DNA of 64,000 bases from Oasisia sp. SBJ-2009 (taxonomy: Eukaryota > Annelida > Polychaeta > Sabellida > Siboglinidae), in NCBI GenBank assembly GCA_964017155.1, contig OZ024854.1, positions 68,916,754-68,980,753 on the forward strand. The letters run 5' to 3'. Of the stretch, positions 1 through 64,000 are shown one piece after another. Below the pieces are notes generated by a model. It saw only the letters and a program-made list of their open reading frames with translations. It was not told the DNA's origin and did no database searches. The translations under genes were made by a program, and so were the position numbers. Within the stretch, counting starts at the first letter, position 1. Each line of letters opens with the position of its first letter.

Positions 1-89
1 GGGCCACTCACATACACACCAGTGCCACTCAATCTTCACATATATACACACATCAGAGCCACCATCTTTTGTGGACAATGAAAATATTG

Positions 90-295
90 ACAGAAATATG
101 TTTTCGGCTAAGGAGAAGAGAAGGACTAGAGGACGTTAGCAAAGAAGCAGTGTAGACTAGATATTTGTAAATTCTCATTTCCACAAAGAACAGTAAATGA
201 ATGGAACAGATTATCAGCTGATTTTGTAGGTGCTAGTAGTGTTAATGTTTAAAAATAAAATTGACATATACCTAAGAAGGGCGGGGTACGTTTAG
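90..295 (+). pseudogene. 3' end of a non-LTR retrotransposon reverse transcriptase (decayed)
   Basis: Translation from about 172 gives FPQRTVNEWNRLSADFV, then after a one-base frameshift near 250 gives FKNKIDIYLRRAGYV and a stop at about 293. This fits the ending common to CR1/Jockey-like reverse transcriptases, where a 'F..R.v..WN.L...vV.a.s...FK..lD' tail precedes the stop. Earlier codons are broken by stops. The sequence after it (to about 400) repeats TCTTGTTAAAT-like motifs, as a short 3' tail might. It is a relic upstream of the ankyrin exon; the exact clade cannot be set from this fragment. Confidence 0.6.
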
Positions 296-701
296 ATAGA
301 TAGGTTGGACTCTCGATAAACCAAAGGGCTTCCTTGTCCACCTGCCATCTAGAGTCGATTCTCTAGGTGGCAATCTTGTTAAATCTTGTCTTGTTAAATA
401 TTTTTTAAAGAAAGTGGACTGAGCCATACCAAAAATTACTAAATTTCAGGTTACTATAATTTAAAATATACCTTCAGAGAGGACACACACACCACCACCT
501 TATGACCTACTTTACAAAGTAGGTTGACCACCAAGTTGATCCACCTCTAGGCTACAGGTTACTCACTGGGTAGTGATGTTAAGTGTACAGATGCAGTGTC
601 ACATGGTGCAGTCTTTCTCTACAAAGTACTGTGCTGAATAAGTCTGTTCAGTAACTGCACAGTGGTAATCTTTTTAACTTTTGCATACATTATAATTTTA
701 G

Positions 702-780
702 GAGGGTCATCAAGGCGTGATACACCTGCTGGTGTCACTGGGAGCTGATGTCCACTGTAAAGACAGCAAAGGAAGGACGG
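702..780 (+). CDS. Ankyrin-repeat exon (internal exon of a gene entering from the left)
   Basis: An acceptor (ATTTTAG) ends at 701 and a donor (ACGG|GTAAAA) follows 780. The single open frame reads EGHQGVIHLLVSLGADVHCK and continues DSKGRT, a textbook ankyrin helix-loop-helix (G-H-x-x-V-I-x-L-L-v-s-x-G-A-D-V-x-x-K-D-x-x-G-R-T). The exon starts at phase 0 and ends with one base of a split codon. The next exon at 1138 supplies CT and restores Ala, giving GRT-ALDL. Ankyrin repeats are protein-interaction scaffolds; which ankyrin gene this is cannot be told from one repeat. Earlier exons lie outside the window. Confidence 0.72.
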
Positions 781-1137
781 GTAAAACGACTGTCATCTTT
801 ATACATACTTAGGCTCACTCTTTAAACAGTATGCAATAATTTTTCAATAACATTATTTTCCAGAGTACTTTAGCCCAACAAAAACATTACAATTTAGCAT
901 TTAACTTATTTGGAATTCTTCAAAATCACCCTCAAGGTTGTCAAATTCAGTAGGGTAACTACTAACAACATTGGATGATGCAAACTCAGATGAAGACATA
1001 ACCAAACCATATTTTAAGCTTTAAAAAAATGTTACAAAAATTAAATAGCTATATGAACAAGCCCCACACTGCTACATGCGATGTTTAAATCATACAAACG
1101 GCTGGTAAAAGTACATGTTTCTTACCATTTGTTTCAG

Positions 1138-1211
1138 CTCTTGACCTGACACGCAGCAGTCAACAGACGGCGTGTGTAGATGGTCTACTGTGTCACTCAA
1201 CTCACGACTGA
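1138..1211 (+). CDS. Terminal coding exon of the ankyrin-repeat gene
   Basis: The acceptor TTTGTTTCAG ends at 1137. Reading on in the phase left by the exon ending at 780 gives ALDLTRSSQQTACVDGLLCH, then STHD and a TGA at 1209-1211. A-L-D-L after G-R-T is the usual start of an ankyrin first helix, so the protein ends part-way through a repeat. The 3' UTR then runs into a minisatellite, and AATAAA lies at 1874. Alternatively the true protein splices on from within this exon, but I see no convincing donor before the stop. Confidence 0.6.
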
Positions 1212-1229
1212 CTGAGACTTCAGAAGAGT

Positions 1230-1511
1230 TCATTCAATGTCAACTCAACACAGACCAGTCTCTGTGTCACTGTCTGTTCAATGACAACACAATAGAGACC
1301 AGACTCTGTCATTGTTTTTCCAATGACAACACAGACCAGTCTCTGTGTCTCTATTCAATGACAATACAATAGAGACCAGACTGTCATTGTTTGTTCAACG
1401 TCAACTCAACACAGACCAGTCTCTGTATCACTGTCTGTTCAATGCCAACACAATAGAGACCAGACTCTGTCATTGTTTGTTCAATGTCAACTCAACACAG
1501 ACCAGTCTATG
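1230..1511 (+). repeat. Imperfect minisatellite in the ankyrin gene 3' UTR
   Basis: Degenerate alternating blocks (TCAACTCAACACAGACCAGT and CAACACAATAGAGACCAGAC, joined by CTCTGTCATTGTTTGTTCAA-like linkers) recur with variable spacing of about 40-60 bases, making a higher-order unit of about 100-120. Short ORFs here are by-products. It sits between the inferred stop codon and the poly(A) signal, so it would be transcribed as 3' UTR. Confidence 0.75.
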
Positions 1512-1873
1512 TGTCACCACAACACATCAAATTCCACAGCAGTAGACAGCTAGGACAGTTCAGCTGCTGGCAGCTGATTGATCTCAGTACTGTGTAGAGC
1601 AAGTCATTCACCATGTCACTTCCTGGTCGTTTAACAGATTGTGTACATCTCCACTCATTACAGTGACTTGAATGTATAATGAATCTATTGTTCTTCATTA
1701 AATTGGATATATGTTTGTATGTATCAGTACAGCCAACATGAAAGATATATTGTTTATATACTAGTCTGCCAGATATGTACTGGTGATATATGTAATGAAT
1801 CAATTTAGTTCTATACACTTATGGATAAATGTGCTGTTGTGTAGACAGACTCAAAAAAGTGAAAACCAAATGT

Positions 1874-1879
1874 AATAAA
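1874..1879 (+). promoter_or_regulatory. Candidate poly(A) signal of the ankyrin gene
   Basis: Canonical AATAAA, followed within 20 bases by T-rich sequence (TGTTGTTATTGTTTATTTTA), on the same strand and about 660 bases after the inferred stop. It is the first convincing signal downstream. Between here and the tafazzin stop (1900-2798) I see no further gene. Confidence 0.4.
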
Positions 1880-2798
1880 ATGTTGTTATTGTTTATTTTA
1901 CATTGACAAGCATGCCATTGATGAGACTGCAAAGAAACATAAAACAGACTCGATGGAGGCGGTCTGTGATAACACAGGCAGTTAGTGTCTTATCCAATGT
2001 ACACATTTCAACTTTTCTTCAACCAAAAGCGTTGATTCAAAACTGGGTAACTAAATAATCATAATTTATAATAATAAAGTATTTACGTGGTTAGATCAGA
2101 GTTCCACTAAACACACAACAGTGAAAGCTAAACTGGAAACATTCCCTGAGTTTGTAGTTGACATGAGTCGACACGTTCTACTGTCATCTCCCATACATGT
2201 AGACAGGACAGATCCAATGGTGTCAGTCACAGGGGATACATTGTGAAGACTCGTCAATGTTTGCAATCTAGTATTTGTATGCTCATGTTCCATGAAACCC
2301 ACTTGACATACATCAGGTATATTTCTCTTCTAGATCCTCGGTTGGGTGTGAGGTAGTCCCCTGCAGTCTTAATATTTTTAATATAAATTGAGATCACCTC
2401 TGCATATAAACTGTTGATCATTATGTGTTCTGTTTGAATTGAACTTTGGCTGCCGGTTTTTGGAAAATGTTGCCAGCTGCTCCTGGGTATAAAGTAATGT
2501 AGTAGGTAGCCCAGTGGATACAAATAAATTGTTAAATTATATGAAAAATGTATGGGACGTTACAGCACATTTTTAAATTCATGTCACATTAGATGAAATG
2601 GACTGTAGCAAGGTGGACATTGAAGAAACGTCTATAATCATTTCTTGAGATCACCAGAACCAACCACGACAGGAGACCAGACAAACCACACAAACACATT
2701 CTCCGTCTAATAATCAAGTACATCAGGCAGTTACAGCCAAACAACCGTTGCACAACTCTCTGGCCTCATCCTTCTTCCCTGTTATGACGTTAGATGTT

Positions 2799-3032
2799 TC
2801 ATTGTTTTGTTTTGATGCGTTTATGAATGTCCTGAGTCACCGTGTCCTCTGGTTGTCTGTGTAAAATGTCTTCTGACTTTGCAGCCTCTGGCGTCTTATC
2901 CTCAGTTCTTGGGTATTTCTTTATCTCGGGATTCACGACAGGAACTGCACCAAAATGTAATTCTTCCGCTTGTTTCTTCAGCAGTTCAAACTCTGACTGT
3001 ATCCGGTCTGTGATTTGTTTCCGAATCTCCAT
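2799..3032 (-). CDS. TAZ: Tafazzin exon 8 (C-terminus and stop)
   Basis: The acceptor CTGTAG precedes ATGGAGATTCGG at 3032, and the intron is phase 0. It encodes [15 protein letters not shown] and [12 protein letters not shown], matching the C-terminal helix of tafazzins (human EMRKALTDFIQEEF..LKTQAEQLH). About 47 lysine/glutamate/proline-rich residues follow before a TAA at 2799-2801. That tail is an extension beyond the vertebrate end. Confidence 0.9.
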   Translation of the reverse strand: MEIRKQITDRIQSEFELLKKQAEELHFGAVPVVNPEIKKYPRTEDKTPEAAKSEDILHRQPEDTVTQDIHKRIKTKQ

Positions 3033-3373
3033 CTACAGCAGGTGAACAGCAGAGCCACTGAGTATTCTTAGTTCATGTTTAGTTTTGTTAACACCCCAGT
3101 GTATGTCATGTGGTGTTGACCTAAATCTGATCTGATTTGTCGTGTGCACATCAGGTGATAATAAATGTGGCATGAGGAGTCATTAAAACAGTTCAAATTT
3201 TTTTAATGCTGCTGATTTTACTTGCAATAGAATATTAGTTTTTCGATCCAGGTAGTGTCTAAATTATATTTTGTAAATTTTTTGTCAAGCCATACATTAT
3301 AATGAAATCATTTATTTTTTAAACGGTTATCTCCCACACACACACACACACACACGTAAACACACACACACGT

Positions 3374-3406
<33 letters not shown>

Positions 3407-6400
3407 GACATACTGACTGAGAGACGGAAGAGACTGTTACATACGGGAGACTTCTTTGCCTCTCTCAGTCTCGCCAACATCTCCCTGAAGTCTATCGGCT
3501 CACCAATCAACACCGTGACTTTCTGGGAAACAAAACAAACATAAGATTATAGTTGAAATACTTTGTTGAACATAAACTTGACAAAATGTGACTGGAATTT
3601 GTTATGGTCTATATAAAGCTAGCCTTATAATAGATTGTTTTGATTAAAATTAATGTATCATAAAATATTTTATATTAATCATTTGACTGAATTGAATCAT
3701 TTAATAATTTATTTCATTGATTAATATAACAATTATCTATATATTTACTGTCATCTGAATCATGTAATTAATGTTGATCACTTTTCAAATCAAATGATGT
3801 AACGTATGTGACCTAGTGTTTTAATTACAGAAAGGTTAGTTATGATTACAGTACGTCATAATGTATACAGTAACATATTTAAACTGTAAAAATGGTAGTT
3901 GAAAATGGAAGGCAATTTTTTTTTAATGCATGATTACTACAGTGATTGTTGTTGACCCACCTTGCCCATAAGGGGGATATATGGCTTTGTGTTGGGGAGA
4001 ACACTGTCCATGCCTGCAACAGTGACGGCAGAATGTCTAGTGACGTCCACAGAATACAGAAATAGAACACCCAGGTGACACCCACACACTACAGTACAGT
4101 ACACTACCCCTCACTACACTACACTACACTACACTACACTACACTACACTACACCACACCACACTACACTACACTACACTACACTACCCTTCACTACACT
4201 ACCCTTCACTACACTACACTACACTACACTACACTACACTACACTACACTACACTACCCTTCACTACACTACACTACACTACACTACACTACACTACACT
4301 ACACTACCCCTCACTACACTACACTACACTACCCCTCACTTCACTACACTACACTACACTACACTACCCCTCACTACACTACACTACACTACACTACCCC
4401 TCACTACACTACACTACACTACACTACACTACACTACACTACACTACACTACACTACACTACACACCACACCACACCACACCACACCACACCACACCACA
4501 CCACACTACACAAGACCATAGAATGTACTGAGCTGCACTTGTTTCCCTCTAGAGACTATTTCAAAAAACAAATTCTAGTACTGATGGACTCACACATTTG
4601 TAACTTGACCTTTGTGTTTATAAATACCTTTCCCACTGAAAGTCTACATGAACATTTATCAGCAACAACCAACGACTGTGGACAACTGATATTGGGTCAA
4701 ATACAGTTCTGGATTAAACTGAAAGTATTTTTATTGGAAATACTATTGAAATATTTTCCTAAATTATTTGAATTTTTTAAATATTATTTCAAATACATTG
4801 TGCCTTTGTTGTAGCCTGTTTAAACATCATACACATTAAACAGAGCACTGAAGTTAGACATAACGTGTCCCCATTAGTTTACATACCTAGATGCCACATG
4901 GGCAGAACCACAGGGAGGTGTCGACATTCAGCAATGAGACGACCAATTCCTGAAACACAGAAGAATCGGGCTCCGACATCACATAAAACTGGCAATTCTT
5001 GTAAAAACAATTGCTTTGCTAAGGTAAAATATCAGCTACACGTGTAGCTGCATAGCTATAGTAATATTTGTATTCTATTTGTGTGTTTTTGTGGAGTTGT
5101 TCTTCATAAGAATTACCATAATTGCAGTATAAAATACAATTAAACTTATCTTGTTTGTTTTTCATTTATAAACAATTATTAATTCAATATTTTTAAGTAA
5201 AATAAATAATATAAAAAATTAAGTAAAAAATTGAATAACCAAAAGAATTGTTTCAAATTGAATGTTTTTATCCACAAAACCTTCAAGGCGTCTACACAAT
5301 ATTCAAACAGTAAATTTCAGCCTCAGCAAAGACGGGCAAGACTGACCACTACAAGACTAACCACTACAAGACTGACCACCACAAGTGAAGACTGACCACC
5401 ACAGTCAGGAGCAGTTCTTAGATGCTGAACACATGACCTAGTGGCAGACATCAAGTGGGCTGAAGTACAAGTGAGTCAGTGAAGTTCCTGAAGGACTACC
5501 CCAGTGAGAGGGTGATTGTGGGTCATGAGACTACCCCAGTGAGAGGGTGATTGTGGGTCATGAGACTACCCCAGTGAGAGGGTGATTGTAGGTCATGAGA
5601 CTACCCCAGTGAGAGGGTGATTGTGGGTCATGAGACTAACCCAGTGAGAGGGTGATTGTGGGTCATGAGACTACCCCAGTGAGAGGGTGATTGTGGGTCA
5701 TGAGACTACCCCAGTGAGAGGGTGATTGTGGGTCATGAGACTACCCCAGTGAGAGGGTGATTGTAGGTCATGAGACTACCCCAGTGAGAGGGTGATTGTG
5801 GGTCGTGTGACTGTTACCAGTCGCCCTGTACTAAGGTCATACCCCATTTGAGTCGCACGAACTCGTGTGTCATATTCACTTTGCCTGCAACAGAACCAAC
5901 AGAACCAACAGCGTCAGTGTCAGTGTCAGTGTCAGTGTCAGTGTCAGTGTCAGTGTCACTGTCAGTGTCAGTGTCACTGTCAAGACACTCAAATAATTCA
6001 GTCACTTTCCACACCACATTAGTTCAATTATTTCAAGCTTTGACAGATAAAATAGTTTTGCCATGAAATAATAATATAGTAGCAAAACAAAAACTAGAAA
6101 TGTTAGAGTGACGAATAGAAAATTTTACGTAAAGTACAATATTGTAAGTTACATGACTTGCTAAATATTTATTATTAATAAAAGCCTGTTGCATGGTGAT
6201 AGTGTAAAGATTATGTGACTATGTCCAACATCATTGATAGTTTTTCATTGTATGGATAAGCTGAATAGAGGAAGGAACTATGTTAGATGTGCACAATAAT
6301 AGTTTTAAAAATTATTATCTTAAACTTATATAAATTAATAAACAAATATAAACATCACAACAATAATTTTTTACCAAAAGTGATTCTTTTTTATCCATAC

Positions 6401-9263
6401 CCTCCCAATGCACAACTTTATATATTAAATAAACAAAATGGAAATATACTATGGGTTCAGTTCATTAAGATATGGTCCACAAATACCATCTCCAGCTGCA
6501 TTTGTAAGAATATTTGGTTACCACAGTTACCACCATGCACCTTGATTACTATAATATAAAATGAATTCTTTCTAATACAAAATAATACACTGAGCATTTT
6601 GTTAAAATGAGAAAATCAAATGCATATCGACTGTTTTTAACACTGTCACGCACCTTCGGGAAACACGTGGACCCATTCCCCATCGTTGAGTTTCTCCAGG
6701 AGGAAGTCGATTCCCTTCTGGTAGACGCCGTCCCCGCGACAGGTCGGCACAGTGCGGCCGTACGCGAAGAACTGTGAATGAAACGACTTTGTGAAGCAGA
6801 TGTCCGTTGCACCAGACACCCACCGCATGCACTCATTGTGGGTCACCAGGTGGCGCCAGCGCAGGGTACCTGCGAGGAGACATGAACAACTTGTCAAGGG
6901 AGTCTCATATATTTTGTCGATCTTACAAATTACACATATTATATTTCACTATTTTATATTTTAAATAACAAAAAATCAATGTAATTATATTTTAGATTGT
7001 CATTAGATTTAGAGTAAGACAACATTTCAATGGACAATAAAAGGCAACTTGTTTTATTTTATATAGCACTTTTTTTAATCATTACGATAAGAAATATATT
7101 AGTATTATTATTAATTAACAATAACTCAATTCAATGACATATCACTGTAAACCTTAAAAGAATTGATTTTTGAAAAGAAAACAAAAATTAAATTTCAATG
7201 GCAGTGGGTTGACTCCGTCTATGTACTTTTACACCAGAGAAAGAGGTCATCTATGTACTTACACCAGAGAAAAGGGTCATCTATGTACTTACACCAGAGA
7301 AAAGGATCGCCTACGTACTTACACCAGAGAAAGGGGTCATCTATGTACTTACACCAGAGAAAGGGGTCATCTATGTACTTACACCAGAGAAAAGGGTCAT
7401 CTATGTACTTACACCAGAGAAAAGGATCGCCTACGTACTTACACCAGAGAAAGGGGTCGTCTATGTACTTACACCAGAGAAAGAGGTCATCTATGTACTT
7501 ACACCAGAGAAAGGGGTCGTTTATGTACTTACATCAGAGAAAGGGGTCGTCTATGTACTTACACCAGAGAAAGGGGTCATCTATGTACTTACATAAGAGA
7601 AAGGGGTCGTCTATGTACTTACACCAGAGAAAGGGGTCATCTATGTACTTACACCAGAGAAAGAGGTCATCTATGTACTTACACCAGAGAAAGGGGTCAT
7701 CTATGTACTTACACCAGAGAAAGGGATCATCTATGTACTTACACCAGAGAAAGGGCTCATCTATGTACTTACACCAGAGAAAGAGGTCATCTATGTACTT
7801 ACACCAGAGAAATGGGTCATCTATGTACTTACACCAGAGAAAGGGGTCATCTATGTACTTACATAAGAGAAAGGGGTCGTCTATGTACTTACACCAGAGA
7901 AAGGGGTCATCTATGTACTTACACCAGAGAAAGAGGTCATCTATGTACTTACACCAGAGAAAGGGGTCATCTATGTACTTACACCAGAGAAAGGGATCAT
8001 CTATGTACTTACACCAGAGAAAGGGCTCATCTATGGACTTACACCAGAGAAAGGGGTCATCTATGTACTTACATCAGAGAAAGGGGTCATCTATGTACTT
8101 ACACCAGAGAAATGGGTCATCTATGTACTTACACCAGAGAAAGGGGTCATCTATGTACTTACACCAGAGAAAGGGGTCATCTATGTACTTACACCAGAGA
8201 AAGGGGTCATCTATGTACTTACACCAGAGAAAGGGGTCATCTATGTACTTACACCAGAGAAAGGGGTCATCTATGTACTTACACCAGAGAAAGGGGTCAT
8301 CTATGTACTTACACCAGAGAAAGGGGTCATCTATGTACTTACACCAGAGAAAGGGGTCATCTATGTACTTACACCAGAGAAAGGGGTCATCTATGTACTT
8401 ACACCAGAGAAAGGGGTCATCTATGTACTTACACCAGAGAAAGGGGTCATCTATGTACTTACACCAGAGAAAGGGGTCATCTATGTACTTACACCAGAGA
8501 AAGGGGTCATCTATGTACTTACACCAGAGAAAGGGGTCATCTATGTACTTACACCAGAGAAAGGGGTCGTCTATGTACTTACACCAGAGAAAGGGGTCGT
8601 CTATGTACTTACACCAGAGAAAGGGGTCATCTATGTACTTACACCAGAGAAAGGGGTCGTCTATGTACTTACATCAGAGAAAGGGGTCATCTATGTACTT
8701 ACACCAGAGAAAGGGGTCATCTATGTACTTACACCAGAGAAAGGGGTCGTCTATGTACTTACACCAGAGAAAGGGGTCATCTATGTACTTACATCAGAGA
8801 AAGGGGTCGTCTATGTACTTACACCAGAGAAAGGGGTCATCTATGTACTTACACCAGAGAAAGGGGTCATCTATGCAGCATTGGTGGTTGCAGACAGTGA
8901 TCAGAGGCTGGTTTGGGGGCCGTCCATCAACCAATTTCTGGATGGTGCTTTTATTGTAGATGGTCAGTTTGTTCATCCATTCTACAATAAAATGTATCTG
9001 TGACTTTATGCAATGACAGGCTGTCTGGGTGAGATCAGAAATATGCTACATGCAAAACTAACAGAATTACAAGTCAACAGATGGAAAATCATAGAATTTT
9101 TTCTACATTCTTTAAAAGACTAATTATGTCACACTATATGCATTTGACATACATTCTACAGATAAAAAAATTGGCTGTGGCTATTTGACCAGATACGGTC
9201 GGAGAGCTTGGTGAACTATACTACCTGATACAATCGATTAGCCCATGATGCTATTTGACCTGG

Positions 9264-9325
<62 letters not shown>

Positions 9326-11140
9326 TCATATCGCCCACTGTTGTGTAAACACTACTTGACCGGGGATAAATGGAAGATTGTCAGATGTAACTTTGGAGAG
9401 ATACTTACTAAATTGGCACTTTTCATGCTCTTAATTCACATCTTAATATGCTTCCCACCTAATTTTGCATCACCTTCCCACTCATCGTGTGACACGAAAT
9501 ATTTACATGGGTTTAGTGTAGGCATAGTTTACAAGATTAGGATTGTATTGATCTATTTCTGTTTTCAAGGGAACCGTGCATACATCATGACATATCAGTC
9601 ACAAATGAAACGTTTTGGGTTAGCTTAGAAAAAACGAATTATATTTTACGCTTAGGCAAAATACTATAAAATAATATTAGCATATTTTCGCCAGGTTTGC
9701 CCCAGGTGCATGCAAGCATATATGATATTTGCGTATCTGATTCAAATTTAGTTTGAAATTTAGATTCAGTTTTAACATCACATTAAAATCAGAAATTTCA
9801 TGGATGCATTGACGTTGTACAACTTTTGTTTCTTTTGATATCTGCTTCGACTGTCCAACTATCTCACCTAATAAATTATACAACATTACTGCTCTCAAAA
9901 TTTACAACTGCTGCCGATAATCTTACTAAGGCTGCGAATTCACATCTGATCGCCAGTTCATTTGTAGTTTGTACGAATTTGAAGAATCCCCGAAATCTCA
10001 AATCGCTTTTGTTTTTCCAGACAAATAGTCTGGGAGCCGCCCTACGCTATTCAGCCAGATGCACAGTCAAATAGTTCCCCGGGTTATTTAACCATATTCA
10101 GTCAAATAGCCACTCCATAAAAAAAGTCAATCCCATTCTAAATTTCTGATTCTCAATAATTATTAAATTACTCGCTTGAGTTGCGGGTTGAGATTTCCCT
10201 CCATTAAATGAACCTGTATTGTAAGAATGTTGATTGTACAGGCACAGCATGTTGAGCATGTAGATATTATGGATATTGCCCTCTATAATATTATTATTAT
10301 TTGTGGGGTAATCTTCCAGTTAACTGGCCATGATTATTAGGGCCTATTTAAAAAAAATTACCATCTTTTTCAATGTGTATGTGTTCGGAATGTCATTCTA
10401 CATCACTTCCGGTACAAAGAATTCAGATATTAATTTTTAACTGTGTTTTAGACCAATTTCGTGCCGTCAAGTGGCCATAAATAAGCCGATGTTACAGGGC
10501 GTGAGCAGTTGCATAATTAATTTTTATTCTGTATAATGCAGATTTATTTGTTTTAAGCTTACATTTTTCACAAATATTGCTAATTGCATTTTATTTCAAC
10601 TTCGCAATGTTCACGCAGGACATTGCCTTTGTGGCTCTGATGCGTCTGGCATGCGCCAACCGGTCGCGCCCTGTCACATCGGCTTATTTACGTCAACTCG
10701 ACAGCATTAAATTGCTCTAAAACACAATTTAAATAATTAATATCTGACTTCTTTGTACCAGAAGTGATGTAGAATGACATTCTGAACACATACACTTCGA
10801 AAAAAGATGGTTAAAACGTTTCGAAAAGGCCCTAATAATTTAAGCCAGTTAACTGGAAGATTACCCCTTTGACTTTGTGGACCCTATCTGTGACACTGGA
10901 ACACTTCTGGCCCTACACCTCGGCTACAGCCTGGGCCTGGGTCACCGTGACCCCAGAGGCAGAGAGGGCTTGCCCAGTCACAGCCCAGGCAGGGCGAAAG
11001 GGTCACACGTCAAATCGCAGTTTACCTATCCAAAATTTGCTCATTCCACCAACACCGGCAATGACGATCTTGCTCAGGATCGCCCATTTTTTCGGCACTT
11101 TGTTCGTGGACGGGAAAGGCCATTGAAACTCCAACGGCAT
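2799..11140 (-). CDS. TAZ: Tafazzin, complete gene (eight coding exons, whole-gene span)
   Basis: Tafazzin is the phospholipid-lysophospholipid transacylase of mitochondrial membranes that remodels cardiolipin acyl chains. Joining the minus-strand exons 11026-11140, 8853-8981, 6654-6869, 5843-5884, 4887-4949, 3961-4013, 3445-3522 and 2799-3032 gives 930 bases, 309 codons plus stop. Every border has GT..AG and matching phase. The human protein has 292 residues. Landmarks: N-terminus [10 protein letters not shown] and a hydrophobic stretch (residues about 20-33); catalytic HX4D at H71-D76 (NHQCCIDD); DICFTK and GDGVYQKG in exon 3; the FPEG motif at 151-154; GIGRLIAEC; and C-terminal QAEELH. The C-terminal tail after QAEELH is longer and more charged than in vertebrates. 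The vertebrate Delta5-type extra exon was not found. Introns are crowded with satellites, most notably the exon-2-derived array at 7222-8875. The start was chosen because MPL..WPFP matches the family N-terminus. Confidence 0.93.
3335..3404 (+). repeat. (CA)n microsatellite with ACGTAAAC interruptions
   Basis: A CA dinucleotide run broken twice by ACGTAAAC, inside tafazzin intron 7, starting about 40 bases from the exon 7 donor. Confidence 0.9.
3445..3522 (-). CDS. TAZ: Tafazzin exon 7
   Basis: Acceptor TTTCCCAG, then [20 protein letters not shown] and EAKKSP, then donor CCC|GTATGT; phase 0 on both sides. It corresponds to the human [20 protein letters not shown] segment. Length is 78 bases (26 residues). 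Confidence 0.92.
3961..4013 (-). CDS. TAZ: Tafazzin exon 6
   Basis: Acceptor CACTGTTGCAG, donor AAG|GTGGGT. With the base carried over from exon 5 it reads [18 protein letters not shown], aligning with human GMNDVLPNSPPYFPRFGQ. Length is 53 bases, phase 1 in and phase 0 out. Confidence 0.92.
4088..4516 (+). repeat. (CACTA)n pentanucleotide satellite with CACCA and CCCTT variants
   Basis: About 85 tandem pentamers, mostly ACACT, with interspersed CCCTTCACTA and a terminal block of CACCA units (4464-4505). It lies in tafazzin intron 5. The 148-residue ORF across it encodes only HYTTL-type repeats and is not a gene. From 4517 to 4886 I see only unique AT-rich intron. Confidence 0.95.
4887..4949 (-). 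CDS. TAZ: Tafazzin exon 5
   Basis: Acceptor TGTGTTTCAG, donor CTAG|GTATGT. With the carried base it reads [20 protein letters not shown] and LG, matching human [22 protein letters not shown]. Length is 63 bases, phase 1 on both sides. Confidence 0.93.
   Translation of the reverse strand, partial: ELVVSLLNVDTSLWFCPCGI
5496..5805 (+). repeat. 35-bp minisatellite in tafazzin intron 4
   Basis: About nine near-perfect copies of a 35-bp unit beginning CTACCCCAGTGAGAGGGTGA. A short GACTGACCACCACAAG-type repeat precedes it (5338-5405). It ends 38 bases from the exon 4 donor. The stretch 4950-5337 is plain AT-rich intron. Confidence 0.95.
5843..5884 (-). CDS. TAZ: Tafazzin exon 4 (42 bp)
   Basis: Acceptor TCTGTTGCAG, donor TGGG|GTATGA. 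With the carried G it reads [15 protein letters not shown], against human GKVNMSSEFLRFKWG. It follows directly on the FPEG motif of exon 3. Phase 1 on both sides. Confidence 0.94.
5913..5987 (+). repeat. (GTGTCA)n hexanucleotide repeat
   Basis: About twelve GTGTCA/CTGTCA units, about 28 bases upstream (in the sense of the minus-strand gene) of the exon 4 acceptor. It occupies the place where the branch point and polypyrimidine tract would be expected. The stretch 5988-6653 is AT-rich intron without a recognised feature. Confidence 0.92.
6654..6869 (-). CDS. TAZ: Tafazzin exon 3
   Basis: Acceptor TCCTCGCAG, donor GAAG|GTGCGT. With one base from exon 2 it starts [18 protein letters not shown], then has [34 protein letters not shown] and [11 protein letters not shown]. 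These align with human [38 protein letters not shown] and HIFPEG. FPEG is the conserved acyltransferase block bordering the substrate pocket. The direct run [10 protein letters not shown] shows that the vertebrate alternative exon is absent. 216 bases, phase 1 on both sides. Confidence 0.95.
7222..8875 (-). repeat. 30-bp minisatellite made of the tafazzin exon 2 end plus its splice donor (about 55 copies)
   Basis: Read on the minus strand, each unit is ATAGATGACCCCTTTCTCTG followed by GTGTAAGTAC. The right-most unit is the real exon 2 border: its first 22 bases code IDDPFLW plus one base of the next codon, and the rest is the donor GTAAGTAC. The array then repeats the same 30 bases leftward with no length change for 1.6 kb. 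Sporadic variants occur, including units where TGG becomes TGA (around 7532, 8072, 8672, 8792). Units at 8105-8560 are identical. The unit order from about 7590 recurs from about 7860, a 270-bp (nine-unit) duplication. Plus-strand ORFs of 598 and 576 residues are artefacts of a period divisible by three. Confidence 0.97.
8853..8981 (-). CDS. TAZ: Tafazzin exon 2 (catalytic HX4D exon)
   Basis: The acceptor TTTTATTGTAG ends just above 8981. Exon 1 leaves one G, giving [12 protein letters not shown], then [18 protein letters not shown], against human MNHLTVHNRE and PLITVSNHQSCMDDPHLW. H71 and D76 form HX4D. The donor is TGGT|GTAAGT; cutting there gives TGT when joined to exon 3, keeping frame (phase 1). 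The same donor and the 22 preceding bases are the seed of the adjoining minisatellite, so the authentic 3' border is assumed to be the most upstream copy. Confidence 0.93.
9177..10113. mobile_element. Candidate TIR element, about 0.94 kb, in tafazzin intron 1
   Basis: The left end starts GTGGCTATTTGACCAGATAC. The reverse complement of the right end starts GTGGCTATTTGACTGAATAT; 19 of 23 bases match. Partial copies of the same CTATTTGAC motif occur inside (9250, 10045). There is no transposase ORF and I could not see a clear target-site duplication, so this may be a non-autonomous element or chance subrepeats. Confidence 0.45.
9263..9322. repeat. (TA)n microsatellite
   Basis: Almost pure TA dinucleotides inside the candidate TIR element. 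Confidence 0.95.
10305..10867. mobile_element. Long-inverted-repeat (foldback) element, 563 bp, in tafazzin intron 1
   Basis: Both ends begin GGGGTAATCTTCCAGTTAAC when read inward. The two arms stay recognisably complementary for about 200 bases each (shared inner landmarks: GTATGTGTTC, AATGTCATTCTACATCACTTC in part, CAGATATTAAT, AATAAGCCGATGT, ACAGGGCG). Similarity is about 85% by eye. The loop of about 160 bases has no ORF. This is a non-autonomous TIR/foldback element; I could not assign a superfamily or a confident target duplication. Its right end is 158 bases from the exon 1 donor. Confidence 0.8.
11026..11140 (-). CDS. TAZ: Tafazzin exon 1 (start codon)
   Basis: The ATG (plus-strand CAT at 11138-11140) opens [20 protein letters not shown], then [18 protein letters not shown], and the donor is ATAG|GTAAAC. 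Human tafazzin starts MPLHVKWPFPAVPPLTW and ends the exon FWTKY, so M-P-L, W-P-F-P and F-W align. Residues 20-33 form the hydrophobic segment thought to insert into the membrane. Phase 1. The exon is easily missed because it is overlapped by unrelated plus-strand ORFs and lies between two transposons. Confidence 0.88.
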
Positions 11141-11317
11141 TGTTATGTTTTCGGCGTTTTGCACGGCAAATCGTAGCACAAAGTTTTCGTCATCTCCTGC
11201 AGGGATTCCCTAAGTCGATGCACCTGCCACCTTACGGCAAACCGACTAACGCAATCGACTGGTTCTGCCATCTAGCGGAAAAGACACCAGAAATTCGTAC
11301 GATCACTGAACGAATCC

Positions 11318-11913
11318 TAGTCTCGCTTAACCGACTGTCGGTCGGCTGCGGAACTACGCCGAGAAGACAGTCTGGCTACATTAACGGCTTTTGTTTGGGT
11401 AGCAGCCGTGATCTATAAAATGCTGCCACCTCACGGACACTGCCGTAATATATATTTTTATAAACAACTGCAAATTTGTATTTCTATTTATTTTGTGTTA
11501 ATATAAGTTTAATTTTGAATAGTTTTTATAATACACCATTATTTGATCAAAAGGTTTCCTTATTTAATTTGTATGCTATCCGTGTCGGGCTAGACAATGC
11601 TGCCAGCTCACGGATACTGGTTAATCCTGCCGTAATTCTTATTTATAAACAACGGTAAATTTGAATTTTTACTTACTTTTGTGTTAATATAAGTTCAATG
11701 GTGAATACTTTTCATATGATATTATTATCTTGTAAAACTATATCGTTATTTTAATTTTTATTTCATAGTTGGCCTGAGAGCCAATCAGCGTCTCTACCCT
11801 AATCTGGGGTAAGGCTGCCCGGATGTAGAAACTTAAGCCCATATACTGTCCCAGGTGGAGTTGAGGGGGCTTAAAAGTGCTGCCACCTCACGGAGTCTGG
11901 GTAACCGAGGCTA
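11318..11913 (+). mobile_element. 596-bp non-autonomous TIR element with 9-bp target duplication (copy 1)
   Basis: Ends are TAGTCTCGCTTAACCGAC and, read inward from the right, TAGCCTCGGTTACCCAGAC. Flanks are perfect 9-bp direct repeats AACGAATCC (11309-11317 and 11914-11922). A second 596-bp copy lies at 46219-46814 in the opposite orientation, also between 9-bp duplications. The motif TGCTGCCA(C/G)CTCACGGA recurs three times inside. No coding capacity. The 9-bp duplication would suit a Mutator-like element, but the superfamily is not proven. It sits 178 bases upstream of the tafazzin ATG, in the likely promoter or 5' UTR. Confidence 0.88.
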
Positions 11914-12116
11914 AACGAATCCGTGTGAATAGGCAGCGTCCGGTTTACTTGCAAAGAATTTGCTGCATAAAATTGTATTATTGTATAGATCTAACGACGC
12001 TTCTTCTCCCAAGACTGTTCAAATATTGTTTCGTTGTGGATGATAATAAAGGCGCAGCGCAAATAAATATATACAGCTGTATAGGCCTACCTTGAGTATA
12101 TATACATATTATATTG

Positions 12117-12185
<69 letters not shown>
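12117..12185. repeat. (TA)n microsatellite
   Basis: Uninterrupted TA run between tafazzin and CHCHD4. The rest of 11923-13760 holds CpG-bearing sequence around 12690-13050 (CACGTGG at 12951) that could be a promoter, but no exon I can support. Confidence 0.95.
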
Positions 12186-12189
<4 letters not shown>

Positions 12190-13760
12190 CGAATCACCCG
12201 CATTAAACTTTTTGAAAATTGCGAATCCCCGAGATCCCATTCCAACTGGCCACGGTCCTGGATAAATAGTCTAGCCGAGTCGTTCGGCTTTGCATTGAAT
12301 ATAAACAAAGAAATTATCCAAGTAAAATCTATAATATATATTAATATGCTGTGCTATATATATATATTTAATTTCTTATACACGATGTTAGCATGAGTTG
12401 TATGACTTAGAACAATAAAGTGAAATGGAATCTTGGAGAGCGCTTCCACAATGGTGTGACCGGAATGTGAGCAAACCTTAAATTATTTGCACTTAAATCA
12501 AAGAAATGTTGTTGGCATAATCACGAACATTGCAAATAGACCCAATCTCAAATGCCAAAAATCGTAATACCTCCACAAACGTTTCCAGCTTATAACCCCA
12601 CTGATAAATTTAACTGGTCACTCACTCATTGCCATTGGCGCGGTTGTTTAAAGGCCTATAGGCTATATATTGCAAAGTTACCTGTATTCAGCGACCCTTA
12701 CATTTGTCGCGCGCTCATGCGCAACACAATGAGGAAATGTGGGTCCACATAGACCTTTGCACGTATAATTACGTCGCGCGACGTAACATATTACTTGACG
12801 TCACACTGGCTGACGTAGAAACGGATCAAAATGTCATGCCAACTTCTAGAAGCATTTCATCACGAGAAGCCAGACAGTTTTGGGTGCAAAGGAAATGTGT
12901 AGCGGGCACAGACTGGACGTAGCAGTAGGTGGACACAGCTAAAGGTAGGTCACGTGGTGTAGGGTAGTAGAGGGAGGCAGCCTTCAAAGAGATGGCAGAC
13001 GGAGACCTACACTCTCACAGCATTCACCAAGTGGACGACTCTCGCGATGTTCCTTTTATCCACAATTGTGTAGCACTGTCACTGTCAAAGCAGAAGGGGA
13101 ATTCGTCTCCAGTCTGTACATGTATTGCCATAATCCTCCGTAATTAATTAAATTAATTACACCAGCTTTTAAGTCAAAACATACAAATTAAACAAGTGTC
13201 TTTCAAATTATATGAAAACACTGTGGTTCAATTACTTTGGGTTATTTAGGATAAATAATTAACGCAAAATAATATCACTATGCTTAAGACAATCAGACTT
13301 TCTACATGAAGCTCTTAGCACTTATTGTCACCTTTATTCTGGTGTTTATTTTGAAAACACCTAAACGCATCAGCAGATCATACCCTGTTTACCTCATGTT
13401 TAGTGATCTACACGCACAAACGGACTGTTCAAAATCTCACACTTCTTAGTTAAAATGGATAACACCTCCAAGCACCAATTACATGGGAGGTACATCATAA
13501 CAAAGATTACAAATGTAAAATAATACACATTGATGAATTGTGTATATATGTATATATTTAATTAGTTTACCACATGATCTTTGGACGGTAAACCCATACA
13601 AAATACATGTTAACTGATTATTTACCAAATAATTTTATCATTCAGAACTGTGTATACAGTCCACTAAAATGAACACTACATATCATAGAGCCATCATCTA
13701 CATACAAAAAACCAGCCAGCGAATACTGGAACTTATACTTAATACCTAAGCTAGTAATGG

Positions 13761-14104
13761 TTACAATTTGACTTTTTCTCCTTCTGATGTTCCGGGAGTT
13801 TCTAACGTGTCCCCGCCCTTATTGTCTTTTGTTTCCGCAGCGTCGAGTTGTTCAAAGGCATCATCCAGGTTGTCACCATTGTCATCCTTCTTGTCGTCAT
13901 CGTCGTCCCCATACAAGTCCGGGTAGGCTGACATGCACTGCTGCATCTTCTTGAACTGTTCATAGCAGTCCGACCCCTTCGGGTCCTCCGTGCTGTAGTG
14001 AAAGCAGGAAAATGCCTCGCGGAAGTCATATCCACATGGGCCCGTTGCCATGCCCCCAAGGCAGGGACACGCCCAGTTGACCTCACCGGTGGGAAGAATG
14101 AGAC
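13761..14104 (-). CDS. CHCHD4: CHCHD4 terminal exon: CPC and twin CX9C fold
   Basis: The acceptor TTCCCTGCCTAG ends above 14104. It holds WACPCLGG, both CX9C pairs and KGSDCYEQF, all hallmarks of the MIA40 fold, then [14 protein letters not shown] and a Lys/Glu-rich C-terminus to TAA at 13761-13763. The tail differs in sequence but not in charge from the vertebrate acidic tail. Confidence 0.95.
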
Positions 14105-15392
14105 CTAGGCAGGGAAGAAACGCACGTGTCAGGCGTATGGAAGCAAAACAGAAGTACATAACATAATATGTGCATTAAATGCATTCTTTCACATTTAACT
14201 GTTTCCCATATCACAGCATTTGATTTCATATGCTAGTTATTTCGGCTCTGGTTATTTACACTTTCAGTAACAGTTGATTATTGTGTTATTTTTACTACTA
14301 ATTTAGTCAGCAAATCAAGTTGTCTTTTCTAACACCAAAATGTTTACATAATATTTACTTTATGAGCAAGCTTTTTTTTTAAGCATCCCATATCATTATA
14401 CATTTTCAAGAATGAGCAGAAGCCAAAAACTCATTTGGACTGGTAGTTATGAAATGAGTAAATTTGTTTTGGTGACTGCCAGGTCTCTTCACAATAATCA
14501 CCTAACTGGCATTGTCTCTGGTTATTCTTATGAGATCATTGAGATGACCAGAAACAGTCAGTATCAATCAAATGTATGCATTGTCACTCTGTTGTTGTCC
14601 AGTTTATTAATATGCTGATTGTTACTTACAGGTGACAATATATCATTAACCAGTAAACACCAGTCACATAATTTGAAAGATAACTAAACAAACATCAAAA
14701 TAAACACAACTTGCATTTATAGAAAATCAGCAATTTCAAAGAAACCTTAAAACATGCAGGCAGGCAACTGTCCAGTTTAACAGGGACTGCTGGGTTATTG
14801 ATACAGCCCCTGTCAATGCTGCTATGGAACAATTTGTCAAGGTGCCCCATGCAACAATAGAAGGCATGGAATCTTCAACTTCACTGTGCTGTGTTGAGGG
14901 TTGGCCTCAAAGCAGATGGGCTTGTGTCCGGAGAACAGCTACAAGTCCATGCAAACCATGTTTTGCTTTTTGGGAGGCTCAGAGAGGCCCACACAACAGG
15001 CCAGTCAACTACAAATTGGTTGTGTACAAGAAAAATCCCTACAATAACGTCTATTCAAAATTAGAGTAAAGTTACAGAACAATTTTTGAAGAAAAAAGGA
15101 AAACTTAAAATGTACCAGTGTTTATGCCCAACTATCCTCTTACATGTTTTTCTAGTAAATTACCACTTGACTGGTGACCAAGCACAAGTATCTAGTTCCC
15201 TGTACACGTGTGGATGATCCTGTACACGTGTGGATGATCCTGTACACGTGTGGATGATCCTCTACACGTGTGGATGATCCAGTCCGAGGCAATGAAAGGT
15301 CTCACCTGGTTCTTCGGCTTCAACTACTTCAAACTTCACTTCTGCCGGCTTCTGGTGATCATCCTTCTCCACAAAGATCACTGTGTCTTTAC
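13761..15392 (-). CDS. CHCHD4: CHCHD4/MIA40 oxidoreductase (span of the two exons found; first exon missing)
   Basis: MIA40 is the oxidoreductase of the mitochondrial intermembrane space that traps incoming small Cys-rich proteins through its CPC motif and passes electrons to ALR/Erv1. The exons 15306-15392 and 13761-14104 join in frame (phase 1) to give [20 protein letters not shown], then [14 protein letters not shown], the redox motif ACPCLGG, and twin CX9C motifs ([11 protein letters not shown] and [11 protein letters not shown]), followed by an acidic tail. Together they give about 142 residues, the same as the whole human protein. The missing first exon should code only a few residues (M...EG) ending in the G of the split Gly codon; I could not place it. 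Confidence 0.9.
15199..15283 (+). repeat. 20-bp minisatellite, four copies, beside the CHCHD4 exon donor
   Basis: Four copies of CCTGTACACGTGTGGATGAT (one with T for G). It sits in the CHCHD4 intron, ending about 22 bases from the donor at 15304-15305. The remaining intron (14105-15198) has no recognised feature. Confidence 0.93.
15306..15392 (-). CDS. CHCHD4: CHCHD4 penultimate exon
   Basis: Acceptor CTCTGCTGCAG, donor CCAG|GTGAGA, 87 bases, phase 1 in and out. Encodes (G)[20 protein letters not shown] and EVVEAEEP, against human [20 protein letters not shown]. This is the N-terminal lid segment before the CPC motif. Confidence 0.88.
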
Positions 15393-17619
15393 CTGCAGCA
15401 GAGTTCAACAACATTATTTGTTTTTATCATTACACTCTCAACTTTCTTGCCCATTTATTGATGCATTCATCACTTCACGTTCACAACTGACATGTGCTAT
15501 TACTAAATGGGCCTCAGTGTCATATACGTCAGTCACTCAGTGTTACAAATGTTCTGGTTTACACCAGTCTCACTTGTTACCATGCTGAGTGGTGACAAAT
15601 CAAATCAAATTTTGCAACAATAACATTACATTTCATAAGCAAACAAAATGAAAAGTATTGTTACGTGCACATTTTGTGTCATCTTCCTGTGATCCAAAAA
15701 TGTAAACTTCGAAATGATATATGTATATATATGCTGCTAGAAAGCTTATAAACAATGTCAATGACAGGCAAGGGGTCGGCATTGCAGCTAGACACCAATT
15801 AGACTGTGTTCAGTCATGAAAGTAAGAAGTGATTTAAATAACTCCAATTCAAGTCATTGTTCAGTTTGTGCAGCGGGTGTCTGTGAACATTAGCTCAGTC
15901 TCAGACTCAACATTTTGCAATTAGTTGACTGGCATTGCCATTGTGAGGCGACACAGAGAACAGGGGAGACAACACACAGCCAGAAATATAACTAATTATC
16001 CACACCCAGTTGGGTAAATTACATAGAATTTGTTTGTTTGGGTTTCAGTTTAGCCTTTGTTTTGTCACACTGCCATCTTGTAATCAAAATATTTCGTGAT
16101 TTGTTGTCGTGTTTTCGCTTACTGTCCACTTTAGGAGGGACATGTAACCAAAATATCCTGTCCGCTGTGTCCCCAGATTTAGATGACGGGTCGAAACGTC
16201 GTACTCATCATCGACAATTAAGCTCCAAAGTAAGTTAAGTATACTACAATACACACACATTTGTTTACCAACAACAGGCAAAACATTGCCTTGCAGTTTC
16301 AGGCCTGCATAGTTTGACGGGCTCACAAATTCAGACAGAATGTTTTTCACACCTGTGGTAGGGGCAATAATGGCAAATATATTTGTATTTAAATCTTGAT
16401 AAGCAGCGTATTTATACTGGATTTGGGTGAGTTGCATGTATTTGCCCTAAACCTGTCCTTGGCCAGTAATTGTTAAAATGGATATAAAACCTTAATGTCA
16501 AAGCTCGATGAGCAATAAACAAGCAATCCCTATTCATGCAACTAGAATGCTAGTTCAACCTCAAATGTATCCTACGCCGGGCATAAACTACAAGCATCAA
16601 GATTTCTGAACTGAATTTAGATTGAAACGAGACGGAAATTATGAAATTTAGTCATAAAAAATAGTACGGCAAATATCATTACATAACAATTCTGAGTGCC
16701 TCATATTCTAGACAAGTATATTTAATAAATCCACTACACATGTAGACTAATTACTAAGTACGTCATTAATACTGTGACTGTACCGATCAGCCGTGCCTAT
16801 GCCACCGGGCTATGCTTCAATCAGTGACCCCGGCATCGTCCCCAATTGTCGCCCACTAACTGTGCGTTTCAGCGCCTGCACGTAATGTACTTTACAAGCG
16901 TGAAATGTAAAACGTAGACGATGGATTGAACTATTTTATTCCATGAACCGTATCCATCTCTGCATACGACGAACGGTAATCTGCTATATTGGAGAATACG
17001 CGGAATACGGTCTAAAAGTTTCATAACATTAAAAGGTCATAACAGGCCAACTCCCTTTCACGTTTTTGCTCATATATGTGCCAAAACATGTTGATCTACA
17101 CGTTTACATACCTTCCCTCACGCAATACGACATGTTTATTTATATGCATATAACTCAATATATAGCGAGTGATTAAAATGTCAACAGTGACCTTTCAAAG
17201 TTTATACAAAATCATCACAACTCGCACATGTCTGCGGATCAATCGCCAAAAAAAGTAACGAGACAACATTCGAGATCACGCGAGACGAAAGCCGCTCCTA
17301 ACAAATACGAAAAACCAAAGGGACCGTTCCGTCTGCAGTCTGCACCACCTCTGAACGTTTAATAAATATATTATACACAAATATTTATGATCGTCCGCCG
17401 AAATATTTTCTAGGTAGCTACGGGGTTGAACATTTACCAAATAAAAAAACCGTATTTAGAACATTACGTTGCAAACATATTCAAAAATTAGCGAATTGGT
17501 TCTAAACACATTATATTGTTGAAGACATAACATTTAATAATTTTTAGTGAGTCGTCGCCGTGTTCGTGATCAGTGTACAGTGAATAAGAATATGTAGCTA
17601 CCTTTATTCTCGCCTGCCT

Positions 17620-17652
17620 CTAGTACGGATAAGCGTCCTTACCCGTACTAGA
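17620..17652. other. Short perfect-looking hairpin
   Basis: CTAGTACGGATAAG and its near-reverse complement CTTACCCGTACTAG are separated by four bases, giving a 14-bp stem with one mismatch. It lies in otherwise unique sequence upstream of CHCHD4. The stretch 15393-17619 has no gene I can support. Confidence 0.6.
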
Positions 17653-18054
17653 TGCATGCGAGACATGCCAATTCATATATAATATTTATAGACTCTACAT
17701 CTGTTTCGCAATCTAACGGTCCACTTGAAATAAACACAAGCACAAATTATTAAGGCATATGTACGTACATTGCATTGGGACCTATCAAAATACTGCTACA
17801 ACAGTTGAATACGACACGACATGGAAAGTGCATTCCATCGATCTACAAAATATGTCATATGATAAGTATTAAATTATTAGTGTAGATGAATACGATATTA
17901 CGTAGCAATTATCATAGTTAGAATCGATGATACGTACCATTGAGAGTTATAGTAGAAATTAACTTCTGAAAACAAAGCAGTAAATTGATAAGCTGTATAT
18001 AGAGCATCAGAACAAAAATTATCAACTTTTTGGGTGAAAACATTGAACCAATTC

Positions 18055-18348
18055 TTAACAACTGCAGCAATAAAACAATGTTGCTCTGGGATGATTTTCA
18101 TATAGCAGCATGAGACGCAATATTGTGTGAGACAAATCCTGGACTTTAATGTATCGCATTAGATTATATCCACTAATAACCAAGCCAACCAGAATTGCTA
18201 AAAAAAAATATACTGCAAGTGTAGGGACAGGGACATGCCTATCGAATTGTTTTCCCTTATCCCTAGCATAACAAACTTCGAACAAACTCATGCGATCTCG
18301 TCGGCTGTGTACGCCAAGTTGTCTTTCAATTTGCAAGGGATCTGTCAT
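18055..18348 (-). CDS. Unrecognised small ORF with one membrane segment (97 codons)
   Basis: From an ATG at 18348 the frame reads MTDPLQIERQLGVHSRRDRM, has a hydrophobic stretch around residues 47-63 (LAVYFFLAILVGLVISG), and ends FYCCSC-stop. A basic/polar N-terminus followed by a single membrane helix is what a small membrane protein would look like, but I recognise no family. AT-rich DNA makes such hydrophobic runs by chance. It could be an exon, a single-exon gene or noise. Confidence 0.2.
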   Translation of the reverse strand: MTDPLQIERQLGVHSRRDRMSLFEVCYARDKGKQFDRHVPVPTLAVYFFLAILVGLVISGYNLMRYIKVQDLSHTILRLMLLYENHPRATLFYCCSC

Positions 18349-18753
18349 ATCAAGCAAGATCCTATGTGACTAAATTACCAATGCACGCTTTCGTCATATT
18401 TAAACTGGATTACGGTGATCTATATAGAATGCTAATCGCATGATCCACATCACGCTTACAACCTCATAGCTATTTGATGAATTACTTACCCGGTCGACCT
18501 CAAATATGGAAGCTCTTACAATGCAACCGCAACGACCTAGAGTGCAGAAGGCGGTGCCATTTCACACACAAAAACTTAGAATAATATTAAATCTCTGATC
18601 ATTATGAACACATTCCCTTGAGGTGGCTCAAAGCTTTGCTATGGTCACATGTTTCCAGCCTCCCTTTTACGCTTTAAAATCACATTTATTTTAAGATTTA
18701 ATATACTTCTTTGAAAGAAACGTGCGCTAGTCCAAATATAACAGGTGTGTTTG

Positions 18754-18776
18754 TGAGTGTGCGCGCGTGCGCGCGC

Positions 18777-18807
<31 letters not shown>

Positions 18808-18811
18808 TGTG
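18754..18811. repeat. GC/GT alternating purine-pyrimidine tract
   Basis: GTGTGCGCGCGTGCGCGCGC followed by eight GTGC/GCGT units. Alternating CG/TG runs like this can adopt Z-DNA. Confidence 0.85.
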
Positions 18812-18992
18812 TTTGCTTTTCTAAGTTCAATTCTGGGTGAGACAGATAGTTTTCCCAAGTCGACAAAGATCTACGAATATGTACAATATATGTACAAATA
18901 AACAAATATTACGACAACTATTACTTACTTATTTATTATTTCGAGTACTTATTTATATACTTATTTTATTTACTTTACCAATTTTAGTGCTG

Positions 18993-18993
<1 letters not shown>

Positions 18994-19041
<48 letters not shown>
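18994..19041. repeat. (ATT)n microsatellite
   Basis: About fifteen ATT units. Sequence from 19042 to 20765 has scattered CpG-bearing segments (19500-20150) but no gene I can support. An ATG with a possible donor at 19738-19753 was noted and not called. Confidence 0.9.
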
Positions 19042-19042
<1 letters not shown>

Positions 19043-20767
19043 CATCATTTTAATGTGTCTTATCAATCGTATACAGTTCACAAATCTTATTACTGGCATT
19101 TTAATGTATAACTTAAGAAACATTTCCGTTTTTAATGTAATGTTTTAAACGGACAATAAAGTCTTTTGAATCTTCCAGCCATCTTTGGAACCAGACCAGC
19201 AATGGCTCACACGCCCATATTGCGTTGTTTAAAGCGAACTGTAAACATGCATACAACAACACGTAACAACGATTGCTGCTTAATTAAATGGTTTTTGTTC
19301 GTCTCCTTTTAGAGATATTTCGCAAAATAAAACCTGTACACTGTGATACGTTGTCCTGTTTGTGTATTTTTTACTTTTTATGTTTGGAGTCAACACCTGA
19401 CAGATAGTGGATTATATTGAGACGACATCGGAAATAAAATTCACGGCATTATAATAATATAACATAAGAATAGCCACACTTTCGAAAATAGTCAACTCAA
19501 CTATTTTGAGCAGGAGGCGTAGGGTCGGGCTGTTCACTCAAGCGAACGCCTGACCTAGGTTCCTTTTGATGCGTACGCGTGCTGCGACAATAAATTATAA
19601 ACGGTACGCTGTATACGTCGCTGCTGCTTCAAGCAATGGCCGTTCTCAAATTACATTTTGTGGTTTTGCTTAAAGCACGCTGGTTGCAAACCATTAACAC
19701 GACGACAGTTTGCGGCCACAGCTAGCACGGAACACCATGACAGAATTGACAGGTAGGGCGCCTGGAATGTTGTTATGTCATGGTAGCATCAATACACACG
19801 TGTAAACATATGTTCTGGCCGTTGAGTATTATTTTATAGCATTAGGTAGGCGTCGGAACATCATCCAGACGCCCATCCCTCGGCTGCCAGGGTAAACAAC
19901 TACAGCTGGTAGTGTTCCAAATATTCGGATGTGGCCTTTGCACAAAGGTCTGTACATTTTACAAATTTGAGCAGGTAAGCTTTTACCACGTGTACGCAAC
20001 GCTGTGCGGACTTTTTTTTACATTTGCTGCAGACCACGTCAGACGTTCCTAACTGATTCATGAATGATTTACAGAGCAATCGCTGAACGCTCAGCGACAG
20101 AATTCAAACTAACGATTAACGTTACACTAGTGGGCCATGTAGTCTGACAACGCAACGAAGTATTACATGGGGATGATATCTTAGTGGGCAGGCTTAGTTG
20201 TCAGAATGAGACTGCTACGAGTTAGGACTATATAAGCCAAATGCAATCAGGAGTGTGTGTTGTGCTCTGTATATGCCTACAAAAAGAACCTTCAATGCAA
20301 GAGTTTTCGCAACAGGTAATTGATCGCCCATAAGGTATTTTCAATATACGTATATATATTTACTTCCCAATTATATAGCAAATATAGCACTTATAGTGAG
20401 TGAACGATATTGTTCAAACGTTAACACCGCAGAAGGTCTAAGTGGACTGAAACACAAAAGTAGACAGCTCCAAGTGAACCCCCAGAGGCAGAGCTGTGTG
20501 GCACTCTTACGATCATGTATTTTATTAACCACGAGTATGCAAGCGCCATTTGGGACCCGTATATACACCCAAAAAATATAAAAGACCCGGAGAAAGTACA
20601 ACCCCAGGACATCGCGCGCAAGACTTGTAAAAGGTAATAACAATCTAGAAAGCAGTTAACTCTGACGACCCGTCCAGTTAACAACACGTGGCCACAGTAA
20701 ACGACATATTCAGGTACCAGCTAGAACTCAGGTATATGCTAACAGTGTTTTTAATAGAACTATAAGA

Positions 20768-23575
20768 ATTGGAAAGGGATACCCGAAACCCCCCAATCCT
20801 TAAGCCTCCCACTGCTTATACCTCCCCCATTCCATATACCTCCCGCCCTCCCCCACTCCTTATACCTCCCGCCCTCCCCCACTCCTTATACCTCCCGCCC
20901 TCCCCCACTCCTTATACCTCCCGCCCTCCCCCACTCCTTATACCTCCCGCCCCTCCCCCACTCCTTATACCTCCCGCCCCTCCCCCACTCCTTATGCCTC
21001 CCGCCCCTCCCCCACTCCTTATGCCTCCAGCCCCTCCCCCACTCCTTATGCCTCCCGCCCCTCCCCCACTCCTTAAACCTCCCCCCCTCCCCCCACTCCT
21101 TATGCCTCCCGCCCTTCCCCCACTCCTTAAACCTCCCGCCCCTCCCCCACTCTTTATACCTCCCGCCCCTCCCCCACTCCTTATACCTCCCCCCCCTCCC
21201 CCCACTCCTTATGCCTCCCGCCCCTCCCCCACTCCTTATACCTCCCCCCCTCCCCCCACTCCTTATACCTCCCGCCCCTCTCCCACTCCTTATATCTCCC
21301 GCCCCTCCCCCACTCCTTATACCTCCCGCCCCTCCCCCACTCCTTATATCTCCCGCCCCTCCCCCACTCCTTATACCTCCCGCCCCTCCCCCACTCCTTA
21401 TATCTCCCGCCCCTCTCCCACTCCTTATATCTCCCGCCCCTCCCCCACTCCTTATATCTCCCGCCCCTCTCCCACTCCTTATATCTCCCGCCCCTCCCCC
21501 ACTCCTTATACCTCCCGCCCCTCCCCCACTCCTTATATCTCCCGCCCCTCTCCCACTCCTTATATCTCCCGCCCCTCCCCCACTCCTTATACCTCCCGCC
21601 CCTCTCCCACTCCTTATATCTCCCGCCCCTCCCCCACTCCTTATATCTCCCGCCCCTCTCCCACTCCTTATATCTCCCGCCCCTCCCCCACTCCTTATAC
21701 CTCCCGCCCCTCCCCCACTCCTTATGCCTCCAGCCCCTCTCCCACTCCTTATATCTCCCGCCCCTCTCCCACTCCTTATATCTCCCGCCCCTCTTCCACT
21801 CCTTATATCTCTCGCCCCTCCCCCACTCCTTATATCCTCCCACTCCTTATACCTCCCGCCCCTCCCCCACTCCCTATACCCTCCCACTCCTTATACCTCC
21901 CGCCCCTCTCCCACTCCTTATATCTCCCGCCCCTCCCCCACTCCTTATACCTCCCGCCCCTCCCCCACTCCCTATACCCTCCCACTCCTTATACCTCCCG
22001 CCCCCGCCCACTCCTTATACCTCCCGCACCTCTCCCACTCCTTAAACCTCCCGCCCCTCCCCCACTCCTTAAACCTCCCGCCCCTCTCCCACTCCTTATA
22101 TCTCCCGCCCCTCTCCCACTCCTTATATCTCCCGCCCCTCCCCCACTCCTTATACCTCCCGCCCCTCTCCCACTCCTTATACCTCCCGCCCCTCTCCCAC
22201 TCCTTATATCTCCCGCCCCTCCCCCACTCCTTATACCCTCCCACTCCTTATACCTCCCGCCCCTCCCCCACTCCCTATACCCTCCCACTCCTTATACCTC
22301 CCGCCCCTCTCCCACTCCTTATATCTCCCGCCCCTCCCCCACTCCTTATACCTCCCGCCCCTCCCCCACTCCCTATACCCTCCCACTCCTTATACCTCCC
22401 GCCCCCGCCCACTCCTTATACCTCCCGCCCCTCTCCCACTCCTTAAACCTCCCGCCCCTCCCCCACTCCTTAAACCTCCCGCCCCTCTCCCACTCCTTAT
22501 ACCTCCCGCCCCTCTCCCACTCCTTATGCCTCCAGCCCCTCCCCCACTCCCTATACCCCCCCCCCCACTCCTTATACCTCCCGCCCCTCTCCCACTCCTT
22601 ATACCTCCCGCCCCTCTCCCACTCCTTATGCCTCCCGCCCCTCCCCCACTCCCTATACCCCCCCCACTCCTTATACCTCCCGCCCCTCCCCCACTCCTTA
22701 TACCTCCCGCCCCTCCCCCACTCCTTATACCTCCCGCCCCTCTCCCACTCCTTATACCTCCCGCCCCTCCCCCACTCCTTATACCTCCCGCCCCTCTCCC
22801 ACTCCTTATACCTCCCGCCCCTCCCCCACTCCTTATACCTCCCGCCCCTCTCCCACTCCTTATACCTCCCGCCCCTCCCCCACTCCTTATACCTCCCGCC
22901 CCTCCCCCACTCCTTATACCTCCCGCCCCTCCCCCACTCCTTATACCTCCCGCCCCTCCCCCACTCCTTATACCTCCCGCCCCTCCCCCACTCCTTATAC
23001 CTCCCGCCCCTCTCCCACTCCTTATACCTCCCGCCCCTCCCCCACTCCTTATACCTCCCGCCCCTCTCCCACTCCTTATACCTCCCGCCCCTCCCCCACT
23101 CCTTATACCTCCCGCCCCTCCCCCACTCCTTATACCTCCCGCCCCTCTCCCACTCCTTATACCTCCCGCCCCTCCCCCACTCCTTATACCTCCCGCCCCT
23201 CCCCCACTCCTTATACCTCCCGCCCCTCCCCCACTCCTTATACCTCCCGCCCCTCCCCCACTCCTTATACCTCCCGCCCCTCCCCCACTCCTTATACCTC
23301 CCGCCCCTCCCCCACTCCTTATACCTCCCGCCCCTCCCCCACTCCTTATACCTCCCGCCCCTCCCCCACTCCTTATACCTCCCGCCCTCCCCCACTCCTT
23401 ATACCTCCCGCCCCTCCCCCACTCCTTATATCTCCCGCCCTCCCCCACTCCTTATACCTCCCGCCCCTCTCCCACTCCTTATACCTCCCGCCCCTCCCCC
23501 ACTCCTTATACCTCCCGCCCCTCTCCCACTCCTTATACCTCCCGCCCCTCCCCCACTCCTTATATTTCTCGCCCC
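20768..23575 (+). repeat. 2.8-kb C-rich minisatellite, 27-bp unit, about 100 copies
   Basis: The unit is CCTCCCGCCCCTCCCCCACT plus CCTTATA. Variant positions include CTCTCCC for CTCCCCC, TATATCT for TATACCT, and TTAAACC for TTATACC. Units lacking part of the repeat mark a larger duplication: the odd segment CGCCCCCGCCC at 22000 recurs at 22401, about 401 bases later. The plus strand is almost wholly pyrimidine apart from the TTATA boxes. ORFs up to 953 residues on + and 352 on - are consequences of the 27-base period. Intramolecular triplex and, on the minus strand, G-quadruplex formation are plausible. Confidence 0.97.
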
Positions 23576-23722
23576 CACTTCTAGTTTTCGATCTCTCAAA
23601 GTTAGGTGCCTACTTAATGTACTTCAATGATTCAGCCTTCTAGTAGACATTATTGCGAAAGGAAATCTGAATACAGTTAGAATCTAGGAGAAATACTGTT
23701 GTGCTATGCATTCAAAAGAATG

Positions 23723-23832
<110 letters not shown>

Positions 23833-24149
23833 CGAGCTAGCATGTGTTTGTATGTTATGTTAAAGTTTTTATCCTATAGGCTATATTATAGACTGTTTGT
23901 CTGTCGAGCATCACACTGCCCGGGGACCCAATGACACGAAGCTAGACCTGTATATTTTCCTAATACTTCAGCTATGCCGACCGCGCTGCGTCACGGATTA
24001 GGTTCACGGAATATGAGGTAAACATGTATATTAGGAGTTGTACCACAGGCTTGAAACACACGCCCGGCGCATGTTTTGCATGTCGTCACGGAGGAATATT
24101 GCTCAGAGTCTGATTGCGGGCATACAATTAAATAGTACAGGTGTAGTCT

Positions 24150-24460
24150 ATCCCCAATTAACGCCTGCTTCCTTCCCGCCGCCGGTGAGCCGCGGTCGGT
24201 GGGGTGATGCCACGCACTGGGGGCAGGGTCCGACCACGCGGGAGGTGTGGAGATGTTTCTCGCGATTGCTCGGCACGTGGTGGTGCAGACATCATGACAC
24301 ACCCGGCGTCAGTGTCAGAGGGAGGGGAAGTGACAGAGTGTCGGAGTAGAAGCATGGCTACCCGGGCTGGTCGACACGACGAAGGTAGGCGCTACGACTG
24401 CCTGTGTCCTGGACGAGTCTCAGGCTCAGCCTCAGCCTCAGCCATTGGTGAGATGCTCAT
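24150..24460. promoter_or_regulatory. CpG-rich stretch, candidate promoter of the SLC35A gene
   Basis: Clearly higher G+C and CpG than the surroundings (GCCGCCGGTGAGCCGCGG near 24178, CCGGCGTC near 24303), with no TATA box seen. It ends in a short ATG-containing ORF followed by a splice donor. A promoter reading is inference from composition and position. Confidence 0.4.
24354..24384 (+). CDS. Candidate upstream first coding exon of SLC35A
   Basis: ATGGCTACCCGGGCTGGTCG opens MATRAGRHDE and stops at the donor GAAG|GTAGGC, phase 1. It would join in frame to the candidate exon at 27469 (giving DE-VETAES) or straight to the transporter exon at 36330. Support is phase match, strand, order and CpG context only; the sequence itself is not conserved enough to recognise. 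Confidence 0.4.
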
Positions 24461-24598
24461 GCTGGCCTCTGACCTAGTTCCACGTCGGCGTGGTTACCGG
24501 ACATGTGCGAACAGATGCCTCATTCGGTCACATGCGTAAACCTCGTCTGACTCGCGGTGTGCGTGCGTGTGCGCGTGCGCGTGCACGTGCACGTGTAC

Positions 24599-24687
<89 letters not shown>

Positions 24688-25101
24688 AGTGTGTGTACGG
24701 TGCGTGTGGGTGTGCGTGTGTTGTTGTTGTGGTGGTGGTGGTGGTGTATGTGAGTGAGTGAGTGAGTGAGTGAGTGAGTGAGTGAGTGAGTGAGTGAGTG
24801 AGTGAGTGAGTGAGTGAGTGAGTGAGTGAGTGAGTGAGTGAGTGAGTGAGTGAGTGAGTGAGTGAGTGAGTGAGTGAGTGAGTGAGTGAGTGAGTGAGTG
24901 AGTGAGTGAGTGAGTGAGTGAGTGAGTGAGTGAGTGAGTGAGTGAGTGAGTGAGTGAGTGAGTGAGTGAGTGAGTGAGTGAGTGAGTGAGTGAGTGAGTG
25001 AGTGAGTGAGTGAGTGAGTGAGTGAGTGAGTGAGTGAGTGAGTGAGTGAGTGAGTGAGTGAGTGAGTGAGTGAGTGAGTGAGTGAGTGAGTGAGTGAGTG
25101 A

Positions 25102-25141
<40 letters not shown>

Positions 25142-25359
25142 AGTGTGTGTACAGTGTGTGTACAGTGTGTGTACAGTGTGTGTACAGTGTGTGTACAGTG
25201 TGTGTACAGTGTGTGTACAGTGTGTGTGTGTGTGTGTACAGTGTGGGTGTGTACAGTGTGTATGTACAGTGTGTGTACAGTGTGTGTGTACAGTGTGTGT
25301 GTACAGTGTGTGTGTACAGTGTGTGTGTACAGTGTGTGTGTGTGTACAGTGTGTGTGTA

Positions 25360-25393
<34 letters not shown>

Positions 25394-25418
25394 AGTGTGT
25401 GTGTACAGTGTGTGTGTA

Positions 25419-25490
<72 letters not shown>

Positions 25491-25795
25491 ACAGTGTGTG
25501 TGTGTGTGTGTGTGTGTACAGTGTATGTACAGTGTATGTACGGTGTATGTACGGTGTGTACGGTGTGTGTGTGTGTGTGTGCGTGCGCATGCGTGCGCGT
25601 GTCACGGTGTATGTACAGTGTGTACAGACAGTGTGTACAGACAGTGTGTACAGACAGTGTGTACAGACAGTGTGTACAGACAGTGTGTACAGACAGTGTG
25701 TACATACAGTGTGTACAGACAGTGTGTACAGACAGTGTGTGTGTACGGTGTGTGTGTACAGTGTGTGTACGATGTGTGTGTGTGTGTGCGTGCGC
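24599..25795. repeat. Compound (TG)n-(TGAG)n-(TGTACAG)n satellite, 1.2 kb
   Basis: A (TG)n block (24599-24687), GTG-rich linker, a pure TGAG run (about 24751-25107, about 89 copies), then GTGTGTACAGT units of varying length, (TG)n again, and a GTGTACAGACA block (25612-25735). His/Thr/Ser and Cys/Val repeat ORFs on both strands are artefacts. It lies just after the candidate exon at 24354. Confidence 0.96.
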
Positions 25796-25998
25796 GTGTG
25801 TGTGGGCGTTTGTCAGATAATGCTAGAGGAGACTGTAGACAATAGTAAGCACAGCACAACAAATTTCTCCAGCCACAGACTATGGGACCTAGGCTATATG
25901 GTCATCTCCAGTCTTCTTTCCATTCTGCCATCCCCTTGTAGAACAGACCGACACCTCCAGGGCCAACATGCCGGGCCATGGCCTCGCAGCCTTCGACA

Positions 25999-26305
25999 CC
26001 GGTGTGGTGGTCCCAGATTCGGCTAAGCGCATACATCGTATGCGCGCGCAAGCACAGTCCCGCTTTTATATGTTCTGACGTAGCATTATTGACATACGTC
26101 ACGCCCGGACCGCGTTTCCTCAAAACGCTTACCTTGCATGCATTTTTATTAAAAACTTGCGAATAACAATCATATTGGAACACTTTATGTATTGCTGTGC
26201 TAGTAACAATGACAAATCCTGGCCTGCTACCGTTGCGGTCCCATATTCGGCGATTCTCGTTCCGGTCGAATATGGGACCGGCCGAATCTGAGACTACGAC
26301 ACCGG
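25999..26305. mobile_element. Small TIR element, about 307 bp
   Basis: The left end CCGGTGTGGTGGTCCCAGAT and the right end read inward CCGGTGTCGTAGTCTCAGAT continue to TCGGC, matching at 22 of 25 bases. An inner palindrome (GGTCCCATATTCG near 26238 against CGAATATGGGACC ending at 26280) flanks a 17-base loop. No target duplication was clear. A 168-codon minus-strand ORF crosses it and is considered spurious. Confidence 0.6.
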
Positions 26306-27045
26306 AATTTAGAATTGTGTAACAAAACAATATATCCGCCTCTTTCAAAAACAGTTGTGTTTTTTCCGTAGTAAGGAATAGGCCTCTAGTGCAGCCCACG
26401 TCTTCCACTTCCCTTTCGTTTCCAACTCACATCAGGACACGTCTTCGTGATCTATTGTCGCGGGAGCCTATGGTTCTGCCCCGGGTATTCTGAATGAGTG
26501 ACTGCGGCGCTGTCGCAGTGTTTTCAACAGTGCGACTTTATCTCGTCTCTCTTGGACGACGCAGGCCACGTTATGTGAACGAAATTTTAATTGTCTACAT
26601 TTTGAAATGGAAACTGACAGGTGGGTTCGAACCCCAAATCCCTAATCGTAGTTGGGTTTTTTCGTGCGACGCGTAATTTCACCGTACTGTCCTCCGTCGG
26701 CCTCGAGTGACGTCACTCCGTGGTTCTGGCTCTTATTTCAAGTAAACGTCCCACGTTCGTGTGTCTCCCGTCACTTTCTGGGAGACTGAGTGCACATAGT
26801 TAGAAACATGCGTCAACTGATTACGAACATGTGCGACACAGGAGACGCAACGGGTGAACGAGGGTTACAGCCGGTGCCCCGGGGCCAGTCATGTGTCGAC
26901 AGTAGGTATGACCGTATGAGGCCCTTGTGGGGTTAAGTCAACGCCTGATGGTAGATAGGAAGCCTTATAGCTATACATCTAGTCGGCTTCGTCGTGGAAC
27001 GTTGTACAATGACGTAAACTGTTAAACTTGTCACAGCACTTTGTG

Positions 27046-27330
27046 GTAATGTGTATGAACGATTGAGTGAACGTGTGTCTGTAGTCTGTAGCCACACGTC
27101 TGTAACCATTCGTCAACACCGTGTGTGTCTATATACATACGTCAACACACTGGACATGTGTCTAAAGTCGTACGTCAACACAGTGGACGTACGTGTGTCT
27201 ATAGTCGTACGTCAGGACTGTCGACGTACGTACACGTGTGTCTATATCCATATGCCAACACAATGTACGTCAACACAGTGTTCGTGTGTATATAGCCATA
27301 CGGTAACACTGGTGACGTATGGGTACAAAC
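27046..27330 (+). repeat. Degenerate ~40-bp repeat rich in TACGTCAACACAGTG
   Basis: Five to seven diverged units with the core CGTACGTCAACAC and the phrase GTGTGTCTATA. The units differ more than in other arrays here, so this is an older tandem array. Confidence 0.7.
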
Positions 27331-27468
27331 GTAGTCTATGTTCACTGCGTTACCGTAAGGCTATTGAAACGGTGAACTTTTGTTGAGGGTCATTTATTTT
27401 TGGCCCGTCCAGACCGAAAGCTACGCATACATGTAGGCCTATGCTAATGACACAGTGTCTCTTTTCAG

Positions 27469-27531
27469 TTGAAACGGCTGAATCTGAAACCAAGTTGACG
27501 ACTACGGCTACATCTACGCTGGGGGACACAG
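27469..27531 (+). CDS. Candidate second 5' exon of SLC35A
   Basis: The acceptor GTCTCTTTTCAG ends at 27468 and the donor ACAG|GTTGGT follows 27531. It is 63 bases, phase 1 in and phase 1 out, and reads (V)ETAESETKLTTTATSTLGDT(G). It joins the exon at 24354 upstream and 36330 downstream without frame change. The donor is weak and the sequence low-complexity, so this could be chance. Confidence 0.35.
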
Positions 27532-28161
27532 GTTGGTTATTTTTGTTAAATAATAGTTTTGTATTTTGTAGCGACAAACGATATTGTCAGCATATATGCA
27601 GTCGACGTCGTACAGTAGCAAATACAGACTGCTCCCTCCGAAAAAACATCGCTATTATAATTTATGTGTGACGTTTATTCATTTGGCGAATAACAATATG
27701 TTCATTTATTGAATGACACTGCGTTTTTTTGTATGTACCTATGCATGAAAATGCAGTTTATCATCTATCTATCATCTGTTACGGGAGCGTAAGCGACCTA
27801 CTGACAGAACAACGCATGCGCATGCGACCCGGCGATGTTAATGGGAGAGAAGCGTGGAATCTGACGTGACAGCAACAAGGCGATAGTAATGTTGCGACCA
27901 CTGTTAGTGCGATTAAGATTAGGTACATACACTTCTAAAATAATAACTAGCATGTAGTATGAACAACTAAGAAAAACTGTCTTGTTGTAGGCGACCAGGG
28001 TTTGAAGTTTGGCCGACTTTAATAGGTTGAATCTGATTCTAGTCAAGTCACCGATCAACGTCATAGACAGAAATTGACACGCATCAATTGACGTATTCTT
28101 TGCATCTAAACCGGTTCAGTGAGTCGGTATTTTGGAACCCGGCTGTGGGACTATACTAGAT

Positions 28162-28267
28162 ATGGTTTCGCCGGATACAAACAGGCTTATTGAGCGGGAT
28201 GTCGAGAAGTCCGGCACTGACGAAAACGAATTTGTCCCAAACGGAGACAAGCCAGAAACTGGCGCAG
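28162..28267 (+). CDS. Candidate first coding exon of SLC35A
   Basis: ATG at 28162 opens MVSPDTNRLIERDVEKSGTD, then ENEFVPNGDKPETGA, and a donor GCAG|GTAAAT at phase 1. It joins the exon at 36330 to give GAG-SSLKYISL, so the cytosolic N-terminal tail runs straight into the first membrane helix, as expected for SLC35A2/A3. The tail is acidic and polar. It has no stop problem and a good donor. It competes with the 24354 + 27469 pair as alternative 5' ends. Confidence 0.5.
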
Positions 28268-31200
28268 GTAAATCAATAATATTGTAATTAATAATTAACT
28301 GTTTCAGTCAGGTACTAGCCAAATTTGTGCAGACGTACAAGTGCCACACTTTTTTTAGACTTGAAGATATATATACTTCTAGTCTAGATAAAAAAATCGC
28401 TCCCTTAACCAACATAATGATTGCCTCCAAGACCAAGATATCTAGGTAATCTAGAATATCAAATTCCCCACATCAAAAATAGATATTCCAGCAATTTGTA
28501 ACTTAAATTTAATGGCTTCGTAAATTTAATGACGTCATAAAATAAACGTAGTTATCAAAATGATAATAAAACACTATTTCAATGCTAGACAAAATTGTGC
28601 TAGCGTACAAGAAGTACCAAACCATTTAAAACCCATTTATGCCCTTGATGTTCAAATATTACTTACAAAATGATTCTCTTTCTGAAAGAGATAATCTTTT
28701 ATTTTGTTCCAGAGTTATAATGTCAGATAACACACCATACTTTCACTGATGTAGTCCCTTAGACACAGCCAACACGTTTTGCATGTTAAGCATACACATT
28801 TCAATTTTAAACTTCCGGTTTATTTTCATCATCAAGCTAACACAAAACTAAGCATAATTGTTCAAACTAGCAGTCGAACACCTTCGATTTGTAATGATTT
28901 ATTTTATCGGTGTATGTAAAAAGATGTCATGGACATCAGCCAGTGGCAGTAGACATTTGAAAACGAGATCGGCTGCTTAGCATCAGTTTCTTGGCAAAAC
29001 AGGTGATCAGTGCAGTTGGCTCTGTGGAAATGAAATGATTAATACCACATGGGGAAATTCATTTTGAATGTTAGAATGTAAAATTAAAGGTGTATTTTAT
29101 AGTATAAAAATAAAATAGATCAGTAGTATAAATAATAATTTTTAAAGTCACTTCCAGTAGTCGCAAGGGCAAATACCCTATTTGGGATTTTATGTTTGGA
29201 ACCCTAGCAACCCTTAAAATAGGGGCACATCTGTGAAATTCTATCAAATTTTTAATTACTCACCTGGGAAGATTTATGGATTTTGGTTGATTTGGCATGG
29301 AATGACAAATATTTATGCATGTAACATTCAAATATCAATTCAGTGAACTACACATTTTCTGAAAGGATAGATACTTTTCCAAAAAATATTCAAAACATTT
29401 ACTCAGATGACACAACATAACTTACTTTCACTAATATAACCACTAAAACTGTCACTCAACGTGTTTTGCGTGGTCAGCATATGAATGTCATTTTTTTATA
29501 TAACCTTTTTTATTTTCACCATTAAATTAATGCAAAACTAACGTAAACAAAATTATCCAAATTCCTCCCTTTTTATGATTTATCTTAAAAATCTGTCCAG
29601 GTCCCCAGCCAATCTCAGTATACAACCCAATACAGTACATTGTAGTTGACATTTGAAAATGATATGAACCATGAAATCTGGCGGACCCGTCCAAAAACGC
29701 AGCTTTCTCTAATTTTACCTGTCCAAATGACAGGCCCTGCAGTTGGCTGCCTCACAGGCCCTGCAGTTGGCTGCCTCACAGGCTGGGCCTTATGCAGGAT
29801 AAACATTTTGCCAGTCACACTTTTTTTGGTGGACTTTGGTGGAATATTAATTTGTATATATTATATACAAATACAAGCCAGTTGAGATTAGCTTTATGAC
29901 CTGAAATACAGTAGAGACACATGCCACTCATTTTCAAAGCATAACATGTAAAGTGCTGAACATTGTTAATGCAATGGATATATGCGCTATATAAAATAAA
30001 TCGTGGCAGGTGGTTCATAAAACAGTTGAAGTAATAATATAACTCTATAATAACACTTATACCAGCACTTGGGCATGTCTACAAGCCTTGAATCATTTGT
30101 GACCCATTAACATTGGCATTTGGTGTAGACCAGTGTACTAAGTATCAGGGCTTTATGCAGGATAAAATTATTGCCAGTCACACATGTTTTGGTGGACACG
30201 TGGATGTTAACTGTTAAGCTAGTTTATGAACTTACAGATGTGCCGATGACCTGAAATGGGCTACAAACACACATATATATATATGACACCATTTACACTC
30301 ACTTTCAAGGCATAACTAACAATATCTATGGTTTTGGAAGACCTTTTTTCTTCTTCTTTTTTGCTCCTTCATTTTTTTACCCGTCCTGGCCGTCCACCCA
30401 TATTTCTGCCTGTATATATTTGTTTTTACCCATCCTAATGACGGGTGGACGGGTCTCTACATAAAGCTATGCTAAGTATTATTTAAATACTCTACATACA
30501 TTCAACTATTACTGTTGACAGTGTTATCAAGCGTTACCATAGCTTTATGCAGAGACCTATCCACCAATCACTTGGACAGGTAAAACCCATTGTGGACAGG
30601 TAGAAATATCCGTGGACAGGTAAAACATGAAGGAACAGTCTTCAGAAATTGTAGATAAAGAGTCATGTCTTGAAAATGGGTGTTTGTACATTATAAAACA
30701 CATCTCAGCTGGCATACATGTCAGGTAACATCCATGTGTCCACCCAAAAAATATGTGACTGGCAAATTGTTATCCTGCATAAAGCCCTGAATGTTACCAT
30801 AGCAACCAAGCGACATTTCCGTCTTTTGAGTGTCTGAGGTGTCAGGAAAAACTCAGGATATCATTTCTCAATGTAACTGTCTGGCTTACACTTGAAAGTT
30901 GTTCACTGCTCAGTGCCTGCTGTGACTAAGTTGTATATTGACTGTGCTGGCATGTGGTTGTGCTGTGTGTCATTCATTCCCTAGCTATGTCAGTGAAGCA
31001 GTTTTTTTTAAAGCTGTAGTGCGAGTAACAATTGAGGCAATTTGTTTTATGTAATACTACTTCCTTTTAGGCACCCGAACCTATCCACCCATCAGTAAAC
31101 CTGACATTGTGAACGGTTAGAAATAACACAGGATATGAGATGGATGGTAACAAAATGAAGGAGCATAACAAATCTTCCAAAATCATAGATATTATAACTA

Positions 31201-34200
31201 AGTTATGTCTTGAAAATAGGTGTCACACGTGTGGTGGTTGTTGTTTATTTCAGATTATAAAGGACATTTCAACTGGCTAACTGGTATGTATAAGAGTTAA
31301 CAGCCACATGTCCACCAAACAAAGTTGTGACTGGTAAAAATTAACCTGTCATTTGGATGGGTAAGAAATTGAGAACTTTTTTCACAAATGGCTACTAGTG
31401 TAGCCTGTACTACCTTGTCAGGACAGAACGTTAAGGTTTTGTAGTGCAGCTGTTGACTGGGTACATTTCCATGCACCGTGTCTCAAGACTGGCAACACCA
31501 TGAGCCTGCATTAGTTCTTGTCTAGATGGAATGTTTACTAGTGTAATGTAGTAACAAAGGGTGTGTCAGGATACACAATACAGTAGTGCAGTGTAGTGCA
31601 TGTGTTCCTGGACTCTTCATCAACATTATCTTTGACATGTGAAACAAGCAGGCCAGTATTTCTGGTATTGTATGAAATGTTGACTCACACAATCAATATG
31701 TTGTGGGACGGAAGGAGGAGTTGAGGAACAAGGGAGTCTTAACATGGTCAAAGCATTGCACAGTTGTGCACATAAAACATTTAATCATTTTCTAAAATGT
31801 ACATTGTACATGTAATACATTTAATTCATTTCATTGGCTAGTAGGTACTTTCAGAACCAACTAAACATGTGCAAACAACGCTTATATAGTTCCCACTTCT
31901 CTACTTATCCAAAACAGGTTGCATTAGTTATATTAGTAATTTAGTTACTTGACTTAATGTTGTTATACAGTTAAGTAACTGATTACTATTTTAAAGTGAA
32001 GTGCTTTATAATTATAAAGTTAAGTACTACAGGTGGTTTAGTGAATTGTATTAAGTATATCACAATGCACACACAAGCACTAACACACTCATGCCACACA
32101 CAAGCACTAACACACTCAGCCCACACACCAGCACTAACACACTCAGCCCACACACCAGCACTAACACACTCAGCCCACACACCAGCACTAACACACTCAG
32201 GCCACACACCAGCACTAACACACTCAGCCCACACACCAGCACTAACACACTCAGCCCACACACCAGCACTAACACACTCAGCCCACACACCAGCACTAAC
32301 ACACTCAGCCTGCACACCAGCACTAACACACTCAGCCCACACACCAGCACTAACACACACAGGCCACCCACCAGCACTAACACACAGGCCACCCACCATA
32401 CATAAACTATGGATGTCATCATGTATATACACACTACACATGCACACACAACATGTGCACGCACAGAAACTATATTTAAATAGTTGACAGCTTGGTAACT
32501 GACACTGTTTCACAGGTGTATACATTTCATTGGTCGCTTAATTAAACTTGTCACATCCATGTTGAGGTCCCAGTTGTGTCAACATCTCCTCTAGTTGTGG
32601 CCATGGACACTCCCAGTCAAAGTAAGCCTTTCTTCTGCATTTACACATACACTTAGGGGTGACAGTTGCCACAGACACTTAGGGGTGACAGTTGTCACAG
32701 ACACCTGGTGATGACAGTCATCTGGAATCTAAAACATGTGACTGTGTTGTGACTTGACTTGTTACGTCACAGGTAGATGTCCAGACAGACATTTACTTGT
32801 TACGTCACAGGTAGATGTCCAGACAGACATTTACTTGTTACATCACAGGTAGATGTCCAGACAGACATTTACTTGTTACGTCACAGGTAGATGTCCAGAC
32901 AGGCATTTACTTGTTACATCACAGGTAGATGTCCAGACAGACATTTACTTGTTACATCACAGGTAGATGTCCAGACAGACATTTACTTGTTACGTCACAG
33001 GTAGATGCCCAGACAGACATTTACTTGTTACGTCACAGGTAGATGTCCAGACAGACATTTACTTGTTACGTCACAGGTAGATGTCCAGACAGACATTTAC
33101 TTGTTACGTCACAGGTAGATGTCCAGACAGACATTTACTTGTTACGTCACAGGTAGATGTCCAGACAGACATTTACTTGTTACGTCACAGGTAGATGTAC
33201 AGACATACATTTACTTGTTACGTCACAGGTAGATGTCCAGACAGACATTTACTTGTTACGTCACAGGTAGATGTACAGACAGACATTTACTTGTTACGTC
33301 ACAGGTAGATGTACAGACAGACATTTACTTGTTACGTCACAGGTAGATGTACAGACAGACATTTACTTGTTACGTCACAGGTAGATGTACAGACAGACAT
33401 TTACTTGTTACGTCACAGGTAGATGTCCAGACAGACATTTACTTGTTACGTCACAGGTAGATGTACAGACAGACATTTACTTGTTACGTCACAGGTAGAT
33501 GTACAGACAGACATTTACTTGTTACGTCACAGGTAGATGTACAGACAGACATTTACTTGTTACGTCACAGGTAGATGTCCAGACAGACATTTACTTGTTA
33601 CGTCACAGGTAGATGTACAGACAGACATTTACTTGTTACGTCACAGGTAGATGTCCAGACAGACATTTACTTGTTACGTCACAGGTAGATGTACAGACAG
33701 ACATTTACTTGTTACGTCACAGGTAGATGTCCAGACAGACATTTACTTGTTACGTCACAGGTAGATGTACAGACAGACATTTACTTGTTACGTCACAGGT
33801 AGATGTCCAGACAGACATTTACTTGTTACGTCACAGGTAGATGTACAGACAGACATTTACTTGTTACGTCACAGGTAGATGTCCAGACAGACATTTACTT
33901 GTTACATCACAGGTAGATGTACAGACAGACATTTACTTGTTACGTCACAGGTAGATGTCCAGACAGACATTTACTTGTTACGTCACAGGTAGATGTACAG
34001 ACAGACATTTACTTGTTACGTCACAGGTAGATGTCCAGACAGACATTTACTTGTTACGTCACAGGTAGATGTACAGACAGACATTTACTTGTTACGTCAC
34101 AGGTAGATGTCCAGACAGACATTTACTTGTTACGTCACAGGTAGATGTACAGACAGACATTTACTTGTTACGTCACAGGTAGATGTCCAGACAGACATTT

Positions 34201-37200
34201 ACTTGTTACGTCACAGGTAGATGTACAGACAGACATTTAGTGCTGCACATAGTGACTGGGTTAGATTGAGAGTATTCACAATAAAGTCACAACACAAGGA
34301 GTTTTAAACGCAGCATTGGATGTGTGCTGTGTAACCACCTGCAGATCTGCACTCTAAATATTTACTTAGTATTTTGGACACTGTCATATTATGATTTTTG
34401 GGCCGAAGGTCCGACAGACTTGTGGCATAACACTGCATGCACTGGTAGCTCAATCAGAAACTGTTAAAACTCTATTTTTCAAATGTTGCATTGACATTTC
34501 TTAGGGTGCTATTACTAAGCACAAGACATTTTGATTTGATTGACTCATTTTAAAGCCTAGGGTCCTCTAGGACCCCAAACGAGTATATTTTCCAGTCCAT
34601 AAAAACTGTTCAGCAACTTTTTCTCTCATGTCTTAGGGTATTTACATTAATCCATCGTATACAGAAGCTTTGTGGATGACTGGTCTTTTGTAAGGGGATC
34701 CTCCCTCTGTGACCTGTGTATTAGAGGCTGCACCTGTCATCCCATTAGAGGCCGCACCTGTCATCCCACTAGAGGCCGGACCTGTCATCCCATTAGAGGC
34801 CGGACCTGTCATCCCACTAGAGGCCGGACCTGTCATCCCACCAGTGGTGCTGGACATTCCCTGTCTGCTTTGTTGCATGGGCACCTTGACTAATTGTTCC
34901 CTGGCAGCAGTGACAGGGTCTGTGTCAATAATCCTGTAGATGCCTGTTAAACTGGATATTTACCTGCCTGCATGTTTCAAACTACTGTATATCTTAGCAA
35001 CTGCTGATTTTCTATGAATGCAATTTATGTTCGATGGTTTTAATCAATTATCTTTAAAATGGTGTGACTATGATTAATGATATATTGTCACCTATAGGTG
35101 ACAAACATTGAACATTAATATTCTGGACAACTATAGAGTGATATATCATACACTTTACTAATATCATCTGCAGCACTCATACAGTTTAGTTGTGTTTTTA
35201 GTTATCTCATAAATAACCAGAGAAAATGTCAGTTAAGTGACTGTGAATCACCAAGATACATTTCATTCATAACTACGAACTCACATTATAGTCTAAAGGA
35301 CTTCAGAACCACTTGGCCCATTTATAAAATTAACATTATGAGCCATGAACCTTCTTTAAAATAGTCTAGAAATGTTATTCCTAGTATGAAATGCATGTTA
35401 TAATTACATCAAAACACCAGACGTCTGTTTGATGTATAGTAAATGTTCAGTTTAGCGGGTATAATGACTGAAAAATCAATTACACAAAAATCCCAGTTAA
35501 CGATGCATACATATAGTATTTATTATTAAATAATATATGTTGTAAGCCTTTGTTTTTGTGTCTGCCATGTCAAAAGCAGAATTGTTTGTGTCAAAAACAG
35601 AAATAAGGAAAACAGTATTTGTGCCAGACAGAAATAATTTCTGTTGGCCAGAAAGTGTACGTTGTCGATCTCTTTCTGTATCTGCCTACATGCGAGTTAT
35701 GTGCCAAGATATAACTTTAGCATCCTGAAGTAGGCATTTTCCAGCTTGTTAAATGTGTCAGACAGAGTGGTGTGTTTGGTGTATATCATCATTCTGATCG
35801 TATCAAATACTGTTCTATGATTAGTAACTAAAGTAACTACACACAGGTACTTCACACAGGTACTTCACACAAGTACTTCACACAGGTACTACACACAGGT
35901 ACTTCACACAGGTACTACACACAGGTACTTCACACAGGTACTACACACAGGTACTACACACAGGTACTTCACACAGGTACTTCACACAGGTACTTCACAC
36001 AGGTACTACACACAGGTACTTCACACAGGTACTTCACACAGGTACTTCACACAGATTCTACACACAGGTACTTCACACAGATACTACACACAGGTACTTC
36101 ACACAGATACTACACACAGGTACTACACACAGGTACTTCACACAGGTACTTCACTTTTCTTTACTTCCTTCCACCGACACTTCGGATTAGTTTTGTTCAC
36201 CTGATGAAGAAGTTGTATCCTGGAAGGACGGTTGTTTCATGTTGTTATTGGAAAGACATGACACAATTGCCTACTTCCCCACTTACATGTTGCCACCACT
36301 CTGTGTGAACTCAAGGTCGTGTGTTTCAGGGTCGAGTCTCAAGTACATCAGTCTGGTGGTGCTCACGCTGCAGAATGCCGTGCTCATTCTCGTCATGCGC
36401 TACGTGCGCGTGCGCAAGGGTGACATGTTCATTGCGTCCACTGCAGTCGTCATGACGGAACTGTTGAAATTTATCGCCAGCCTCACTTTCATATTCCTTG
36501 AACAAGGTGCGTGTGTGTGTTGAGTGTCAGGTGTTGACAACTTGACACACTGTGACAGAATGAGGGAGGTCACCCGTCGGTCTGTGCTGCTCTAGGTACA
36601 GTTGTCTGTTACAGCGATACCAGGCAAGATACAAAAACTAACATTGCATTACATATGTTGGTTGATGTGATAGGCAGGTTGTAGTAAAATTTGAAACACT
36701 GATGGAATCAAATTTGGAAGTGTTTGTTTAAATGGGAAAAATCAAGTTACTATAAATGCCTTCCTGGAAGCAGACATCTTGGGTTATGGAATTTGAGTGT
36801 TGTACATAATCGCTGATGCCAAATCCGAAATTTTTCTTTGGATTCCCAAATTCAGATATAAGCATATTTGCCTTGGTTCCAATTTCCCATAAAAATTTAA
36901 AAACCTGGATGACTAAGAAAGCAGTTTGAGGAGACCTACGGGGAGGGGATGGGGGGGGGGTATTGTGAATTCAATTGTAGCATACTCTAGTCAAGGACAC
37001 GGACTGACGAAGTCGAAGGGAGATATGTACATTCTACTCTCGCTGTCACAGTGTCAGTCAGAGTTATAGTCTATCTCTGAATCCCTGAGTCTGAGTGAAG
37101 TTAATCCTATTCGTAAAGTCTAAAGACGTAACTCGTAAGCCTGCAAGTAAGGCATTTTTGTTTCAAGTTTGTTAGCTGTTTGAGTTGTTGATTTTTTGCT

Positions 37201-39280
37201 GTTTTTTGTTTACTGGCAGTGTTCATTAAGATATTATTAACAACATGTCTATGACTGGAAATACAAGTTTACTTGTGAATGTTTCCCTGGCTACAGTAAT
37301 GGTTGCTGCCAATTGCAGGGTTCTGATTTCTGGTTGTGTGCAGGTTGCAATGTGCGCCTCTGGTTGCAATATCTCCACGACCACACCATCAAACAGCCCC
37401 TGGACTGTCTCAAGGTGTCTGTCCCAGCCATTGTCTACATGCTACAGAACAACCTGCTCTATGTCGCTCTCTCCAACCTCGAAGCGGCCACATTCCAGGT
37501 GCGTGCCACTCAACAGTGACAAATCAATGTAGGAGAGGTGACGTCATGCTCACTCACATGCTCCTGTCAAATGTTGTCATTCATCTTTACTAGAAATAGC
37601 AATACACCTGTGCATGGGTATATTTGCTCCTGGTGTGTACGGTATTTGTGGCCAATAATATTATTTGTTTGTCTTGGCTCATAATAATAATTATGCACAA
37701 TGCATGGCATTGTTTATGTAAATATCATTTTTGAACTACACTGTATAGTAACTTGTATTGTCGTATCCATCCGGTGGCGCCACCGGCCGTTTTGGTCGCT
37801 GCTTGTTGCGTATAACCCTGAAATCTATTCTTATTCACAACCGAGCGCCATCAGCATGTAACTGGGGCACGCACAAGTGGGTTTATCCCTAGAGTAAATC
37901 ATCAATTCTTCAGTTCTAAGAACAATCAGATTCAGCATAGCATACATATTCACTAATTCCCTGATGTCATTATTAATCAAATATTCTCGCACACACACAC
38001 ACGCACACACACAGTATACATTGATTCCCTATCTTTATTAAAAGAATTTTTTTTTATATCTGAACGTTTATAGTATTATTAACCGTTACATACGTGAAAG
38101 GTAACTAAACTGTGTAATGTATATTGATGCATTTTGTATGTGTCGTTATATGCCCATATGTGTTTAGGGCAGCAACTGTGTGTATTTTGATTATAATCTT
38201 TCATGACATAATGATGTATCACCAGCTAAATGACCTTGTAAACGTAGTAATACTATTATTACATTATACAAAATGTTGTTGCCCCTCATGACTCCAACAC
38301 CAAATGATGTAAGGGTGGTCTCGTGACCCGTCATGTAAATATTTAGTTACTGGTCTGATTAAGGTCATATTATTATAATAATAATAATTTTTATTTATAA
38401 AGCGCCGTATATCCAGAAAACGTTTCTGCTCATACAACATTTGTAACATATAAATGTATAAAATATGATTACCCTGGTAATCAATTAAAAAAAGTCAAGT
38501 TGTTTAAATGATAATAAATAGTTCATTAAATATAGTTTCTAAAACTCATAGTGTATAAGCTAAACTTATCATCAATAAATAAATATATAAAATAAATAAG
38601 TAATTAAAATATTGATTCTCTCTTGGTGTTGTGGTCAGGTGACGTACCAGCTGAAGATCCTCACGACGGCCATCTTCTCCGTGATCATGCTGCGCAAGGC
38701 CCTCAGTCGCCTCCAGTGGGTGGCCCTGGTCATCCTGTTCATGGGGGTCAGTGCTGTCCAGCTGCAGCCCCACGACAGCAAGGTGTCGAAGTCCGTGGCG
38801 ACGGAACAGAACCACCTCGTCGGTCTCGTGGCCGTTGTCGTGTCGTGCGTCATGTCCGGCTTCGCGGGGGTCTACTTCGAGAAGATCCTGAAGGGCACGA
38901 AGCCGAGTCTGTGGCTGCGCAACGCTCAGCTCGCATCCATCGGCGTCGTGTTTGGTCTCATCACGGTGACAATCAACGACGGCGACAAGCTGCGAGACAA
39001 GAGCTTCTTCTTCGGCTACGACTGGGTCGTGTGGTTCGTCATCTGTCTGCAGTCGTTCGGTGGTCTCCTGGTCGCTGTCGTCGTCAAGTACGCCGACAAC
39101 ATTCTGAAGGGCTTCGCCACTAGCGCCGCCATCATTCTGTCGTGTGTGCTCTCTATATACCTGTTTGATTTCAAACTGTCGGTGCAATTCACGGTCGGCG
39201 CGTCGCTGGTTATGGTGTCGCTCTATATGTACAGCAAATACGTGCCTAAGCCAGCAACTCTCCTACCAACACAGGCGTAG
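28162..39280 (+). CDS. SLC35A2/A3-like Golgi nucleotide-sugar transporter (span)
   Basis: Family members import UDP-galactose or UDP-GlcNAc into the Golgi lumen in exchange for UMP, using ten membrane helices. Exons 28162-28267, 36330-36506, 37344-37498 and 38639-39280 join in phase to 359 codons; with the other 5' end it would be 355. Signature segments: SLKYISLVVLTLQNAVLILV, STAVVMTELLK, MLQNNLLYVALSNLEAATFQ, VTYQLKILTTAIFSVIML, GFAGVYFEKILKGT and KYADNILKGFATS. SLSRLQW-like wording and FFFGY..VW favour SLC35A2 (UDP-Gal) over A3, while KPA..PTQA at the C-terminus resembles A3, so substrate is left open. Intron 1 is 8 kb and carries MITEs and satellites. Confidence 0.9.
29786..31390. mobile_element. 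Cluster of hAT-like MITE copies in SLC35A intron 1
   Basis: Four copies or fragments share the end GCTTTATGCAG. The clearest is 30146-30471: starts CAGGGCTTTATGCAGGAT, ends GCATAAAGCTATG, and is flanked by perfect 8-bp direct repeats CTAAGTAT. An opposite-orientation copy lies at 30538-30789 with a 6/8-matching duplication. Partial copies begin near 29786 and end near 31380. An 8-bp target duplication and CAGGG ends point to the hAT superfamily. No transposase. The stretch 28268-29785 has no other recognised feature. Confidence 0.82.
32062..32398 (+). repeat. 27-bp minisatellite
   Basis: About twelve copies of CACACACCAGCACTAACACA plus CTCAGCC. Overlapping ORFs on both strands (up to 179 codons) come from the period being divisible by three. 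Confidence 0.95.
32755..34240 (+). repeat. 38-bp minisatellite carrying TTACGTCA in almost every unit (about 39 copies)
   Basis: The unit is ACTTGTTACGTCACAGGTAG followed by ATGTCCAGACAGACATTT. TTACGTCA is the reverse complement of TGACGTAA, a bZIP (CREB/ATF-type) half-site-rich octamer. About four units have TTACATCA, as expected from CpG decay. In the right half GTCCAG and GTACAG units alternate, giving a 76-bp dimer. The array lies in SLC35A intron 1. Confidence 0.96.
34722..34850 (+). repeat. 24-bp minisatellite, five copies
   Basis: Units of AGGCCGGACCTGTCATCCCA plus TTAG or CTAG. Located in SLC35A intron 1. The stretch 34851-35839 is AT-rich intron with nothing recognised. Confidence 0.92.
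35842..36155 (+). repeat. 15-bp minisatellite just upstream of the SLC35A core exon
   Basis: About twenty copies of CACAGGTACTTCACA, with TACTACACA variants. It ends 175 bases before the exon at 36330. Each unit contains CAG|GTACTT, a donor-like string. Confidence 0.93.
36330..36506 (+). CDS. SLC35A exon 2 (first membrane helices)
   Basis: Acceptor TCGTGTGTTTCAG, donor CAAG|GTGCGT, phase 1 on both sides. Encodes SSLKYISLVVLTLQNAVLIL, VMRYVRVRKGDMF and ASTAVVMTELLKF, close to human SLC35A2 LKYISLAVLVVQNASLIL and TTAVVMAEVLK. An upstream in-frame ATG at 36239 exists, but it lies in the intron before a strong acceptor. Confidence 0.92.
36965..37245 (+). mobile_element. SINE-like dispersed repeat, copy 1
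   Basis: About 280 bases starting GTGAATTCAATTGTAGCATA and containing GACACGGACTGACGAAGTCG and CGTAACTCGTAAGCCTGCAA. It recurs at 50010-50308 in the same orientation with about 93% identity by eye. No terminal inverted repeats, no ORF, and an AT-rich 3' end (GATATTATTA). A retroposed SINE or the 3' end of a LINE are both possible. In SLC35A intron 2. Confidence 0.75.
37344..37498 (+). CDS. SLC35A exon 3
   Basis: Acceptor GGTTGTGTGCAG, donor CCAG|GTGCGT. With the carried G it reads GCNVRLWLQYLHDHTIKQPL, then VPAIVYMLQNNLLYVALSNL and EAATFQ, matching SLC35A2/A3 P(S/A)..Y.LQNNL.YVA.SNL.AAT(F/Y)Q. Another acceptor-like CAG at 37319 would break frame. Confidence 0.93.
38639..39280 (+). CDS. SLC35A terminal exon (helices 5-10)
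   Basis: Acceptor TGTGGTCAG. Starts VTYQLKILTTAIFSVIML, contains SRLQWVALVILFMGVSAVQ, GFAGVYFEKILKGTKPSLWL, FFFGYDWVVWFVICLQSFGG, KYADNILKGFATSAAIILS, and ends VPKPATLLPTQA-TAG at 39278-39280. G+C is far higher than in the flanking introns, as for all core exons here. 642 bases, phase 0. The intron before it (37499-38638) holds a perfect GGTGGCGCCACC palindrome at 37783 and CA repeats, otherwise nothing. Confidence 0.96.
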   Translation: MTYQLKILTTAIFSVIMLRKALSRLQWVALVILFMGVSAVQLQPHDSKVSKSVATEQNHLVGLVAVVVSCVMSGFAGVYFEKILKGTKPSLWLRNAQLASIGVVFGLITVTINDGDKLRDKSFFFGYDWVVWFVICLQSFGGLLVAVVVKYADNILKGFATSAAIILSCVLSIYLFDFKLSVQFTVGASLVMVSLYMYSKYVPKPATLLPTQA

Positions 39281-39773
39281 GTGTCGACTGAAGGGTGATC
39301 CCTGTGAACGCACGGGGTGAGGGTGGGTGTTATGTGTGCTTGTTGGTGAATGATATTAGGTTTATTTAGAGTGCAAAGTATTTTTCCCTGTACATCGATG
39401 CAACAGCGGGTTATTCTCCTATGGTACTATGTGTCTGTATAGTAGTCAAAGCGTCTTGTAAAACATTTCTGCAGTGAATCAATGAATTTTTTGAATTTTT
39501 TTTAAACTGATCATTTAAGTGCAGTGAGGTAATTTGTAATAGTTAGGGAGAACTGTTTTGTTTTTAAGATAAAGCAGCCAACAAAATGCAAACATTATTA
39601 AGATATCACTATCTCGTAGACAACTAAATTCATGTATGTTTGACACTATATATACATATATGTATAATATATGTGTATATATTATATATATATATGTATA
39701 TAATTATATGAATGGTTTAACACAATCTATGCAACTTTTAGATAGTGAATCAGGTGCATGTTTCCAAGTACAG

Positions 39774-39892
39774 TTATGTGTCTTACAGTTATGTGTCTTT
39801 CAGTCTTACAGTTATGTGTCTTTCAGTCTTACAGTTATGTGTCTTTCAGTCTTACAGTTATGTGTCTTTCAGTCTTACAGTTATGTGTCTTT
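39774..39892 (+). repeat. 23-bp minisatellite downstream of SLC35A
   Basis: Five to six copies of CTTACAGTTATGTGTCTTTC plus AGT. It probably lies in or just after the SLC35A 3' UTR. Sequence 39893-41565 shows no gene I can support. Confidence 0.93.
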
Positions 39893-41565
39893 CACGTTGG
39901 TGTGTTATGCGGCTGTTTGTCGCATGTCTTTCAGACAAGGAGTGACAGTTTTATCTCACGTATTTACTTCTGTTGCTATGTTCTGCGTACCAACGCACAC
40001 CGTTTATAAATAGTCATTGCAATACTTGGCAGCTAAAACCCATTTCACCAAATGCAGATGTCGTGTTTTGGTGATTTGGCTCTCTCCATTTGACCCAAGT
40101 GCAATTCCGTGTTTATTAGTATCGCTTTGTCCACTCAGTTGCCTTCTCTGTGACTCGCCTGCAGATAAATATCTCCTGGTCATGTGACATGCTAGTAACC
40201 TCCAGCTGAACTGACAGCCATACCATACCATGACTCGGAACGTGTAGTGTAGTTCTGATAAGAACCACTTGTTTGTTTGTCGCATATCCAGCAACGGCTC
40301 AGTGCAACTAATACAATACAAAATTGGTTTGGCGAAAATGATAATCTGACGTATTGTTATATCTTTGATAATATTGTTATAACTTTGATATTGTATTTGT
40401 TCGATGATGTCATAGAGTTCGCTAATGTGATGCGAACTCAACTCAACTTAGGTAGTTTTGGTAAATTGTTGCCAGCTTTGTATGGCGTTGGTTTCTAGTT
40501 GTAATGACACTGGATGTTATACACCATTTGTTTTGTTGGCTCCTGCCCACTGACAACACAGCAAATAATACAGTCATGACTTCTACAGAAACACGCACTG
40601 AATTCTTCTAACATATTCTTCACACAGTATTTATGACGCACAACATATATATTGTAGTATAATGACGGATATCAAATCCCCCTGTATGTACAACAAATCT
40701 GCTCCAGCCTGTTGCTGAAATATCGACCTGGTTATGAGCGAATATTACCGAGACTGCGTAATTTGCATACAGTAAGCGGTATACTGGCGATGGTTCATGC
40801 ACTGTCTCATTTAAAATGGTGTATGCACGGCGGTCTAGGCTCAACCCATATCCCTAAGTGATGGCGGAAGCCGCGTCTGTTCATATTGTGTGGATGATTT
40901 ATAAATTATACCAGTTGAAGCAGCAGTTAAATACACCAAGTAAGTATGCTAGAAACCTACTGCCGTACATGTGTTTGTGAGATTGAACTTGTTCCGACAC
41001 CCTGGGCACGGCAAGACCTCCGAACTATCCACTGGGAGGTTTAGGAATCGTGTATTTTAGATGTTGAATATAGTGTGTATAAATATGAAATGTACATTGG
41101 TAATGGGGAATTATAGATATTTGTGCAGCAGCTAAGCAATCCACTAAATAGAAAATAAAAACGTAATATATTCATTTTGTGTTCATTGACTGCCTGCATT
41201 GACTGTCAGTGCATCCGCCGAGATCAAACAGGACCTGTGCAATGAAGCACATGGTCGTGCTGCGCAACATTCTTTTGATCTCCAGAGCAATACGACGAAC
41301 AGAATATTCACATTAGAACTTTCCAACTCACTATAAGCTGAATAAATTCACCTAGATCTACAGGAAGTTTTCCTTCACTGGAATCAACAATGACGGTGAA
41401 ATCCCAAGGCTAGCAACGAAACTGATCAACCAACACTGGACGGGCATCGCATGGAACATGTGCTGTTCGAAGATAGAAACTACACAGGAACTTTTATGAA
41501 TGCAAGAGTAGCCGTGTTCACATAGGCTACTAGCAAGACTTCATTGATCAATGAAAAATCAATTA

Positions 41566-41995
41566 GCAGTCTGTTGTAGTCACCACTGGCTAAAGAAGTC
41601 TTACTAGTTGGGTGTTACTACTCACTACGTGTGTCTGTAGCAGTCTGTTTTAGTCACCACTGGCTAAAGAAGTCTTACTAGTTGGGTGTTACTACTCACT
41701 ACGTGTGTCTGTAGCAGTCTGTTTTAGTCACCACTGGCTAAAGAAGTCTTACTAGTTGGGTGTTACTACTCACTACGTGTGTCTGTAGCAGTCTGTTTTA
41801 GTCACCACTGGCTAAAGAAGTCTTACTAGTTGGGTGTTACTACTCACTATGTGTGTCTGTAGCAGTCTGTTTTAGTCACCACTGGCTAAAGAAGTCTTAC
41901 TAGTTGGGTGTTACTACTCACTGTGTGTCTGTAGCAGTCTGTTTTAGTCACCACTGGTCAAAGAAGTCTTGCTAGTCGGGTGTTACTGCTCACTA
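41566..41995 (+). repeat. 74-bp minisatellite, about six copies
   Basis: Each unit begins CAGTCTGTTTTAGTCACCAC and contains AAGAAGTCTTACTAGTTGGG and CACTACGTGTGTCTGTAG. The last copy is more diverged. The stretch 41996-42795 has short CA runs only. Confidence 0.94.
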
Positions 41996-42795
41996 TGCGC
42001 GTTTGTAAATCGGTAAACATCGGTAAACCAACGACGTTCAGTTGAAAGTAAAATTCTGCTGACCACGAGTGTCTAGTCTGAACCACGCGACTGAATAACA
42101 TTGTAGACATCTAAACAAATGACAAGGCGGAGATGCTACAGAAGTGACAACTGACACTGTACGTGAACCTGGCGCCTTATTACAATGATCCAGTTAGAGA
42201 ACATTTGTTCCGACTTGTACTGGAGACAGTGTGTGCTAACCAAAATATAGGAATATCTATGCACACGCGTAGACCCTATGTACACGCACACACATACACA
42301 CGCGCACTCGCACACACTGTATTACAAAGAATATAGTACACTTTATAAATGTGAATAATTTATACTGTATTTGCAACTTATATATCATGTTGTATATACT
42401 TATATAAAAATCATATAACTTATGTTCACATGTACACATTATTTAGTGTTTACTTAATTCGCTGCGTCAGGATCACAGTAGAGCCGTGTCCGGTTCCAAC
42501 AGCAATAACAGCAAGAGAATCGTCACCTACAACTGGTAGTAAAAACTGTTCATCTTAAACAAGAAACACGTCTCCCAATTATCGCTGTTATGCTACCACT
42601 ATATGTGCCATAACACAAAAATGACAATACAACGATTAACTTTGTCTCCGAAATGCTGAAACGTCTGAAGAATCTAGCATACAACGGGCAGCGAATATAT
42701 TAAACACATTGAAACATGGACAGGAATTATCCTATGACTAGTCTTTCCAGCCCTGACAGCGTCTTCTTTCCTAGAATGTGAGATCGTTGTGCGGT

Positions 42796-42984
42796 TTAGT
42801 TCTTGACGTGTACGTGCGGAGCTATGCGGTCCGGATCAAGGAGCGAATCGGCCAGTGGCGTGTCGATGTTGTATTCGTGCGCCTGGTGAGCTCGGCGCAT
42901 CTTCTTGCTGGTGCGTTGTGGGATGGGAAGCTCTGAGTGATGCGCAGGAAGTGGCTCCGAGAAGAAGTACGGGTGTAGCAATGC
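42796..42984 (-). CDS. CDK20: CDK20 terminal exon
   Basis: Acceptor TCTTCTCTGCAG, then ALLHPYFFSEPLPAHHSELP, IPQRTSKKMRRAHQ, and ends APHVHVKN-TAA at 42796-42798. Phase 0. The PLPAH-SELPIPQR block is specific to CDK20. Confidence 0.93.
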   Translation of the reverse strand, partial: ALLHPYFFSEPLPAHHSELPIPQRTSKKMRRAHQAHEYNIDTPLADSLLDPDRIAPHVHVKN

Positions 42985-45367
42985 CTGCAGAGAAGATACA
43001 ACACAACTCATAACAAACGCATATAAAATACTCGTCACAGAAGGCTTAAAATTAACAGAACAATTCAGTTAGTCTATTGGACAAATTACACGTTGTAGAA
43101 AACGACAGGGCAGGGCAGGGCAGGGCAGGGCAGGGCAGGGCAGGGCAGGGCAGGGCAGGGCAGGGCAGGGCAGGGCAGGGCAGGGCAGGGCAGGGCAGGG
43201 CAGGGCAGGGCAGGGCAGGGCAGGGCAGGGCAGGGCAGGGCAGGGCAGGGCAGGGCAGGGCAGGGCAGGGCAGGGCAGGGCAGGGCAGGGCAGGGCAGGG
43301 CAGGGCAGGACAGGACAGGACAGGACAGGACAGGATGAGGGATGTGCTCTCACCTCTTTAGCAGGGATGCGCTGCTTGGACGGATAAACGAGGAACCTGC
43401 GCAGGAGGTCGAGTGCCATGGGGGAGGCGTCTGGCAGGATCTCTTCAAACGGCACTGGCTGGTTCTCGGGAAACGTGATTTTGTTGTAGTCCGGCAGCTC
43501 CGACATGCCCTGAAAGACGCACCAGAAACCGTGAAACACAAACAAGTGAACATCTGTGGTCGGCAGCCTCGACTCGCGTCTCACTGCGCCAACCATCGCA
43601 TCGAGTGAGACGAAGCCGAGTGCGCGAATGTTTGATTTTGGGACTTAAATTATAGCTAAGAAATTATTACACAAACTATTTATTGTGTGAATATTCACTT
43701 TACTTGCAATCAAACACTTTACAGACATTCTAAATAAACTTACGTAATAGGGTGTTTTAAATAAGTTTACTTAATAGGCAACTTTCGTACTGCCATCTAG
43801 AGTTAGTTGCCCGCCTGGTGGTCTTGTTAGTTGCTCTCTCCTCACCCACGTGGTACAAATGGCCTCACAGCAACGGATGGCGCAATTTATCTAATTTTAT
43901 GTGTGAGATATAATATCGCATGTTAACAGATCCACACAGCATTACGGAAATATAACATTTAGTCGTTGACAACAGTAGGTCTTGCTACATCCGGAACACT
44001 GCGAAATACAGAACAATGATTACATGAGAACTTGAAAACTAGAAACTCCACCGATGGCAAAGGAAAAACCTGAATGGTGTAGTCACTCACCGGCCAGATC
44101 TGTTCATTCGGAGTCCCAAGTATACGCAGCACACAACACAGCTGCTCAATGTCTTTCTCCCCCTGAAAACCAGCATATGCACTTTACCGTGGGAACGTTT
44201 ATTCATTCCACATTGCTTCTGTTCAGTCGGCCATAAGCAAGCATCACTGGCTACAGACAGTGACTTGTGAAGGAATGTTCTTTGAGCCAGACAGTGTCTG
44301 ACATAACAGGTCTGTGAGGGAGAAAAGTGGACATTCTTTATGCTGAATAGTATACTGTGACAGTTACATTGACAACCTGTCAACTAAATGTCACAAGTAA
44401 TTGGAGTTAAGTGAACTACACCGAGAAGCATTACAAGTGCCCTTTTTACACAAGAAGGGGCGGCATATGAATGAGTTTGAAGGAAGGATATGCAAGCTCC
44501 TAGTGGAGGTCAGTATTCTTGCAGCAGGTTGTGAACACTCAAGATGAGAGAGGAGACACAGTGTGTTCAAGAGGACGACAATAATAATAATAATCTACTG
44601 CGCCTAAATCGTTGGAAAGCAAACTCAGAGGTCATCACGACAAATTATTGATCAATCTCATAATTGGTAGGCAAATTGCGCATGAAAAGTTGTTGTATAT
44701 TAATCATAACATCTCAAACAATGTACAGCTTTATAGTTATACAGTGGGTCAGTCGTCATCGCTTATCGCAGGCAAAATAAACTACCACAGCGAGCCATCT
44801 GTCAACTGTAACGCAATGCAACGCAACGTCTAAAACAAATGGTCGGTGTAGGACTGAACCAAATATTGCTCAAAGATTTCGCTTTTGGAATCTGCCAGGT
44901 TTTAAGTGTGATGTATATGGGAATTTTAGTAACATTTGAACAATATCAGCAGTCGACTATTATTATGTTCCTATAACAGTATAGAAAGTGGAGTAGGACA
45001 GTAGAAAAATAACTGAAACAATTACATTTAAGTTGGGGTGAGGCTGCAAAGCGGGCTGCAGACAGGACAAAGTGGAGGACACTCATTTCTGCCAGTGGGC
45101 ACGAAGAAGATTAAGTTAGTATGAAAGTAAGTATAAGTTTTATTAATAATCAGTGGACGTGTTAATTTTATTTCAGCGCTCTATGTAAAATATGGAAATG
45201 ATCCTGTCTTAATCACAAACGTGACTGTTTTTCTAGGGAAAACACGTGAAACTCTAAGGGTTATTTAAATGCAATTCGGTGTGCAGTGTAATGTTGATAC
45301 ATGTGTAGTGTAGTATTAAGAACAATCTAAAATAAATGCTGTAACTCGAAGAACATACACGCATACA

Positions 45368-45411
<44 letters not shown>

Positions 45412-45566
45412 TGCACGCTCACACACAAACACACACACACACACACAGTTAATACAGTAGGCACTGTCAAGCCATGAACTGGGTAGAGAATGAACATGCA
45501 TTTGAACGACTTACAGGAAACAATGGTGAACTGTTGAGCAACTCGCCAAAGATGCACCCGACGGCC
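42796..45566 (-). CDS. CDK20: CDK20 (CCRK) C-terminal half, span of four exons
   Basis: CDK20/CCRK is a CMGC kinase that activates ICK/MAK-type kinases and acts in cilium length control and the cell cycle. Exons 45515-45566, 44091-44162, 43354-43509 and 42796-42984 join with correct phases to about 155 residues: (W)AVGCIFGELLNSSPLFP, GEKDIEQLCCVLRILGTPNE, IWP-GMSELPDYNKITF, FEEILPDASPMALDLL, QRIPAKE-ALLHPYFFSEPL and PAHHSELPIPQR. These follow human CDK20 (ELPDYNKISF, PAHPSELPIPQR) and not other CDKs. This is the C-lobe and tail; the N-lobe, HRD and DFG exons were not found between 45567 and 64000, so the gene has a very long intron, is fragmented, or those exons escaped me. Confidence 0.9.
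43106..43335 (+). repeat. (CAGGG)40(CAGGA)6 pentanucleotide array inside a 369-bp CDK20 intron
   Basis: Forty perfect CAGGG units (43106-43305) then six CAGGA units. It fills about 62% of the intron 42985-43353 and starts only 18 bases after the splice donor. The plus strand is the CDK20 template; its GGG tracts with two-base loops are ideal for G-quadruplexes, while the transcript carries CCCTG repeats. Confidence 0.98.
43354..43509 (-). CDS. CDK20: CDK20 exon with GMSELPDYNKITF
   Basis: Acceptor CGTCTTTCAG, donor GAG|GTGAGA, 156 bases (52 residues), phase 0 both sides. Reads GMSELPDYNKITFPENQPVP, FEEILPDASPMALDLLRRFL and VYPSKQRIPAKE. The Arg of QRI is the conserved kinase subdomain XI Arg. 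Confidence 0.95.
44091..44162 (-). CDS. CDK20: CDK20 exon with LGTPNEQIWP
   Basis: Acceptor ATGCTGGTTTTCAG, donor CCG|GTGAGT. Encodes GEKDIEQLCCVLRILGTPNE and QIWP (24 residues), phase 0, matching human NDIEQLCYVLRILGTPNPQVWP. Confidence 0.94.
45361..45447. repeat. (GCAC)n/(CA)n tract
   Basis: About twelve ACGC/GCAC units followed by a CA run, 68 bases from the CDK20 exon donor at 45513-45514, in the intron. Confidence 0.92.
45515..45566 (-). CDS. CDK20: CDK20 exon with AVGCIFGELLN
   Basis: The acceptor TTATTTGCAG and donor CCT|GTAAGT bound 52 bases. The first G completes a Trp codon (W)AVGCIFGELLNSSPLFP, the subdomain IX helix that follows D-(L/V)-W-S in CDKs. Upstream phase 2. It is the most 5' CDK20 exon I can find. 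Confidence 0.88.
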
Positions 45567-45736
45567 CTGCAAATAAACACATCAAGTAAACAATGAGCAT
45601 TAGTGTGCGAATTGTTGAACTATTCGCAGAAAATGTTCCTAATACAATAACTATCAATATTAACTCTGTATTTTAATCTTTTTGATATTCATTGTATAAT
45701 TTTTATTAGATATAAAAATGGTTAATCAAAGTGGTA

Positions 45737-45934
<198 letters not shown>

Positions 45935-46218
45935 TTTGTCACCGCCATAAATAATCACTGTGGGGTGAATGCGTGGGAATATGAGTTACATCTATCTTAC
46001 TGTTATTGTCTGTGTTTCATGTATTCCTATAACAGCACGCGCGATAAAGTTGCCTTTTGATAAATTCAAAATGTATCTTAAAAGAATAAAATGCGAAGTT
46101 GTTTCCGATCTCACGAATGAGTTTGCATGATTCGCCAGAGGGCAGGACAAGCCGTTGTTTAAGCCAGTGATACAACATTGATTGGAGCCCAAATGTCAGT
46201 CGCGGGACATGCCTGGCC

Positions 46219-46814
46219 TAGCCTCGGTTACCCAGACTCCGTGAGGTGGCAGCACTTTTAAGCCCCCTCAACTACGCCTGGGACAGTATATATGCTTAAG
46301 TTTCTACATCCGGGCAGCCTTACCCCAGAATAGGGTAGAGACGCTGATTGGCTCTCAGGCCAACTATGAAATAAAAATTTAAATAACGATATAGTTTTAC
46401 AAGATAATAATATCATTTGAAAAGTATTCACCATTGAACTTATAATAACACAACAGTAAGTAAAAATTCAAATTTACCGTTGTTTATAAAATAAGAATTA
46501 CGGCAGGATTAACCAGTATCCGTGAGGTGGCAGCATTGTCTAGCCCGACACGGATAGCATACAAATTAAATAAGGAAACCTTTTGATCAAATAATGCTGT
46601 ATTATAAAAACTATTAAAAATTAAACTTATATTAACCCAAAATAAATAGAAATACAAATTTGCAGTTGTTTATAAAAAAAAATATTACGGCAGTGTCCGT
46701 GAGGTGGCAGCATTTTATAGATCACGCGGATACCAAACAAAAGCCGGCAAATGTCACCAGACTGTCTTCTCGGCGTAGTTCCGCAGCCGACCGACAGTCG
46801 GTTAAGCGAGACTA
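46219..46814 (-). mobile_element. 596-bp non-autonomous TIR element, copy 2
   Basis: Same ends, length and inner order as the element at 11318-11913, but inverted. Flanks are perfect 9-bp direct repeats TGCCTGGCC (46210-46218 and 46815-46823). Identity to copy 1 is roughly 93-95% by eye. No ORF. Confidence 0.88.
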
Positions 46815-46823
46815 TGCCTGGCC

Positions 46824-46925
46824 TAGTCTCGTTTAACCGACTGTCGGTCGGCTGCGGAACTACGCCGAGTAGTTGAGGGGGCTTAAAAGTGCTGCCACCT
46901 CACGGAGTCTGGGTAACCGAGGCTA
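46824..46925 (+). mobile_element. 102-bp internally deleted derivative of the same element
   Basis: It keeps both termini (TAGTCTCGTTTAACCGACTG on the left, the GTAACCGAGGCTA end on the right) but lacks the middle. It begins right after the 9-bp duplication of copy 2, in opposite orientation, and is followed by GCCTGGCCT. With copy 2 it creates a 44-bp near-perfect hairpin (46770-46813 against 46825-46868) and a 54-bp perfect inverted repeat (46220-46273 against 46871-46924). Confidence 0.82.
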
Positions 46926-47544
46926 GCCTGGCCTGGCCGCACGCACACTTGTTATACATTCATTTGATTGATAATAACATAAATTGTGATACAATAAATA
47001 CGCATAATATCAATAGGCATATACGTAAAAAACATTATAGCATGACCTAATAATGTGTGATGATGTCGTTAAACCTGCTCGCTAAACACGGAGAAATCAC
47101 GAAATTGACTCTATGCATTGGTTCAGAAAGAGGTCGGCAAGTTCGCTCGAGTTCGTTTTAATTATGTTGCTCTCATTAACAAGACGGACGAAATCCGATA
47201 AGCATATGCATACCTGTATTTGCTGATTAAAGCCAGTTTGCTGTAAAAGTATATTTTGAAGTTTTCTATATATTAGTTAAAAACGATGCTTGCCCAGTAT
47301 TTTTGGCAGCATCAAACCGAATAATATAATATGTTATTCGTCATATTATGACCAGCCCGAAATCAAGCAAGCAGGCCCAGTTACGCCAAATGGTGCAAGG
47401 ATTTGAAATGACGCAGCATTCAACTTGACGCCGAACTGGACATAAATGATTCGTCTCGCAACCTACAGGGAGGGACTAAGCGGTAGTATTCGGAAAAGTT
47501 GAGATGGTCGCTGGAGAACAAACTGTACCACCGCACTCCTTACT

Positions 47545-47606
47545 CTCAGGCGTGCGTGCGCGCGTGCGGGCGCGCGTGCGCGCGCGCGTGCGTGCGTGTG
47601 CATGCG
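47545..47606. repeat. GCGC/GTGC alternating tract
   Basis: GCGTGCGCGCGTGCGGGCGC followed by further CG/TG alternation. Z-DNA-prone, like 18754-18811. The surrounding 46926-48430 has CA/CG repeats (47972-48021) and no gene I recognise. Confidence 0.85.
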
Positions 47607-48429
47607 TATTTGAAGTTGAAGAAACAGACGCACGTCTGAAAGTGATATTATACTAGATTATATTATGCCGCGTTTCACGGGGCACCATTTGGCAAATGTC
47701 AAGACACGAGTGTGACAATAAAAGGTAAACGGGAAAATAACGGAACGCTCGTAGGAATTCACTGTACACTCCTGGCGTCGATGGCTACCCGCTGAAACTG
47801 GTAATACTAATAGGCGACCCAAATGTTGGGTTCGACCCTATGTTAAGAACTGCTGTTGTATACCAATGCTTCGACTGTGTTGTGGGAGAAGTAACTTAAT
47901 CATAATACAAAACCGGTGTATCAACATTTAGCGAATAAGCACGTCCTTGTATGCACCAGGCACAAACTAATACTCACGCACACACGCACGCACACACGCA
48001 CACACGCACACACGCACACACGGGCCATTCCATCCCCATGTTACATAGAATGTCTGTCGGTTCGTGAAAACAAGTGGTGTGTAACGTGAACTGACTTCCC
48101 CAGTTTAGAACAACAACAACATCGTCGTGTGTAAGAAGTCGACAGACAAAGAGGTTCATATATTATGTCATACTATTTGTGTCTACAGCCCAAGCCCCAC
48201 GGTCCCTACTGCAGCCACAACTCCCGACAATGACAACGCTCCTGTCACCCAGTCCCTTCCTTGACGTCACGGTTCAGCATGCTATAAATTATATCTTTTG
48301 GGGAGTTCTGAAAATTGTTGATTTGGCCCAGAATGGCCTAAATGAGTATATCCTTCAAAAACATAGTTGTTTAACATAATAGTACTTTTATGAAATATAA
48401 AGTGCATTATAATTAATTATGTACAGGTG

Positions 48430-48431
<2 letters not shown>

Positions 48432-48494
<63 letters not shown>

Positions 48495-48502
48495 TATATA
48501 TT
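48432..48502. repeat. (TA)n microsatellite
   Basis: TA dinucleotides ending in AAATATATATATT. The stretch 48503-49300 shows nothing I can support as a gene. Confidence 0.93.
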
Positions 48503-49429
48503 ATCTTTTATGTCAGTTTCTTATTATCTTTTAATTGTTCTGTTACTTTTGTCTTTTATCTTTCCTGTTACTTTCGTTCAGCCGTATTTCTACCATCCTC
48601 ACCCTCCCAACCATCTCTTGCATTCTTACTTTTATATGTGCCTCAACATTGGGTTTGTGTTCAAGTGTAACAGTTTGTTTTGGTTTGATACTATTTTTAT
48701 AGTCCCTAACTTTCTGTTTATTCCCTTGTAAAATGCAACCTTTATTCGTTCAGACACTGCTTCAAGTCCCTGCCGATCCTTACTGGTCTAAGTTACAGGT
48801 ATACGACAAATGATTATGCCTGTCAGTTGTCAAAGAGGACATGCAACTCATATACCCGGAATGTCTACTGCCAGTTTGACAGCTGCGAATATAAACACCC
48901 GTCTCTCAACGCTACGGGCCTCGCTTCGACCAAGGGGGGTCTGGCAGCTTGGTTAGAATTGTTTTCTTCACAAAAATACTTATTTTTGAGTAATATTACA
49001 GAAAGTAAAACATGTTCATTTTAATAACATAATTTGTTTATTCAAAATAAAATACAAAGTCAAAGAGTCAAAATATTTGAAATGTTTTTTTACGGATTGT
49101 CACAACAATCCAATCCAGATCACTGTCATTTTTAGTTCTGGAGTGTTGTACTTTTTATATGTGAAACGGGGGGGGGGGGCGGACAGAATTTTTTGTTTAA
49201 TATCCTCGCTGTCATACATGTATACCCTAAAGGCTAAACTCTTTGGGCAGGATGCGAGGATTACTGCAAGCGCATCTGCATTATGCCGTATACTGGCTAT
49301 AGCCACATAGTTCGGCTGACTGGATTAATGTATTGCTCCTTGTGGCCAAGTAATCCGTTACTCCCGCAGAAATTCGTTCCGGGTTGCCGCAGCGGGAGAT
49401 CTACGTAATCAAGCCGAAAGTTGCGATTC

Positions 49430-49790
49430 GATGGCAATACACAAGCGTGTGAAGCGATGTCGCCATGGCAACAGTAGCGGCGACCTCTGCGGTGCGTCAT
49501 GATTGGCGATCATTTTGGCAGCGGCGAGACGCGCGGTTCGTAACCGACGCAGACAAAACAAAACCAGGGTGGCGACGAGGGGGGGATGCCGTTTGTGACG
49601 ACACAAACAAAGCCTCGTCCGCATTCACATTCACGCGCGTGTTGTCGACGCATGCGCGCGCGTACGCGGCAACAGGACTCGAGCTGAATCCGCGTCTGAT
49701 TTCTCTATTTCGACTGCGAGTTAGGGCGATTAATGGTTCGCCCGGAGTCTGGACAACGAGTCGTCGCAACGCCGTGCAATAGAGTCACAC
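49430..49790. promoter_or_regulatory. CpG-rich island without a recognised gene
   Basis: Dense CpG (GGCGGCGACC-like strings, GACGCGCGGTTCG, CGCGCGCGTACGCGG) set in AT-rich DNA. Short overlapping ORFs on both strands have Arg/Ala-rich composition typical of CpG DNA and no recognisable domain. It could be the promoter of an unseen gene, possibly CDK20, but no exon links them. Confidence 0.35.
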
Positions 49791-50009
49791 GGGATACACT
49801 CCATCATCACATAGGGCACGACTTGCACGCCCATGCTGTCTCATATCCCAGACATCTGCGCCACTGACAGGGCCAGGGGGCGGGGATGTTAGCGACAACG
49901 CCATGGCTTATGCCCAAACATGCAGGCAAGTATCGCCAACTCGTGTTCCTTTAAAATACTGACATCTTTTATGAGTAGGTCAATAAACGTATACTTGTAT
50001 TTTCATCAT

Positions 50010-50308
50010 GTGAATTCAATTGTAGCGTACTCGAGTCAAGGACACGGACTGACGAAGTCGAAGGGAGATATGTCATATGTACATTCTACTCTCGCTGTCA
50101 GTCAGAGTTAATTAGAGTCTATCTCTGAATCCCTGAGTCTTGAGTGAAGTTAATCCTATTCGTAAAGTCTAAAGACGTAACTCGTAAGCCTGCAAGTAAG
50201 GCATTTTTGTTTCAAGTTTGTTAGCTGTTTGAGTTGATTTTTTGCTGTTTTTTGTTTACTGGCAGTGTTCATTAAGATATTATTACGGACATATTATTAA
50301 CAACATTT
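50010..50308 (+). mobile_element. SINE-like dispersed repeat, copy 2
   Basis: Near-identical to 36965-37245 in the same orientation, with small indels (an extra CATATGT near 50073 and GGACATATTATTA at the 3' end). Sequence from 50309 to 51990 has no feature I recognise. Confidence 0.75.
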
Positions 50309-51993
50309 ACAAAACTCATTTAAGTCTGTTTAATTAAGATGTTAATTACTGTATTAGTTTGTATAGTAACAATTAATGCAATTTTTCCTTGAAAGCGGTC
50401 AGTGCCTCACTGGATTATGTCAAACAACACATACAACACACATTTAGACAGACTAGTGTGGAAACTATAACTGTCAAAATGTGATGCAAGAGAGGATCCA
50501 GAATGCATGTAGTAATCAAAATTAATGATCAATGATTATTATGAACACTTGTACAATTAGAAATTAGTGGTGGGAAAATTACCACTGCCTTGGCTTCTGT
50601 TAAACAAACATATAAACTGACTAATCTCTAGTGCACAGACCTCTCAAATGTAAGGAAATATAGAGACATCATCTGACCAGTCAGCTGTAGACTACCCAGG
50701 ACAGATGATCAAATACCAGACTCCTGGGGCTTTGTTAGCCAAACACAGCCCGGGCTGTTAGCAGTGTTTATTACTTGAGACTGAGCACAGTGATAATAAT
50801 TATAACAAATGACAAACATGGCCTTGGTAAAAATGTGATTTCATCCTCTTAGCTAATATATACATAATTACTTTGGCAGCAACAGTAATTATTTTGGCCA
50901 CCGAATGCTCCCAAACCTTAGGCTGTGAATAGAATGCCAAATAATGATTTTGTTTTGGCAAGTGACAAACAAAACTCCATTGGAGCCAGACCATAATACT
51001 TAATTAAATTAACGTTTATTCCTAGAAAATGTTGAACTAATAAATCTAGCACATGATGTCATCGTAACGAGAGACCAAGAGTAGCTGGGAAATATAACAT
51101 TGAGAACCATTTAATTTGCCGTCACAGCAACTCTGTTTGATATTTACACTGATCAAATGGCACATCCCACCAAACGAGGGAACAGTGTACCAGTGGAGCC
51201 TTGTAAGGGGCTAAAATATTGATGGTGATGATTGGAGCAACTGAGTACGTGACTCAGGACGTGACGACTGACGACTGCAGGCATAACAACTAAGTACCTT
51301 AAAATGAGGGTGTCTCCTAGGTACTTTTTCATTTAATATTACATTCTTATGATTACAACATATATACATGTTGAAGGTTTACTGCCTGTCAAATTGTGTT
51401 TAATAGTCACTTTAGTAAGTTTGTAACAACGTTCATAATTTAAAAGATTCCACCCGCAAAGTTTAATCTGTCACTGAGCAGAAAAATAATATTTTTAAAT
51501 GGGTAAAGGTTATGTTAATGCAATATTTGAATCGTTGCACAACAACAAGAGTAGAGTAGATTGTTCTGAATTATTTGGCCTTGTTATAAAGTTTCTCTTT
51601 CAACTTTTGCTATAATGTAAATTTTAGTTTTATTACATTAATAGAGGTGTTGTTTGGCCTTTAATAACAAATATGTCCCATTAATTATTTTAGTGTGTTT
51701 GCAAAATTCTCAAGACTTGTTCAACTTTCTCTTTATGGTTAAACAATGTTTAATATGAACTATTAAATTATGTTGGGTGTTTATTTGCTTTATATGTTGT
51801 ATTCACGTGTTGTTATGGTATGCGCAGCAAATTTGTATACGAGTTATCTGATACAGATTGATACAGATTTATAAAGAATTTTAGGTAAAGAACACAGGTT
51901 GCCAACCCCAAAATGTGGTAGGTCTTATACACTGGTATGTCATAGGACTTGAAGATCCTGGCCAACTGTTCAGACAGCTTAATAATAACAAAT

Positions 51994-52164
51994 ACAGGGA
52001 TTCCCCACCGCGACCTAATTAGGTCAATACTTAGTCATTTTAGTTGTGCGAATGCTAAATTGGTCTCATAAAACCAGCCATAAGCTGCATTGACTATTCG
52101 CTGTTAGCTGCGACCAGTAGACCGTGTAATTGCGTGTAAAGTTACATGAAACTGGGCCCTGCTG
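51994..52164 (-). mobile_element. CAGGG-ended small repeat (CCCAGTTTCAT family), copy 1
   Basis: The minus-strand reading starts CAGGGCCCAGTTTCAT and ends GGAATCCCTG, about 170 bases. It shares about 80% identity with 63789-63968 in the opposite orientation. The CAGGG...CCCTG ends would suit a hAT-like MITE, but no clear target duplication was seen. Confidence 0.6.
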
Positions 52165-52265
52165 TTTTGTTGTCGTAAAGTTTCGTGAGAGGTAAAACAC
52201 TTACTACTTCACTTTGAAAGAGTTGGGTACTTTATAGAAGCTTAAATTAGGAATTCACGGTGATG

Positions 52266-52472
52266 CATGGCTTTATGCAGAGACCCGTCCACCTGTCATT
52301 TGGATGGGTAAAACCTGTTCTGGACGGGTAGAAATATGGCTGGATGGGTGATGGATTTATAGTCCATTTCAGGACAAACATTTCAAGTAGTTTGTAAACT
52401 GACTTAACAGTTGACATCTGTGTTCACCATAAAATGTGTGACTGGCAAAATGTTATCCTGCATAAGGCCCTG
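52266..52472 (-). mobile_element. hAT-like MITE (GCTTTATGCAG family)
   Basis: Starts CATGGCTTTATGCAGAGACC and ends CTGCATAAGGCCCTG. Flanking 8-mers CGGTGATG and TGGAGATG match at 6 of 8. The minisatellite that follows starts with the right flanking 8-mer. Confidence 0.78.
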
Positions 52473-52957
52473 TGGAGATGTGTGGTACTTGATGGAGGTG
52501 TGTAGTACTTCATGGAGATGTGTGGTACTTGATGGAGGTGTGTGGTACTTCATGGAGATGTGTGGTACTTGATGGAGGTGTGTAGTACTTCATGGAGGTG
52601 TGTGGTACTTGATGGAGGTGTGTAGTACTTCATGGAGGTGTGTGGTACTTGATGGAGGTGTGTAGTACTTCATGGAGATGTGTGGTACTTGATGGAGGTG
52701 TGTAGTACTTCATGGAGATGTGTGGTACTTGATGGAGGTGTGTAGTACTTCATGGAGGTGTGTGGTACTTGATGGAGGTGTGTAGTACTTCATGGAGGTG
52801 TGTGGTACTTGATGGAGGTGTGTAGTACTTCATGGAGATGTGTGGTACTTGATGGAGGTGTGTAGTACTTCATGGAGATGTGTGGTACTTGATGGAGGTG
52901 TGTAGTACTTCATGGAGGTGTGTGGTACTTGATGGAGGTGTGTAGTACTTCATGGAG
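52473..52957 (+). repeat. 40-bp (2 x 20) minisatellite abutting a MITE
   Basis: Alternating TGGAGATGTGTGGTACTTGA and TGGAGGTGTGTAGTACTTCA, about twelve dimers. It begins at the first base after the MITE end. Confidence 0.95.
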
Positions 52958-53844
52958 GCATCAATTTGTTATTTTATGGAGTTGCATGATGATGATACTT
53001 TAGTACAGCTGCCACTGCAGCACCCTTCTCAGACATCACTTTGAAACACTTGCATGCCAACACTGTCAACCAGCTGTCATACACCACATGTCTTCACCTG
53101 TACTGAGCGATAGTAAGGAACCTGTCAGGTATGGTGGTGTTGTACTCGTATCAAACTTATAACTGGTGTCAGCAATAGGTTAAAAGGTCTCCATTGATCA
53201 GGCAACATAATACTTGATTGAATTAAGCCCTGCTATTGTCCGTGAACTTGACTAACTGAAGGGATTAACAAGGTATTGTTTACGGTGCATGCCACGTCAC
53301 GCTGACTGGTTATTTGGGTCGGTTTGATGTCCGATCGTTTAGGCAATTTCAATGGAGGTGGGCATGAAATAATGCAGTCATGTAGTGCTGATAACGTCAC
53401 TAATAACAATTAAAATAACATTTCACCAATTTGGTAAAGAGTTTTTATTTATTTTTGCAAAATAGCACACTCTTTCACCTATGGTGCAATTGGAGATCGG
53501 CAGTGCTAGCCTAGCAGATTGCACCATTCCCACCCACTGAGCCACCTGCCACAGTCTTCAGAACAAAGATTTGCATGCTACAATAAACTAATCGGTGGTT
53601 TAGTTTGTTTGTTTCAAAACAAATTTACTTAGACTTAGTCACTAACAAAAACAATTATTCCATTATAGTAATACGGAATAGGTTTGTGACACATATAAGG
53701 ACATAATGTGGTTAAAAATATTTGTTTCATAAATTTAACTAAAATCCATATAAAAATGGAGTACAGCTATATCACTTAAAAAACGCCAAAATCCGTATCG
53801 GATACAGGCATCCCGTATCATGTGGCAAGCCTGGTGCACCATAA

Positions 53845-54150
53845 ACCTATCAACACTCTGAGGCCCCTCTGGTATATGACAGTCAATGCCCAGACTGCAA
53901 CCAACACCACATGTACAGGGGAAACAGCGAGACCACTGGGCACACGAATTAAAGAACACCTATCATGTCGCCACCTATTGGCAATAAGCAAACACAAGTT
54001 GAACACAGGCCACCCGTGTTGAATGAGGGATGTAAACATCCTAGACCTTGAAGAGAACTGGCACAGGAGAAAAATGAAAGAGGCCATAAACATACATGGG
54101 GGGTGCTGTCTCTAAACAGAGACATTGGACAAGGACTCTCTCCAGTCATG
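53845..54150 (+). pseudogene. Penelope-like/GIY-YIG-type retroelement C-terminal relic
   Basis: In one frame it reads GETARPLGTRIKEHL and then KHKLNTGHP. After a frameshift it reads DVNILDLEENWHRRKMKEAI, then LNRDIGQGLSPVM. This order (G-E-T-x-R-x-L-x-x-R-x-x-E-H, x-x-T-G-H, i-L-d-x-E-x-x-w-x-x-R-k-x-x-E-A-I, L-N-R-D-x-G-x-x-L) is the hallmark of the GIY-YIG-like C-terminus of Penelope-like and related retroelements. A stop after HPC and the frame changes show it is dead. No reverse-transcriptase core was seen upstream (52958-53844). Confidence 0.75.
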
Positions 54151-54620
54151 CTCCATCTTGTGTCACATGATGTAAAGTCACGTGACATGACAGTGAAATT
54201 CAGTCTGCTGTGAGAGACAGCTGAAATACACGGAAAACAACGAAAAAAGTTTCTTGAGAGGTAGATCATTTACTAATTAACAATGAACCAAGAAACCGAA
54301 TCATTACATTCAAATATCATTCAAAGTTGTTTTTAAGATATTCTGAATTTAAACCAGCAACTGTGCTATCTGGTTGTTGAAATTAGTGACTGTTTTCAAA
54401 TAGGTTTCAAGAATGTATTTCTTTAACTTCTTTTAACTTGACCAAAAACATGGGTGACACACCATTTGTTTTACTAATTACATCTTCACAAGAAGTTACT
54501 GAGCATGTAGCCAAGTCAGGGAGTTCAGTTGCTTTCTGTAAGTCACCTAACTGTGACATTGGTGTTTGCATGGTTATGTTCTAAAAAATATATATATAAA
54601 ATTCCACAGTTAAATGTTCT

Positions 54621-54860
54621 CATGGCTTTATGCAGGATCAAAATGTTGCCATTTACACGTTTTGGTGGACACATGGATGTTAACTTTAACTGTGTCTGAT
54701 GACCTGAAATGAACTAAAAACACACATGTGACACACCATTTACACTCACTTTTAAGGCATAACTAACAAAATCTATGGCGTTGGAAGACCTTTTTTGCTC
54801 CTTAATTGTTTACCTATCCACCGACATTTCTGTCAAAATGTCGGTTGGATGGGTCTCATA
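54621..54860 (+). mobile_element. hAT-like MITE with perfect 8-bp target duplication
   Basis: Starts CATGGCTTTATGCAGGATCA and ends GGATGGGTCTCATA, flanked by AATGTTCT at 54613-54620 and 54861-54868. The right terminus is shorter than in other copies. No ORF. Confidence 0.8.
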
Positions 54861-55364
54861 AATGTTCTTAAAATGGCCTCTAAATGTGCATTATGAGTTG
54901 ATGACACATGAACTCACACGTTGGCTGATGCATTGTCACTCCCAGTAACAGGAGCCACTCATTGTCACTTATCATTGTTTGTCCAACTTTAAGGGAGCCA
55001 CAAGTCCTGTAGATCCAGTTACAAACACAAATCAATCTAATTGCAGGTTAACTGAGTTTATCAGCACATGGCAAATACATTAAATGTTATATTGTTGTCA
55101 ATGGTCAAACCTCACTTATTGTGAAACACACTGGCAGCTGATGATGTTGTTCTTACATCAGCTACTAGTTGAGTTACCCAGTTTTGCATTGGGGAAACAA
55201 CTGTTTGAGATAGAGCTGAATGGATATCTGTAAACTTGGGAGCACCTGAGAGGTGGGATCCAGGGGCCCTGGTGGGAGGGAATCCAGGGGCCCTGGTGGG
55301 AGGGAATCCAGCGGTTCCCAGATCACATCCCTCAGGGACCCTCAGATTCCATCCTACACTCCAC

Positions 55365-56125
55365 ACGCACCCCCAGGTCCCATACACCAGGGCCCCCAGG
55401 TCCCATACACCAGGGCCCCCAGGTCCCATACACCAGGGCCCCCAGGTCCCATACACCAGGGCCCCCAGGTCCCATACACCAGGGCCCCCCGGTCCCATAC
55501 ACCAGGGCCCCCAGATCCCATACACCAGGGCCCCCAGGTCCCATACACCAGGGCCCCCAGGTCCCATACACCAGGGCCCCCAGGTCCCATACACCAGGCC
55601 CCCCAGACCCCATACACCAGGGTCCCCAGGTCCCATACACCAGGGCCCCCAGGTCCCATACACCAGGCCCCCCAGACCCCATACACCAGGGCCCCCAGGT
55701 CCCATACACCAGGGCCCCCAGGTCCCATACACCAGGGCCCCCCGGTCCCATACACCAGGGCCCCCAGATCCCATACACCAGGTCCCATACACCAGGGCCT
55801 CCAGGTCCCATACACCAGGGCCCCCAGATCCCATACACCAGGGCCCCCAGGTCCCATACACCAGGGCCTCCAGGTCCCATACACCAGGGCCCCCAGGTCC
55901 CATACACCAGGGCCCCCAGGTCCCATACACCAGGCCCCCCAGACCCCATACACCAGGGTCCCCAGGTCCCATACACCAGGGTCCCCAGGTCCCATACACC
56001 AGGGCCCCCAGGTCCCATACACCAGAGCCCCCAGGTCCCAAACACCAAGGCCCCCAGGTCCCATACACCAGGGCCCCCAGATCCCATACACCAGGGCCTC
56101 CAGGTCCCATACACCAGGGCACTGA
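55365..56125 (+). repeat. 23-bp minisatellite (AGGTCCCATACACCAGGGCCCCC)-type, about 33 copies
   Basis: The unit is AGGTCCCATACACCAGGGCC plus CCC. Variant units (AGGCCCCCCAGACCC and CCAGATCCC) recur as blocks at about 55600, 55660 and 55930, indicating higher-order duplication. Long ORFs in several frames of both strands are artefacts. A related GGGGCCCTGGTGGGAGGGAA doublet precedes it at 55262. Confidence 0.96.
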
Positions 56126-56305
56126 CACTGGTTCATCACGGATTATCTGTGACACTACACATTGTCTGCACAGACAGGGTCCATGGTTGTGTTAACTAGT
56201 TCAGCTGGTTAGTGAATATTTACAGGTCGTGCACTGGAATATTTGAGCACAAGAGGCTGATCTAATTTGAATACAATTAGCAAGTCGAGTAGACACAAGT
56301 CTGAC

Positions 56306-56558
56306 CAGGGCTTGATGCAGGATAACATTATTGCCAGTCATACCTGTTTTGGTGGACACATGGATGTTTACTGTTAAGCCAGTTTACAAACTTTAAAATG
56401 TGTCTGATGACCTGAAATGGACTACAAACTCACACGAGATACCAGTTACACTCACTTCTAAGGCATAACTGACAATATCTATGGTCATATTTCTACCCAT
56501 CCACATTGGTTTTTACCCATCCAAATGACGGGTGGACGGGTCTCTGCATAAAGCTAAG
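56306..56558 (+). mobile_element. hAT-like MITE (GCTTTATGCAG family)
   Basis: Starts CAGGGCTTGATGCAGGATAA and ends CTCTGCATAAAGCTAAG. Flanking 8-mers AGTCTGAC and GGTCCGAC match at 6 of 8. It has the full inner landmarks of the family: GCCAGTCA, GGTGGACACATGGATG, GATGACCTGAAATGG, and CCATCCAAATGACGGGTGGA. Confidence 0.82.
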
Positions 56559-56693
56559 GGTCCGACAAATATGTTGTCAATTGTTGAGACATTTGTGTAT
56601 GTTCTGTGCCAGGTGCAAACCAAAGGTTCACAGACCACATAAAATGTACGCTGTTATTGCCTTCAAAATAGCTCCATTGGAATTGATACACCT

Positions 56694-57358
56694 GGGTCAG
56701 CAGTGTCATCAACTTGTCACCTGGGTCAGCAGTGTCATCAACTTGTCACCTGGGTCAGCAGTGTCATCAACTTGTCACCTGTGTCAGCAGTGTCATCAAC
56801 TTGTCACCTGGGTCAGCAGTGTCATCAACTTGTCACCTGGGTCAGCAGTGTCTTCAACTTGTCACCTGGGTCAGCAGTGTCATCAACTTGTCACCTGGGT
56901 CAGCAGTGTCATCAACTTGTCACCTGGGTCAGTAGTGTCATCAACTTGTCACCTGGGTCAGCAGTGTCATCAACTTGTCACCTGGGTCAGCAGTGTCATC
57001 AACTTGTCACCTGGGTCAGCAGTGTCATCAACTTGTCACCTGGGTCAGTAGTGTCATCAACTTGTCACCTGGGTCAGCAGTGTCATCAACTTGTCACCTG
57101 GGTCAGTAGTGTCATCAACTTGTCACCTGGGTCAGCAGTGTCATCAACTTGTCACCTGGGTCAGCAGTGTCATCAACTTGTCACCTGGGTCAGCAGTGTC
57201 ATCAACTTGTCACCTGGGTCAGTAGTGTCATCAACTTGTCACCTGGGTCAGCAGTGTCATCAACTTGTCACCTGGGTCAGCAGTGTCATCAACTTGTCAC
57301 CTGGGTCAGTAGTGTCATCAACTTGTCACCTGGGTCAGCAGTGTCATCAACTTGTCAC
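56694..57358 (+). repeat. 29-bp minisatellite, about 23 copies
   Basis: The unit is CACCTGGGTCAGCAGTGTCA plus TCAACTTGT, with GTAGTG replacing GCAGTG every few units. ORFs of up to 221 codons are artefacts (three 29-mers equal 29 codons). Confidence 0.96.
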
Positions 57359-57604
57359 CGCTGTGTAGGAGCTTCATCGTGGAGAACAAAACTGACTCGG
57401 TGTATCTTGAGAAAGCTGCTAAGCGCCCCCTAGCAGGCCAACTTCGAACCACAACCTGCTGGCAGTCCAACAAGTTTGGGATTGCTCCTCGTATGCTAGG
57501 CACACTTTACCACAGTAATATAGTATTCAAACCTCAGATCTACTGTTGCCTGCCAGAGGCAGTTGGTAAAAATATTTGAGTAGACCGTTTGTTTTGGGAA
57601 GATT

Positions 57605-57605
57605 G

Positions 57606-57699
<94 letters not shown>

Positions 57700-57718
57700 A
57701 TATATATATTATATACAC
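57605..57718. repeat. (TA)n microsatellite
   Basis: TA dinucleotides with a few TATGTATA and AATTTATA interruptions. The 57719-58950 stretch shows no gene I can support. Confidence 0.94.
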
Positions 57719-58969
57719 ACATTTAGTTAATTAGTTTATGTTTGTAAATACAGATGTTGTGTGAATAGTGGCACTACACTGTGCTAAATTGGAGAAAAGG
57801 TAACAGTGGGCACAGCACAGTGTCTAAGGAAATAGACAAAATATGAAAGTTTTACATTTTGGGGGTCTGAGTGCCCTTTGAATGATTCAGTCAAGTGCAG
57901 ATTTGTTGTGTGTGACAGCATAATCATGTAACATGTCTATGCAACATCAGAGAATAAGTTACCAAAGAGTTTTTGAAAAATAGGCAAAAGTACAGTTTAT
58001 CACAATATGACCTATGACTCCAGATACCCAAACACGTATCCTGCGCTATTTATTTTCTTTCTGCATCAGTATAATATATGAGTACTCAAGAGTCCCTGAA
58101 CAAATGTTAGCCTAAGTGAATAATAATGTTCTGAGATATCATGTACTACTTTAGTACTGCAGGAAGGCCTATTTTTGTCTCCATATCAGGAGGACAAAGT
58201 TCGGTGGCATGTGTCTTCAACAATAATTGAGCTAGATTCTTTATAATGTACTGTTTTGATGTTCTCGTAAGGGCTAATAATTGAGCTAGTCATCAAAATT
58301 TGAATCATGTGATGCAGAAATGGCCTTAAAAAGTGAAAGTGGTTGATTTGACCTAGAATGACCCCACCCCCCTCCCTGCAGGTAGACCAGACAAAACCAA
58401 CAAGTTTGCAGTGCCACTGGCGATCTGCTAAATTGGACTAATAATGCCAAAGACATAGAGATTGCTGCACCATTGGTGTGAGAAGTGTGGTGTTTATAAT
58501 AGTATTACCCTCTAGACCATGTGAAACGAACGCCAAATGACAGCTGGGTGACACACTTTTCACGGTTGGGTGATTTCCTACCTCTATAAAGCAACAGGCA
58601 TACGACCAAATGTCATTCAGTCAGTCTTCCGGAACAGTTCGCGGTCGTAGTGGGAACGTTTCACAGTCGTAGCGCACGGTGCTTGTTAGTTCATAAGGTC
58701 AGTGTTTGGCTTGTTAGTTCATAAGGTCAGTGTGTGACAAGACTTGCCTCTCTCTGTGTGACAGGAGTTTCTAACTGACAAGTGTTGCTTCTAATTGTCA
58801 GTTTGTGTTTATGACAGTTCACACGCACGCACGTGGTACTGGAAGAACTGGTGCAAACAATGGCTGTAACCAGGCAGTGCTACTGCCGACACCTGAATGT
58901 AGTGCTAATGTTTCCTGCTATACTTGTGAACTGCCACACTCCAGGAGATACCCACTGACACCATGCTTT

Positions 58970-59022
58970 AGGGGAGGAGGGGAGGAGGGGAGAGGGGGGA
59001 GAGGGGGGAGAGGGAGAGGGAG
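58970..59022 (+). repeat. Purine-only (GGGAGA)n tract
   Basis: An all-purine GAGGAGGGGAGGAGGGGAGA run continuing with GGGGGAGA units. Mirror-repeat, triplex-prone. No supported gene around it (59023-59616). Confidence 0.88.
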
Positions 59023-59614
59023 CAATCACCTCTACTTTAGTGAAACAAGTGGGACATCATTTATTTTTATTTTGAAATTTAGTAAACAGACTGCAATTGA
59101 GTGCCAGGCTTGGCACTGCTGGAAGGTCCATAGTCAGTTCATAGCAGATGTACCTTTCCAAATTATACATTCGTACCAACTTCACAACTTATAACCAGTT
59201 GTAAAACTGTCACTATTAGCTAGGAGTATAATCCTAGTTCACAGTCACTTTCTTCACTCAACAGTTGAATGTTTCTTATGGGACTATTCATTCAAATGAC
59301 ACCAGTTTTTCCTGATCGTTTTTCAGACATTGTGAACTGTATACCGGACATATATTTGAGAATTACAATACATACTAATAAATAGGTGGTCAAACTAAAA
59401 ACGACATTTGAATACATTTCTTATTTATTTATTGCTGTATTGGCATGTACACATATAAAGTATAAAATTAATACATAGTACAACATTGAAAATATGCTTA
59501 AAACCTGATCGGTTGTAAGTAAAACACAACATTTGATTGAATGGGTGCTAAACATAAATTTATATTATATTTATTTATTACCATTAGTTTGACTTGTCAT
59601 CTACTCCAGTCTGG

Positions 59615-59683
59615 AGAGTTTGTGTCTAGAGAGTTTGTGTCTAGAGAGTTTGTGTCTAGAGAGTTTGTGTCTGGAGAGTTTGT
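59615..59683 (+). repeat. 15-bp minisatellite, five copies
   Basis: Units of GAGAGTTTGTGTCTA or GGAGAGTTTGTGTCT. Encodes REFVS repeats by chance. Nothing else is recognised to 60350. Confidence 0.9.
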
Positions 59684-60352
59684 GGCAGCCCTGTCAGTCA
59701 CTGTATGCCTGAGTTGCTACCATAGCAACTGTGAATCTATTTTAGCATTGTTTGTCTTTCTGGAACTCTATGAATATATTATTCTGAAATAAATTGATTC
59801 ATTTGTGCCCATGGATGTGTGTACAGTCAAGCCGGTTGCAGTCGTGACCACAAAGAGAATGACTGGAAACATTTACAAACATCCCAGTGCATTGTCAAGT
59901 GTCTGTTTGTTTACTGGTGCAATGACCCAGTTCCATATTCAAATAATTACCTACCTGAACTTTTTCTTACATTAATGTTGGTCAAACAATTGACTCCTAA
60001 TTACTCGACATGGGTTGAATGGAGTATTCCTTAATGGGAGTGTGTCCCTCAAACAGTTGCACACACACAACCAACAAGGAAGTTAAATGATAGGTATGTG
60101 ACATCGTGTGGGAATAGTTCAGGTACATGACGTGTGTCTGTGTCATGTCAGACAGACACACGTGTGTACTTAGTGCTTCGTCTCTAGTGACACTTGACAC
60201 GTGACACGTGACAGCCCTCTGGTGACATTTACTTCTGTCCACCCGTGTCCAGGTAATGGCCACACAGATGTGTTTGACTGGCGCATGCAGAGATGTATCC
60301 AGAATAACCTCGCTATTCCGACAAAGTGGAACCTTACTACTACAACCATTTA

Positions 60353-60958
60353 ATTCATATTCACCACTACAACCTTTCAACCTCAATAATACGACCATTC
60401 ATCATCATTACAACTACTACTTTATTACTACGACCATTCAACCTCATTACAACCACTACTTTATTACTACGACCATTCAACCTCATTACAACCACTACTT
60501 TATTACTACGACCATTCATCCTCATTACAACCACCACTTTATTACTATGACCATTCATCCTCATTACAACCACTACTTTATTACCACGACCATTCAACCT
60601 CATTACAACCACTACTTTATTACCACGACCATTCAACCTCATTACAACCACTACTTTATTACTACAACCATTCAACCTCATTACAACCACTACTTTATTA
60701 CCACGACCATTCAACCTCATTACAACCACTACTTTATTACCACGACCATTCAACCTCATTACAACCACTACTTTATTACCACGACCATTCAACCTCATTA
60801 CAACCACTACTTTATTACCACGACCATTCAACCTCATTACAACCACTACTTTATTACCACGACCATTCAACCTCATTACAACCACTACTTTATTACTACG
60901 ACCATTCATCCTCATTACAACCACTACTTTATTACTATGACCATTCAACCTCATTACT
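60353..60958 (+). repeat. 39-bp minisatellite, about fifteen copies
   Basis: The unit is ACCATTCAACCTCATTACAA followed by CCACTACTTTATTACCACG, with TACTACG/TACCACG variants. The 266-codon ORF (HYNHYFITTTI repeats) and the 199-codon reverse ORF are artefacts of a 39-base period. Confidence 0.95.
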
Positions 60959-61313
60959 ATGGCCACTCAATTCATCCGCACCACTACACTGTTTCAACCT
61001 CACTATTACAACCATTCATCCTCACTGCTACAGCTTTGGTTTTGTTGAGCCACTGAGTTTGTACTTTCCGTGAATATTAGAGCTGATGAAGTTATTGCAT
61101 TGTTATTTTTATAGAAATATCATTTGTCACAACGTGGGTGTTAGTGATATATGTGTCAGACAGATGTGACACAAGCATGTGACACAAGCACCTGTGACAC
61201 AAGCACCTGTGACACGATGACACAAACCCATCTGAGTCGAGCATACGTCACTAACACTGCACTGTGTCATTAATTATGACATATAAATAAATTGTAGCCG
61301 CTAACTGTAGCCG

Positions 61314-61404
61314 GTATATGTATGTATGTATATGTGTGTATGTGATGTGTATGTATGTATATATATATATATATATGTGTGTGTATATATATATATATGT
61401 ATAC

Positions 61405-61474
<70 letters not shown>

Positions 61475-61478
61475 ATTT
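61314..61478. repeat. (TA)n/(TATG)n microsatellite
   Basis: TATGTATG start, GTGTGTG interruption, then long TA runs. The stretch 61479-61885 has no recognised feature. Confidence 0.93.
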
Positions 61479-61885
61479 TCTTGACTACATTGACATATGA
61501 TATAGACTACAACAATGCCATCTCTGTTTAATTTTAGTTTCTCTTGTAGTTCTGTTCAACACTGATTTGGACAAACGTACTCATGTGTTACTTGTACTTT
61601 TATTTTATTTATTTATTAGGATGTTTTAATGTTGTCAACACTACCGAACAGAATTTGTACTTTGGATTTTAGTGTCTAAATAAAGTGTATTATTTTATTA
61701 TTATTATTATTAACTGCTCCACTTGTATAATCAGTTTAGATCTTGAACTTGAAATGCATAAATTATGTGTCGCACATGTTGCCTAAGCCGGCCTTTAAAA
61801 ATAAACTATGCTTCAGAAATCATACTTAAATATGCTTCAGAAGTTTGATTGGAATTGATTATTGAACATGAGAAGTGCTGTGAGT

Positions 61886-62137
61886 CATAGCTTACGTACA
61901 GATCCACCCACTCCACCCATTGGATGGTAAAACCCATTTCAGATAAGTAAGAATTTCACGTGACATGTAAAACAAGCAGGAGCAAAAACAAGTCTAGGAA
62001 TCATATTCATTATCAATTATGCCTTGAAATGGATGTTTATTTGGGGACATAATGTCCAGCACCCGTCCAGTCATATGTCCAGTCCACCCGTCCACAATGG
62101 GTTTTACCGGTCCAAATGGCCTCTGCATAAAGCTATG
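61886..62137. mobile_element. GCTTTATGCAG-family MITE, rearranged copy
   Basis: Left end CATAGCTTACGTACAGATCC and right end CTCTGCATAAAGCTATG are both of the 'right' terminus type, with GGATGGTAAAACCC and its complement GGGTTTTACCGGTCC inside. No target duplication was seen, so it may be a foldback derivative or two fused halves. Confidence 0.6.
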
Positions 62138-62639
62138 CCTGCTGTGGAAGTCCAGCCAGGTTCCCACGCTGAGGCAGAACATTCATTTGAAAGGTGCCTT
62201 AAGCATAAATAATTAGTGTGTGTTATTGCTATGAACTGTATGCACATAAATTAGTCCAATGCATGATTAGTATGCCATCATTTATCTAAACTAATTAAAC
62301 TATCACGCTGCATAGGTATCTGATCACATCCACACTACATGGCCTGGTCCAAAGGGTCAAGGATGTTTAATAAACAAAACAAACATCATTCCAGAATTGT
62401 TATGTTCACAGGTCTAACACAGCTATTGTCAGCTATGCAGCAATACATTTATCAAGTTGAAGCTATAAATAGTTAGCATTTCTCTAGTTATCTTGGGATG
62501 TGTGGCTGTTTTCAAAATTGATAACATGGCAATGAATGTATCCATCCATACCACTGTGTGAAGCTGACCAGCTGTAATAGGTGCCAGCAAGGTGCTCCCT
62601 GCATCTAATGATCTCCTCACTAATATTATAACTCGTTCT

Positions 62640-63024
62640 GTTATGAGCACTAGACAGAGTGATAATTCTCTACTAGACTCTAGCCACACAGTCTCGACTC
62701 TGTCACGCTTCAGTGCTTCAAGTACATGTATAATTCTCTACTAGACTCTAGCTACACAGTCTCAACTGTCACGCTTCAGTGCTTCAAGTACATGTATAAT
62801 TCTATACTGGACTCTAGCCACAGTCTCGACTCTGTCACACTTCAGTGCTTCAAGTACATGTATAATTCTATACTAGACTCTAGCCACACAGTCTCAACTG
62901 TCACGCTTCAGTGCTTCAGGTACATGTATAATTCTATACTAGACTCTAGCCACACAGTCTCGACTCTGTCACACTTAACTACTAGATGCTAGCCACACAG
63001 TCTCAACTGTGTCACGCTTCAGTG
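62640..63024 (+). repeat. ~67-bp minisatellite, five to six copies
   Basis: Units contain ACTAGACTCTAGCCACACAG, TCTCGACTCTGTCACGCTTC and CAAGTACATGTATAATTCTA. Unit length varies because CT-containing segments are gained or lost. Confidence 0.92.
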
Positions 63025-63127
63025 CTTCAGACACTCATCCACAATGTACTCCGCCATCCAGTTAACTGTGCCTCCAAGTAGCTCCTTATCTTTTATCATT
63101 ATTAAATCATGTAGCGTTATTTATTGA

Positions 63128-63757
63128 AAGCACAGTGTGGGTCTCCTCCCTGGCCTCACAGGAGACCACTGGAGCCCTGCACTGTCATAGACCGACTGAC
63201 ACAGTGTGGGTCTCCTCCCTGGCCTGACAGGAGACCACTGGAGCCCTGCACTGTCATAGACCGACTGACACAGTGTGGGTCTCCTCCCTGGCCTGACAGG
63301 AGACCACTGGAGCCCTGCACTGTCATAGACCGACTGACACAGTGTGGGTCTCCTCCCTGGCCTCACAGGAGACCACTGGAGCCCTGCACTGTCATAGACC
63401 GACTGACACAGTGTGGGTCTCCTCCCTGGCCTGACAGGAGACCACTGGAGCCCTGCACTGTCATAGACCGACTGACACAGTGTGGGTCTCCTCCCTGGCC
63501 TGACAGGAGACCACTGGAGCCCTGCACTGTCATAGACCGACTGACACAGTGTGGGTCTCCTCCCTGGCCTCACAGGAGACCACTGGAGCCCTGCACTGTC
63601 ATAGACCGACTGACACAGTGTGGGTCTCCTCCCTGGCCTCACAGGAGACCACTGGAGCCCTGCGCTGTCATAGACCGACTGACACAGTGTGGGTCTCCTC
63701 CCTGGCCTCACAGGAGACCACTGGAGCCCTGCGCTGTCATAGACCGACTGACACAGC
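63128..63757 (+). repeat. 69-bp minisatellite with a hairpin in each unit, nine copies
   Basis: Each unit contains GGTCTCCT...AGGAGACC (8-bp arms, about 12-base loop) and ACTGTCATAGACCGACTGAC. Unit variants are CTCACAGG or CTGACAGG, and GCACTG or GCGCTG. The 69-base period keeps frames open on both strands (196 and 213 codons), which are not genes. Confidence 0.96.
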
Positions 63758-63788
63758 TCTGTTGAGGAAACATCTCTAGCCAGATCCC

Positions 63789-63968
63789 TGGGCCCAGTTT
63801 CATAAAGCCGTGTAACTTTCCACGCAATTATGCGGTCTGCTGGTTGCAGCTAACGGCCAATAGTCACTGCAGCTTACAGCTGGTCTCATTGGACCACTTT
63901 AGCATTCGTGCAAACAAATTGATGTAGAATTGACCTGGTTAGGTCGTGGTGGGGAATCCCTGTATTTA
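63789..63968 (+). mobile_element. CAGGG-ended small repeat (CCCAGTTTCAT family), copy 2
   Basis: Begins CTGGGCCCAGTTTCATAAAG and ends GGTGGGGAATCCCTG, the inverted partner of 51994-52164. The shared inner string is GCAGCTAAC...AATAGTCA...GCAGCTTA. No ORF. The last 30 bases of the window have nothing identified. Confidence 0.6.
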
Positions 63969-64000
63969 TGCTGTGTCTGAACCACCTGTTTTTTCTAGCT

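Follow-up and report, generated by a model that had tools for sequence, protein, structure and literature searches.

A 30-bp minisatellite repeating the exon 2 donor border of a tafazzin gene in the siboglinid annelid Oasisia

The tafazzin gene and the array at its exon 2 border

The window analysed here, a stretch of 64,000 nucleotides from Oasisia sp. SBJ-2009 (contig OZ024854.1), carries a complete tafazzin gene on its minus strand, with eight exons encoding 309 residues in a frame that is open throughout. A tblastn search with human tafazzin returned eight blocks, and exon borders were set by GT/AG dinucleotides and phase. Exon 1, with the start codon, occupies positions 11026 to 11140, exon 2 positions 8853 to 8981 (129 nt when its first donor is used, phase 1) and exon 3 positions 6654 to 6869 (216 nt), followed by exon 4 (5843 to 5884), exon 5 (4887 to 4949), exon 6 (3961 to 4013), exon 7 (3445 to 3522) and the coding part of exon 8 up to the stop (2799 to 3032). 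All seven introns are GT/AG with consistent phases, and exon 2, read from 8981 to 8853, joins exon 3, read from 6869 to 6654, in frame. Exon 4 has arrays on both sides: upstream, a 6-bp array stops about 25 bp short of it, and nine copies of a 35-bp unit (5494 to 5812) lie about 31 bp downstream of its end.

The predicted product contains an Acyltransferase domain (PF01553, E 4.6e-21, residues 46-186), and a protein search with it retrieved 424 proteins at E <= 0.001, with homologues across animals; among the best 120 of these matches, most of those carrying a name are tafazzins. The HX4D motif falls at H71 and D76, corresponding to His69 and Asp74 of human tafazzin (PMC4412953), and is invariant across the nine aligned sequences. 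The predicted C-terminus extends 51 residues beyond the last aligned His (H258), longer than in all eight aligned relatives. No protein among the best 120 of the 424 matches is named Ridgeia, though a Ridgeia SLC35A was found, so the Ridgeia tafazzin may be absent or misannotated. That SLC35A match concerns another gene in the window, of which one exon is 95% identical to the Ridgeia piscesae protein, pointing to a vestimentiferan tubeworm as the likely host; upstream of this main SLC35A gene, a second SLC35A-like stretch (28162 to 28422) is 50% identical to the Ridgeia protein. The densest cluster of GTRAGT in the window, 89 in 2 kb on the plus strand (24750 to 26749), falls within GT-rich simple repeats and is distinct from the tafazzin array described below.

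A feature that could mark the gene as a decaying copy, in which the splicing of any array would be irrelevant, is residue C82, encoded at the exon 2 border (position 8853) right after a conserved Trp (LW). All eight aligned relatives have Gly here, and the Oasisia gene has Cys because the last base of exon 2 is T. Against decay stand the open frame over eight exons, the presence of all splice sites and an identity of 52-60% to the eight relatives, and we find a decaying copy scarcely credible.

Directly contiguous with exon 2 lies a minisatellite of 55 units of 30 bp on the minus strand (7225 to 8874), which Tandem Repeats Finder delimits at 7218-8875 with a period of 30, 55.2 copies and a 95% match. 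Each unit joins the 22 bases that end exon 2, ATAGATGACCCCTTTCTCTGGT, to the 8 that open intron 2, GTAAGTAC, such that the array spans the exon-intron boundary and its unit 1 holds the genuine end of exon 2. The array thus starts at exon 2's own donor (first base at 8852; GTAAGT at 8847 to 8852, within unit 1), repeats that donor and includes 22 exon bases. This composition and copy number had been proposed in the initial annotation and are borne out by both Tandem Repeats Finder and the unit register, as is the presence of GTAAGT in nearly every unit (54 of 55); unit 55 reads GTAAAA through a 2-bp insertion. It had also been proposed that the unit re-encodes the catalytic Asp of HX4D, and the IDD codons do hold that residue (D76), with the His lying outside the unit. 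The T that yields C82 is the last exon base in 55/55 units, and therefore either predated the growth of the array or was spread through it.

Among the 55 units, 27 are identical to ATAGATGACCCCTTTCTCTGGTGTAAGTAC, and there are 14 unit types in total. A search of the whole assembly (764 Mb) with 300 bp of the array, in which only the best candidates were scored and very common words were skipped, gave eight matches, all within this same array. The open reading frame formed by exon 2 and the array had no match among proteins, and the 25-base unit junction had none in viral_contigs and genome_contigs, where few animal sequences are expected. On the plus strand, two frames are open across the entire array (window 7151-8959; 602 and 577 aa from stop to stop), which probably results simply from a stop-free 30-bp period.

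Assemblies are known to go wrong at tandem arrays, and the true locus might hold few copies, inflated or misassembled here. The 1.65 kb of the array, however, contain no N, and the 14 unit types follow an ordered, non-periodic pattern in which one block of units has been copied. Four other donor-border arrays with different units also occur in this genome, and we hold an assembly artefact to be highly improbable.

Past the last full unit there is a partial terminal copy (7216 to 7223, minus strand; Tandem Repeats Finder ends the array at 7218), which reads CATAGACG where the unit start in exon 2 reads CATAGATG. The array may have originated, on the evidence of this one allele, by a tandem duplication between these two short direct repeats, the exonic CATAGATG and the intronic CATAGACG, which lie 30 bp apart, and could have grown by slippage or unequal exchange after the first duplication. 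Units differing from the consensus number 8 of 27 in the exon-proximal part versus 20 of 28 in the distal part, a comparison for which a test is a guide only, as the units share ancestry. A mixed block of seven units is present twice, which 0 of 2000 shuffles matched. The copies near the exon are the most uniform; the distal copies would have drifted, and a block of units would have been copied. Such a pattern is in line with the usual turnover of minisatellites, the young end lying beside a template that would be held constant by coding selection.

Frame outcomes and donor choice

The period of 30 preserves the frame. Splicing from donor 1 would give the 309-residue protein, and splicing from donor 2 would give ten more residues. 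Within unit 3, before the third donor, there is an in-frame TGA (8796-8794, minus strand), which the product of donor 3 includes, ending at residue 101. Because this TGA precedes the third donor, the frame is open through exon 3 for only two of the 54 donors (donors 1 and 2), and donors 3-54 lead to a premature stop. The suggestion that use of the second or third donor would add in-frame blocks therefore stands for donor 2 and fails for donor 3. The ladder of isoforms that had been envisaged is likewise mostly closed by the sequence, with an addition of ten residues as its sole open step.

One conceivable 18-nt microexon, running from ATAG to GTAAGT within the array, would preserve the frame. 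At its putative acceptor, 9 of the 16 positions from -20 to -5 are pyrimidines, which equals the figure for the real exon 2 acceptor; the gene's other six acceptors have 12-13 of 16.

Our preferred reading, to which we give a probability of about 0.72, is that this is a minisatellite at an exon-intron border and that, of its 54 GTAAGT donors, exon definition is predicted to lead the spliceosome to the first, with the other copies leaving with the intron. The introns flanking exon 2 measure 2044 nt (intron 1) and 1983 nt (intron 2, from donor 1), and exon definition is therefore favoured. Five published minigenes, each with a pair of identical CAG/guaagu donors and introns of 365 nt on either side, were spliced at the upstream donor alone, and in human events where the competing donors are about equally strong, preference goes to the upstream one in 60% (PMC9225289). 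The same source also reports two results that count against the first-donor reading: when all human competing pairs are taken without strength matching, preference goes to the downstream donor in about 60%, and weakening the donors of minigenes led to skipping of the larger exons (PMC9225289). Of the 54 array donors, 47 have a predicted U1 pairing energy of -7.8 kcal/mol and seven pair more weakly, which places the array donors in the middle of the range spanned by the six remaining donors of the gene (-3.5 to -9.9 kcal/mol). With T at -1 and moderate U1 pairing, the exon 2 donor is therefore not clearly dominant.

The array would be tolerated if the exon is recognised outwards from its own acceptor, such that a downstream donor copy is ignored, and each duplication would then be nearly neutral. 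Errors would carry a cost: use of donor 2 would insert ten residues beside the active site, and use of donors 3-54 would run into the unit-3 TGA, with the transcript probably being degraded.

The array could instead be a functional donor cluster, in which many donors are used to produce an in-frame isoform ladder or in which U1 is sequestered by the array. The motif GTAAGT is intact in 54 of 55 units, and the 30-bp period would keep such isoforms in frame; the unit-3 TGA, however, closes the frame for 52 of the 54 donors, and the intact donors are accounted for by homogenisation. All 12 of the substitution types among units 1-54 fall outside GTAAGT, an outcome with a chance probability of about 7% when all sites are treated as equal; given this figure, and given that unit 55 breaks GTAAGT, we do not count the conservation of the motif as evidence of selection. 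We judge a functional cluster very unlikely, and two results from elsewhere in the genome, given below, weigh further against it.

Border arrays in the rest of the genome

We sampled 40 exons elsewhere in the genome, taking 30 from the 139 matches to kinases and 10 from the 19 matches to AAA proteins. Exons were chosen by match coordinates before their sequences were seen, the kinase matches being short and stop-free and the AAA matches stop-free. An exon was scored as having a border array when the 14-base sequence around its donor occurs again in the locus, one mismatch being allowed; several exons in which a simple score did not clearly identify the donor (e.g., L042, L044, L056, L060 and L061) were kept in the denominator.

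Donor-border arrays were found at 4 of the 40 sampled exons, with units that are all different. In one (L033), a 27-bp unit gives three donors in frame. The most extensive (L041 with L062; G000:C6, from about 25760942) follows a kinase exon, presumably of the SNF1/SIK-like subfamily, and has a 38-bp unit with 39 intact GCAG/GTGGGT donors, of which the first alone preserves the frame. As a sister case to tafazzin in which only the first donor is in frame, it is one of the two results that argue against a functional donor cluster. The third (L049 with L063) has a 21-bp unit in about 20 copies, mostly degenerate, and the fourth (L069) a 61-bp unit in at least five copies, running past the end of the stretch. 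Another exon (L034) was rejected as a donor-border array, as its native donor is unrepeated and is followed by GTCAGT and GTTAGT forms alone.

On the acceptor side, judged by predicted acceptors, 1 of the 40 sampled exons has a border array (L064; G000:C13:9899920-9900730), located before an AAA-ATPase exon, with a 52-bp unit in 5.8 copies cut by the end of the stretch. All five upstream copies read AT where the predicted real acceptor reads AG.

These frequencies were compared with those at random sites. In 18 of 20 stretches, local repetition is seen at 13.5% of 1306 random GTR sites (19.1% of 1427 in all 20, with the satellite-rich L012 and L024 included), versus which 4 of 40 exons amounts to no enrichment of arrays at donors. 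Random AG sites are locally repeated in 11.8% of 1322 cases in the 18 stretches (17.3% of 1470 in all 20); the figure for acceptors, 1 of 40, is lower than this, with small numbers. Tandem arrays with a period of 9 or more account for 20.0% of the window; in 200 kb sampled along contig 1, which include 25,164 N and two satellite stretches, their share is 19.0%. Arrays arise in many places, and donors are not favoured as targets but are simply not spared. The second result bearing on a functional donor cluster is that GTRAGT is not enriched in the genome's arrays: 3 of 49 arrays (period 15-250, at least three copies, from the window and the 20 stretches, the tafazzin array included) contain it, versus 2.3 expected from single-base shuffles.

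Extending the first-donor reading from this locus to vestimentiferan genomes at large is more tentative. In such genomes, donor minisatellites might sit at about one in ten donors, the first of N identical donors would be picked almost without error, the starts of introns would grow freely as decoy arrays, and acceptor copies would be forced to lose their AG. We regard this wider picture as possible but doubtful. If true, it would provide a natural library of exons trailed by up to dozens of identical donors. Experiments on donor competition usually set two sites against each other in a minigene; the natural cases here offer 54 donors (tafazzin), all with the same six-base core, and 39 (kinase), and the frame outcomes in these two arrays make donor errors both costly and countable.

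Comparison with known systems

The initial annotation stated that no gene with such a donor array had been described; this does not hold, as both human ABCA7 intron 18 and the lancelet 'mirages' are already in the literature. ABCA7 intron 18 contains a 25-bp VNTR beginning with the exon 18 donor, in about 12 to 427 copies (PMC5954066). The two arrays are alike in being minisatellites that start at and repeat an exon's donor, with a second-donor isoform that gains one unit. In ABCA7, however, the first two bases of the unit are the donor GT and an extra unit shifts the frame, whereas the tafazzin unit includes 22 coding bases and keeps it. Retention of one unit in ABCA7, through the second donor, is reported in about 2 +/- 1% of transcripts, whatever the VNTR length (PMC5954066). 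Longer VNTRs, by contrast, come with more skipping of exon 19 and with lower expression: at the largest allele sum (5399 + 4575 bp), skipping is 3.2 times higher and expression 33% lower than at the smallest (557 + 315 bp) (PMC5954066). A donor VNTR therefore need not be neutral.

By analogy with these measured length effects, copy number could tune tafazzin output, with a longer array giving lower expression and more exon 3 skipping while donor 1 remains the main donor. Skipping of exon 3 would preserve the tafazzin frame, which suits such a role. The ABCA7 VNTR, however, is length-polymorphic and disease-linked, whereas the tafazzin array is known from one assembly and one length, and we consider tuning by copy number unlikely, if less so than a functional donor cluster.

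The lancelet 'mirages' (Adh3, the globins BflGb6 and BflGb9, and troponin C, compared with PGBD5) are minisatellite-like tandem duplications of exon borders, many of whose repeats carry AG/GT signals and which reportedly leave regular splicing undisturbed (PMC3087553, PMC3902484). Adh3 units measure 10-72 bp and globin units about 150-160 bp with the acceptor border included, and BflGb6 haplotypes have six and three copies (PMC3087553, PMC3902484). They resemble the tafazzin array in having tandem units across an exon-intron border that carry splice signals. The lancelet globins, in contrast, have few, long copies that include the acceptor border, whereas tafazzin has 55 units of 30 bp at the donor, in an annelid. 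A duplicated border that carries splice signals is also the starting material when introns are gained through tandem duplication of AG/GT sites (PMC3087553), but in tafazzin no new intron is seen and the copies lie within the old one.

In the open-licence literature we found no report of donor-border arrays in annelids. Earthworm metallothionein introns hold minisatellites, and no donor in their unit is mentioned in the available portion of that report (PMC12783039). The Oasisia arrays suggest that minisatellites like those at the ABCA7 and lancelet exon borders appear again in a third lineage, and they could then be sought systematically in repeat-rich genomes. The kind of structure is thus already known; what is new is the size of the tafazzin array, its frame-keeping coding unit, its annelid host and the four further arrays in the same genome.
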